From: Bryoerythrophyllum caledonicum
Taxonomy: Eukaryota > Streptophyta > Bryopsida > Pottiales > Pottiaceae
DNA: 64,000 nucleotides
Assembly (NCBI GenBank): GCA_963971425.1
Contig: OZ020519.1
Span: forward strand, 574,028 to 638,027
Direction: 5' to 3'
How positions within the stretch are numbered: the first letter of the stretch is position 1; each line of letters starts with the position of its first letter. This document shows positions 1 to 64,000 of this stretch, in pieces. The notes under the pieces were generated by a model that was not told where the DNA came from, ran no database searches, and worked only from the letters and a program-made list of their open reading frames with translations. Both the position numbers and the translations under genes were made by a program.

Positions 1-88
1 TTCTTTTTTTTTGGATGAATGTAATAGACAATGCTTTTTTTTTTTAAAAATCAGTTCCAACCTATATATTATCTCACCTCTTTTGCAG

Positions 89-3000
89 GAGTTGCTCTTG
101 GAGATGCTTGGATTTCTCCTCTTGATTCCATGGTAATCTTTCTTACCATGGACATTGTTTCTTCCATACCTCTTATATTTCCTAAACGTTATCTTTGAAA
201 AAGTAAAAAATAGTAGAATATCTGTAGAATTTATTAAAAAAACCAAATTGAATACAACCTTATATTTAATAGAAGTGAGTGTTTGACAATTAGATATTAC
301 TACTATAACAAGTCAAAAATGATAAATAATATAAATTTCTAACTCAATTGTAATGTAGGGTCACTTGGGTTTGCGTCACAAGCATCTTACTCAAGCTTTT
401 TTTGGGTTGGCGTTGTTAAAATGACGAAGAATTGTGTGGGTGCAGTATTCATGGGGTCCCTTTCTACACACCAATTCTCGTCTCGATGCTAACGGAGCAA
501 TTGAGGTGAAGCGGTAAGTTCTCTAAATGGTTTGGTTCAAAAAAGTTTTACCTTGACAACAAGCCAATAGTTTTATTCTACTAACTTATGTCATGTGGCC
601 ATGGGTTTAGTGAAGGAAACAAATAAACATAATATTCATTCAAACAAAAGAGTTCATCTTTCACCTTTCTTTCACTTTTTGGGTTATGAACTACTAAATA
701 ACTAGAGGACTCTCACATCTTTATGCTTCAGAGGAGTTGACAAGACTGCTCAATTCATGCGGCATGGACTCTTTGAAAACGCGACATATCAATGGGAGAA
801 GGTGGAAGAGCTTGTCTTGAATTTAAGCAACCAAGTGGTAAGAGCTTGATTCAAATTCGTTTATTCAATGCATTGCTCATTTGTTATCTTGTAATTTGAT
901 TATATGGTAGAGGACACTATTCCCGTTGGATTAAGTCATGTATCATATATTACAATGATTACCACAAAACCAAAATGTTCACATTTAGAACTTTGAGTGA
1001 GAAATCCCATATGTCACTACATAATATGGACTATTTGCAACTTGGAAACCTTGATATCATTGGCATTCAACCAATGCTTCACCTCATCAACAACTTTCTA
1101 ATGGCCATAACTCACTCAAATTTTGTTCAAATCGAACAAATGAGGTGTTTTGATGACATGTAGGCTTTGCGGATATCACTAATGTGCAAACTTGTCCATA
1201 CATTGATCAGGACTTTTACAACATACTCGAGGCCGATAATGCTGCAACAGTCACAATTAGCTCCACATCCACAACGGTCATGAAAAGGTCAAAGGCTTTT
1301 CGCGACTACAACTTGGGATTTCTCAATTCCGTAAATTCCGTCAAAGTGAATGGAAGTGTACAAAACCTCACTCTTTCTGAAATCATGAACACGGTCATAC
1401 GCGAGAAGCTTCAAATCATTCCATCCACTGTAAGGTAAATCTGGAAACGCCCATATTCGAAATGCATTTTTTCCTTAAATAACCCAACACTTTATGTTGA
1501 AAATTTTAGGATTTAAAAAAAAAACAATGCAAAGGATCATGTAGGATTCTAATTGTCTTACTAGAAAATAACTGCAATTGGTAGTTCTTTTAATAAAAAA
1601 TATGGAAATATTCATTATTTGGACTAACTAAATTCTTTTTCATTTGGTTGTGGCAATAGATGGCAATTATCATCAGAGGAAGTTTTTACTGCACATTTGG
1701 GTGATTTTATGAAGGACACAATTCATCAAGTAAGAAGAACTTGGGGTTGTTTAATTTCATAGAATGATCCTTTATTTTATCTTCAATTCTACGGCATGTA
1801 GTGCTTGCAATAGAAATGATTTGGAAATTATGGCTTGGAGTTTGGTTGTGCGTTAATGATATTTGGTGATTGCCATACAGTGAATTAACACAGATTTGTT
1901 CTTTATTCTATAGTGTCTACCTCCGAGAGGGGGAAGTAGTTCCATCCTACTAATATTCTGTCCAGTGGGCATTATTTTTAGTAATGGAACGAACAAACAC
2001 TTTATTCACGCCGGCCTCTCTCAGAGACCGGAGTTCTTCTTCTTCTTCTTGAATTAACACAACATCTTAGAAGTTGTGAACATTCACACTAATTTTTAAT
2101 GGTCCTTACATAGTACAAACTATGTTATATTGGTGCAGGTAGATGAACTACTTCAACTTGGGGTAAAAGTGGCTGTGTATAGTGGTCAGGTGGGATTGAA
2201 TCACCACTCAATTGGTTTTTAAAAAAAAATCTCTTTAATTCAAATCTGTAGAATGACTTGGGGATTTGAAGGACTATCAAATTTATGGAATATCTATAAT
2301 GTTCATGAGTAAAATGTTAGTGTGGCTTTCTACTTGGAAGTCCTCGAGGTGAATTATTCAAAAGTGGCTATAAGCTTTGAATAAAGATTGATTAAAGTGA
2401 ATTTTCCATCAAAAGGAAATAATATGTGTGTCTTTAAAGAATGGGCATGGCTAGATAGAAAAGAAATGTCAATGATACTAACACTTCTACTATTGATGTT
2501 TTATTCACGCTAGTCACAAGATATATCTTTTGAACTTCAAAAAACTGCTACAATAGGAAGAAGCTTCCTTGTTCTTGAAAATTATGTCTTTATCGTCATG
2601 ATTATATTATTAAGTGAAAATTGAAAATGGGACTTTATTCTTCTATAATTAGAAGTAAAATTCCTCCTTGTGCTTCATTTTAACAGGAAAATCTTTCTTT
2701 GTCCTATTGATGTATAGTCAACCCTAAATTTGTGGAAGTTTCTAAAGATTTATTTGAGATTTAGTGAGCTATGACAATGAACAATATTGTCTTCATGAGC
2801 TCTCAAAGGTTAAATAATCATTAGCTCTATATTGTTGAACTAATTGTCATTGGACATTACGATGTGTGCAGCTTGACTTGATATGTTCAACGCCTGGTAC
2901 TGAGGCTTGGGTTCAAAAGTTAAAGTAAGTTCATTTCTTATTTAACATATAAGTTACTTGCTAATATCAAGAATATCTCTAAGGTGACATATACTCTCAC

Positions 3001-3474
3001 AAGTTTTTATAATAATGTAAGCACTGCCGCATAGCTTTGATAGTCCTTGAATAATAAAACAATCTTGTACATACAACTCATAATCAAAACTCTCAATTTT
3101 CACCCACCTAAGTTTGTTACTCTTATGTGATTACTCCTGGATTAGATGGATCTAAATCTATCACACTTTTTTTATTGCACATCATGCAGATGGTCCGGAC
3201 TTGACGAGTTCAATAAACAAGTTCGAACACCTCTCTATTGCAACTCAAACTCAACCGGAGGGTTTGTGAAAAAATATAAGAACCTTTCTTTTTATTGGGT
3301 ACTAAAAGCCGGTCATTACGTAAGTGATCTCTCATTTCTCTCTTCAAAATTTCTTTCATTTCTTCCTTGATTTAGATACAATTTTTTTTTTTGAAATGGC
3401 TTTTGTTTGTCGTGCAGTTACCTATTGATAGTCCTTGTGTGGCGCAACAAATGGCGAGCCTCATTATATCATAG
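89..3474 (+). CDS. Serine carboxypeptidase-like protein (SCPL51-type), 3' part
   Basis: This is the C-terminal part of a secretory or vacuolar alpha/beta-hydrolase peptidase of family S10; the 5' exons with the catalytic serine lie before the window. Exons read from splice sites and phase: 89-132, 446-513, 732-837, 1211-1434, 1660-1729, 2139-2189, 2872-2924, 3190-3319, 3418-3474. All joins keep frame. The first visible exon reads VALGDAWISP and the next YSWGP. The catalytic Asp lies in VYSGQLDLICSTPGTEAW across the 2189/2872 join, and the catalytic His in VLKAGHY just before the last intron. These strings resemble the SCPL51 / retinoid-inducible carboxypeptidase branch as I recall it. The protein ends at TAG 3472-3474. 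A 157-bp retroposon tail interrupts the intron 1730-2138. Nothing in the visible exons is broken. SCPL members can be peptidases or acyltransferases, so the substrate is unknown. Confidence 0.85.
1893..2049 (+). mobile_element. Tail-only LINE/SINE insertion in an SCPL intron
   Basis: A 157-bp insertion flanked by the exact 12-bp duplication tgaattaacaca (1881-1892 and 2050-2061). Its body matches the 3' tail of the large LINE at 39819-40046: gagaggg..gtagttcca..ctacta, then cagtgggca, then tttattcacgccggcctct and accggagttcttc with a (TTC)n end. No tRNA-like head or coding sequence is present, so it is either a severely 5'-truncated LINE or a truncated SINE. It lies inside intron 1730-2138 of the carboxypeptidase gene in the same orientation. 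Confidence 0.85.
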
Positions 3475-4060
3475 TTTATTTGAGTGCTGGATCTTAGAGG
3501 CCTAAGTAGTAGCACTACATCCAACAAACTCGCTTATTCACAATGGTCAATAAGGCTAGTGTTACTTTTCTTCTTCTCTTGAACGTTAGAGTTCAAGGTA
3601 TTACAATACATAACAAAGAAGAACTTTGGCATGAATAGAGCGTCTACTAAATGGATGCCCACCGAACAAAGGATTAGTAGTATGAAATCACTTCCCCCTC
3701 TCAATAAGTTTTCTCAAAAATATATGTGATGAATATATGTATTAATACATTTTATAATACATGCTACAGTATATTTCCAATCAAAGTAAATTATGTAAAT
3801 GTATCATTTAAAAAAGTAAAAGATCGAACAAAAGTAAAAGCTCTCGAGTTGAAGCACAATACGACGATCATCCACTATTCATCCGTTGATCTGCTCCCTC
3901 ATTCATCCACGTTCGCTAGGAACCTTCATCCATCATCCATCTACTATGAATACTCTCACAATCGATTTTTCATCCATCATCCATCTACTATGAATACTCT
4001 CACAATCTATTTTTCATCCATCATCCATCCAGATGTCGTCTCTTTCATCCACTTGTGCGG
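3475..4060. other. Intergenic spacer with a 44-bp tandem duplication
   Basis: Spacer between the carboxypeptidase stop codon and the CpG-richer leader of the transporter gene. It contains a head-to-tail duplication of about 44 bp (3926-3969 and 3970-4013) rich in catcc; a third partial unit starts at 4014. No open frame here resembles a protein. Confidence 0.6.
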
Positions 4061-4836
4061 AAAGAGGGACGCAGCGATGGCGATGGCGATGGCGATGGCG
4101 AGCGAGACTCGGAATCCATAGCTCACACTCTTCTCTCCCCCTCGCTTTCTGCTTCTCGCTCGCCACGAGAATCTTTGTAATTTTGCGCTCCTTTTGCGCC
4201 CTCTCGCGGCCGTTTCTGACCACTACCGAGCAGGTTTAGCCGGATCCCTGCCGATGGTGCGCATTGCGGCCGATTCGACATTGCTCCGGGTTGGCGGACG
4301 TTCGACCTCATTCTCCGGCGTTTCGGAGCAGTGAATTCGAGGGAGTTTGGAGTCCGGTTCGTTGCTTCCGTGTTTCCTTTGAATTTTTTTCCTGTTAGTG
4401 GTCTATCGTGATTGCTTTCTACGTTCTCTCGCTGTTGTTTAACAGTAGATTGCGGTCTTTGATAGTTCTTTGCTTTATTGATGGACACGTGAGCTTGATT
4501 TTGAGTATTTCGTGCATGCTTTCAGTTGTTATTTGGTTTATTTGAGGATTCGTCGATTCGGTTGCTCTTTGTCACTTTATTTTGTGATTAGTGTTGGAGT
4601 GGAATCAAGTGCATTCCTTGAGCATTCAGTGTTCAATTTTGTCGATCATCTGGCTTCCTGCGTTGAGGATTTTGATAGCTGTTGTTAATTGGACGTTTCT
4701 GTTGTTGATTTTCGCTGGTTCCACGCCGTTTTCTGTTCCCGCTTTAGTCTAGAAGTATTCGAGAATTTTAATTAGGGCATGCTACCTGGCTCTAGATGAC
4801 CACTGAAGAGCGCATTTCTGTCTTCACGTAGGGAAC
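4061..4836 (+). promoter_or_regulatory. Probable 5' leader of the amino acid transporter gene, with uORFs
   Basis: Base composition changes sharply near 4060 from AT-rich to CpG-containing, CT-rich sequence, as at many plant transcription starts. A hexanucleotide repeat (ATGGCG, four to five units at 4078-4103) would read MAMAMAMA and then stop at 4119-4121. Close to the main start there are two short upstream frames: 4779-4799 (MLPGSR, stop) and 4796-4831 (MTTEERISVFT, stop). They overlap as ATGA, and the second ends 5 nt before the main ATG at 4837. A leader intron ending at ..cacgtag 4831 is equally possible and would remove the uORFs. Transcript ends were not determined. Confidence 0.45.
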
Positions 4837-7800
4837 ATGGATGCCTCACGAGTTCGAGCTGGAGTTAACTACCAGCCTTGGGTGTCAGTATTCAATCTCT
4901 GTAACGCGGTGGTTGGTGCCGGGGTGCTGTCATTCCCTTTCGCTTTCAGGTTACGTTTCTTGCTTCTATACTCTCTCGTTTTCTTGAGTGAGCTTCGTCC
5001 ATGACGCATCCAAATCTGATCACGCTTCTAACCAACAGTGACCTAACTACTACATGTGTACTGATTATCTGAGCTCTTTCTTCTTCAGACAATCTGGCTT
5101 ATACGGTGGTCTCTTTTACACTGGCTTAATATGGCTGATCGAAGTAGGTGCTTTATGTATTCTCGTCCGGGCTGCAGAGAACAACCAGAGCAAATCTTAC
5201 CAGGTATGTCGTTGAGGAGGTAGCAGACGCAGAATCCTCAGAACAGATATTTGGAAATCATAGCACTCAGTCCACACGGTTTTTTATCAGCACCAGCAAT
5301 AAGAAGTCATTGCTGCACGTGAATGATACATGAGCAGGCTAAAAATTCTTAGCCTTACCTCAAGTAGCACTCGATTCTGTGAGCTGATTGACTGTGTGTG
5401 CATACAGGAATTAGTCACCTCAACTCTGGGACCTCGAATGACTGTGTTAACATCTGCGACCATACTTTTATTTGTTTTCGGTGCCATGATTTCTTTCCTG
5501 ATAATTACAGGTATCATAGCTTCACGGAATCTGAAAATCGTGAATCTCTTGTATCGCAATAGATCAAGTTCATGACCAGGAGAATCCACCATTTGCAGCA
5601 GGTGCATTTATTGAGACAGGATTTGTGCGTGTTGTAAAGTCGCAAGAGTTGCATATCACAAGGATGAGAGAATGAGACTGGCATAGTTTTTCCAGAGTCG
5701 TTAACAAGCCTATGATCAACTTTTGATGTTCAACGCAGGTGATGTATTTCAGCCTGTCTTTGCTGGTTGGTTTGGGAATGATAGCGCACTGTCAGATCGC
5801 AGGTACATATGTTTCAAACTTTCAATGTCAATCGTTCTCGCAATTTTGGGTTACCGCTTGTGCTGCAGGACCTGTAATTTCTGTTTACTGGCAGATTTGC
5901 GATTACAGTCCTCGCTGTAGTAGTTGTTCTACCTCTATCGCTTAAGCGGAGTTTTCAGGAGCTGAAGTGGACCAGCAGCATCTCGGTGTGTTTGCTAAAC
6001 TTCTTTCCACAATATCTAGTCCCATTGTTTAGGATCTGACATTCCAAGGATCTTATTCTTCTTTAGTTCAAAAGTGGTGTCTCATTTGAAATTCAGCGTT
6101 CTTTTCTGGCATTTGAGCACGAGACATGGGTGGTTTAAATGCAGGTGATTATGCTCACGTACTTAACTGTAGCTCTCAGCACACTTGGGGTAGCCCATCT
6201 GATGGATGATGGACTCTCTCATAAAGTAAGTCGACACTCCACCAAATAGCTATTGTCTATGCTCATGTATAGGCCATGATTCCTTCGCTGTAGCCTTGGT
6301 TGAATACTCGCTATTCCGCAATTTTATCTGGTCACTTTGAGAATGGTTTTCTTTATTTCTCCCATTACTTCCAAAGTTAGATACTAGACAACTTTTGTGT
6401 TATGGCTTTTCGATGGCCATCTCCTGCTGAGGTTCTCATTTTTTAAACTGCGCACAGTGCCAAGAGTAACTGATAATGCTTTTCTGAGGGCTGTGTCACA
6501 GATTAAATACTTTTCTGGCGGCATGCATGCTTTTATCACCATTGACATTGTAGTTTTCAGTTTCCACTCCCACATTCAGGTTCATTTCCATATCATTTCA
6601 TTATTCTGCTGGTCATTTTCATGCAAATCCATGTGTTTGCCAGTCTTCATGCTCTGATGATTAATATTTCGTTTGCAACTGTACCTTCTTGGATTTTCTT
6701 TCAGCTGTATAAGCAAAATGCTTTGAGAGTCAGTGGTTAAATGCAGTATTATGTTGCTTACACCAAATTAATTTGTTCATTTAATACTGGATGATGATCA
6801 GGCACGTTGGTGTTTCAGGTCATCCCAATATTTGCTGAGCTTGCAGAGAACCCCTGGCCCTTCGTAGGATCGGGGCGTAAACCTCTTGAAGAGCGTCTGC
6901 TACCTGTTCCAGAAGGACTCAACATTGGAAGACCGCTGACACGAGTGAGATCAATTAGACTTAGGCGGATGGATGGAATTATTTTCATCTCCATGACACT
7001 ATGTTTCGTCGGCTATTGTCTGGTAAAGATCTCCGTTATTTCATCTTTGCCTAATAGTTTATTGTGTGTTTTTATCTCAAGGCGTTGAACTTTTTACGCT
7101 TTTAACCCCAGTTTTATCGTTGAGCATTACCGCAGGCAGTCTTTACTTTGTTAATTGATGACTTTTATCATTGTTCATCTGCATCATATGGAACGGAATC
7201 GGTTTGCTCTGAAGTCTTTTCAACAGAACCCCTGCAGACAATTCAGTGCTTATTTCTATGTGACTTGCATGTGTCCAGGTGGGAGAATTCGGATACATTT
7301 TGTTTCCAGATGTAGAGAGTGACGTCTTGAAAAGCTTTGGAAGCGATAACCGCTACATGAACTTTGCACGTTTTGGCATGTGCCTGGTATCTTCTTCTAC
7401 CCTTCCAGATACCCTTCCAGATACCCTTCGCAAAGAAGTAATAAATCCAATCGTGATAGAGAAATTTCAGTGGCAAGATTTGCTTATTATGTTGCGAGAG
7501 ACATTTATACCAATGTGAGTATAGTCGCAGTCCATTCTAACCATTCACGTTGCTATTTCAATCTTTCAATCAGAATTTCCTTCCCTTGGATGCCATTCTT
7601 TCATCTATTAGAGATCTAAGTTGATCCTTTTCCCTTTCAGGTGGCATTGGCATGCTATCCAATACAATGTTATCCTGCCAGGTCAATCCTGGAAGATGCT
7701 ATCAAGCATGTGTTCCACCGACCAGCCAACGAAGCCTCACGGAGCCGTCATATTCTTGTGACCCTGTTCATCTTCATATCAACACTTGTGACAGCCCTTC

Positions 7801-8199
7801 TCATCACGAATCTCGGAACAGTACGCCATACGTTAACTTTGAATTAAAATCACTCAATTTGATTGAGAATGTTTTGATATTTAGGCAGTTGATAAGAGTT
7901 CTTTTTTCACCTTGAATTTCTACAGGGAGTTCTAACTATCGCCCGTGCTGTACTCGTAGGTGTTTACAATTATTGGTGCTACAGGAGGTGTGATGGTGAT
8001 CTTTATCATTCCAGGACTTCTGCTATCCCAGCAAGGTCGCCAACGGACTCCTCCAGATCATGAGGCAATCACCCTGAAAGAAAAGCTCGAGGAGTCACTG
8101 AAGTGGATCAAGTTGATTGCAGGACCATTATTCATCGGTTTGGGGGCTCTCATTTTCGTCTTCACCGCATACGTCACCGCCAAAGGCTCCAGGTTGTAA
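4837..8199 (+). CDS. AAAP-family (SLC38/AVT6-like) amino acid transporter, complete
   Basis: A polytopic membrane protein of 458 aa predicted to move neutral amino acids with a proton or sodium ion. Exons read by splice site and phase: 4837-4949, 5089-5203, 5408-5510, 5739-5802, 5895-5985, 6145-6225, 6502-6579, 6819-7022, 7279-7386, 7641-7820, 7960-8199; they total 1377 nt. The start in ggaacATGG is followed by the family hallmark VFNLCNAVVGAGVLSFPFAF, the first transmembrane segment with its unwound GAG. Later hydrophobic blocks include FAITVLAVVVLPLSL, FITIDIVVFSFHSHIQV and TIIGATGGVMVIFIIPGLLL. A long hydrophilic loop follows HSHIQ (about residues 224-270), where short relatives have less. 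The acceptor of exon 7 (6501/6502) is the least certain join; it was chosen because it alone keeps phase 0. The stop codon faces the CESA stop across 667 bp. The exact substrate is unknown. Confidence 0.85.
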
Positions 8200-8866
8200 A
8201 TCCAGGAACCCTGGGCCTCTATCATAATCTTGTATTCCATCAGGCTCATCACGTGAATGATCCATGGCAAGCTCAGTGAACTTAGTTGTCCTGTAGAACT
8301 TCATAGACAGGCATTTGCAATGTCTGAGGTAACTCTTATTCCAGGAATTTTTCATTGCGTGAAAGGTCAGACGGTATCTATATGTCGCGTTGTTTTGACG
8401 CTCTTTTTCTTTTAACAATGTGACAGTTCGTTGACAAGTAATACCTCCAATGCGTTCAGCATTTATTTCTGCATAGTTACATCAGAACATTGTAGCAGTT
8501 TCAAATATATGGCCCTAACAAAGCAGACGGAGCAGACCAACTTGGGCAAGATTCGTGGTAAAGTGAACGAAGAGCAGAAGGTATTTCACTCCGAACTAGG
8601 AGAAACTTTCATGCATGGACGAGCTAGTAGTTAACATGCGAAAATGCCTGCATCCCCGACAAAGCACCGTGACATACGAACAAAGAAAACCAACATGGAG
8701 CGCAACGCAATCTTAGCTCGTCCCTCGCCTATACTCTACAAAAAAACCATCTCAGTGTCGGCATCGACAAATACATTGTGCCGTAGTAGAGAAAAGAATC
8801 TTGGGGGTGCCATCATTAATGGAAAAGGGGCATACATATAAATATGGGAAGGAGTGCAGTGGGGGC
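8200..8866. other. Convergent 3' regions of the transporter and CESA genes
   Basis: This 667-bp stretch separates the two facing stop codons and must hold both 3' untranslated regions and poly(A) sites. Open frames here are short and show no family resemblance. The boundary between the two transcripts cannot be placed by eye. Confidence 0.6.
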
Positions 8867-11800
8867 TCAGCAGTTGATGCCGCACTGGGAGAGGTCGGGG
8901 CCTTGGACCTTGGCGAGGAAGGGGTCGATGCGGACCCACAGCAGCGAGAAGATGGATGCCAGCAGAATGGACCACACGATGACGATGGTTGGGGTGCGGT
9001 TCTGGCGGCCCATGAGCCCCTTGAGGAAGGGGTACAAGTGCACGATCACCCAGAAGGCGAAGAAGAGCTTGCCGAAGAGGGGGCCCCACGACTGGTACCC
9101 GTTGTTGATGGCGTCGGAGATTCCGGCCACCACGCCGATCAGGTTGATGACGAGGAGCGTGGTGGGTGGAATCAGCAGCGCCGTCCACTTGATGGCGTAG
9201 AGCTCTGCGAAATCCTCGTCCTCTGATTGCTTCGAGGTGACGGTGAAGTTCGTGTCGATGCCTGCGAACACCTTGAGAAGACCCTGGAAGAGCGCGAACA
9301 AGTGCGCGGAGACGCCCCCGATCACCCAGAACTGCTCGTTTCGCCACCACTCGTCGATGCCCACTCCGGACCACCGCATCTCCAGAATGCCCGTTGCGAA
9401 AATCGACATGAAGAGCGAAATGAACCATAAACTCGCCAGGTTACTAATCTGCCAAAATGACATGGATGGGTTAGAATGAATGATCATGAGACTGCTGTTA
9501 CAGGAAGAATTGATGTAGAGAGGACATTTACCGTGGGTATGATGAATTTTCCGGTGAGCAGACAGACGGCGGGGAGCACGCAATATGCGAGAAGCGGCAA
9601 GGAGGTGAGCGGGTAGATCGTGGTGTTGATGTACGCAAGTCTCTCCAAGCACTTCAGTCCGCCGTTCTTCCCTCCGCCGTAGCCGTACCAGAGAGGGCAA
9701 TGTCGACTAAGGGAAATTTCAACGGATCCGAGAGCCCAACGCAGGACTTGGTTTAGCCGGTCGGACAGATTGATGGGAGCGGAGCCCTTGAATGCTGGAC
9801 GCGTCGGCATGCAGTAGATAGAGCGCCACCCTCGACAGTGCATTTTGAAGCCTGTCAAGATATCCTCTGTCACGGATCCGTAAATCCACCCAATCTATAC
9901 CCACAGAAAGCTGTGTCAGGGACCGAATCCAGTAGTTCTGGAACAGAGACACTAGGACATGATAGAGGAAACTTGAACCTTACCTCCTTTCCCCAGTCCG
10001 TTTTATCTTCATACCCGCAACTGATGACATGGATGGCTTCCTTTAACAGTGAACCTGGATTAGCAGCATGGGGCACGCCTCCATTTTCGAGTAAAGTGGA
10101 GGCAACAAACACCGGCGACTGACCAAATCGCTTCTCAAAGTTCTTCAAAGACATCAGCGACGACTTCTCCTCGTCCATCCCTGCGCGCACAGAAAACGAT
10201 CCACGCAAGCATAAGAGATAATTCTTCAGATTGTTGAATCGAGTACTTGCTGTACTTCAGTTGTTAGTATCTGAAAGAGCTCGTCCTTTCATTGATACGA
10301 AACAAGTTATTTCCGGTCAACCAAATTGATTTAAGGGCAGGCCATACCCTCGATGCCTTCTTCAATGTCCTCGAGACTGAAAATCGGAATAGTAGAGTCG
10401 GTTCTTGAAGGAGGCTTTTTCTTCCCGCCTTTCCCAACCTTAGCCTTTCGGACTCCCTTCTTACGGGGCCCGCATAGCCAAGATGGACATACGCCTCGGC
10501 TGCGGCCATTAGATGGTTTAGCATCCTTCGGAGGAGGATCATAGCCATAGAGAGCTTGTCTCTTGAACACACATCCGGTACCCACGTAAACTGGGCCTTG
10601 GACGCCATCTAAACCCTTCAAGTTGATCTGCAGAACCAAAAGTACGTGTACATATTTTATGAGACACTTCAAAAGAGATGGACATCATCTGGATACATAG
10701 ACCAAAAGTGGTCCGTGAATGCCGTAGGAATCGAGATTGACATGCTTACATCAAAGAAAACAGTGTTGTGATTGGCATATCGATCGTTTCTGTCGATGCC
10801 ATCAAACCGCTGAGGAAACTGGACATAGCAGACTCTCTTCCCCACGATAGGATCCATAAGGAAGCACATTGCTTCCCGCAAAGCCTTGCTGTTATTGATG
10901 TAATGATCACAATCCAGATTGAGGAAGAACGGTGCATTGGTGAGAACCGCAGAAACGCGAACCAGAGAGTTCATGGCACCGGCTTTCTTGTGATGATTGA
11001 ATCCAGGCCGTTTCTCTCTTGATACGTATACAAGGCGCGGCAGTTCATTTCCCTCCGTGTCAAGGCCTCCGCTGTGTCCCAGAAAAACCTATATAGGAAG
11101 CCAAGAATCAGAACAGCAAGAAATGACAACATCACGGCTAGTCAGAATTGGTACGATACCATATCAACCTACAATAATCAACCAGTATGAATTCACAATA
11201 TAAAATCATGTCTCACAAAGACCAACCTACTAGAGAGAAATACTACATCAACAACTGACCTGTATCATTCCAGGATGGTCACGAGTATTGTTTCCAGGCC
11301 AGGGTGTTCCATCCTGCATTGTCCATCCTTCGTCGGGCATTTTATTGGATTTAGCAACCAAGGCATTTACCCGCACTTTAAATTCCTCATACTCCCTCTG
11401 CACAAACCCGCTCCCTTCGGTTAGACTTGTGAAGAAAACTTCCGGATTGGAGTACGTACTTAATAACGATCATCAATGGACGAGAAGTGAGACAGAAAAT
11501 TTCCCAAAATATGTGCTATCAGAAAACCAGCTGTTCTTGGATCCTCGAAAGACATGAACGTCGAGCGTTCTATTCACGGTATGCTAACCTTCATTGCTCT
11601 GCGCTCTTTCACAAAAGTTGGCTGCACCTTATCCTTCAAATAGTCGATCTTCAAAGCAAAATAGACCTCAGGAGCTCGGGGCTCAATATTGAATTTTTTA
11701 CAGAAGGGGACCCACTTCCGAGCAAACTCAGACGTCTCCGATAAAACCTCAAAAGTCAACATGGATGCACCATCATCCGAGATGTAGCAGGAAACTTTAT

Positions 11801-14800
11801 CCACTGGATAGTCGACAGCCAGAATTGAGAGTATGGTATTGGCAGTGACCAAGGGTGGCTCTTTCATGGGATCCACTGTACTCACATAAATATCAACGTG
11901 TGATAACTGAGAAGCCTCTCCTTCTTTCTCATACCTGGATGAACACCAACAAGATCAGCATACATGTGACATTAACAAATTATTGAGTTAAATAATATGT
12001 CATTAACAAATTATGGAGTCACAAACTCTTGGAAGGAAATTTTGAATTGCTTTGTAGCGTTAAAAGGACAAAGGTTAGATGGATCTGAAGAGTATGAGAC
12101 CGAGATACAGTACCTAAGGGAAAGGCGATCCAGGTAAGTTTCACGGTTGATAGGTAGCCATTTCGGAAACTGATCAAGGATCCACGATATGGCAAACCAA
12201 ATCTCGCAAATGACTGATACCAGCCATAGGGCGTAGGCTTCGTTCACAGGGTTCAAGATACGGTAACGAAAGAAGAGACAAATCACCACAAGTCGAATCA
12301 CAATAATCATCCTATATGGATTAATCCTGCTTGATGGAAAAGGTACTTTTCTCGACAAGGGCTGCCTTGATTCGTCCATTCTGTAGAAAATCAAAACCAT
12401 AGCAACTAGTCACTAACCATTTCCGATCGAACAGGATAAAAAGGTCGAAACGGCAGTCTACACCAGTGAACCAGCCAGTGCAACTATGCTAGAATTACTT
12501 TCTAAATTACACATTCTCTTCGGAAATACAGGGACAGAACATTCAGAATTTTCCAGAAAACACGCTCCCAATTTCGTACAGAAAAAAAATAACCCAAGTA
12601 AAGGCTTACATAGGCAGATCAGGGCCATTCAGGCCGCTATCATCATGAGCACCCTTTCCACTTGCTTGTAGTAGACCTCCCTCTGTTGTCGTCATTTGCA
12701 TTCCCTGCCTGAGCTTCCAGCTCTCCACTCTCTCCTTCCATGCAATGCTCCCATAGCCATATGAACCTAAATCTTTGGCCGGGTCCATTGGTCTGGCTGC
12801 AATGACATGAACAAGTCACGAATGAATCTAAGTCCCTGTTGTCAACAATTGGGCTGATAAGAATAATCTGATCTAAATATCCCTTCAAGTAATCTATTGC
12901 ATTTTTCAGGCAAGGGTGAAATGTTTTGTCTTGACAACCGTAACAATGGCTCTTCTTGTAAGTTGAGAATATGTCGCAACACACTGTACTAAAGTGTACA
13001 GTATATACAGAAAACTCAATACAGAAACACTATATGTATGAAGCCTCATCAGCATCTTTTGTCTCACCTGGGCTGCCAACATCACTGTAAGCAACAGGAT
13101 GAATTCTTTTTCCTCCAACAGGAAAAATTGCGTGATGCTCAGGTGAAGTAGCATTTGATTCACTAGTACCAGACGCCTGCACGCGCAACTACAGGTGAGC
13201 TCTTTCCAACTCAAATGAGTAATCCAAGAGTAAGACACAAGAATTTACGTATTGACTATGAAAAATACCTTAATGAAACACACTATTGAGACCAGAACCT
13301 GGATTAACCTTGACATAGAGAAAACCAGTGCATACCGTGTGTCCATTAGTAAGAAGGGGATACTGAGGCTGCATTGCAGACATCATAACATCCGTGTCTC
13401 GACCATATGCCATCTGGCTATGAAGCATCTCATCCACAACTTTCTGCTTGTCTTCCTTGTCAATATCAGTGTGATTAAATTCATTGTCAAGGTCATCAGT
13501 GTCTTCTTCTTCATCGTCGCCTTTCACTCGAGGACTCCCTGAAGTACAATTCAGTAAATATGTATCAATTATGGGGTCAATTGTTGCACGTCTGCTCTTC
13601 ACAGTCAGAGAGAGGAGGAATCCCTCTTCGAGCCAAATCGGGACTGCAAGTGAAGAGATTAAAGGACAATATTCTTGATAATCTTCACTCTACATATAGA
13701 CTAAGAATTCCGATCAAGAACAAGATTTAGGCTTGAAAATCAACCACCAGAATCGTAACATAGTCAACAAATACATATTACGCAGCAAGAGAAGGGCTGC
13801 AGAAAATATCATACCTTTGTGACGTTTGTAACGAGTCCGGCACTGCGGACATGACTGAGTGCCATCTTTCCTCTCATACTCGTAGCAAGGGCGGCACACT
13901 GGAAAGCCGCACTCATTGCAGGCCACAAACATTTCCCCTTCCAAAGTCACTCCAACATCATCACCACAAATCTGGCAAATGTGGCTATTCACGTTGCTCA
14001 GAGGTTTTGGCTGCAAACAATCAGGTGAGAAGTCTATGAGACCATTACTGGCTGGTACAAGATGCGCGTAACTTCCATTGACATCACAGGAGTGTATACA
14101 AGTTGGTGATTTTGCAGACACAAAATGTGTTGAACTCGCAATTAAACCTGGGAAAGACAGCGCTGTCTTCAGAAACTCAAAGATGGCCTTCACGTAATCA
14201 ATATACTACTTCCCTCTAAAAAGCTAGTGTTCGTAGTACAGAGTGGATAATGAACAAATTCGGAATTTGAAGGGCACAAAAAAGTGATCAGTCAGCACGG
14301 TGGACAGCAATAAAGATACTTCTTGTCACATTTACATGTCTCAAAGTGCTGTCTTCCTTCAAAATTTGTACACAGCTATCGTAAATGGTCAGAAAACTCA
14401 AAAGGAATGGGACAAGCTGCGGTCTCGAATCTAGGAGGGATCTTGGATCTACGCAAAAGCATGTACACAGCAAAAGCCACTACACAAGCAGCTTCACGCT
14501 GATGAGGTCGCTAGTACTACCACGCTCGCGTTGTTACTGTAGAAAAAGGACAGTGCTGCCGACAGATGATACCAAAGGTCATAAACCTCTGCGCTGCAGC
14601 TCAAAGGGATTCTTCAAGAGCGTGAAGGCGCACCAAGCAAGAATAGAGAGGATACTCGACTCCTTGCGTTCAGAATGCTCCGAACAAACTGTAACCGGTT
14701 TTGGCATCAGCAGCATGAGAACACGACTCTATTCGCATGTTATGTTGGAAGCTAAGGTTTTAAAGGTTAAGACTACCAGCAACATGCAGTCGGATCTAAA

Positions 14801-15396
14801 GACATCGCCGCGAAACAGAGAATGGCGACTGGGACTCTGTCGGCCGCCATGTCCAAATGCCAAGGTCACAAGCGTTGACACGTCTAAATGCAGTAGAATC
14901 TATTCCAAACAACAAACATACGAAATCATATACCATCACCTCTGCCTTAGGTTTTTCTACGTTCCAGAAACAGTCCTGACTCCTCCATCATAAAACGCTC
15001 CTCAAAACCCTCCCGACATCCTCTAAGGCCGCCGGCGAGCGAAAACATCTACTCTAATCACAAAAACTCTCGTGACAACAAAGTAAACAACAGCATGCAA
15101 GAAACACAAACTCCGACAACAACAGTGGCTGCAGCTAAGAGCCATGGACACGACTTTAATGCATGCCGATCACACAACCACACAAAACATCCTCCTCGCC
15201 ATCAAACTCCACCAAATCGACTCAACATTGATCCGAAAACACGAAAAACGCCATCAAAACACCGATCATTTGATTTTAGACGCCCGCTGCATGCACGAAC
15301 CAAAACCTCGTTCCTTACCCCGTCGCCTTCCTGCCGAATCACAACCAGCTCGTTCCGGTTGTGCGAGCCCGCCACCAAGCCCGCATTCGCCTCCAT
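8867..15396 (-). CDS. CESA: Cellulose synthase catalytic subunit, complete 13-exon gene
   Basis: A processive plasma-membrane GT2 glycosyltransferase that makes beta-1,4-glucan from UDP-glucose in the cellulose synthase complex. Exons in transcript order: 15396-15319, 14010-13815, 13538-13336, 13176-13068, 12796-12610, 12380-12114, 11934-11589, 11397-11260, 11088-10750, 10627-10348, 10180-9984, 9894-9532, 9448-8867. They total 3285 nt (1094 aa), the usual CESA length, and every join keeps frame. The start [20 protein letters not shown] is the standard CESA N-terminus. Exon 2 carries the zinc RING ([36 protein letters not shown]). Catalytic motifs seen: [28 protein letters not shown] and [15 protein letters not shown] is also present. 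The basic [11 protein letters not shown] stretch lies in the class-specific region. The C-terminus is the typical CGINC. Intron 1 is the largest (1308 bp). No break is seen. The CESA isoform and cell-wall type cannot be assigned. Confidence 0.95.
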
Positions 15397-16439
15397 GGCT
15401 CCAAACCCGCTCCTCTCCTCTCGCAAACCGCGCCTTCGCTCACGCCTCCGCCATACTCCTCTCCTCTCAGAAACCGCGTTGCGTCCTCTCTACCTCCAAC
15501 CTGACTCACATTGAGCTGGAATTATGGCAGAGAAGAGACGGCTACGGCAGGCTACGCGAGGTCGTCTCTCTCTCTCTCTCTACCGATAGTGCTACGCCGA
15601 ACTCGCCCTGACAACAGCAACTCCCTTTCGAGCGCAGAGACAACATGCACTCCACAAACAAGCAAACTGCACCCACCACGATACTCCTGTTGATACCACC
15701 CCCACGAGGGGAAAAGGGCGGGGTCCTGGTGCTGATGTCGTGCCTATACTCGGGCGGTATCGTGAATGACGACGTAGGAACCGAGGGTGATACCTCGGTT
15801 ATACTGTGGTAATGCTGGGGTTATGACGGTATGCGGCGCTGATTTCCATACCCGTCAATACAGTCATAGATTTAAGTCTCTGACAAAATACACTTGGATG
15901 ATAAACTTGGATGAGTGACGGGAAAGGGGGAAGGAGTGGTATCTACTGAGAGTGTAGAGCTGGGCGGTCGAGTGTACGTAGGGGGTAGAGGAGGGTGGTA
16001 CAGTGGCGGTTTTGGGTGGACATGGTTGTTGTTTGTGGGGAATCGGTATATTGACTGGCAGTGGATGGATTGGCTGATATTCACTTCTTGTTTTTAGGGT
16101 TTTTGTAAATCTGGAGCACGCTTGTTCTTTTCTCATGTTTCAATGATTTAGCAGGGTTATTCATTTATCTATTTTTTGATTAGCTATACATTTATTTGTC
16201 TAGATTTATTTTTTTACATTACATTACAGCTAACCCCCCAAAAAAAGAAATTATTGATATTTTTCCTAGTAAAAAAGATCACTAGAAATGGCCACAATTG
16301 ACTATTGACCCTTTAAGGATGAGAGGCCCATAGGTGGTCATTTTTTGAGTGATTTGCAAATTGGTGGACCGCACTTCATCTTTGTTTGATCCGCCGCCTA
16401 ATTTAATCCCTAAATCACCAAAAACACTTTCAAGTGTTA
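15397..16439 (-). promoter_or_regulatory. CESA upstream and 5' leader region
   Basis: The 300 bp just upstream of the CESA start are C/T-rich on the + strand and include a (TC)n run at about 15564-15582, a GAGA-type tract in the gene's orientation. Such tracts are common in plant core promoters and leaders. Further out (15700-15860) the sequence is GC-mixed without a recognisable gene, and beyond 16100 it becomes AT-rich repeat DNA. No TATA box could be assigned with confidence. Confidence 0.4.
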
Positions 16440-17240
16440 GTTCTAGTGCAATGAGTAAGGAAACAAAAAAATCGTATTTCTAGTTTCAACTGTAGGATCT
16501 CATTTCACACTCAGTAAATAACATACTCACAAAATTTCATCGACTTAGATCTCACGAAGTGAGATATTATAGTGTTTGAAGTGGAAAAGATGGTTCATTT
16601 TCATCCCTGCATTGAGTGAATCAGCAAATTTGACTTTACTTGGTGTCAAATTTTTGCACTACGTAAGGTCTAAATTTTTATATCATCATGCTGATCATGA
16701 TATTAACTCCTTGTACACCAATTATTAGAGGGAGAGAAGAGGTGTAGCATATTCAAAATAATTGTGCAAGGAGTGGCGGTTCAAAACGTGCCAATTCACG
16801 TTTTAATTTTTTGGGAAAAATATGTTTTAGAATGATAATCCAAACGGTTAGTAAGAAGGTTTACACTAGGTCTTGATATAGTACTAGTAAAAAGTGGAAA
16901 ATATGAAGATCTCAAATTTTTATGTATAAAAGAAGACATTTTCTTGGTTCCTTGCTCGACAATGTGTGGCAATGTGTGAAAATCTTTAACTTGGGATAAA
17001 ATGCATTTTTTTCACTAAAGACAAGAATATGTTTTTTGACAATATGAAAGGAGATAAAATTACTTGTATTGAAAATCTCAAATTTACTAGAGTGTCTTAG
17101 CAAATAAATTTGGAGTTGCTCAATGTGCCCAAACTTGACAATTTTTTCTTTAAGATGGTATAACTTTTTCCTACAAATCTGATGAGGATAAAAATTGTAC
17201 AAGTACTTCTTGACTTCTTCCATCTCTGTACAAAATTTCA
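16440..17240 (+). repeat. Dispersed non-coding repeat, copy A
   Basis: This segment matches, by eye and with many substitutions, an inverted copy at 18880-19810 and a direct copy at 40650-41940. Shared landmarks in order: taacatactcacaaaatttc, atggttcattttc, acttggtgtcaa, ggtgtagcatattcaaaa, tgtgcaaggagtgg, aaatatgttttaga, caatgtgtg and tagagtgtcttagcaa. Small open frames inside are not protein-like. The element class is unknown; no terminal repeats were recognised. Confidence 0.75.
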
Positions 17241-18879
17241 AGAATTGCAACTATGGGAATGTGCTAGTGATTTGTAAAAGCCTACAACTTGACTTTTACC
17301 ATTTAGGGGTAATTTAAGTTCTTTGGATCCATGCGCTTCCAATGAAATGCGGTGAGAATGTCCGCCAAAGCCTAAGGGGCAAATTATAGTGATGTTTGTA
17401 GTGACTAGTTGTGATGAAATGTACCCATTGTGTAGATGATGTAGAGACTAGTCGAGGTGATATGTACCCACTTGTGGCATCTTCCACGTCTGGTTGCAAG
17501 TGTTGTTCTTATAGGGTTAAAGGCCACTTCAAATTGTGATTAAGGTTGAGAGACTGTCAAATCCCACTAATGAGATTATAGGAATGGGCAAAGTTTGTCC
17601 TCTCCGCCTTCACATTAGAGGTCAAGTCCAAAGGCCATTGCCCTCCATTGTGCATATATGGAAGCACTTTTAGAGAGTTTTAGTGCCAAGTCCTTTTAGG
17701 GAGTTATAGAGAAAAAATTTAGTTGCCGTTTTTAGCTAACCCAAACTTCCTTTGAGAGGCAAACAACTTCCTTCAATTAGTGTATTTAATGTATTTTTTT
17801 AGCCCAAGAGTTTGGCCTCTCGTCAATGTTTGGGTTGAAATTTTGACGGTCGGCCTCTTGATCTTGTTACAATGTGAAGCAGCCCTGAGTAGTCATATAT
17901 AACCCAAAAATGTAATCTTGGGGGTTCCTTGACTTATTTTTGCGGGATCAATGTGTACAAGGGTCAATTGTGAATTTTATGGCTGGGAGGGTGGTGAGTT
18001 AGGACAGGTGTACATCAGAGACAGCCGGGAGCATGAATTTAACATGTCAAAGCTTTGGCTTTAATGGCGACTGTGTTAAAAACCATTGAATGTGTAATTG
18101 AATTGATGAGTAAATGGGTGGCATTGTGCGTACAGTACTTACATCGTGGAGTGCTTGTCAAAACCATGACTTGACAATTTGATATGGAGCTGGGTTTGTC
18201 GGTTGCAAATAGCTGGAACCATGGGATGGCGTTGCATGTACTTGATAGGCCATGTGAAATGGTACATATATGTTTCGAGCTCTACATGGTTGAAAAAATT
18301 ATGAAGGATGTGGACATTTTTTCATTTTTTTGTGATGTGATCTTTATTCACTTGTTTCCTTTTTTTTATATTCACTAGTCACCCAAAGTTTTAGTCTTTT
18401 AGTTTATAATACTACTATGTGTTTACTTTTTGTTAAATTGTCTTGATCAATGGAAGAGTCTGGTGGTGAAACCTATTAAACATTTGACAGTCTCAAAACT
18501 CAAATTTGAACTAGTTTCTACCAACATGTAAGGGAAAAGTAGTGGTCATGTTTTACCTTGAATTTTAGCTGCCTTTCTCCTTTTGAGTAAATAATAGAAA
18601 TTTGGAATTATCTGTGGTTGATTTTAGTAATTAAAGTTGAAAATAGAGGTCAAAACTCTCAAACTCTTTAACTCACTTGACAAATAACTCTAGTAATTTT
18701 ACAATAGTGAAGAGCAAGGGTATTTTGAAGGCCATAGAGCCCCCTTAGGAGCTTGTGAAAGTTGCCTGAGGGGATTCTTGGGACTTTAGAGGTTAAATTG
18801 TTAGGGAAAGTTTGCAAACAATAGTTGAAGACATAGGTACCTAGTTCCTAACATTTTCTGGACCCTTATCCCCTAGATT
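17241..18879. other. AT-rich intergenic DNA, no gene seen
   Basis: No reading frame resembles a known protein. A short direct repeat with units near 17400 and 17450 (ctagt..gatg/gatatgtaccca) is the only internal structure noticed. Confidence 0.5.
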
Positions 18880-19810
18880 ACAAAGTGTCCCCTCAAGGGA
18901 CTCTTGAAAGTTTGGGTAGGTTCCTACTCTGTCAATTTATAACATTATTTTTTGAAATTTTTATTGTAGATGGACATTACTAAAAGCTTTGTGTGAGTCC
19001 AATTTTTTCCTAAATCCGACATTCAATGAAAAGGTTATAGGGTTTTGAAGTTCAAATGGGGAGAGCGGGCACATCAGTCAACTCCAAAAACCTTTGCTAA
19101 GACACTCTACTGAATGTGAGATTTCAATACTAGAGAACAATATTATTTTCTCTCATATCGTTAAAAACAAATCTCTTGTCTTTAGTAAAAAATTGCATAT
19201 TAATTCAAGTCAAACATTTTCACACATTGTCACACATTGTCACACATTGTCACACATTGTTGGACAAGGTACCAAAAAATCTTCTTCCTTTCCACATAAA
19301 ACTTAGAGATCTTCATATTTTTTACTTTTTATTCTTCCTACGGCATTATGTGGTGTAAAACTTTTCAATGACCATTCAAATTCTCATTCCAAAACATATT
19401 AACAAGACAAAAAAAATATAAAGTGAAGTGACAGTTTTTGAACCTCCACTCCTTGCACAATTTTTTTGAAAATGCTACACTCTTTCTTTACCTCTAAAGA
19501 ATTGGTGTACAAGGAATTTATATCATGCTTAACATGGTGGTAATGAGTTTAAACCTTGTGTAGTGCAAAGATTGGTTGCCAAGTGAAGTCAAAGTTTGTT
19601 GATCCACTAAACGTAGAGAAGAAAAAAACCCTTTTGTGTACTTCAAACATTGTATTCTTCAATCCATGTAATCAAAGTTTGTGAAATTTTGTGAGTATGT
19701 TACTCAATAAGTCTTAATTGAGATCCTTCGGTTTGAACTAGATATAAAAGTTTTGGTTGTCTTCCTTACTCATTGTAACAAAACAAGCAATTTTGAAGTG
19801 TTTTTGGTTT
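18880..19810 (-). repeat. Dispersed non-coding repeat, copy B (inverted), with 11-bp VNTR
   Basis: The reverse complement of this stretch aligns with copies A and C over nearly its whole length. Its 3' part (reverse complement of about 18880-19030) matches the part of copy C near 41750-41900. Within it, the unit tcacacattgt is repeated four times in tandem at about 19218-19261; copies A and C have only about two such units. This is a local expansion inside an otherwise shared repeat. Confidence 0.75.
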
Positions 19811-22800
19811 GAAAATGGCTTGGTATGCACATGTGCATGCCAAGTTTGAAAATGGCTTGGTATTTGTTCTCAAGCAAGTGTGTGTCAGTCAACAATTGCA
19901 TGTAAATTTTCAATTAGTGTAGGAAATTTCAAATAGTCTAGTCTACACTATATTTAGGGAACGGTGTAGTGGCCATAATATTCTACATGTAATGTGGTGT
20001 TGTATTTGAACATGATAAGGTTTAGATATTGAAATGAACTTCAAATCAAAGATATTAGTTGGAGAATCTACAAATCCAAGGGTGTAAGTCTTGCTAAAAT
20101 TTAATACGTTTTTTGTATTCTATAGAGGAAAATATGTGCCTATTCATACAATTCTTGACCAATTCTTAATCCTTAAGCGTTAAGAAGGTGTCACTGGTGG
20201 CCGCAAGATTATACATGCATGGTGTCATATTTGAACATGATAAGGTTGAGATATTGAAATGACCTTCAAATGAAAGATGTTAGTTGACGGAATCTTGAAT
20301 CTAACGATGTACGTCTTGAAACTTTAGTGCATTTTTTGTTTTCTACACATGAAAATATTTGCTTTTTTTTTTAAGATATGGCTCCCAACTGACGTTTACA
20401 TGCGAAGGTATTGGCCCCCTTTTTTAAGGCTAATACGGGCCAAATGGCAGAAAAGAAATCCAAAAAAGAATATTCCCAAAAAGTGGGAAAATCATAATTT
20501 TATATTGCCAAAATTTAATTGATGGCTATTGCCATATCGCCATATTACTACTATAAACAACAGGAACTCCATCGTATTGCCAAAAAGGATGTTCAAATCT
20601 ATGTTTATGGAGATGGATTCTTCAAATATATATATATATATATATAGAGGAAATTTGATTTTGTATGGTCTCAAGAGAAACTTTGTGTGGCAAAAAATTT
20701 GTGTAGCCACTCTAGCTACAATCGTGAAATTAAAATTTAAAAAAAAAAGAAAAAAAAAGAAAAAAAAGGGCCCCGTTACTGACATCAAATTTTGAGCATG
20801 ATCAATATGCCACACACATAACATATGTTTTGCTCGAGTCATGCTGCAACATCCTGCACTGCCCTTGACACTTGCAGACTGTGTTTTGACAACTAGATAA
20901 TGGCATTGACAGGTCACAGAAGCATCATTTTTACAAGACAGAAATTTCTGGTTTCTTCTTTTTACTGCACCATGTGAAAATCTCCTTCTATGACAGGCCA
21001 GTACAGTACATTACAGTACTGCCTATTAATACTCAGGCTGGCAAAGACTTGTGCTCGTCTGATAATTACCATCACATGTGAACTTACAGTATTCTGAGGT
21101 GGTTTATAAAGAGATACATGGTAAGTTGCTCAACTAACTCTGGCTGCACTTGCTTGCCATTTGGTCCCCCCAATTGCAAGACTTCGAGTTACACTCATCC
21201 CTCCCGAAAGTTATACCTCTAATAAGTTATAATGCCGCTAACTTATAAACTTGACTATCTAGAACTTTAGCTAATTAATAACCGATGTTGACAAGTGCTC
21301 GAGCCTTCTTGCCAACCTCGGACCTCCTCTTCGGGTTCCGGTGTCAACCTCGCTAGTGTAGGTTAATGGAGGTGCAATCATGTTGAAATAACCAAGCCCT
21401 CTACTAAATTCACTACATTTAACCTCATCTAAGTTTTTGCCACCTCCATCCATCAACGCCATGTTTGGCTACAGCTTATGGGAGGGATGGGTGTATTTGT
21501 AGATTCACCCAAAGTTTTAATGCATACACAAGTGATTGTCCAAAATATTGGGAGAAGTTTCTATGATGTAAACTGTGAGTGTGATTTTTTGAAATATGTT
21601 TTGAAGATTTATTGTAAGAGCTTTTAATATGGGGATATGGTTTTTCTTTCATTGGACAATTTATGCAAGATTTATATTTGCCAACTTTTTTGTTGGTGAG
21701 GACACGTAGTTAATGGTTGTTGACCGATTGAGAGATTTCATATACAAGTAGCCAAATAAAACTTTCTTTGGGATTCTACCAAAAATATAGTTTCTATGGT
21801 GCAAAAGCTTCACTCCAAGAAGACTCAAAGTTTTTGCCACCTTGGTTCAAAAAGCAAATCTTTCTTTTACATTTGTAGACACAAAACCTTTGAGATTTTG
21901 CCCTCCTTTAAATCTTTTTACAACCCCAATAAAATAGAGAATCTTTAATATCCTCATGATTTGGATAAATAAGATTAGAAAATAATTGAGATCATTAGGG
22001 AAGATAAATATGCATTTTGTTCAAGTTTGGAATCCTTCCTGTTGCATAATTGTTTAAATTTATATGAGCTAAACACCTCTAATACACCTAAATTTTGGTG
22101 GACATGTATTTTACATTATGTAGTGAAGATGGCAACTTGAATAGTGTAGAAGTTTCATTTTGTAAAAAAAAACCGAGTGTGCTCATCTTGTTAAACAAAG
22201 TTTAAAACAACCATATTTCTCACTTCAAATGTCATAATTTGCAAATCATAGCATAATCAATTTTACAAAGTTGTTTTGTATTAACTCTAAAGAACAAGTC
22301 TTAGAGTTTAGAGTCTTAAAAGTGTGTTTTTAGAAATGTAGTCACGGTCCTTCTAGGGTTAATAAAATACTTGCCTTTAAGTTTATCGTACAACTATTTA
22401 CTTATTCTTGACTGCTACTAGATGTAGAGAAGTTTGGTGATAAATCCTTATTCAATGGGAAGAGCTTGGTGGTATTTAAATTCAAGCAAGAAGAACACCA
22501 AACATTGAATATAGTGTGGATGCATTGGTAATGTGGGTGGAAGATGATGCCGACCACATCAATTTGGGTTTTGGAACAGAATGAATGTGGGCACATTTCA
22601 ACATGTGTCACGCTCCTCACTGCCACCTCACCACCAGTCAGTACCAAATATCTTCCACTTCCCATTGTTCACTGTCACCTCTCCATCAATGCACATGATT
22701 AAATTTGCATCAACAATTTTGAAATGTCCCACACTGGTTATTGAGGTATATGATTTGATGTGGATTGAGAATTAAGGTAGACTAGTGTAATTGCTATTAC

Positions 22801-23879
22801 TATAATTAGTGAAAACATCTGAAAATAGTTTGGTCCACTATATATGCATTGTATAGTGTAGTTAGCCACCTTCAAAAAAGGAAGTAGAGCTCATGATGTA
22901 CCATGAATCTTGGCTGCCTTGTTCTGCTTGAGTCTTGAGATGGTTGTAAAATTTGAGAGCAAATAAAGACCAAATTTATTAACCTTAAATGATAAAAGGA
23001 GGTCAAAACTCGAAAGCCTTTACCTATCTTCTCCTTTTTCCAATTAACTGCCCCCACTATTGCATTTTGGACCCAGGTACAATCAGGAATTAATGTTACA
23101 CAGGGAATCAAATAATCCACGACAAATGACATACGAGGGCACATTTAAAGTTTGCGGCAACAAAACTGTTCTAAATACAAAGTTGGATTCCGGAAGTCTT
23201 GAGGATTTATTCAACATGAATGTTCCTGTGCAAATGCAAAAGGCTGCATCTGTGCAAGACTGAAAATTGCAGAGAACATGATCCAGTTGTCGCCTGCCTT
23301 GTCTGTAATACATCTCAATGGTAACTCTGATGCCTCATGATGCCACAGCCATTCTGACATGAAAAATATTTCCCTACGTGAGTGTACAAAAAAAATTGTT
23401 TGAAGAGAAGTTTTGTAAAAACAAAAAGGAAAATAACGTGGGCCAATTTTTAAATACAGGTTATATCTTATTTGGTGGTATTTTTCTGCCTAATTCATTT
23501 TAGGGGTACTTTTTTGAATTTTTGTAGTGATAGTATCAGAATCTTCTCCTCTTGATGGGAGGATTTTTTCAACTATTTGAAATTTTTGACTTAAGGGTGA
23601 ATCTTGACCTACATTAGGAGAGATATTCTTAGGGTTAGGAGTTAGAGAGCGAGTGTTAACGGTTTGGTTGTGAGTTGTAAGAGTAAAGCTTTTGATACTT
23701 TTTAAGGATGAGAGAAGCTATTATGGATGTTGACAGTGACTTGACCATACCATATGATTTAAATTATGTTTTATTAAGATTTAGATTATGTTTTAGTTTG
23801 CTAGTTGTTAGTAACTTGATACAATGCCGGAATTGCCTGCTCCCCTGTAAAATCTGCTTCGAGTAGCAAACTCTTTCAT
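19811..23879. other. AT-rich intergenic DNA with simple repeats
   Basis: Mostly AT-rich sequence without recognisable genes. Simple repeats include (TA)n at about 20625-20646 and an A-rich AAAAAAAAG run at about 20720-20768. A 67-codon frame at 23060-23263 (+) and a 63-codon frame at 21462-21271 (-) look more protein-like than their surroundings. However, they have no recognisable domain, no splice partners and no homologue that I know, so they are not called as genes. Confidence 0.5.
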
Positions 23880-24180
23880 AAAATGTTGGATTTAGAAAAA
23901 AAATGTGGTTCCACCAAGCTTTTGAAAAGTACGCATCTAAAGAGAATTTTTGAAAATTGACACCATAGGAACTTGCCAAAGTTTTTAAAAATCCATGTTG
24001 ACTCCTCTAGAGCTCAAATGGGGCTCGTGAGGCTCTACGGTATGGACCAAAGGCCAATGTCGTTCAAAATGCCTCCATAGTAACACTTTTTGAGAGTTTT
24101 GATGCCAAGAGTTTGGCCTTTGAACAAAAGTTTGGGTCGAACGAGAATAAAATCCCAAACTCTTAACGAGGTGCCAAACA
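23880..24180 (+). repeat. Fragment of the dispersed repeat, 3' part
   Basis: The run tgttggatttag, then gaaaattgacacca, then aggaact and caaagttt matches the 3' part of copy C at about 41790-41910 in the same order and orientation. The left end is indistinct and the 5' two thirds of the family are missing here. Confidence 0.55.
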
Positions 24181-24924
24181 TTTTTTCATGAAAATGTTCA
24201 AAATCAAACAAGATTTAGCTCTTATATGAAAATGACTCTTTTTTACCTTAATTTTCACTTAATTTGTTTATCTCAAAATTTTTAACTAGAATTTTACATT
24301 GAATTACCGGAATATGCCTTTGCCTCTATCCTCCTACTCCCTTTCCCCCCAAGGTACGTGCATTGATCCCTAGAGGGCCAAGTGTACCTATGGAGTACAT
24401 AAATTTTCACTTGACCAAGTGTATCCATGGAAATCGACTTGGGATTTGCCCAATGGTGTGGCTCAGGGCTCTCAACTTGATCCTTTGGACTTCACACTAA
24501 AAAAACCAAACTCCACAAATGACATATTTTGGTGTTTATTCTCCTCCAAAAACTTGACCCCTTGGCAAAGTTTGGACTTTGATGGAATTCGGTCCTTGAG
24601 TTCTATGTGAATGGCCCCTTACTATCAATGAAAAATCATATTATTATGCATCCCTTCTAAATATACACACTGATGTTTCTTTTTAGACATATTCCAACTT
24701 ATCTTATTTGTGTGAGTGACAAATGTGAATTCCATGTAATGTCAATCTAACATTCCTACAAAACACTCTCTTTTTAAATACATTCACTTAAGATTCCAAT
24801 TTTTTTGCAGTGGAAATTGTTCCCACAGCTGCACCTTTCTTTTTTTCTGATGAAACATTGAAACGCTGATATCTTCAAGAAATATTTACTTGTGACAGGT
24901 TGTTTGCATAAAGGACAATGTCAG
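24181..24924. other. Intergenic DNA, nothing recognised
   Basis: AT-rich sequence between the dispersed-repeat fragment and the old LINE fragment. No protein-like frame and no repeat structure were noticed. Confidence 0.5.
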
Positions 24925-25770
24925 GTAAAGATTTGTTGTTGCAATATGTGAATTCTATGAATTGGATGGTGATGTTTGGGTTGGGTGCTTATGGCGGGGG
25001 GAGTCGTTGTATGGAATACCGCGGATGCATAGAATATCTAGTATAAATCTTGCGTTGCATTGACATCTTTGTGTTCCACAAGTACACGGGAGTAGCCATG
25101 GTGGGACCGTATTTTCAAATGGGTTATCGTGAAAGATACCAACATTCATATAACTAAGACAACCAGTTTTACCGTGGGATATAAGTAGTTTCCTAATTTC
25201 CCATATTGCTTTGTTGTGTCTCTGACTATTAGTGAGTGTATGTGATGTTGTTGGCATTTGAGTAATATATGTAACTAGGTGTTTGGTTCTGTGGAGCTGC
25301 AGATGGGCCATGTGATGGAGGGGTATCTTGTAGGTCCAAAGAAGAGTTGTTTTCTAGCGTTGCCCATGAATTGGCCCATTTTGAACTTAATAATGCATGT
25401 TTTTTGTGCGTATGAAATAAGAAGATTTTTCTAGAAGTCATTGGAGAGCTCATTGTCTATGTCTTAATTGCTTGTCCATTTGTCTAAGTTCCGAAACTTT
25501 TTGGCTAACTTTGTTAGATTGTTATGGAGATCGTGTTTTTTGAGGTACTTGCCTAGGAACCGTATAGGGCTTTTATCCGGGGTGTCTTCCATGGATGGCC
25601 ATTCATCTCTTTGATAGTAATATGGTGTTGTGTAGGCATGTTCATGTGTGTTTGGCTTCCCTAGGTTCCTTGTCTCTGCCTATTTTGGCTAAATTGTCCG
25701 CTTCTTCATTTCCATCTGTCGGAACCTCCTTTTTTTCCTTGGAAGTCACTAAGAGTAATGAGTGCTTAGG
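24925..25770 (-). pseudogene. Old internal LINE ORF2 fragment (RNase H end to C-terminal cysteine region)
   Basis: On the minus strand this piece encodes, with several frameshifts and stops, the segment corresponding to about residues 2055-2310 of the large LINE's ORF2. Recognisable blocks are NEEADNLAK (RNase H end), RHNKAIWEIRKLLIS, NTVPPWLLPCTC and TQRCQCNAR. It stops short of the ORF2 C-terminus and lacks the 3' tail, so it is an internal relic rather than a fresh insertion. Divergence from the intact copy is visibly greater than for the copy at 42695-47440. Confidence 0.8.
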
Positions 25771-26600
25771 TGGGATACTTTTGTTTGTTTTTGATTAGTT
25801 AGCTTATATTATTTTTAGGTTTTTATTAATTTTATTGATTGGCTATGATAGTCAATTCCTCAGACAATAAAAGTGTTAACGAAAGGTTAATGAATGTCCG
25901 GATTAGGGAGAAGGAAAAGGTGTTTTTATACATCTGGTCAAAAACATGATAAGGTTACGGATATCTAGAACCGGAAAGGATCAAGAACTGGACAAGGATT
26001 AGGAACCGGTGACAAGGAGCGGGAAGAAACGGAGGAAACAAACCGAGAGGTTTGTGACCATACCACCCACATGCCAAAAAAGAGCAGTATGACTAATGCG
26101 GAAGGAGAGCAAGAGGACGCATTTGCTCCGCGCTGTTTGGAATTGAGAGGGCGGACCAAGCTATTTTGCGTGCCTTGAGCCATGAGCCATGAGCCTTTGT
26201 TTGCAAGCCTGAAGCAATAAATTTGGACCTTTTTTGGAAAAAAATATCATTAAAGTGACAGTGAAAGTAAACAAAAAGTTGTTAAAAAGTGAAAGTTTTC
26301 CATAAAATAACATTTCAACTGAAAGTTTGAACTATCGTCTAAGGATAATGGCCTACTAATGTGGAATTCCTTATAAAGTATGGGTTACACAACATATTGT
26401 AATAGAAGGTGTATCTATGTCTTACATAGTATTAAAAATTAGGAAATTGATTCCACACTTCATTAGTGCAGACGAAGAAGCCTTGAATTTAAACATGCTT
26501 TAAATCAAATATGATCTAGGTTTTTTAGAAGATGTGAAGCTTCTCTGACCCTACGCCCCTTCAGTAAGGGAGGTCCTTTATACATGCACGTCATGTGCAC
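25771..26600. other. Intergenic DNA, nothing recognised
   Basis: No gene or clear repeat was identified. A G/A-rich stretch at about 25960-26160 has an open frame on the minus strand (72 codons) without protein-like features. Confidence 0.45.
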
Positions 26601-26948
26601 TCATTCAGAATGAACAGTGCGGTGTATAGGCATGTTGGATCTTTCTTCCTCTCCTTGAATTGTTTTGATTGACCAATCAATGAAAGAATCCTGGTGTTTG
26701 GAAGGAACACTATATGCAGTACTCTTCTTGAGAAGAATTGTTCCCTCACAATCTCCCTTGGGCTCTACAACAACCACTACATTGTCTTGCCTCTCCGCAT
26801 TGGCCATACATGTCAGAAGTGCTTCATCCATACAACCTTGATCATCCTTATCTTCCCTATTAACCTCGTCTAGCAGTTGCTCTAGCAACCCTGATGGGAT
26901 GTAGACATCTTCAAGGGTGACAATCTCATCTTCACAAAAGTTAGCCAT
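26601..26948 (-). CDS. Hypothetical acidic protein, 115 aa
   Basis: A single frame beginning MANFCEDEIVTLEDV and rich in Asp and Glu, with a valine run (NVVVVVEPKG) and balanced amino acid use, more like a real protein than nearby chance frames. No domain is recognised. It could be one exon of a larger gene, a remnant of transposon gag-like sequence, or chance. It ends about 150 bp before the left target duplication of the large LINE, so any downstream or promoter sequence to its right may have been disrupted by that insertion. Confidence 0.3.
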   Translation of the reverse strand: MANFCEDEIVTLEDVYIPSGLLEQLLDEVNREDKDDQGCMDEALLTCMANAERQDNVVVVVEPKGDCEGTILLKKSTAYSVPSKHQDSFIDWSIKTIQGEEERSNMPIHRTVHSE

Positions 26949-27384
26949 TTCTACAAAACTAGTACGTAATGTTCCTCCAACACATTGTTGTAAATCTATA
27001 CACTAGCAATAAAGGGAAGGGGATGCAATCCTTATAGGTAGAGAGTGTATGAATTTAAGGTAGACATTCATTTTAGGTCATATCAATGTAGTATAAATGG
27101 AAGGGCTTTGAGTGGACCAACACGATGGGGATCTGCAATGCTTAGAGAGTAGCTCCGTAAAATCTGGTGAGGAGGGGTCTTAGGTGTTAGGCGCAAAAAC
27201 GAAGCACAAGGCAATGAGAGATGCTGGATCTCATTGCAAATCCCGTTGTGCACCTCGTTTTTGTTGCTAGAAGTTGTCTCTAAGTTGTGAAGAGTGTTGG
27301 CAGGGATTGCAAGATCTTGATTTGCTGTCATAAGTTTGAATGGGCTGCAATGGATCTAGCACTAGAATGGGAGAGTAGATCTGA

Positions 27385-30300
27385 AGTGGGGCTCTGTGTT
27401 GGCCTAGATCTAGCTCTAGATCCTGCACTACCCACATCAAACATGCACAAGTAGATCTAGATCTGGATACCATATCACAACTAGAAACATTACACCTAGC
27501 ACCTCCTCAACCAGAACACAAGCACATACACATGAAGATCGACTGCTGCCAACAATATGCACGAGACCGAAGCCAAGATACAAGATTTTCCCACAAGGAC
27601 AGACATTCTCAAGGATCAGCTAAGTTTCATATATGTATTCAGTACTTAGGAAAGTCTCAACATTGTTCTTACAAACGTAGTAGGTACATGCTAGAAATTG
27701 TTAATGCTGCTGCTATATGCATGTCTAATCCCTATTGCAAGAAGTCACAAAAGCAGCCCAAGCAGATCTACACTGGTACGCAGAGACTCCCGAGGACAAC
27801 GCACGAAGCAGCAGCACTGAGGGAAAAACGCCAAGCCACCTGCGACACAAGCAACAAATCAATGGAGGCACTCTGTAATCAACAAGTTCATCACCTGCTG
27901 CTGATCAGCACTAAAGCACAGGGACCCACGCCCCCCGAGGACAACGTAATGAGCAACAATCGTCAAGTCCATCACATACCGCAGCCCGAGCAAATCAGCA
28001 CTATACTGAACTACAGGAATCAACACTCACGAGGGCAACGAAAGGAGCAGCAGCACACAATCACCTGCCGCAGCCCGAATAGACCAACACTGGAAAGCAG
28101 GTACCAACACTCCCGAGGACAACGTAGCGAGCAGCAACACCCAAGAAAAAATGCCAAGCCACCTGCTACACAACTTTGTGACACAAACCAACGGCAGCAC
28201 TCAGCAATCAACATGGTCATCACCGAAGGCAAGACACAGAACAACAATGACTCGACTCCCCTTCTGGCCAAGGTACGTATCTCAAACCCTCACTTGACCA
28301 TTATTTGCTTGTTATTCCTTGACTTCAGATGGACAGCGAGAAAAAGAGAGGTACGACGTTACAACAAGAAGAAGCTGGAAAGATACGAAACACTGGAACA
28401 TGAAGATCCAACAAAACCAAGAAAGAAGGAAGTACAGGCCCATGGACTTAGCATCTGGAGAAGCCTCACGTCAAGACCAACACAATGTCAACACCACCGC
28501 ATATACCAAGCTCATCAACACACACCAAGACCATCACAACATCAACGCCACTTTCAATACCAAGAACACCATCAGCATGAAGACAAGACTTCAAGACATC
28601 AAGCGAGCACCAGGTATGTACACGCCAAGGTAAGCAACCCTACCACCACCCCACTTCCCTTCCTCCATGCCAATAAATCCATACTAATTTATGACAGGAG
28701 CTCTGGAAAGACTAAGTACAAGCAACACATAGGGAAGCAGGACCAGCCACAAATACGAAGACAAAACCCTAGCCGCCATAAAAATGACGAACCTACGGAA
28801 GAGCAAGTTCTACAACTCCATCCAAGACAACATAATCGACAAGATACAACCCAACGGCTCCACGAGGTAGCCAAACCTAAACATCCAAAAGCCCTAAAAC
28901 AAAGACGTTCATCGACAACAACCACATCCATCAAACAACTCTACACAAGGTATAAAGCACGCCCTCACTATCCTCTCAAACCCTCTTACACTGCTCTACT
29001 GCGTAGACATCCACTTCATGTATTGTGGAACCAGTACGACACCTGCTTAGTTCATGCAGAAGTTACGGACCTGAGTGGAGATGTGAAGCGAAGACGAAGG
29101 AGAGAGTCGCATCTTCCACGCCCAACTTGGACACGTCTAGACAGTGAAGAGCAACCTACCCTTTTTCTCACAAAATTATTGACTTTTGTTTGTATTTATT
29201 TTGCACAGCTCCACATTAACTTATTGTTGGCATGCTCCGCGCAGAGAACACAGCACCCGCAGCAGATCCACACGTGGAAGACGATTAACCTGGTTAGCAC
29301 CACAACAAACGCGGTCAGGAGACGAAGGAAGAACCGGGAATACACAACTCGTAGATCAGACACAACCAGTCGAAGAAGACACCTGGAACCTACAGCAAGC
29401 AGCCGAACGAGCAAGATCATCAAGACCGGTAGACCGCATGTGGAAGACAGCCGACGGCGCAGAAGATCGGAAACCCAAGGCCGTAGCCCAACAGCCCCTT
29501 TCGAGAAGAAGCCCGCACTCCGCCTGAGCTCACAAGCAGTAGTCCAGAACGTGGACGTACCTGGTGGAAAGTCGCGCAGCCAGGCCTTGTGCGAACTTGC
29601 ACGGACGAGTCCGAACTTTCACAAACGCGCCCTCTGTCACCCAGCTCGAACCCTTACAGACGAAGAACATGCGAAGCCCCTAACGGCGAGTTACCAACGG
29701 ACGCTACCCGAGACGCAATCGGACCGAAGCCCTGCCCTACGCTCTGTCCGCATGCACAAGAGGAGGACGCCCCATCAACAGCTAATCCAGGCCACATCGG
29801 CAATTACCAAGGTTGGACTTACAAGGAAAGCCGACACCTACAGAGCGAAGAGCCTCGCCCGAATTCTGCAACTGGCATTCGGTACCTACCGCCACCACTC
29901 CACAGCCGCTAATCGCCGAGCACGAACAGCCTGGAGCCAACCTGTTTGCGCTACCCAACGGCACATCGTGTCTTTCTCAAAGACGACACAGGGAGCCACT
30001 CGAAGTCAAGTGGCCGACAAGGTACTCGAGAAGGAATCTTCCCTGACGTCGAACCTTCCTAGTCGACTACTGAACCCAAGCTGCAGTGTAGATACCCCTG
30101 AACAGTGCCCCCCTAAACCCGTGGACGTCGATCCAAGAGTCCCGTTCAAGTTAGACGTGCGAGTGCAACCACGAGCTTGGACCAGATTAGTCAGCAAGCA
30201 AGGAAGGGAAGCCACGGGTAATCAACTCAAGGATCAACCACACAACTCCCAAGTGGTCACTGGATATTCAGGTCATATTCTCCCCTCACCTTCGTCACTA

Positions 30301-30699
30301 CTTTATGTTCTTTGTTGTCTACTGGTTTATTTTGGAAACCAATGGGCACACAATCCTACCTTAATATCAAAATTTCTTTCTCTGAGAGGTGACCAATTTT
30401 CTGGCACCTCTCGTGTATGTGTATATGTAGTAATTAAACAACATAACCCTAACCTCTCCTATCTTCGAATCTTAGGAAACTTGCATGTTATTTTGCATGT
30501 TATTCATATTGTATGTTATCCCGTATGTTATCAAATCCTACATGCTAGCTATATTGATACTTTCTACTTCTTAAAAACCTTAACATCAACAAGCCCTCAA
30601 CGTACGTTGAGGGGAGATGTTAAGAACAAGAAGGAAAGAAGGAAAGTTGAAGTGACAAGCTATAGATCACGTAGTAACACTCTCTTCTTTTTCTACAGC
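27385..30699 (+). other. LINE 5' region, open in the ORF1 frame, with tandem units and intron-like segments
   Basis: The ORF1 frame has no stop from 27385 to the ORF1 stop (first ATG at 27532), over 3.3 kb before the probable start at 30700. The encoded peptide is basic and rich in Q, H, R and S, without recognisable domains. Diverged units with a core like cccgaggacaacg and following gagcagcag occur near 27788, 27937, 28027 and 28112, about 85-150 bp apart. Three stretches resemble small plant introns: 28273-28328 (gtacgt..cttcag), 28630-28697 (gtaagc..tactaat..gacag) and 28950-29006 (gtataa..cgtag). A fourth acceptor-like site lies at about 29208. Whether this is an untranslated promoter region or an N-terminal ORF1 extension cannot be decided here. 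Confidence 0.5.
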
Positions 30700-32286
30700 A
30701 TGTCTCAACAACAAACTACTGCCACTTCCTCCAAACGCCTGTTTGTTGAAGTGCTTGAAGGTATTCCGAACCCTCTAAATGTGATGCAAAATGCCTTGGT
30801 TATTACAAGCTCCACCCAGAAAAAGGTGAAGGCAACAAGTTTGCCTTCCACCAAATACTGGCTAGGCTTCCAAACAATGAATATCATTGCAAAGAAGAAT
30901 GGGGAAGAAAAAATACCTTTGGTTACCATAGAAGAGTTGGTAAAATGTGGGTTAAATGAAAAGGAAGCATGTGAGAGTTTTGAGGCAATACCGTCATTTC
31001 CTTTTGTCATCCAAGAGGAATGGCCCTCTAAAAGGCATGATGGAAAGGTAGGAAATCATTTCAATCTCACCCAACTTCCAAGTGAAGTTGAGGTGGATGA
31101 AGACGGCTTTGCCTTGGACTACCAAATTTCCATTCATTTTGACTTGGCGAATCAAGTATGGTCAAAAAATGTGGTACTAGACATGGTGAAAACACGACTG
31201 CAAGAAATGGAGATACCTACAGGAACACGCATTGGTGAACCAATAGCCGTGTTTTGTCACCACCAGTCCGACAATTGGACTGGTGTGGTGAAACTGCACC
31301 TAAAAAACCCGGTTATCGATGCGAAAGGCTTATTGGGAGGGCTAAGGCCGTTCATCCTCATTTTGAATGAAGGAATCCCACACCAAGGAAAAGTATGCAA
31401 AGCATACGACTCCTTGGCCTTCTCACATCTCTTATCGGTGAAAATATCAAGCCCAAGTCTTGTTAATGTAGATCCATACCACTTACATGCAGAGATTGTA
31501 AAAGATGGTTTTGCAAGGAGTTATGATTTCGAGGTAACGGGAGTAGAAAAGAAAAGCTCTTCAGATTTTGCATGGGTCAAAACTCCCTCCCCGGAACAAG
31601 CTGCTAAAATAAAAGACTATAAAGTCTCATTTTGTAATGAGATTTTTATGCCTGTTTTTGCAACCCGGAAAATGGATGAGGATGAGATCGCAAAAAAGAA
31701 CTGTCTAATTCTCATTGCAAAAAACCTTAACAAAACAAAAAACGAAAAAGAATTGGTAGAAGGAATAAAATCCATAATTGGGGAAGAAAATGTAGTTGAC
31801 ACATACTTCAAACTGGAATACGGACGACATGTAGGGACTTGCAATATTGAATGTTTAAATGCGGCCGTCTATAAAAAATTTGTTAAACAAAGTAAAAAAT
31901 TACACGGAAAATACATTATGTTTACCCCTCACCCCAAGAGTCTAGACGGCAGCAACAAACCGAGCGCAGAAGAACTAACGAGACTAGGTTTTTCGGATGT
32001 AAACGCGGCCGTAGCTAACGCGATGATTGCCATGGAGAACGAACCAAATAAAGGTCATGGAGTTACCCTACAACAACTACGCAAAGAAATGAAGACCATG
32101 AAAGGAGAAATCGTAGACGAAGCAAGGCAATATGCGGACATGGTACAGGCGAACACGGTCAAATCCCTAAGGGGAGAAATGTCAACCCTTCGATCCCAAC
32201 TCATTGCAACCATCATGGCGGCGGAAACTCAAGCATCGGAACGGGAGCAAAGAGTCATTGAGAACAAGATGGACATGTCAAACTAA
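30700..32286 (+). CDS. LINE ORF1 protein, RNA-binding type, 528 aa
   Basis: This is probably the nucleic-acid chaperone that coats LINE RNA. From the ATG at 30700 the sequence becomes clearly protein-like (MSQQQTTATSSKRLFVEVLEG). Residues about 335-410 fit an RRM-like fold: LILIAKNLNKTKNEKELV as the first strand and helix, a central VGTCNIEC strand and a final KYIMFTPH strand. The last 80 or so residues are heptad-like and charged (LQQLRKEMKTMKGEIVDEAR), consistent with a coiled coil used for oligomerisation. The first 330 residues have no recognised domain. The start was chosen by composition; the frame stays open upstream, so a longer protein beginning at 27532 (1584 aa) cannot be excluded. 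It stops at 32284-32286, 284 bp before the first ATG of ORF2. Confidence 0.75.
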   Translation: MSQQQTTATSSKRLFVEVLEGIPNPLNVMQNALVITSSTQKKVKATSLPSTKYWLGFQTMNIIAKKNGEEKIPLVTIEELVKCGLNEKEACESFEAIPSFPFVIQEEWPSKRHDGKVGNHFNLTQLPSEVEVDEDGFALDYQISIHFDLANQVWSKNVVLDMVKTRLQEMEIPTGTRIGEPIAVFCHHQSDNWTGVVKLHLKNPVIDAKGLLGGLRPFILILNEGIPHQGKVCKAYDSLAFSHLLSVKISSPSLVNVDPYHLHAEIVKDGFARSYDFEVTGVEKKSSSDFAWVKTPSPEQAAKIKDYKVSFCNEIFMPVFATRKMDEDEIAKKNCLILIAKNLNKTKNEKELVEGIKSIIGEENVVDTYFKLEYGRHVGTCNIECLNAAVYKKFVKQSKKLHGKYIMFTPHPKSLDGSNKPSAEELTRLGFSDVNAAVANAMIAMENEPNKGHGVTLQQLRKEMKTMKGEIVDEARQYADMVQANTVKSLRGEMSTLRSQLIATIMAAETQASEREQRVIENKMDMSN

Positions 32287-32420
32287 TAGCGTCAAACAAC
32301 GCTACAACCAAAAATAATATAGTATATATATATACTAAAATACAAAGCCAAAAAATATATAAAAATATAAATAGGAAAAAAGATAAAAATATCAAAATAT
32401 ATCTATATACTATCATATTT

Positions 32421-32553
<133 letters not shown>

Positions 32554-32570
32554 AAAAGATAAAGCCCCCA

Positions 32571-35500
32571 ATGACATCAAAACCAACAGCAACAACAACA
32601 ACAATAACAACAACAACATCAACAATAATAAACCCCCAAAGACACCAACAACAACAAAAACCCCAACAACTCCAACCACCCAAACAACCCCTACAAAACC
32701 TAAAACCCCAACAACATCACTACCCTACCACAATCTACCTCTGTAAAATACTAATACTTCTCAGCGGTGACATTGAAAAAAACCCAGGCCCCATGCCAAA
32801 CATAATAAAAACACACCCCGCAGCTCATAAAAAACGCGCAAAAATGTACTTCATCCCTAGTACTATAAAACTACACCCCGAGTATCAACACCTTGCTAAC
32901 ACATTTTCACCACTACTAAAGAACACACATGAACTACATAACTCACATAACATGACCTACCCGCATATAGCACAATTCATTGAACAAAAAACTACACATC
33001 CCCCATCACATATCCTATATGCTTTAATTATTACAGTACACCCCTCTCTAGAAGAGTGCAACCAAATATTAGCCCTACAAAATACCAATACCACAAATTG
33101 GACCAATACTCTCCTTAACAACTTAATCACTCTACATAACCCACCTGAAAGACATATTAATACGAAACACCCGTATACAAGTTTCCTAGCAGAAAATCAA
33201 AATATTATCCAACATAGAGACTCCATACACAAAGAAATATATGATTTCGTACACAGTCAAACCTCACCCCCCACACAAAACACTATCCAACTACACTTCC
33301 CATTCCTGCCACATGAACTAACTAAAGAAATAACGAGATGCTTTGAGCCAATCCTAGAATACACATTCCCATCCCCACCAACCCCATATATACCACCTGT
33401 AAATCATAACGAAAACACTAGAGACATCAATACATACATCTTAACATGGAACGCTGCATCCCTAAACACTGCTCTCCCATGCCTCCACAATCTATCTACC
33501 CACACCAACACACCACCCGCCATAATTGCTATACAAGAAACTAAATTAACCGCTACTAAATCCACAAAATACATCCAAAAAACATTCCCCGACTACAAAC
33601 TTATATTTAATAACACTCATGCCCTTACAAGATGCATCCAACAACGTATGCCATATACACCAACGAGAGGAGGCCTCCTTATGCTCATACACCAATCATA
33701 TGCCTTCCCTGGGAATATCACTAAAATTCCTACTCCGGCTAATATATCACCATACCTCCAAATTATTAAAATTACTAACCGACCCCTCCAACCATGGCTC
33801 ATTCTTCACCTATACATGCCATCGCACATAGAAGACTCTAGGCTTATTCCGGAAATCCAAAATTCCATCACTTCACAAATTAATACGCACACTAACCATA
33901 CAATAATACTTTGTGGAGACTTTAACCAAGATATTGCCCTTATTGGACGACAAAACGGAGAGACCTTCACCACCCCACGTGATATAGACTATCAATGGCG
34001 AAATTACACAGATAATCTAGAATTATATCTGATCCCAACCGATACACAATACTCTCGTCAAGGAGGACTTAATTACACACACACTAGCCTAATTGATGGA
34101 TTTTACATTAAAACACCTAACCATACCCAATACACATCTATCACCAATACCTCAACCAACTTAAACTCGGACCACTTCCCGATCCAACTAAATATACCTC
34201 ATAACATCCTTATAAGTAGACCCCCCACCAAAACAAACTCAAATGATATCAAAATACTAAACCCCATCCCAAAAGAAAACCTTGACAACTTTAATACAAT
34301 ATTCTTTGAAAAAAACTCACTACAGATAGACTCCCTTACAGAAATTCTATCCAACCACCAACACCTAACACACATACAATGGCAAGAAGCCTGCACCTCT
34401 CTTGACAAAATTATTAATGAAATTTCTACTACATTAGAAAAGACATGCAAAGCACCTCCGACCCCACAACTCACACCTAGAACCTCGAATCAAGGGGGGT
34501 ATCTCCCGAGAAAACTAGCCAAAAAGTGGAAACAACATCTTGTTACATACCACAATATTCGGAAAACAATTTACATCGCTAAAAATAATCAAAATTGGCG
34601 AACCCACCCCATACTCTCTGAACTACAAAACCTTCGCCATCCCCAAATCCCACAAGTACCACCGCTCAACAACCCTCACGAAGATTGGCTAAAAGACATT
34701 GCAGTCATTGCAAAAACCGCCAATAAACAAGCTCGGAAAATTACTACAAAATATACAAGAGAATGTATCAGAAAAGCCATTTCTAAGTATCGTCAGCTAT
34801 ACGAATCTAGCCCAAAAAAGATTAATAGAAAAGTTTTTAAAAACAACACAAACTTACCATTAGATTGCATTCTAGATCAAAACAATAATATTCTAACCAG
34901 CCCAAATGACATTGCAAACGAAATACATTTTCAACAATCCATAAACAATAGGCCATCCACCCCCTCATGTCACTTCCAACCACAACATACACCAACATGC
35001 ACATGCGGGGTTAGACAATACCCGTGGCATGATCTTGACAGATTCACCATTGATAAAAGAGGAGAACCCACGACTCCTCTCCACACATATTATAACAGAG
35101 ACACATATAACATGTGCCTAAAAAATCTGGGAACCAACAAAGCTCCCGGACCGGACCATATACCTAACTCAATTCTAAAAAACATGCCTCCGAGATTCCA
35201 TGACCTTCTATCATTATTTTTCCTCCATTGTTACAAACAAAAAGCAATTCCTGCATCCTGGAAAACAAGTTTAACAATCTTATTATACAAAAAAGGCAAC
35301 CCAACCGAGCTACCTAATCACCGACCTATTGCCTTAGCCAACGCCATTTACAAACTGTACACTAGCACATTAACATCAATACTATCGGCCTACGGGGAAA
35401 AACACCAAATACTACATGAAAGCCAAGAAGGGTTTAGAGCTGAAAGAAGTACCACACAGCAAATCCAAACTATCATCGCCGCTCTTGAGGATGCAAAATT

Positions 35501-38500
35501 CACTAATAAAGACATTTACATACTCTACATTGATTTCAAAAACGCTTTCGGTTCCATTGACCATCCTCGCTTGCTAACCATTATGAGCGATCTTGGATAC
35601 CCGTGCGACGCGGTCACACTGGTTGGCAATATATACTCCCAATCTACCACTACATACGTTGGAGAATTCTTTGGTAAAACACGCCCTATCCCTATCCAAC
35701 GAGGGACCATCCAAGGCGATACATTGAGTCCATACCTCTTCATTATTTTTCTGGAACCCCTACTGAGATGGCTTCAAAGAGGGAATAATGGCTACACATT
35801 TGGCACCTCAAAAGTTACCATAAACTCGGCCGCATATGCTGACGATCTTGCGGCCATCTCCGGACGCCTCAAATCACTCAAAACTCAATTGGACAAAATA
35901 GACAAATTCTGTCTATGGTCCGGGATGGAACTTGGGGTCCAAAAGTGTGCCATAACCGGATGTCCAAACAAATCTAAAACAAACCCGACCGCCTTCAAAG
36001 CCCTTATTCAAGCTAACAATATCCACTATCGTAACCAACCAATCCCGGTTCTAAACCAAAACCAACCCTATATATACCTTGGAATAAACCTAGTCCCATC
36101 TTTAAAATGGAAAATTCAAATTCATGCTACTACTACAAAACTTATTAAACAATGCAAGGAACTTATACTTTGTCCGGCCACATTGCAACAAAAAATAAAA
36201 ATGATTGATACCGTCATACGACCGGGTATCTCATACAGTTTCTATGCGGTCCCTTATTCCATGCCCGCCATAAATAAACTCGATAAGAAAATCATAGCCA
36301 TACAAAAGAAAGTATGCGGGCTCCCCAATTGTACGCCTAATATCATAACACAACTTCCCCATGAACTATTCGGATTAGAAGCTTTCTCCCTCAAAAATGC
36401 CTACTTACGTTGCATTGGAGAACAACTCCAGAATGCACTTAACGATAAAGGACGACTAGGACTAATTTACAGTGGACTCCTTCGGCACATCCTTGCCATT
36501 TATGGAGGAGCACAATACCTCCAAAGACTTAAAAAATCTGATTGTCTTCGGTCCCCCATTACCCGCACACTTTTTCTACTTAAAACAGAAGGTCAAATAT
36601 TTCTAAAAAGCACACTAGAAGATTTCCTACTAGACCCCGCACCACTTGAACAAAATTGGGCAAATGAAATTCATAACCTCCCTAGACTTGACCGACAATT
36701 ATCCGACAAACTCCTACAAAAACTCTTCTCTGCAAACATTACTGATCTAAAACAAATTACACTACCAAATGGAACACACCTTATGGACGACAAGAGCTAC
36801 AAAACACTCTATGGTACCCCTCATAAATTAATAAAAAGTGCACTAAACATTGCCAAACAATTATTTTGTCACCCTCCATGTCTCCCTACATGCCCCAACC
36901 CTTGCGCCAATCACGCCCCACCGTACACACTTAAAGACTCATATATCATCAATCACAATGACATCCACCCCAACACCAACCCCCCACTAATTCCCCCAAA
37001 CCCACCACACTCACGACCATATGCCCCTCCACCACATATATTAAAAAACCCTTCCATACACCCAATAAATAACATAACCGCGCACAGACATAATAAACAC
37101 ATTGACTCCAACAAAATAAGTAAACAATATACGACGTACCTATGCCACTGGTCCCACAATAACAACACCTACGCCAAATGGCTCCCACAAAGAAATCTTT
37201 TCCCTTGGCACAACCCAAATACTTCCTTACATAACACCGAAATCCTCACACAATACTACCTTAGAACTCAAAACAGTCATTACCTAAATATCATACAAAT
37301 ACACCACCCCCAAGCACAACTTCGAGATAGAAGATTTGTCACACCACCCCTTATTATCCCCCTTCTTAACATCTTTACAACTGAATGCAACCCAGAAACG
37401 GACATCCGAGCACAAACAAATACAATCAAAATACAACAAGACAATGCCCACATATACGAAGGTAATGGTAGACATCTAATAACCATACCACTCGCTAGAC
37501 TACAATGGCTGTGGAACCAATATCACAACGCACTACTAACCCCCATTAACATCGAACCAATACCCCAAACATTTGAAACCGAAATTGTTTGGCTATACCA
37601 AAGATACAACTACCGAACACCCAAAAATGACCCCCTCAAAAATGCACACTACATATTACCTGATCCTATCTTAGACTACCTTATTACATCCCTGAATATC
37701 ACACATTCATACTTCTCATCCCCCGTTACATGCTCCACAAAAATCTCAAAATTTTACTCTCCATTCAAACGCGATAAGATTTTTGGGTCTCTTGGAAAAG
37801 CCTTTGATTATAAGTGGAGTGGAATAGGCCTCGCACACCCTCACAACGAAGAAGAAACACAACAAGCAATACATTGGGCACGCCTAGCGGCAAATAATGA
37901 CCCCAACCACAATATCACCATCATTATCACTCCCGACACTCATTGGTACCACAACCCTAACCCACAATTAGGCCCATTCCCGGACTCCCACATCATAGTA
38001 CTATTTGAAGCCGATTCCATGACTTACAAAGAACCCACTATACCACCGCAAATACAAACACCCCGCCTTGAACCAGCAACCCTACGTATCCTATGTATAC
38101 ACCAACAAACTCGTGAAATAGGTAATCTAGAAATCTTCAATCATCTCACTTTGATAGCAAAAAATCTAAACATTAACAAGGTATACACCGCAATTGCCCC
38201 CCCCACGCCCATATCAACCCGTGTAAACCGCAACAAAAAATGGTCTAAAACCCCCCACACAAACATCTCCACGTCACCAATTACCGAACTAAGCCTCCCC
38301 CTCTCTTACTACCAAATTAATATAGACCTTAAATTTGACCCCAACTTTAGCTACTACACTGACGGCTCTTTCAAAGAACCAACCGAAGTAAGCCCGGGAC
38401 ATTGGCACCGGGAGAAAGCCGGTTATGGGATATACAATTCTACCAAACAAATTAAATTAGGTAAAAGACTACATGGACTCCAGAATATTCTAAGAGCCGA

Positions 38501-39818
38501 AATGATGGCTATACACAAAACCCTCAAAATAATCACCACCCAATACCCAAACGAACCGGCTCACATTTTTACAGATTGCATAAATGTATTATATCTCCTT
38601 AATACACATATTAAACACCCTACTTTACACAATAGTCATCCGGATAAAACTATCCTTCAATCTATGGTTGAAATGCTCCAAAACCGTACACAGATTACTA
38701 CACTCCATAAAGTCCGTGCTCATGCTAATATCGACGGCAATGAACAAGCCGACAAACTAGCAAAGGAAGGGAGAGAAAAAACCCACAAGAATGCCGAACA
38801 CCCATACGAACACGCTCATGCTACCCCATACTACTTTCATAGACATGAATGGCCCTCTATGGGTGAAACTCCCGATAAAGGCCCCGTACGATTCTTGGAC
38901 AAATACCTCAACAAACATGATCTTCTAAATAACTTAGAAAAACTTACAGAAAACTTCCCCAATATTGATAAATGGACTGGCAACCCAAATATTCATAATG
39001 TACTATCCAATAATTTTTGGAAAAACCCCACTATAACGGATCCACAAATCACATGCCTAATCAAATTCCGCACCGGACAATACATGGGCAATGCCCGCAA
39101 ACAACTCTTCTTTGGAATAGAAAGATTTCCTACAATAACATGTCCAATTTGCAACACCACAGACCCGGACACATGGCTACATGTCCTACTCAAGTGCCAA
39201 AACCCCCATATACATTCACTAATTGTTAAAAGACATAACAAAGCCGTATGGGCTATTCGTAAACTACTTATATCATCAACTAAATCCCGTTGCTTCGTTC
39301 TCATGAATGCCGGAACCTTTAATGACAATCCACAAGAAAATACGGTCCCCCCTTGGCTATTACCATGCACATGTTGCACTCAAAGATGCCATTGTAATGC
39401 AAGATTCAAACCGGACCTACTATGTGTTAGAGGACTTTCATACAAAGACCCCCCTCCAAACCACATAGATCCTAATCTCACTATTCAGTTTATTGAATTC
39501 ACATATTGCAATGATAGATTCTCTCCGGACACTATTGCTAACAAAGCAAACAAGTACCAACCACTACTTGATGATATTCAAGCACTAGGATGGAAAGTAG
39601 ACCCCCTCATTGTAATCACCGCGGGTGCCAGAGCCACCACCTTCATTCCCTCAATGACAACCCTTGAAGAAACATTTAAAATCCCCATCACTTCAATCAA
39701 AACCACCTTCTCAAATATTAACACTATTGCAATTCAACATGCTATGTCAATACTCCTGCATAAACGGAAACTTGAAAACAACCAACCCCTTCCTGATACA
39801 TCAAACCTCCCTCCATAA
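32571..39818 (+). CDS. LINE ORF2 polyprotein: 2A-like / APE endonuclease / RT / PCIF1-like / RNase H / CCHC, 2415 aa
   Basis: The enzyme of target-primed reverse transcription. Residues 1-55 are T/Q/P-rich. A 2A-like motif ends at residue 74 (LLSGDIEKNPGP). The APE-type endonuclease spans about 290-540 with N294, E323, D450, N452, D534 and H535 in WNAASL, QETKL, CGDFNQD and NSDHFPI. The reverse transcriptase spans about 850-1150, with KAPGPDHIP near 857, D988 in IDFKNAFGSIDH and YADD at 1089-1092. A segment at about 1690-1800 resembles the PCIF1 methyltransferase core but has AHPH (1755-1758) at the catalytic position. RNase H has D1931, E1977, D2002, H2051 and D2061. A CCHC knuckle follows (C2191, C2194, H2204, C2209), then a cysteine cluster CTCCTQRCHC. 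It is much longer than usual I/ingi ORF2 proteins (roughly 1000-1600 aa). Codons are strongly A- and C-rich on this strand. Confidence 0.92.
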   Translation: MTSKPTATTTTITTTTSTIINPQRHQQQQKPQQLQPPKQPLQNLKPQQHHYPTTIYLCKILILLSGDIEKNPGPMPNIIKTHPAAHKKRAKMYFIPSTIKLHPEYQHLANTFSPLLKNTHELHNSHNMTYPHIAQFIEQKTTHPPSHILYALIITVHPSLEECNQILALQNTNTTNWTNTLLNNLITLHNPPERHINTKHPYTSFLAENQNIIQHRDSIHKEIYDFVHSQTSPPTQNTIQLHFPFLPHELTKEITRCFEPILEYTFPSPPTPYIPPVNHNENTRDINTYILTWNAASLNTALPCLHNLSTHTNTPPAIIAIQETKLTATKSTKYIQKTFPDYKLIFNNTHALTRCIQQRMPYTPTRGGLLMLIHQSYAFPGNITKIPTPANISPYLQIIKITNRPLQPWLILHLYMPSHIEDSRLIPEIQNSITSQINTHTNHTIILCGDFNQDIALIGRQNGETFTTPRDIDYQWRNYTDNLELYLIPTDTQYSRQGGLNYTHTSLIDGFYIKTPNHTQYTSITNTSTNLNSDHFPIQLNIPHNILISRPPTKTNSNDIKILNPIPKENLDNFNTIFFEKNSLQIDSLTEILSNHQHLTHIQWQEACTSLDKIINEISTTLEKTCKAPPTPQLTPRTSNQGGYLPRKLAKKWKQHLVTYHNIRKTIYIAKNNQNWRTHPILSELQNLRHPQIPQVPPLNNPHEDWLKDIAVIAKTANKQARKITTKYTRECIRKAISKYRQLYESSPKKINRKVFKNNTNLPLDCILDQNNNILTSPNDIANEIHFQQSINNRPSTPSCHFQPQHTPTCTCGVRQYPWHDLDRFTIDKRGEPTTPLHTYYNRDTYNMCLKNLGTNKAPGPDHIPNSILKNMPPRFHDLLSLFFLHCYKQKAIPASWKTSLTILLYKKGNPTELPNHRPIALANAIYKLYTSTLTSILSAYGEKHQILHESQEGFRAERSTTQQIQTIIAALEDAKFTNKDIYILYIDFKNAFGSIDHPRLLTIMSDLGYPCDAVTLVGNIYSQSTTTYVGEFFGKTRPIPIQRGTIQGDTLSPYLFIIFLEPLLRWLQRGNNGYTFGTSKVTINSAAYADDLAAISGRLKSLKTQLDKIDKFCLWSGMELGVQKCAITGCPNKSKTNPTAFKALIQANNIHYRNQPIPVLNQNQPYIYLGINLVPSLKWKIQIHATTTKLIKQCKELILCPATLQQKIKMIDTVIRPGISYSFYAVPYSMPAINKLDKKIIAIQKKVCGLPNCTPNIITQLPHELFGLEAFSLKNAYLRCIGEQLQNALNDKGRLGLIYSGLLRHILAIYGGAQYLQRLKKSDCLRSPITRTLFLLKTEGQIFLKSTLEDFLLDPAPLEQNWANEIHNLPRLDRQLSDKLLQKLFSANITDLKQITLPNGTHLMDDKSYKTLYGTPHKLIKSALNIAKQLFCHPPCLPTCPNPCANHAPPYTLKDSYIINHNDIHPNTNPPLIPPNPPHSRPYAPPPHILKNPSIHPINNITAHRHNKHIDSNKISKQYTTYLCHWSHNNNTYAKWLPQRNLFPWHNPNTSLHNTEILTQYYLRTQNSHYLNIIQIHHPQAQLRDRRFVTPPLIIPLLNIFTTECNPETDIRAQTNTIKIQQDNAHIYEGNGRHLITIPLARLQWLWNQYHNALLTPINIEPIPQTFETEIVWLYQRYNYRTPKNDPLKNAHYILPDPILDYLITSLNITHSYFSSPVTCSTKISKFYSPFKRDKIFGSLGKAFDYKWSGIGLAHPHNEEETQQAIHWARLAANNDPNHNITIIITPDTHWYHNPNPQLGPFPDSHIIVLFEADSMTYKEPTIPPQIQTPRLEPATLRILCIHQQTREIGNLEIFNHLTLIAKNLNINKVYTAIAPPTPISTRVNRNKKWSKTPHTNISTSPITELSLPLSYYQINIDLKFDPNFSYYTDGSFKEPTEVSPGHWHREKAGYGIYNSTKQIKLGKRLHGLQNILRAEMMAIHKTLKIITTQYPNEPAHIFTDCINVLYLLNTHIKHPTLHNSHPDKTILQSMVEMLQNRTQITTLHKVRAHANIDGNEQADKLAKEGREKTHKNAEHPYEHAHATPYYFHRHEWPSMGETPDKGPVRFLDKYLNKHDLLNNLEKLTENFPNIDKWTGNPNIHNVLSNNFWKNPTITDPQITCLIKFRTGQYMGNARKQLFFGIERFPTITCPICNTTDPDTWLHVLLKCQNPHIHSLIVKRHNKAVWAIRKLLISSTKSRCFVLMNAGTFNDNPQENTVPPWLLPCTCCTQRCHCNARFKPDLLCVRGLSYKDPPPNHIDPNLTIQFIEFTYCNDRFSPDTIANKANKYQPLLDDIQALGWKVDPLIVITAGARATTFIPSMTTLEETFKIPITSIKTTFSNINTIAIQHAMSILLHKRKLENNQPLPDTSNLPP
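32736..32792 (+). promoter_or_regulatory. 2A-like ribosome-skipping site in ORF2
   Basis: These codons read YLCKILILLSGDIEKNPGP. The C-terminal part fits the 2A consensus D-(V/I)-E-x-N-P-G-P exactly (D67 to P74), preceded by the leucine-rich stretch usual for 2A peptides. In known 2A peptides the glycyl-prolyl bond is not made at NPG/P and translation continues, giving two proteins. Here that would release residues 1-73 and start the enzyme part at P74. 2A-like sequences at this position are known from non-LTR retrotransposons of trypanosomes and several invertebrates. Activity in this element is inferred. Confidence 0.8.
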
Positions 39819-40046
39819 ACCTGCACTTGCATTTTACCGTACACACCCTCCCTTTCTTAGAGACTTTTGGGTACTTGGGTCCCTTTGTATTGGTCACTTG
39901 TTACTGGGTACATAGTGTCCACCCTCGAAAGAGGGGAGTAGTTCCATACTACTAACCCATGCCCGGTGGGCATGGACTTAGTGGTGGAATGAACGGACAC
40001 TTTATCCACGCCGGCCCCCCTTCGGGGACCGGAGTTCTTCTTTCTT
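39819..40046 (+). other. LINE 3' untranslated tail with hairpins and TTC-rich end
   Basis: The tail after the ORF2 stop contains three short potential hairpins: cctc-gaaa-gagg (GNRA-type loop), ccatgccc-ggt-gggcatgg (8-bp perfect stem), and a C-rich/G-rich stem closed by ttcg at about 40013-40032 before ccggagttcttc. It ends in a TTC-rich run instead of poly(A). The same order of elements occurs in the SINE at 41242-41600, in the tail-only copy at 1893-2049 and in the inverted copy at 42695-42978. It is the likely recognition site for the LINE reverse transcriptase. Confidence 0.75.
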
Positions 40047-40058
40047 TATAAATGGAAG

Positions 40059-40649
40059 AATCCTTACACCACAACTACGATAGGCCAATAAAACTTTACT
40101 GATTACGCCACATGGATATAAGAAAGCCTTGCAGATTAGTTAAACGTTAGAAAGGAACACGAACAAGACCAACAACTATCCTAGGATGTTGAAAATCAAG
40201 CGTTGAGGGTGCGACAATCACTCCAACATAGAGTGTTCACTTGATCTACATCACGTCCACCCGGTGCACCTTCCTTGTAGGGTTTCTATTGACGTGGATA
40301 ACACTACGAGCGGCGGTGCTATTTTCATTGAAAGCAATTGAAGAAGGAAACAACCCAACACTATCTTTTAAAACACTGAAATTGTAAACCATGTCCACAA
40401 TTCCAAGGATTGAACTATCTCAAACACTGCCACTAGTTACCTGCTATAATACAATAAAATGGAAATACAGGAGGGCAAAGAGAAAAAATTAACACACCTC
40501 GAAACTCAACCTAGGTGAATAGAATAAGCATATAAAGTGGCCGAACGGGGGCGGTGACAGACGAGGCTGTTGAGGCCTGTGAGGAAGGAAAAGTAAAGAC
40601 GCCGAGTTTAATCTCCAAGGTACCATGACAGTTTTACACTGAAAACACT
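40059..40649. other. Right flank of the LINE, nothing recognised
   Basis: No coding potential or repeat was recognised between the right target duplication and repeat copy C. Confidence 0.45.
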
Positions 40650-41940
40650 TCAAAATTGTTTAATTCTAATGCAATGAATCAAGAAGGAAAAAAAATTTCA
40701 CTACTAGTTTTGACCAAGGGATCTGAAAATACGACTTAATAAGTAACATACTCACAAAATTTCATAAACTTTGACTGCACGGATTGAAAGATTAGACTGT
40801 TTAAAATGAAACATATGGTTCATTTTCTTTTGTGCGTTCAGTGGATCAACAAACTTTGACTTCACTTGGTGTCCAATATTTGCACTATACAAGGTATAAA
40901 TCCATTATCATCGTGTTGAGCATGATGTTAGTTCCTTATTCACCAAATTTTAGAGGTAGCGGAAAGATGTGTAGCATATTCAAAACAACTGTGCAAGGAG
41001 TGGAGGTTAAAAAATTGCCAATTTGTATTTTCATTTTTTGTGAAATAAATATGTTTTAGATTGATAATTTGAATGGTCAATAAGAATATTTACACTACAT
41101 ATTGTTGTGCAATTAAAAATTGTCTAAAATATGAAGATCTCTAAGTTTTATGTGGAAAAGAAGAAGTTTTTTTGGTACCTTGCCCAGCAATGTGTGACAA
41201 TGTGTTAAAATGTTTGACTTGGGTTCATATGCTATTTTTTAAAGGCACGACGACCTTGGTGTAGTGGTTTGGGTCATGGCACACCGATGAGGTGGTTGTG
41301 AGTTCAAGTCCTATTGTCGGCATGGTGCCTACCACTACAGTCTATCCAATTATGGTAGAGGGTTTCAAGGCCTTGTTGTATGGGGACCCACAAAGCCCTT
41401 GAGGGAGATGACATTTTGGTTGTCTCTAAGGCAATTAGTGTAGGGAAGCATTTAGTGTAGAAAAGTGTTTATCCTCGAGAGGGGGGAGTAGTTCTATTAC
41501 ACTAGCCTAGGTCTCATGGCCATATGCTTAGTGAAGAGAATAAACAAACACCATATTCACGCCAGTCTCCTTCGGAGACCGGAGTTCTTCTTCTTCTACT
41601 TGCTATTCCTCACCAAAGCCAACATTTTATTTATACATTATGAAGGGAAAAATATTACTTGCTAGTATTGAAAATCTCACATTCAATAGAGTGTCCTAGC
41701 AAAAGTTTTTCGAGGTGCCCAAAGTGCCTACTTGCCCCATTTAAAATTTGAAACCCTATAACTTTTTCTATTTAATGTTGGATTTAGGAAAAAAAATGAT
41801 TTCCTAGATAGGTCTTAGTAATGTCCTAAAATAAAACTTTCAAAGTAGATTGTTAATAATTGACACCAAAGGAACTGGACCAAAGTTTCAAAAAGCCTAT
41901 TTCTGATACTTGGTCCTTTAGGTGTTAAATTGGACTTGAA
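40650..41940 (+). repeat. Dispersed non-coding repeat, copy C, split by a SINE
   Basis: Matches copies A and B in the same order of landmarks (taacatactcacaaaatttcat, atggttcattttc, acttggtgtcc, tgtgtagcatattcaaaac, tgtgcaaggagtgg, aaatatgttttaga, caatgtgtgacaatgtgt). Between 41242 and 41600 it is interrupted by a SINE; comparison with the uninterrupted copies shows the empty site (tgc-attttt..actaaagac). The part after the SINE continues the family consensus and extends to about 41940. Confidence 0.8.
41242..41600 (+). mobile_element. tRNA-derived SINE sharing the LINE 3' tail
   Basis: The head has a polymerase III A box (tggtgtagtgg, 41257-41267) and a B box (gttcaagtc, 41302-41310) at tRNA-like spacing. 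The 3' third (about 41465-41600) matches the tail of the LINE at 39819-40046: ctcgagagggg, agtagttc, a hairpin with ttcg, and accggagttcttc followed by (TTC)n. The flanks share tgctatt (41230-41236 and 41601-41607), a decayed target duplication confirmed by the empty sites in repeat copies A and B. The element is non-autonomous and probably moved by the LINE machinery. Confidence 0.85.
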
Positions 41941-42682
41941 ACTGTGACATATTAGAGTATTGTTCTAGATGAACGCACCATATATTTCACGGCTTATTTT
42001 ATTTGTGGAGGAACTTCAGGAATGATTGGGGATGGATAAAGCTCAACTTGGTACCATATGAATACATTTTTTTGTTTACATATTGGTGTCTTGAGTATGA
42101 AAATTGTTATAGTTTTTACTGTACAATGAAACTATACGACATACAATTCTGGAAAACTTTAGTCTTTCACCATGTCAATTCAAAGATTAGATTGCATTTA
42201 GTCGTGGTCCATCATGATATTTGATTCAAAGTCATTTTTTTATTGTTGCACAATTCCACATTTCTCTTGCTTTATCACTTTCTAAGTTTTGGTTATTTGA
42301 TTCACCTTCTCTCTTTTTTCCTCCAGCTATTTCTACCGTAAGTGCAAATATTAATTATTTGCTTAAGTGGTGTTCTTCCTCCTTTTCTTTTCTACTCCTT
42401 TTTCATAGTTAAATTGTTACCTTCCTAAATATAGATTGAAAAATACAAATAGACCGCACATATTCAATATATGACATGCAAAGTATAGTTCATATAAAAT
42501 AAATGTGGTCGGGACAACATGAAACACAAGTGCTTCAAGTGAATATTACATTAGCCGATTCAAAGATTAATTGAATCATATCGTATTTACTTCATTCATG
42601 AATAATACATTCACGGCAACAACTCCATTCATCTAAATTAACAAATTTATTCATTGAGGGTTAAGAATGAAATTTGAATATA
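41941..42682. other. AT-rich intergenic DNA, nothing recognised
   Basis: No protein-like frame or known repeat was identified between repeat copy C and the second LINE copy. Confidence 0.45.
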
Positions 42683-42694
42683 CCCTAGTAGTAA

Positions 42695-45600
42695 GAAGAA
42701 GAAGAAGAACGTTGGTCTCCGAAGGAGGCCGGCGTGAATAAAGTGTCTGTTCGTTCCACTACTAAGACCATGCCCACAGGACAAGGAATTAGTGAGCTGG
42801 AACTACTTCCCTCTCTGGAGGGTAGACACTATGTAACAAGAAACCAAAGAACCACAAGTCAACCAACCAACCAACGAATCACAAACCAAGTAACTAACCA
42901 ACGAACTAACCACAAACCAGGCAAGTAGTCAAAAACCTTAAAACCAACTAATCATGAAAATCAAGGCGGGGGGAGAATTTAGGGGGGGTCCTGTGTATCG
43001 GCGAGGGCTTGGTTGTTTTCAATTTTGCGTTTATGTAGAAGAATGGACATGGCATGTTGGATAGCTATGGTGTTAATGTTTTTAAAGGATGTTTTAATTG
43101 TTTCAATGGGTATCTTGAAGGTGTCTTCTAGAGTTTTCATAGATGGGATAAAGGTGGTGGCCCGAGCGCCGGATGTGATTACCATAAGGGGGTCGACATT
43201 CCATCCGAGGGCGATGATGTCGTCAATAAGGGGTTGGTATTTGTCTATTTTATTTTGGATTGTTTCCGGGGAAAATCTATCGTTGCACTATGTGAATTCA
43301 ATGAATTGAATGGTGTAGTCTTGGTTGACGTTATCCGGTGGTGGGTCATTGTATGGTAAACCTTTGACACAAAGGATGTCCGGTTTGAGCCTAGCGTTGC
43401 AATGACATCTTTGGGTCGTACATGAGCATGGGAGTAGCCACGGGGGGACCGTATTTTCTTGTGGATTGTTATTGAAAGCGCCGGCGTTCATTAGTATAAA
43501 ACATCTCGATTTATTGTAGGAGGTGATTAGTTTTCGGACTTCCCATACCGCTTTGTTATGTCTTTTAACAATTAGGGAGTGTATGTGGTGGTTTTGGCAT
43601 TTGAGTAGAACATGTAGCCATGTGTCGGGGTCCGTTGAGGGGCATATGGGGCATGTTATGGATGGAAATCTTTTTATTCCAAAGAAGAGTTGTTTACGGG
43701 TGTTTCCCATGTGTTGACCGGTATGGAATTTGATAAGGCATGTTATTTGTGAATTGGTGATGATGGGGTTTTTCCAAAAATTTGTAGAGAGTTCATTGTC
43801 TATGTCATTGTTGTTAGTCCACTTTTCTATGTTAGGAAAGTTGTCTGTGATTGTGTCAAGATTGTTATGTAGGTCTTGTTTTTTGAGATATCTGCTCAGG
43901 AATCTGACCGGACCTTTATCGGGGGTGTCTTCTTTGGAGGGCCAATCTTCTTTTTGGAAATAGTAAGGGGTGGCATGGGCGTGTTCATGTGGGTCTTTGG
44001 CATTTTTATGTGATTTTTCTCTTCCTTCTTTTGCAAGTTTATCCGCTTGTTCATTGCCATCAATATTAGCATGGGCTCGGACTTTGTGGAGGGTTGTGAT
44101 TTGTTCTCTTTTTAGTATCATTTGGACCATTGATTCTAATATGATTCGGTTGGGGTGACTATTATGGAGGGTAGGATGTGTTATTTGGGTGTTTAATAAA
44201 TATAGTGCGTTAATGCAATCTATAAATATGTGTATCGGTTCATTGTTGTATTTTGTTGAGACGATTTCTAATGTTTTGTGGATGGCCATTAGTTTTGCTC
44301 TGAGGATATTTTGCAGTCCATGTAGTCTTTTGGCTAGTTTGATTTCTTTCGTAGCGTTGTATATTCCATAACCGGCTTTTTCTCTGCGCCAAGATCCCGG
44401 GCTAATTTGTTCTGGTGGTTTAAAGGAGCCATCAGTATAGTAGCTAAATTTTGTAATTAAATTTAGGTGGGGTGTCAGTTTGATACTCCGGGAGGGATGG
44501 GGGTGTTCAGGTGTAGTTTAATGTATTGTTATTGTAGTGTAGTTTTGACCATTTTTTGCTTATGTTGACGGGTGTTTCCATTGGCGTTGGTGGGGCCAAT
44601 TTTGTGAGTATTCGGTGTATGTTTAGAGTCTTTGCTATGGAGGAGAGTTCTTCTAGTTGTTCTTGTGTGCCTAGAGTATGATTTTGGTGGTGGATGCATA
44701 TTATTTGTAGAGTGGATGATTCAATTCTGGGTTTTTTTAGATCTAGTGGGATGATGGGTTCTTCATATGTTATTGAATCTGCTTCGAATATTGTGATGAT
44801 GTGTGTATCGGGAAAGGGGCCTGAGTGTGGATTATGATTTTGGTACCAGTTTTTGTCTGGGGTTATGATTAGGGTGGAGGTGTGGTTTGGGTCATGTTTG
44901 GCCGCGAGTCGGGCCCAATGTAGAGCTTGTTGTGTTTCTTCTTCATTGTGTGGGTGTGCCATATCATTACCTATCCATTTGTGGTCAAAGGCTTTGCCTA
45001 GTGATCCGAATATTTTATCTCATTCAAAGGGGGAGTAAAAGTTGTTGAGTTTGGTGGGGCATGTGACGGGGGAGGAGAAATATGAGTGTTGGATGTTGAA
45101 TGTGGAGATTAGTGAATTAAGTATAGGTATGGGTAGTGTATATTGTGTAAGTTTAAGGGGGTTATTTTTTGGTAATCTATATTTGTATCTTTGGTATAGC
45201 CAAATGACTTCGGTTTCGAACGGTTGGGTTGTTGGTTCAATGTTTGTAGGGGTTTGTAGTTTAGTATTGTATTGGTTCCACAACCATGTGAGCCTAGTGA
45301 TTGGGATGGTAAAAAGATGCCTTCCATCTTCTTCGTATAAGTGTGCTTGGTCTTTGTCAATTTTTATTGTGTTAGATGAGGTACGAGTGTCTTTTTCGGG
45401 GTTGCATTCCATTGTGTAGATGTTTAGTAGGGGGATTATTGTGGGTGGGGTGACGGACCTTGTGTCTTGGGGTTGGTTTTGTGGGTGGTGAACTTGGATA
45501 ATTTCGGTGTAGAATTTGTGTTGAGTTCTTTGATAATATTGTGTCAATTTATTTGTGTTATGTGAAATGGTGTTTTGGTTGTGTCTTGGGAAACGTTTCT

Positions 45601-47440
45601 TTGGGGGAGCCATTTGTTGTAAGTGTGGTTATTGTGAGTCCATTGGCATAGATATATAGTGTAATTATTTTCTATTTGGTTTTTATCTATTTTTTCCTTG
45701 TATTCGTGGTGTATGATGTTGTTAATGGGATAGGTGGTGGGGTTTTTGAGGATGTGGTTTGGGGGGTGCGGGTGGTGTGGGTGGGAGTGGGGAGGGTGGA
45801 TCGATTGTGTGGTGATATTTCTTGGAGTGATGTCATTGTTTATAGTGATGAATGGGTCTCTAATTTTATGAGAGTATGTATGTGTATTGGTATGTGTATT
45901 GGGTAGGGGGGGATATATTGGGTGACAAAAGAATTGTCGTGCAATTTTTAGGGCACTTTTAATAAGTTTTGATTGAGTGAAGTGGTAGGTTTTAAATTCT
46001 TCATTGTTCATGATGTGTGTTCCGTTGGGTAGGGAGATTTGTTTTAGTTCGTAGATATTTTTTGTTAGGAGTTTTTGTAATAACTTTTGAGATAATTGTG
46101 TGTTGAGTGTATTATGGTTTTGTGTTTCAAGAGTCCAAGCTTTTTCTAGTGTTGTTGGTTCTGTAAGAAAGTTGGGGAGAGTGCTTTTTAGGTGGACTTT
46201 TGCTACGTGTTTTAGTAAGAAGAAGGTACGTGTTATTGGTGATCTTGTACAATTTGTCTTTTTTATTCTAGGTATGTTTTGTGCCCCCCCATATTGTGCG
46301 AGGATGTGATGTGTTAGGCCCTTGTATATCTTTCCAAGTCTGCCACTGTCATTTAGAGCGTTCTGGAGTTGTTCACCTATGCATCTAAGGTATGCGTTTT
46401 TTAGTGAGAAGGCTTCTAGTCCAAAGAGGTTGTGTGGAAGTTGGTAATTATGTTAGACATACATTTTGGCATGCTGCATACGGTTTTTTGTGTGGTAGTT
46501 ATTTTTTGGTCCAATTTTTTGATGGCGGGCATTGAGTATGGTACCGCGTAGAAGTTGTATGCCACGCCCGGTCTTAAAACTGTGTCGATCATTTTTATTT
46601 TTTGCTTCATAGTGGCCGGACAACCTACTAGTTCTTTGCATTGTTTGATTAATTTTGTGGTGGTGGCATGAATTTGGGTTTTCCATTTTAGGGAGGGGAC
46701 GAGACTTATTCGTAGATATGTGTATGGTTCGTTTTGGTGTAGAACGGGTATTTGTTGGTTTCGGTAATTTATGTTAGAGGTTTGTATTAGGGCTTTCAAT
46801 GGGGTGGGGTTTGTTTTTGATTTATTTGGGCATCCAGTGATGGCACATTTTGGGACCCCTACATCCATACCTGTCCATTTGCAGTACCTGTCTATTTTGT
46901 TAATTTGTGTTTTTATGGCGTTGATTTTGTTGGTTATTCCCGCAAGGTCGTCCGCGTATGCCGTGGAGTTGATGGTGGTTTGTGATGTCCCAAATGTGTA
47001 TCCATTGTTGCCTCTATCTAGCCATCTAAGTAGTGGTTCTAGGAATATAATAAATAAATATGGGCTTAGGGTATCTCCTTGTATTGTTCCCCTTTGGATG
47101 GCTATGGGTTTAGTTTTACCAAAGTGTTCTCCTATGTAAGAAGTTGAGGATTCGGAGTATATATTTCCCACTAGTGCGGTGGCATCTTTGGGGTATCCAA
47201 AGGTCCGTCATTATGGCTAAAAGTCTAGTGTGGTCAATAGAGCCGAAGGCATTTTTAAAGCCGACATACAGTATAAATATGTCTTGGTTTATAAATCGTG
47301 CATCTTCTAATGCGGCTATTATTGTTTGGATTTGTCTAGCGGTGCTTCTTTCTGCGCGGAATCCTTCTTGACTATCATGCAATATTTTATGTTTTTCGCC
47401 ATATGATGAGAGTATTGATGTGAATGTGCTCGTAAATAGT
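42695..47440 (-). mobile_element. 5'-truncated, decayed LINE copy with exact 12-bp TSD
   Basis: The 12-mer ccctagtagtaa at 42683-42694 and 47441-47452 flanks this reverse-oriented element. Its 3' tail (42695-42978 region) has the (TTC)n end and the hairpin-bearing tail. The coding part begins inside the reverse transcriptase, so the 5' region, ORF1, 2A site, endonuclease and first RT motifs are missing. This is the usual outcome of incomplete target-primed reverse transcription. Confidence 0.9.
42979..47400 (-). pseudogene. LINE ORF2 pseudogene: RT, PCIF1-like, RNase H and C-terminal regions
   Basis: Reading from 47400 down, the frame pieces are 47382-47116 and 47171-46416 (RT with IQRGTIQGDTLSPYLF and YADDLAGI), 46011-45544, 45613-45020, 44962-44507, 44289-43288 (RNase H and cysteine region) and 43185-42979. 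Frame changes separate several of these. In-frame stops occur within the PCIF1-like block (after FYSPFE, at 45020) and just after FIEFT (43285-43287). The PCIF1-like block again has AHPHNEEE where PCIF1 enzymes have NPPF, so that change is a family trait and not damage in a single copy. The catalytic TDGS start of RNase H is poorly preserved here. The protein is not functional. Confidence 0.88.
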
Positions 47441-47627
47441 CCCTAGTAGTAACTCCCTTTTGCACTTGTGCATACCCGTTGAGAGAAGGTAGGAGTATAA
47501 CAAGTTGTGAGCACTTCTTCTTTTACTTAGTCATTGTATTACGTATCACCTCTTTTTCCTCTTATACTTTGAGATACTTTAACGTGTATCGTTGCTTTGA
47601 GTTCGCTTTCTTTCTATTTCCTTCATC

Positions 47628-48400
47628 ATGGAAGAAAATAGCGACGGTGATGGAGACGTCCTCTTCTACGCCTCAGACTTTGAGGAGAAATCAGAGTATG
47701 TCGTAGGAATTGAAGACATGTTTCTTGACGGAGCGGAGAATGTTGGATTCGAAGTGCCACATTTCATTGAAGAAACTTTCTTCAACCTTTCTGACCTGGA
47801 TTCTGATTCGAAGCATGATCCAGATTTTCAGGTAGTCGAGGACGGAATAGGTGAAGAAGAGATCAATATCACCAAACTTCGAGGTGACCGTTTTTGTCCT
47901 TCATTTTCCAATGTCTCCATTGAATCATATCCAAGTAATGTGTCATTTATATTTGAGAGCATGAAGCTCATGACTCAATCTTCGAATCATTGGACTTCTC
48001 CCACGTTTGACGAAATTAGTCAAACCGATCCTAGATTTTGTCCACTACCTAAGAGTCACAGACTTCTAGTTGATCCATATGATACGTTTCATACAGTAGA
48101 AAGATGGAGAAAGCTTCAAGATAATGTCAATGTCATAGACGTTAATGGAGAGTTGTTTTTATCACAAAAGAATGATGCAAAAAGAAGGAATTTTTTTAGT
48201 ATAAAGCAATGGAACACCATTGTTCAAAACTCCCATCTTGATAAAAATGGTAAACATTTATCAATTCGTGGAACTTTAGATGTCGTTCGGTACGAATGGA
48301 GTACGGATAATAGATTTGGAGGGATTCCCTAGGTGTATGTGGATAAATGTCTTGCAACTTGTACATGTTGTCAAGTTGAGCAAGTGTGAGATGAAATTCA
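47628..48400 (+). pseudogene. Broken gene with integrase-like H2C2 zinc motif
   Basis: A 234-codon frame starts at 47628 (MEENSDGDGDVLFYASDFEE) with an acidic N-terminal half. Its end reads NSHLDKNGKHLSIRGTLDVV with H203 and H210, then GIP and a TAG at 48330-48332. The same frame continues past the stop with VYVDKCLATCTCCQVEQ and meets a second stop near 48388. His-x6-His-SIRGTL, then YV and Cys-x2-Cys-Gln is the pattern of the H2C2 zinc-binding domain of retroviral-type integrases and related Ginger/Gypsy proteins. No DDE catalytic core was seen downstream. It may be a decayed transposon gene or a decayed domesticated gene. The second LINE copy ends 176 bp before the ATG. Confidence 0.55.
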
Positions 48401-49129
48401 CAAAGTTCTAATGGATCTTGTGAATATCACATTAGACGCTATGTTTTTACTTTAAATGTCCTTATTTGAAGTAAGGACATTCAAATACTTGAAGTTCTTC
48501 AACAAATTATTTACATTATGCTTACTATGCTTAAACTAGAAATTGTGATTGAGATATAATTAGATGTATCAATGAAACCTTAGCAAGTTATATAAGGTAT
48601 GAAGATGCATATACAACATTTACATTTACATTTGAATGCATCAACTTCTTCTTAGTATCATTACAATTAATTTTGTGTCAATTGCTTAAAATAAAAAGCA
48701 AGAACACAAGACACATTCTATGGTTAAAAAGAAATTAGAGTCTATAATGACATTTACAATATTTGATTAAATTATTACATAAACAATTGTTGCAATCCTT
48801 GTTAATTAAATAGGCCATAGCCCATGGCCAAATATAAATGATTTTGTGTACATGATTGCCAAAAGTAAATAAAAAGATACACACACCTTGACAATCTTTG
48901 AAATCAATAATAGTTAATGACGACACTTTTAATCAAAGAAAGACAATAGATGACATTGGTGAAAAGGAATCAACATTATATATAAGGGGTGGACAAAAGC
49001 TTAGGAAAGGGCACAAGGAGGAATGAGGCTTATACATGGTCCACATCTTCATTATGCCACTAGCAATAATTCAACGAGATAAAGGAATTTTAAAAACACA
49101 AAATAGTAGGGGACGAGTTCTATTTGTGT
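48401..49129. other. AT-rich intergenic DNA, nothing recognised
   Basis: No protein-like frame or repeat was identified in this AT-rich stretch. Confidence 0.45.
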
Positions 49130-49830
49130 TGCCCAGCCCTGGTAGGTACGCGCGCGCACCTACCAAGGCCGCGCGCGTATGCCAAAAAAAAAAAAAAAAA
49201 ATTCTTTTTTGGCGTACGCGCCTAGCCCTAGTAGATACGCGCGCGTACCTATTGGAGCTGTGCGCGTACGCCAATTTTTTTTATTTTTTTATTTTTTTGC
49301 GTACGTGCCTAGCCCTTGTACGTACGCGCCCGATCTAGAAGGTCAAGCGCATGTTTACAAGAGCTGAGCTTGTCTCTAGAAGAAAGAAAATCGCACGCGC
49401 CCATTCCTTGAACGTACGCGCCTGATTTAAATGGTTAGGCGCATGCTTACAAGGGTTCGGCCCATACTTCAAGGGGTTGGGCACGTATCTAAAGAGGTAC
49501 CGCGGGTACCTAAGGAGGTAGGACGCATACTCCAAAAGTTTGGATGCGAACTTAAAAGGGTTGGACGCGTGCCTAAAAGGGTCGCGCGCGTACCTAGCAA
49601 GGCCGTGCACGTACGTCCTTAAAAAAAAACTTTTTTTTTTCCAGGTTGGCGCCCAGCCCTTGTATGTACGCGCCCGATCCAAGAGGTCGGGCGCATGCTT
49701 ACGAGGGCTGGGCGCGTACAAAGATTTTTTTATTATTTTTTAATTTTTTTTTTTTTTGGAGTACGCATGCGGCCCTCTTAGGTATACGCCCTGCCCTTGT
49801 TCGTACGCGCGCGGCCTTTTTGTCGATGTG
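49130..49830. repeat. CpG-rich 21-bp minisatellite array
   Basis: A block of diverged units of about 21 bp centred on (c)gcgtac/gtacgcgc, clearest at 49430-49620 where eight or nine successive units can be lined up. The unit length is a multiple of three, so one minus-strand frame (49721-49335) stays open and shows 7-residue repeats of the type RYARDPF, RHASNPF, KFASKLL. A/T runs (about 49184-49208, 49619-49642, 49725-49757) interrupt it. The CpG density is far above the AT-rich surroundings. Confidence 0.8.
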
Positions 49831-50539
49831 TCAGCCACGTATTTGCCTTCGTGGCAGTGGGTAAATTGATTTACCTCTAGTCATGGTCAAACCAGCGTTG
49901 ACCCTTATCAGACGGACAACAACCTTTATCGGACGGACACTACCGGACGGATGGACGGCCGAACAACCCTGAAGATCACAAAAATGCAAACATCTATCTA
50001 TGCACTCAAAGTTTTTGAAAAGTTATGACAAATGTTACTTAATAAGCCTTAATTCTTCAAGGATCAAGGCATTTTAGAGGAATCTCTACTCCATAGGGTA
50101 AATAAATTCAATCCTACACCTTTAGAGAATGGAAACCGTGGAATATTTTTCTCAACTTACATGAAATGGTGTGGTATAGATTTTGTGAATTTTGACTAAA
50201 CCGACTAAAAGATAGTTTCAGTTGAAATGAGAAAAATTGTCCTCCAAGACATTTAATCTTCTAGGGGTTATTTGAGACCCTCTAGTTAAATTAAAATAAA
50301 TTATATATATATATTTTATATATATGTTTTCCTTTCCTTCCTTACTCATTGCGCTAAAATCAACAAGTTTTGTGGTGTCAGATTGTCCAAATAATTTAGA
50401 ATTCATTGTTGTTTTATCATATATATATTATTTGTGAACCTAAAATTTGTCATATATTTTGTGGAGTTAATAATTTGTGAAGTGGTACACCCATACGGGA
50501 ATGACCTACTTCAATCGGATAGCCCTGGAGTTTATGGTG
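49831..50539. other. AT-rich intergenic DNA
   Basis: No gene seen. It contains cggacgga-type short repeats at 49909-49960 and an AT microsatellite at about 50298-50327. The stretch 49990-50060 and 50330-50400 faintly recalls the dispersed repeat family (aaagttt, ttacttaataag, cttccttactcattg). Confidence 0.4.
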
Positions 50540-50795
50540 AGAAAGGTGAGCGCGCCCATACGACTTCAAGGCTATTCATACAGGTAGCCCTGGAGCTGAA
50601 GGAGGAGGCATCGTGAAGAGCTGGGAGGGCTGCCGGGTTTCCCAAAGAGAGTCCAAGCGGATGAAGACCGGCCGTGGAGCTGACCCGACCCGAGCGGGTC
50701 CTGCTTGCTGCGGATAGGCTGCCAGGCCGAGCAGTCCCAGCACTATCCCCCAACAACTGGGAGATAGAACCGAGGAGCGGCCATGAGCTAAACAT
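50540..50795. other. GC-rich island, possibly organelle-derived
   Basis: An isolated GC-rich segment of about 250 bp within AT-rich DNA, with sharp edges. Its purine-rich, gene-like composition (gagctgggagggctgccggg, cccgacccgagcgggtcct) is unlike any other part of the window and recalls plant mitochondrial intergenic or group II intron sequence. Frames on both strands are short. The source could not be proven from sequence memory. Confidence 0.3.
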
Positions 50796-53297
50796 GGCAA
50801 TACAGCATGAAAATTCATAACTAATTCACATGTCCTTGAAAACTATGAAATCACTTGGATTTAAATTCTACTGGATATTAATGAAAAATAAAAATTTAAT
50901 GTAGAGAGGCCCTAAAGCCTTTGATAACAAATCATGAACGCTGCTTTAATTTCGGACCTGCCTTTCTGACGATAATTATGTGAGATGAGTGCAGACGACT
51001 TGTGGATTAGCATGTTCGCTTCAACGATGCCAAGTCCTTGTGTCATTCTACCTCGTGAGAATCTGAAGGATTATGCTGACTTAGCCATCAGCACCTTAGC
51101 AGGTTGCACTACTAGTCGCAACTTCGGACTGCCTTTGTTGTGACGATCATGTCATATCAATTAAGTAGATTTAAGGATTGATCAGTTAAGTCATCGGACG
51201 ATGCTTAATTCTATCATGTCAGCATGCTAGCTTCAATGTTGTGAGGTCCTCATGTAACATTTTGCGGCATGAATCATCTGAAGGAATTTGCCACGTATTC
51301 CGCGTATTCCACGCATAAAACGTATACTTATTGTTGGCTACTGTAGTGGTCAAATTGGAGAGCTAATTGGTAAGTTGCTTTGAGAGACTATGTGGAATAG
51401 TTTGCCACCAATTCCTCACAAACGGAATCGAATACAAACGCAGACCACTGCCTGTAGCTCTTCCGCATCCCTGCAACACTCTGGATCCTATAAACAATCC
51501 AACAATCCAGCTCTAATTTTGTGCTGCAGCTGCAAAAAAAACCAGGCGGCAGGGTGAAAGTCCACTAAGGTGGTATATTTATAGTGTCACAAATGATTTT
51601 GGAGAGAGTCACGAACCTTCTTTTGCTGCATAGAGCGAATGTGGGACCGATCTTGGAATTCTATTGATGGAATGTGATAATTGCCTTGATTTAAAGTCTA
51701 GGAACCCCAAATATGTTGAGTTCTGACTTATACTTTGGCCAATATAGGTATATCTTTCATTAATATATACATGTCACAAGTATATGACATTTGCCAAATA
51801 TACTTATTTTGAGAGTTCTAGGAAGTTAAATACTTCAAAAATTTTGGGACACATTGACACCATAATGTGTTCATATATTATAATTGAAAATTTTAGATCG
51901 AAAACTTATTTTCACTTTTATTGCTAAAAAATGAGATATTTCTTCAAGGCTCTTAAAATAGGAATCAATGTTGATTTTTTCTTTGATTTCTTATCCAACC
52001 TCATACATCATGCATAGATCCATCTTGAAATACGCTTTTTTCTGAAGAAAAACCTTTTTTTCCATTAAATTGGGCAAAATCAAGTTTTTGCCCAAAAGTG
52101 AATCCATGACGTGAAGGGACCGTGGTTGGTTGCATGTGCTAAAACCCAAGGTTCACGTGTTGCTGCAATGACGCGCTAGCGAACAAGAGAAGACATGCAC
52201 ATGAGGTGCGCTTTTTCTAGAAGTGTCACCTACGCTGGAGCTCATTCTTTTTAGAGTGGCGTGCAGGCTGGAGCTCTTTTTTATGGAAGTGGCGCGCAAG
52301 CTGGAGTTCCTTTTTCTAGAAGTGTTGTTCGCGACTGTGATGCGGAGCAGGCTATAGAGCACCGAGTCGATCAGCTCACCCGTGTCCCTCTCGTCTTTTT
52401 GCAATTTGTGAGTACTTTCCTAGAGCAGGCATAGTTGTGTGTGGTAGGGTCGTTGAGTGAAAGGAACGAATACCACTTGAACCTGGAATTTGTCCTTGTT
52501 GCCGCGACAATGTTGTGTGTAGAAGGATCCTTGAGAGAGTGGATGGGGCAACAATAGATGGGCGTCCGCATGGTTCCGGATGCATTTGGCGACAAGGCAG
52601 GGTGTCGTAGTCTAGTAGTTCGTAATTTTCAAAGTTAACCGAATTTAACCTTAAGCGAGCCCACCAAACCAGATTGTTTCTACAGATTTCTATCGTTGTC
52701 AAACTTTCAAAATTTAAGGACAACTCACACTTGATACCTTAGCACATCCTGAAGAATGGCTTCCCCGGTACCTCAGTGAGCGGTAAAAAATAACCACAAT
52801 TTAGTTAATACTCTGTTGAGCGTCAGAGTAGGTTTCCAGTAAGTTTTTACAACGCACAAAAGTCATTGCCCTTTGTTCTCCCACTCCAGAGGCGACAATA
52901 TCCACAATCTAACTCTACACCTTGAAAGAGTTTAAAGGTTGCAGCTAGTTTACCGGCCTTCACAATCTACCGAAAAATAGTTCCAATAAATCGGTCACGC
53001 AAAGCCGAGTTCCAACTACAACCACACCCAAGGAATCAAACAAAGAAGATACAAGAATCACAACAGTCTAATACCAAGCAAATCACATAACCAAGACAAT
53101 ATTCCAACGGGATCAAGGGACCTCATCTACTGTAAGGGTAAAAATCCCAGAATATTCCAAACTCAGGCTTAGGCAGGATCTCTCCCGGTGTACCAAGAGG
53201 GGGGATATCATCCCTCCTCTCCACCAGTCCAAACACTTCTAACTTAAGAGAGGCTATCACAAATAGCCGTGGGCTTCCCGGATCCCATCCACTAAAC
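50796..53297. other. Intergenic DNA, nothing recognised
   Basis: No gene can be supported. Frames on the minus strand at 52153-52723 contain serine-rich near-repeats (RKRNSSLRATSIKKSSSLHATL) that come from a short imperfect tandem repeat in the DNA at 52210-52320. Confidence 0.4.
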
Positions 53298-53400
53298 AAC
53301 TATTTTGCGAGCGTAGAGATGCGAGCGGAGAGCAGCGAGCCTTGGTTCGCGAGCCCAGAGCGCAAAAAATAGAGAGTTTAAGGATAAAAAGTAAAAGTTA
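53298..53400 (+). repeat. Inverted-repeat partner 1 (about 100 bp)
   Basis: Contains gcgagcg..gatgcgagcggag and gagccttggttcgcgagcc, then agagagttta..gataaaaa. The reverse complement of 61890-61998 matches it almost base for base in the central 60 bp. It could be a dispersed repeat present twice in opposite orientation or one terminal repeat of a larger element. Confidence 0.7.
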
Positions 53401-54527
53401 CGGAACTTTAAAGTTAAAATTAAAGGAAAAATAAAAGTGAACATTTATGGTAGGGTCCTATAGCCCTGAAAATTGGACTGGATCTAAGATTGAAGTGCTA
53501 TTAAGATGTACTTAATTGTCACTAGAAGTGAAATTAGAGTAGGGACTGACTGATGAAATGGGTACTACTACCCTATGACCGTGGATGAATTGTGTTTTGA
53601 TGAAAACAATTCTTTGCACACAAAGAGGAGAGCAAAGTTGGATTCCAAATACAATTTCAACTAGTTATTCATCAAAACTTATAAGTATTCAACAAGTAAG
53701 TGGAATTTAAAGAGGGAGATTGTGAATTTGAATTAAGTGGAAATTTTAATTGTGAATTCTGTCGATTAAAGGACTCCAACCATGTATGTGGAACTAATAT
53801 TGGTATTTAAATAATTTTCCTAAGAAGAACTCAAGAAGTAATATATCTTCAATGGATATAATGAGGGACCACATAGTGGGCTGCTATAGCGGATATCCAT
53901 ATGAACTAATGTAGAGTGATTTTAAAGGTTTCTTGGAGGGGAAGAGCGTGTTTAGTAGTGCGAGAGTAATGTTTATATTTTCCATAGTGGATATTCTATC
54001 TGTTGTAGAGTTTGAATGAAACTATTGTAGAGTTTGAAGAGGATGAGGAGAAGAGCTTGAAATCAACAACTCTGAAACATTGCAGTGATGCAATGTGATC
54101 AAAACGACGACATCAAGTTAGAAATGCAATGGCAACCCAAAGTCATCACTTCCTTCAATCAATGTCAATGTTGGCACTCTCTTTACTGAGGTGCTGATGC
54201 GCAATGCAACACCTTTGTGGGACCAATGAAGATGTCTCCACACTCTCTATAGAGGTATTTTGTTCATTGGCAACAACGACATGGATTTTAGGAACGAAGA
54301 CGAAAGAATGAGTAAATTAACATAAGTGCAAAGAGTGGGAAAATAAATTGAATTTGAAGGACAAAGTTGTTCAAAATTTGGTACACAACCCTGAACATGA
54401 GACAACACTTCCATTATCTTCTTGACACTCGTGGGCTCAATAAAGATTGAAATAGGATGTGACAAAATGAAGCGGGAAGTAGATCTATTTTCTATTTCAA
54501 TTTCAGTATAATAATGGAGAGGGGACT

Positions 54528-54890
54528 TTATCCATCCTTTGTTAACGGTAGTAGGCTAGAGTAATGGCTCCGAGCACCAACTCCAGCAATTAGGATAATG
54601 TAAGCTAGATCAAAGATATATGTGTCGACATCTAAATCCACTACCGCGAAGGCCTCATTGTGAGCGACATGCTTTGTTGTCATCTCAGCAGTAGCAACCT
54701 TAGCAAAGAGCTTCATGCTCGCTTTTACTTTGGCAACCACAACCTTCAATTTAATAATAGCTTCAGCCTCCGCGGCTGTTTTTGCCTCCACCCCTGCTTT
54801 CTCTTTCTTTGCCTTCTCAACTTGAGCCGCCTTCTTTTGCGTTCTACTTGTTTGTTTCATAGGCGCCGCAGCATTCAACGGAGGAACCAT
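54528..54890 (-). other. Unassigned Lys/Ala-rich open frame
   Basis: A 120-codon frame starting MVPPLNAAAPMKQTS with a long K/A/E-rich helix-like stretch (KAAQVEKAKKEKAGVEAKTA). A second minus-strand frame at 55828-55517 (103 codons, with KSLERENKLASF) has a similar coiled-coil character and lies upstream in the same orientation. Together they may be remnants of one gene or transposon protein with a coiled-coil region. No domain is recognised and there are no supported splice joins. Confidence 0.25.
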
Positions 54891-56159
54891 AATCTCAGTG
54901 CTAACTTAATCCGGCTAGATGCCATTTCTGAGTTCGATGTCAAGGATAGGGGCTTGGTCACTAGGGAGTCGAAGTATCACTTGCATTTATGCTAGTGCAG
55001 GTGGGCCCACTTTTTTGGGATGTTTTCAGTTAGAATGCACTTGTCGCCATCACGATCTAGATAACTTTCAAAATATGCACGCATCTTTAACGCCGCCTTC
55101 CTTGTATACAAGATGTAAAAAAATATCTGTATAAGACCTAGGTCATGGCCTATAAAAGTCCGACCTCCAACTCTGCAATGCGGTTCTTGTGCACACCCTT
55201 CACATCCAACTTGTCAAGAAACGCCAAGTCTTATAGCTAAATGCGCATCCGCTCCACGTAATCCTAAATTGATATAATGAGACACTCTCTAAAAGCGAGA
55301 ATGATGAAAGTCAATCGGCTCTCCAAGTTCATATAATGTAGAATCAAATTAGGCCATCACCTCAATTGAAAGGTGCAGAAGCATCTCTAGTGAGATCATA
55401 TGAACTAGTTTAGAATCAAAATTGTTGAAGGTATTGAAACGAACATGTGCTTACCAATTTGCCTTCATCAACTATCCAATAATAGAATGATTTGCAAATT
55501 TTTCCATAGGGAAATTTTAGTGAAACACGAAAGAAGCCAGCTTGTTCTCGCGCTCCAGCGACTTGACCTTTCTGGCAGCGTCCATTGCAGAGGTTGACGG
55601 GTACATCAAATTTTTTTGAGACATCTTTGGATAATCTTTCAGACTCTGGTTATATAGCCTGATTTGTTCAAGGGATTGTGGAGAATACTTAGGATCCTCA
55701 ATGGGCAGCAACTTCTTCAATATAGATGTCATCTCTTTTTTCACTTTCATCACAACTTTACTGACCACCTTGTGGATTTTCTCCGTTGTCCACTCAATTG
55801 ACTTATCAAAAAATTGCTCTTGAAACATCCGAGTTGCAATGGAACGACACTATCAAACTCTTTCTGAATTAAAAAAATACGATTGCAACAACAAATGAGG
55901 CAATGAAGGATAGGTAAGAGTGCACTAATGTTCTAACCAGGATAATAGCACGTCACGATGTGGAGGCAATCAATATCGGCAGACCCAATCAAAGACTTAA
56001 AACATATCTTACGGTCTCCGCTTGAGGGCAGCCGCTTAGCTGCGAGAATCTCCTAGACTGCAATTGACTTAAACTAACAACTGGTAATATCAGCTACCTA
56101 TAAAAGGAAGGTTGAATTTGAATGTCCGCTTTGAAGTCCGCTACTTCAGCAATCCATGG

Positions 56160-57950
56160 AGACAATCATACCTTTCTAAAAAGCCCTCTAATTTTTTTTA
56201 GAGAACTTCAAAGAAGTTGTCAACATCTACACATATGTAGAGGCCATTTCTAAGGTTTTAAAAAGGAACCTGTGAAGAAGTTGCCAACATTGGCACCTTT
56301 CTAGAGGGCCTCTTCAATTTTATTAATGAAACCTCCAAAAGTAGAACCGACATTGGCGCCCCTTAAAAAGAGCAGCCTTTTATGTACATTAGGGGAACCT
56401 CCAAAAGAGCAGCCGACATTGGCGCCTCTCAAGAGAACCCTTAAATGTATATTAATAAAACCTCCAAAAGGATTGCGGACATCTTCCCTCCCCAAGAAGA
56501 GTATATCAAGTGAACCTCCAACATGGCAGCCGACATCGGCGCCCTTCATGAGAATCCCTTCAATATATATTAAAGGAACCCTTAAAAGGGGTGTTGACAT
56601 CAGCGCTATTTTAAAGGGCCTCGTAAATGTATTATAAGGGAACCAAAAATAGGGTAATCGACACTGGCGCCCCTCTAGAAGACCTTTTAAAAGTATGTTA
56701 ATGGAACCTCCAAAAAGGCAGCCAACAAAGGCGCCCTTCTGAAGGACCCTTTGAATGTATACTAAGGGAACCTCTAAAAGAGCAGCCGACATCGGCTACC
56801 CCTAAAATGAGCAACCACGCTTAAGAAATTTTGAAGATATTTTTGAAATGGTATTACATTTTATCATTGGGCATAATACGGATGAGTTATCAATGGATGA
56901 AGTTCTGAATTTCATAACTTCATCCGCAAATAACTCATTTGTACAATGTCCAATGATAAAGTGTAATATCATTTTGAAAATATCTTCAAATTTTTTTAAG
57001 CGTGGTTGCACACTTTAGGGGTAGCCGATGTCAGCTGCCCTTTTCGAGGTTCCCTTTATATACATTGAAGGGGTCTTCTAGAAGGGTGTCGATGACCGCT
57101 ACCTTTTTAGAGGTTTCCATGATATGCATTAAAGGGATTGTTTATGAAGTCGTTGATGTTGGCTGACCTATTAGAGATTCCCTTAATATGCAATTAAAAG
57201 GTCTTCGTCATGGGCGCTAATGTCGACTGCTCTTTATGAGGTTTTTTAAATATATATTTAAGGGGATCTCTTGAGGGGCACCGATGTTGTCTGCCTTTTT
57301 GGGAGTTTGCTTGATACAAACAGGAGGGGTCCTCTAAAGAGGTGCCATTGATGGTAGCTCTTTTGAAGGTTTGCTTCAAACATTTGGAGGGGGGGCTTTT
57401 GAAAGGGTGTCAATGTTGGCATATCTTGTGGAGGTTTGAAGGGAACTATAGTATAATTTTATTGTCGGTATCATTTTTAGAAATATTTTTTAAACATAAA
57501 AAAAGCTCTCTTAAGGGGTATCAACGTTGGCACCTCTTTTGAAGGTTCCGTTTGTAAACGTTGAAGGGCCATCTAAAGAGGTACCGATGTCAAACTCCCT
57601 TTCTAAGGTTTCATTAATAAACATTATGAATCATGTAATGGGGTTTTGATATCAGCGCCCATTGTAGAGGTTCTGCTTTAAATATTGGACGGGTGCTTTG
57701 GAGCAGTATCGATGTCAGCATCTTTTATGTAGATTCCTTTTTAAACAGTTTAGGGCCCTCTTTAGGATTGCCCATGTCGCCATCCGCTTTGAAGGTTTCA
57801 TTTTTAAATATTGGAGGGATCTTCTAGAGGAATGTTGATGTGAGCACCATTTTGAAAGTTGGCTTTTTAAATATACGAAGGGCCCTCAAGAGAAGTACCA
57901 ATATTAAAGACTTCTTTATAAGATTTCTTCTACAATTAAAGAAGTCTATT
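56160..57950. repeat. Foldback-like hairpin of about 64-bp tandem subrepeats
   Basis: The left arm (about 56160-56904) is an array of units starting aacctccaaaag or similar, at about 56328, 56396, 56460, 56513, 56577, 56641, 56705 and 56769, mostly 64 bp apart. The right arm (about 56916-57950) carries the same units in reverse complement (gaggttccc.. at 57046, 57110, 57172, 57238, 57300, 57365). The arms meet at a near-palindromic centre at 56910 (gatgaagtt..aacttcatc). Long inverted repeats made of tandem subrepeats are the structure of foldback transposons. Neither a transposase nor a target duplication was found. Confidence 0.7.
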
Positions 57951-59908
57951 GTCAAATAAGGTCAAAATTGTGAGTTGGTCAACATGGATAATGCAATCTA
58001 CTCTATTAATGATTTTTCCTTTTTATTCTACAATGAGGCACTGCCAACATCGGCAACGCATTCTTTATTACATTTTTCTATATCCTCCATGATTTTTTGG
58101 GAGTTTTCATTTCCTTGGTATTTCCCCTATCCTGATTATAGGCCGCTGTCGTGAAGTGATTGTGTACACGATGTGAAAACATATATATTAATATAAAAAA
58201 ATAGGGGGTATTAAATGATCTAGGCCAATAGTGAAGATATCATCCAGTAGTATATAAAGACTTTGTTATATAAGGATTACCCAAAATATGTTAAAAATCA
58301 ATCACGATCGGTAATATGTTTATAAGCTTGAGGTATGTTATAATAGTTGGTAAAGTAGTTTGAAAGTTGATATGAAAGGGTTATTTCGTACGTTTTTGTT
58401 AAATTAGTTGAAGTCTTTGGATTATTTAGGACTTAAATGTTTGATGTTAAGCTTTTAGATAAAGTTTTGGGCTTAAAGTTTAGAGTTTAGTTCTAAATGT
58501 TCAAATAGAAAAGATAGAATTGAATATGCGAAAAATAGTGTAAAAAACATAGAATGATATGACAAAGGATAGAAGGAGGTGACAAGGGATAGAAGGATAA
58601 GAAGGAGGTGGCAAAGGATTGAAGGAGGTGGCAAGGGATGGAGGGGGATGGGTTTTGGATGAAAGTCTTCTTCCCATTCGCCGATTCTCATGACTAATGA
58701 GAATCAAGGGGGCTGTCCGCGGTCTTATCAAGCGTTTCAACAATCTTGAAGGGGGCATTTGATTGAGAAAGGCCATATTCAAGTAATTTGGATTTTGGAC
58801 TATACTTTGGGTACAAAAAACATAAGATTTGGAGTTGGGGTTAAGAAGTTATGAGCGTTTGAAGTTAGAGGGCAATTTGGGAACCTACTGCCACTCTTTT
58901 GAGCATCGTGGGAGTTTCAAGAAAGCTTTTGGAAATTGAGAAGAGCAGCTGCAAGGTGTTTTGAAGCTCTACCTTTTGCACAAAAGAATCGAAGGATTTG
59001 AAGCTTTTATAAAAGAGATATTTGGAGTCAAACAAGAGACATGTATTTTGTAGGGCTGTAAGTATATTCCTTTGTTGTTGGTCATGGATTTTACCATATT
59101 TTCGGCTTGGAGGTGAATTTTTTGCTAAGATTTTTTAGAAGAGTTCATTTGTATGTTGACAAGCAGCATCTTAAATTTCGTAGCGTTTGGAGTTTTGGTT
59201 TGAAAGTTATAGGTATTTTTGTACACGGATGTTGAAGAACAAGGGTTTGAAGAGGCTGTTAATGTTTTCGCGATATCTTAAGATCTAAGACCTACCAACG
59301 GTTGAGATTTTGTGTACTAGTCAAATATAATAGATTAGTCCTACTGGAGAAGTTTGGTGGCATTTAGACGGTTACATTGTGAGCTACAAGATCTTATGGC
59401 TCGGGTTTGTTCCCCTTTCTAAGACTTGTGAATTTACATAGTTTTCTTTGATAGTTGGACTTTCTTGTCCTAAAAGGACTTGTGTATTTGAGTGATTGTC
59501 ACTTAAAAGGGACAATCTCTCTCTATAAAAATATCTTTTTTCGAGTTATACTTTACAAGAACTTGGTTGAGTAAAAGGTACAGCCAGAAATCCAGAGTTT
59601 TCTTGAGACACAAACTCTCTGCCAGGACACCGCCGATATCAGCTACCTCTTCATAGTGTCGCTATAAATGTGCTTTCTTTTGCCACTTGAATGTACCTGG
59701 CATCGGCAACGTTCTTGCTTGCGGTGTCTGCTCCATCAATTGTCAGTATCAACGCTTTCGGAAATATATTCCTTAGCATTTATTAGATAGTATAATATTT
59801 CCATGGAAGCTTCTTGTGATGCCGACGTCAACTACCTATAAGACAATTTAACATAGACGACTCACAACAAATGACTACAATAGTCCGACAAAAAAAGAGA
59901 CGATTTGT
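57951..59908. other. Intergenic DNA, nothing recognised
   Basis: AT-rich sequence without a supported gene. A short run of aggaggtggcaaggga-type units at about 58570-58650 is a small local tandem repeat, which produces the proline- and leucine-rich minus-strand frames there. Confidence 0.4.
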
Positions 59909-61098
59909 ATGTCGCCATTGTGGATGACATGGCGTGCATTTATGCAAGTCATTGTCTATTATCAATTTATCAAGAGTGGAAAGCCGGGAACTGATCCTGA
60001 GATAAAAGATCTACGATTTTGTACTGTCTATCGTACTGCTCAGCACATTGGGAATGTGAAGGTTTTTTTTGCAGCTCTTGCCACGATGCCTAGTGCGGAC
60101 AAATCCTGCATACAAGATCCTCACCTGGAAAGTGAAGAAGAATTTGTCTCGTTGAATTGAAAAGAAAAACTTCCTCTGTGTTCTCAATTTGAGTTCCATT
60201 CCCTCGATAAGATCCGTTTTTCTCATCGACGGCTTAGAAGACAGCATAATGATATGAAATATGTTGATCTCATAGTTGATGACTCTAAAATGCCCTCCGA
60301 AGGTAGACACATTCCAACCAAGGTTGATTTGTCTAAGACTCCGACTTTGTGACAAGGAGCAATGATACATTGCAAGACTTTCTAAGACCTCAGGAAAAGC
60401 TTGCATTGCCATGCACGACAAGAAGTATTGTGTAACAAAGATTGTGTAGAATAGGTAACTTGCGGCTTTTCCAACTTATATTGACCTCATGGAAAATTAT
60501 AAGAAGAGCAAACTGGAAAAGATGCAATTTTTCTTCTGCAAAGACGATAATTATTGATGTGTCTACAATCCTCAACCACCGTGAGTGATTTCAAAATCTC
60601 ATGTCCCAGACCTCTGCCGGTGAAGATGGACACTAACCTTAGCAGGTCCAAAATACTTTCTCTTGAGTGCGGCAACTACAGACTTGCTATGTGTGTGGAG
60701 ATGTATCCTCAAAAGTAATTATGATAAAAGGCATTTCAATGAACCTCGCGGACTATCCTCCTTCTTCAAATCCTTCGGACCACTCTACTAAGAAATTTGG
60801 AAATAACATCCGCATGAATCCTAAAGCTCTAAGTACTAAACATCATAACAACTGTGCCTTTGCACTATCAATAGCTGCAAAGATCTGCGATATCCTTATC
60901 GTATCGCTTGCAGCTCTTGGCTGTATTATTACTTTACAATCCAATAATATTTCAAAGGTTTCACGCTATGTGTTGACAATTGGCCAATTCTTGTCCATAT
61001 TTCACAGAGATGAAAACAAGTCACTTGGCAAGCGCGGTGCGTGGACCTACTTCAAGCACCTCTACTACATCTTTACCATAGTATATGGATTTGACTAG
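59909..61098 (+). pseudogene. Possible decayed coding remnants, family unknown
   Basis: On the + strand the frame 59909-60160 (KDLRFCTVYRTAQHIGNVKV) and, past its stop, the same or a shifted frame reads protein-like blocks such as KIRFSHRRLRRQHNDMKYVD and HIPTKVDLSKTP, separated by stops. A 143-codon frame follows at 60667-61098 with hydrophobic stretches (ILIVSLAALGCIITLQ). The pattern suggests a disrupted gene or retrocopy, but I recognise no family and cannot exclude chance. The boundaries are those of the frames seen. Confidence 0.25.
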
Positions 61099-61889
61099 GA
61101 TTTAGATGTCTTCATGCATACTTCTAGTTTCATGTAGAATGAGATTAAATGATTCCTTTAGATTTTGCTTCTAAAATACTACGGTGCTTAAATATACTTC
61201 AGAATTCTTTAGGATACTATTTTCTTTCAATTCTACAAAAATTGTGGTAAGACAAAAGGGCCACTTCAACATTTCATTCATGAGCAATTTCCTGTATACT
61301 ACATGGAAATGACAGGACGGATGTTTATTGCACATGTATTCTGCACTTGTAGAATTTTTTTTGGTCTCCTTACACCTCTATGCACTCTTTCGACCCTAGT
61401 TGTTCCTCTCACAAATATCATGTCCTAACTTGATCTCCATCAAAACTCCCCTAAATTGTGTCTCTATCCTAAACTGACAATTTCCATCTCTAAATCGTTA
61501 CTCTCTTACTCTCCTTGTTTATCACCAATTTCTCATATGAACTCTCTTATCCATACCACTTATAGTCCCTCCACAACAATGCTTTTTACCATCATTTTCT
61601 TTTATCCATCTCAGGTGTGTTCGTGCTACCAACTTTCTATTTGCTCTCTTACTGTCCACCCATTCGTCGTGACTTCTCTTTTATCTTCATAACCTCCGAA
61701 AGCATATATTTTCATCATTTGATAAACTTATCACCAGGGTCATAGGCCTTCTTCATGATGACTTGCAATTTTTTCCTCTTGAAGTCTTTTTATTGTCAAA
61801 AACGATTTTGGCTTGCCCAATATTTCAGCCACCTATTCCACGGTAATAGGGCCGGTGACGTACTAAATTTAGTGTTCTTTTCCCTAAAA
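61099..61889. other. Intergenic DNA, nothing recognised
   Basis: No gene or repeat is supported in this stretch, which is pyrimidine-rich on the + strand from about 61370 to 61690. Confidence 0.4.
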
Positions 61890-61998
61890 TAATCGAGGAA
61901 ACTTTTATTTTTTCCTCAAACTCTCTGCTTTTTGTGCTTTAGGCTCGCGAACCAAGGCTCGCTGTTCTCCGCTCGCAAGTCTACGCTCGCACAATAGC
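61890..61998 (-). repeat. Inverted-repeat partner 2 (about 100 bp)
   Basis: Reverse complement of the segment at 53298-53400, with the shared core ggctcgcgaaccaaggctcg and the flanking ctcgcaagtctacgctcgc. Confidence 0.7.
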
Positions 61999-64000
61999 CT
62001 CGTCCTATCCTACTCTCTCCGGGAGCCTTAACTCACATTCAACCACATAACATTCAACAAGCCACAACCTTGTACATCCTAGCAAAGACTCCCTAAGAGG
62101 ACTCAACCCCCTCTCTCTCTACTCACACAAGCTCAACAAAGACTCTAGATACAAGCAATGAAGGTGTGAGTGATATTTCACCCCCCTTGATTGCGTTTAG
62201 TAGTAGGGGGTTAAAACCACTCACATTCTAGTAATTCAATACCAATCCACATGATGTTTATCGCATACAAGGAATTACCACTTAACTTCCATAAAATTGT
62301 TTAACCCAATTAGAATAAAGTTAACCTAAAAGTAGATATAAATTCACGCAAAGATAAATTAGATTAAGTAATTTCAATTAATCCCAAAGTAAATTAAACT
62401 TACCCTAAGTAACTTAAGTTTAACCTACAGTAAATATTTTTTCCTAAGTAATAAATTTAACTCAAGTAACTTCAATTCACATAAATGAATTAGACTTTAA
62501 CTCTAGGTTAAAACATTTACTTTCCCCCCCCCGGATTTCACTTTTGATTTTTGTTTTTTTAAATTTAAATTTAAATTTTTAAATTTTTTTTATAACTTTA
62601 AGAAAAAATAAAAATTATCACACCCTCTCGTAAAACTCCAAGTTACTAGACCATTCCTAATGCAAGCAACCCTCACAAAACATACACAATACCCTAGGTT
62701 GGAACACAAACAAATGAATGTTGATGCACCAGAACCGTGCCATAGGCCGGAGCTTCACATGTGCACCTTCACCCATCATCAACAACATTCACACTTCAAC
62801 TCCACAATACACCATGCAAATAAAAAAAACAACAATTAGTAAAAAAAATTGAGTTTGAAGGGGGTCGGAAGGGCAGCAGGACCCCCTGTCACTAAAATAG
62901 TTGTAACTTCGTGGTCGTAGATCTCCTTCAAGCGTGCCTAGGGTCTTTGAAAATCTGACTTCTAGATCTATATATTCTTTAAATATCGGCTCCAAAGTCG
63001 TTGGGGTTCGCCCGCAGTAGCCCACCGAAGTTGATGCTTGAGAACTACCGGCGGCAGGACCTCCTCGCTCTTAATCAACAGCCACGTCCTTCTCGGTTCT
63101 CCAATGATCACAAAACTTGGACCGTAGGGGGTAGACTTCACGCCGCTCGAGCACACGCAAAAAACACCAAAAAAACTCTTACCAATGAATATTTACGGGC
63201 CTCCAAGGTTACTGCCCTTCAACTCTTGCGGCCGTCGACCCTCTCGCACTTCATTGGCCATAACTCCTTTGTCTTCACTCGGAATTGCGCGTGCTTAGTG
63301 TCCACGGAAGGCCAACTTGAAGTTCCACGCACCTTCCAAAGATCAATTTCAAAGCCATCATAGTCCGCTCGCAGTAGTCCGCTAAAGTTGACGCACCAAA
63401 TCTGGCTAGCAGCAGACCCCTCAATACTAAAACCATCACAACTTCCTCATCTTTGCTTCAAACACAACATGCTTGGTGTCTCTAGAAAGCTTACAACAAG
63501 ATCTAACTACCGGTAAATTTCCTCGTTAAACACACAAGAGCAATGCAATCGCAGCTCTACAAAACAAGGGTAAATGGGGGAGCACTTGGACATGGCTTCG
63601 CCCACACAAGAGAGAGAGAGAGTGAGCTTGGCCAACCAAGCCCTCTTATACAAGTAGGAAGAGTCTCAAGGGTGGCGGCCACATCCCCATCCTTGAACCT
63701 AACAACCCCTAATCAAGATCAAGGGCCCACGATCACTCTAGCCCTAATCCCGATTTTAGGGCTGAACACGCCTAAAACCCCTAAATTAAAGGCCTTTTGC
63801 CAAAATTAACCTCACCAATGTGTTTAAAATACATTGAAACATTAGGTTTGACTATTCATACACCCCAATCCGAGTTCTAGATCATTTAAACTAACAATTT
63901 GCAAACTAATTGCAAGTCCCCCAATAATTTCGATTCTAATTAATCCAACAAAAAGATTAGCAATCCTTCTCCAACCCTTCTTCTTCTTCTTTCTTCGTCT
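61999..64000. other. Right end of window: repetitive DNA without a supported gene
   Basis: Three loosely similar blocks occur near 62870-62960, 63040-63130 and 63400-63490, each with cagcaggacc or cagcagaccc followed by a row of caac/cttc words, suggesting a diverged tandem or transposon-related repeat. Two of them are preceded by cgc(c/t)cgcagtag. A GA microsatellite lies at about 63610-63624 and (TTC)n at the very end. No protein family is recognised. Confidence 0.35.

Follow-up and report, generated by a model that had tools for sequence, protein, structure and literature searches.

A probable natural case of StopGo (2A) recoding at the start of the enzyme ORF of a Dualen-like LINE family in the moss Bryoerythrophyllum caledonicum

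Introduction

APE-type non-LTR retrotransposons that begin with a 2A peptide include L1Tc and Ingi of trypanosomes, and Odon and colleagues reportedly listed in 2013 the CR1, L2, Rex1 and Crack elements of animals, as well as Ingi, as carriers of 2A.

For non-LTR elements, the available parts of two papers place 2A in trypanosomes and animals (PMC12846837, PMC4981915). StopGo functions in plant cells (same parts of PMC4981915 and PMC12846837), and a sea urchin NLR 2A is active in those of Nicotiana (PMC4981915, part available); a survey of virus genomes reports, in its available part, no evidence of natural StopGo use by plant viruses (PMC12846837, 2026). Among the papers listed, our search of the open-licence literature showed no 2A case in a plant, algal, moss or fern LINE.

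The locus described here lies in a window (the whole stretch of DNA that was analysed) of 64,000 nt from the moss B. caledonicum (contig OZ020519.1, positions 574,028 to 638,027), and raises the question of whether a land-plant LINE uses StopGo naturally. From the comparison of its copies and relatives, we consider it very probable that the octapeptide heading the enzyme ORF serves a Dualen-like LINE family of this moss as a natural site of StopGo (2A) recoding. Ribosome skipping at NPG/P, and how often it would occur, are inferred here.

Results

Anatomy of the element

The window contains one long copy of the element and two partial ones:

30700..32286, + strand: ORF1, 528 aa; its stop TAA is followed by TAG; homologues in other copies by tblastn
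32262..32768, + strand: leader in the ORF2 frame, with the overlap of the ORF1 end (-1 frame), an (AAC)n poly-Asn tract and a T/Q/P-rich part from ATG 32571
32287..32304, + strand: predicted RNA hairpin 1, UAGCGU/ACGCUA, immediately 3' of the ORF1 stop
32320..32337, + strand: predicted RNA hairpin 2, UAGUAUA/UAUACUA, 6-15 nt past the first hairpin in four sequences
32571..39818, + strand: ORF2, 2415 aa, counted from the first ATG and including the stop codon
32736..32768, + strand: the 11 codons preceding the 2A core; they encode YLCKILILLSG and include the upstream motif of LLLLSG type
32769..32792, + strand: StopGo/2A core DIEKNPGP, ORF2 residues 67-74; predicted separation NPG/P, before a conserved Met
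42988..47439, - strand: second copy, 5'-truncated, from ORF2 residue 929 on
24914..25740, - strand: third related element, a short 3' fragment

ORF2 comprises the leader, the 2A, an APE domain (about residues 291-538), RT (910-1173), a PCIF1-like domain (1666-1788), RNase H (1927-2068) and a C-terminal CCHC with a restriction-like endonuclease signature (about 2191-2315). In the Pfam scan RT (RVT_1, 1.7e-28), the PCIF1-like domain and RNase H lay above the cut-offs; the two APE matches were weak (1.7e-5 and 4.9e-4, both under the cut-offs), and relatives of ORF2 found by protein search carry precomputed APE domains. ORF1 gave no Pfam match at E 0.01. Since the second copy is 5'-truncated, it cannot show a 2A. 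The element adjoins a cellulose synthase gene (- strand) in the same window, on a contig 31.7 Mb long, and is therefore not on a stray contaminant contig. Among the best 120 of 3398 matches, the joined open segments of that gene share 93% identity with a CesA of Physcomitrium patens, 86% with Ceratodon and 79% with Marchantia paleacea, which places the host among the mosses, close to Physcomitrium. Elsewhere in the window, positions 56265-57421 hold repeated and inverted-repeat units with a 163-aa open frame on the - strand.

The PCIF1-like domain (mRNA cap m6Am methyltransferase) lies at 37566-37934 (+ strand) inside ORF2. It reads AHPH at a site where the majority of nine aligned relatives read ANPEY, and which we take to be that of the PCIF1 motif NPPF, so that the domain may bind rather than methylate. 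It gave 2614 first-look candidates in the genome, of which 150 were scored and listed; all 150 exceeded the cut-off. Thirty-three of them have a 3087-codon open frame in common and equal scores, which we read as a very young LINE burst, with L047-L049 as examples. The available part of PMC5890265 does not mention PCIF1.

Classification and relatives

The protein search with ORF2 returned 58 matches, including proteins of Haematococcus and Pleodorina; domains of the RVT_1, RNase H, APE and PCIF1 types are present in many of them. A profile search returned 22 further matches; as to land plants, those few of the 58 + 22 that are named come from green algae, animals and one Ipomoea. In an RT tree of 74 rows, the moss elements fell within a 31-row clade (support 99/95) together with Haematococcus P0021 and Pleodorina P0027, and the sole angiosperm protein of the tree, P0054 (Ipomoea), fell in another clade. 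With phmmer against the PDB, ORF2 matched R2 (1.7e-31) ahead of LINE-1 (5.3e-21). Its C-terminus had no PDB match at E 10, and residues C2191, C2194, H2204, C2209, P2281, D2282 and E2309 are invariant across nine aligned proteins. In common with green-algal Dualen/RandI, the moss element appears to have an APE, matched weakly, and a C-terminal CCHC with PD-E signature, besides an RNase H, and the nearest named relatives of its ORF2 are in Haematococcus and Pleodorina. Dualen elements possess a cysteine protease domain; the moss element differs from them in carrying a 2A and in that the Pfam domain scan of ORF2 found no such protease. The element thus looks Dualen-like rather than a usual plant L1, on a tree composed without reference Dualen sequences and without named L1, CR1, L2, Rex1 or Ingi ones. 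An earlier sequence-only reading had called it a plant LINE ORF2, of which the LINE assignment holds and the lineage is to be revised in this sense.

A loose 2A pattern matched eight of the 80 relatives. Three of these, P0180, P0182 and P0195 (60, 61 and 58% identical to moss ORF2 where aligned), carry CGDIEPNPGPMPN, CGDIEPNPGPMPD and SGDIETNPGPMPN, respectively; in them 490-895 residues precede the core, which is DIEPNPGP or DIETNPGP and runs on into MPN or MPD. Another close relative, P0179 (56%), begins downstream of the 2A site. Further off within the Dualen-like clade are P0004 (GVEKNPGP) and P0025 (DIHPNPGP). Most members of that clade show no 2A, and some of the proteins may be N-terminally incomplete. 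The 2A label stands on four rows of the 31-row clade, two of them moss, and requires five changes over the 74 rows, so that 2A was either gained more than once or is old and often lost.

As separate observations, the LINE proteins P0188, P0191 and P0199 carry the 2A-like GIESNPGP, DVHRNPGP and DVHQNPGP (P0188 and P0191 lie outside the Dualen-like clade and P0199 is absent from the tree), and the Dualen-like LINE proteins P0024 and P0025 have an extra C-5 cytosine methyltransferase domain, positioned in P0025 after the PCIF1-like domain.

The 2A motif and its genome-wide count

ORF2 residues 61-77 read LILLSG-DIEKNPGP-MPN, an exact StopGo core behind an LLLLSG-type motif. The octapeptide had already been recognized as an exact 2A consensus from sequence only, and this was borne out (residues 67-74, encoded at 32769-32792); the range proposed with it, 32736-32792, starts at residue 56 (Y) and takes in most of the hydrophobic block besides the octapeptide. 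In the available part of PMC12846837, the viral StopGo core is defined as (D/G/C/N)(V/I)ExNPGP, and one permissive class of upstream motif is L-rich and ends in A/S/C-G; the core and the LILLSG of the window fit these definitions. The moss peptides resemble the viral L-rich class in the core, the LLLLSG-type hexapeptide, D at p12 and G at p11, and differ from viral StopGo at p15, which is T or K in the moss (P or T in P0180, P0182 and P0195). Among 66 unique copies, p11 is G in 64, and p10 is C in 25, S in 22, G in 18 and Y in one; the resulting G-G ending of some upstream motifs is absent from the A/S/C list in the same part of that paper (PMC12846837).

A degenerate 2A pattern matched the window only once, and 0/100 shuffles gave any match. 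Over the whole genome (437 Mb, 894 contigs) the 2A pattern, in which the second codon could be F, L, I, M or V, matched at 1720 sites (882 + 838), and the reversed control pattern at two (2 + 0). By-eye counting of the 100 sites listed gave Ile at the second 2A position in 99 and Val in one.

Conservation in copies chosen without the motif

Copies were also chosen by their endonuclease domain (3913 first-look candidates, 146 scored, the first 72 by rank used, window element included). The exact core was found in 65/72, i.e. in 64 and in L029, whose next codon is V and not M. The seven exceptions, with stop-to-stop frames of 539-1047 codons, comprise G18S in L068, L072 and L085, G18C in L083, P17L in L071, a frameshift in L024 and the unanchored L084. 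The exact core is present in each of the 21 copies whose stop-to-stop frame reaches 2341 codons or more; the comparison of 0/21 cores missing in these with 7/51 in the others is only suggestive. Stop-to-stop length is a poor measure of whole ORF2. For 13 of the 21 the length of the leader is known: 12 have at least 2341 open codons past the 2A (2341 being the window copy's own figure) and L037 has 2108. All of those 12 keep the exact core, and intact members with NPGP lost or replaced, the outcome that would speak against a functional 2A, were not seen.

A downstream-peptide pattern, YFIP(N/S)TIK(L/F), matched 1679 genomic sites (control 0). Just upstream of the first 100 of these, the exact core was present in 76 (70 in frame, six at a frameshifted distance) and 24 were without it. 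Thirty YFIP loci were listed, 25 of them exact in frame, three substituted (DIETKPGP, DIETNLGL and DIETNLGP) and two frameshifted; the list L091-L120, though itself drawn up with the YFIP pattern, contains the sites of L001-L007, first found by motif. Met stands right past the 2A in 28/30 of the loci, the remaining two being the frameshifted ones; this count uses an anchor further downstream, whereas the core and selection anchors demand M or V past the site.

Selection on the peptide

In the 66 unique copies (101/102 loci anchored), pN/pS was 0.98 in the leader (codons 30 to 20 before the Met), 0.41 in the 11 upstream codons, 0.10 in the core and 0.34 in the 15 codons after it; without the free position p15, the core value fell to 0.055. 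The pS was similar in all four stretches (0.52-0.64), and the 42-copy subset chosen by endonuclease gave 0.88, 0.31, 0.11 and 0.35 in the same order. P at p17 is kept in 63/66 copies, G at p18 in 59/66 and P at p19 in 64/66, despite the use of six, seven and six codons at these positions. In three loci (L094, L105 and L119) the anchor took a decayed upstream duplicate (DMETNPRP twice, DMETNPRS once), so that the core's conservation is understated and the contrast weakened, and the demand for M or V makes the downstream stretch look more conserved. Since this profile places the onset and the sharpest point of the constraint at the 2A, its protein sequence appears to be kept by selection. On this basis the genome-wide motif search that the sequence-only reading had proposed, run here in this genome, supports a selected 2A at the ORF2 start.

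Leader, linker and the ORF1-ORF2 junction

The 73-aa leader described earlier proved to be a count from the first ATG only. In the window element (L009) the ORF2 frame is open upstream of ATG 32571 through the (AAC)n tract and then 25 nt of the ORF1 end, so that it runs back into the 3' end of ORF1 in the -1 frame. Thirteen different copies have 2341 codons or more from stop to stop and an ORF1 end that could be seen (L012, L017, L019, L020 and L037, two loci each, counted once); the same relation, with overlapping open frames, holds in 11 of them. Two copies complete past the 2A, L014 and L029, depart from it, and among all ORF1 matches reaching the ORF1 end, decayed ones included, the three offsets occur 18, 8 and 6 times; a strict frame rule between ORF1 and ORF2 is ruled out by these copies and the mixed offsets. 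In the window and seven loci (L043, with its ORF1 end not placeable, was left out) the distance from the ORF1 stop to the 2A holds one frame and linker indels are multiples of three, which is supporting evidence only; the sample covers about four subfamilies, with the window and L046 near-identical. We saw by eye no canonical -1 slippery heptamer (X XXY YYZ) at the ORF1 end in the aligned junctions, so the -1 shift route stays weak.

Past the ORF1 stop, hairpin prediction gave z values over the whole stretch of -4.9 (window), -2.1 (L039), -3.5 (L042) and -4.5 (L044), four sequences from different subfamilies, the stem being weakest and differently paired in L039. From these predicted structures the hairpins may have a function in ORF1-ORF2 coupling. 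The linkers of 12 sequences are 440-1283 nt long, with an (AAC)n tract of variable length, and hold at most two AUGs before the post-2A Met (one in frame in the window type; one out of frame at nt 12 in five). The Met right behind the 2A is the first AUG past the ORF1 stop in L042 and L044. From the ORF1 stop to the 2A, the ORF2 frame of L037, L042, L044 and L029 lacks any Met codon, which leaves these copies without the option of an ordinary AUG start ahead of the 2A.

Other subfamilies are built differently. The analysed stretch of the young L047-L049 showed no ORF1 homologue; in L047 a run of 739 stop-free codons, in frame with ORF2, leads up to the 2A (0 stops, against a mean of 36 and a minimum of 20 in 500 shuffles, and 22-40 in the other five frames). 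In L047-L049 an extra upstream 2A-like duplicate reads GGDINTRPN, and the terminal 2A is exact. In L109, ORF1 is fused in frame to the 2A via poly-Gln, and ORF2 is broken further on. Whether the layout is ORF1 and linker, a single long leader or a fused ORF1, the 2A stands at the last joint before the enzyme. The leaders of L050 and L047-L049 also repeat, in tandem, their own end together with the start of ORF2; the repeats carry decayed 2A copies (DMETNPRP, GGDINTRPN), as if duplication had lengthened the 5' end.

Alternative readings of the site

The alternative that survives best is that ORF2 starts at the Met codon ATG 32793 through reinitiation or scanning after ORF1, the 2A being little translated and irrelevant to ORF2 production. 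The Met found behind the site in every YFIP locus listed other than the two frameshifted ones would suit it, as would the few earlier AUGs in the linkers, the first-AUG position of this Met in L042 and L044, and the hairpins predicted 3' of the ORF1 stop; the shortage of AUGs comes in part, however, from the low G and T content of the linker. We regard this alternative as unlikely, given that it explains neither the conservation of the octapeptide beside a freely changing leader (0.10 against 0.98) nor the 739-codon stop-free in-frame leader of one subfamily.

The sequence-only reading had also suggested that the hydrophobic block before the core might act as a signal-like segment, in which case block and 2A together would send the unskipped ORF2 product to the ER. 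The block (ILILL beside the 2A) is indeed present, and the sea urchin NLR leaders provide a precedent (PMC4981915, part available). It is not N-terminal, however, since 54 residues precede it in the window (from the first Met) and hundreds of codons in other copies, and its run of leucines already counts among the known upstream motifs of 2A, in the LLLLSG-like class (PMC12846837, part available); we therefore find an ER signal very improbable and read the block as part of the 2A.

That the motif is a functionless accident of chance or shared ancestry, frozen in one recent burst, would accord with the many young copies (including the 33 of 150 listed PCIF1 matches with a common frame), but has next to no probability when distinct copies differ at about half of their synonymous sites, the leader diverged freely and the core amino acids did not (pN/pS far from 1), and the 2A is kept in relatives that are about 60% identical; the genome count (1720 vs 2) and pN/pS both reject a chance match or one frozen copy.

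Discussion

What the data show directly is the motif with its position, its spread over many copies and subfamilies, selection acting on the peptide, and the occurrence of the motif in related elements. With StopGo as the preferred reading, we suggest that a ribosome translating the leader in the ORF2 frame would stall once the nascent chain ...LILLSGDIEKNPG fills the exit tunnel, that the leader would be released after the glycine, and that translation would resume at the proline codon and continue Pro-Met-Pro-Asn. The ORF2 protein would thereby be freed of a low-complexity leader, or of an ORF1-leader fusion. Entry into the leader frame may occur by reinitiation after ORF1, by a -1 shift or by a non-AUG start; copies without a leader Met would have to rely on a shift, on a non-AUG start or on a fused ORF, and the conserved Met past the 2A may serve as a second start.

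A more elaborate version, in which StopGo acts together with another non-canonical event at the ORF1 stop, either a -1 shift or a stop-coupled restart helped by the hairpins, is possible, and we put it forward as tentative and rather doubtful. If this two-step reading is true, ribosomes in the leader frame and those that reinitiate would make near-identical N-termini (P-M-P-N and M-P-N), giving a two-route expression of a LINE enzyme.

Comparison with known systems shows a known peptide at a known LINE place; what is new is the land plant, the Dualen-like lineage and the unusual joining to ORF1. As in the APE-type elements with 2A, D(V/I)ExNPGP stands just before the endonuclease-RT protein and is predicted to free the enzyme from its leader. 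The moss family differs from the trypanosome and animal elements in its host, in an RT that lies among Dualen-like elements and in that many copies keep an ORF1, with the 2A behind a long low-complexity linker in the -1 frame. As in SART1/LINE-1 coupling, a second ORF follows a first, with RNA structure past the ORF1 stop in SART1; the moss element differs in having no UAAUG overlap and a 440-1283 nt linker that is nearly AUG-free and ends in the 2A (PMC5972666, part available). The sea urchin NLR leaders likewise have a hydrophobic stretch ending in 2A; the moss block, in contrast, is not at the N-terminus, and sits in a retroelement (PMC4981915, part available).

Finally, StopGo is already a working tool in plants, without evidence of its use by plant viruses in the available part of PMC12846837. 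A high-copy, selected 2A in a moss would show that ribosomes of the plant lineage have met a StopGo peptide naturally, and, if the two-step reading is true, this would be the first natural StopGo use in land plants, as far as is known. The finding would extend 2A-bearing LINEs to the Dualen-like lineage and would supply native plant variants of the peptide. Since subfamilies of differing layout keep the same 2A, the moss genome offers a natural series on why LINEs use StopGo.
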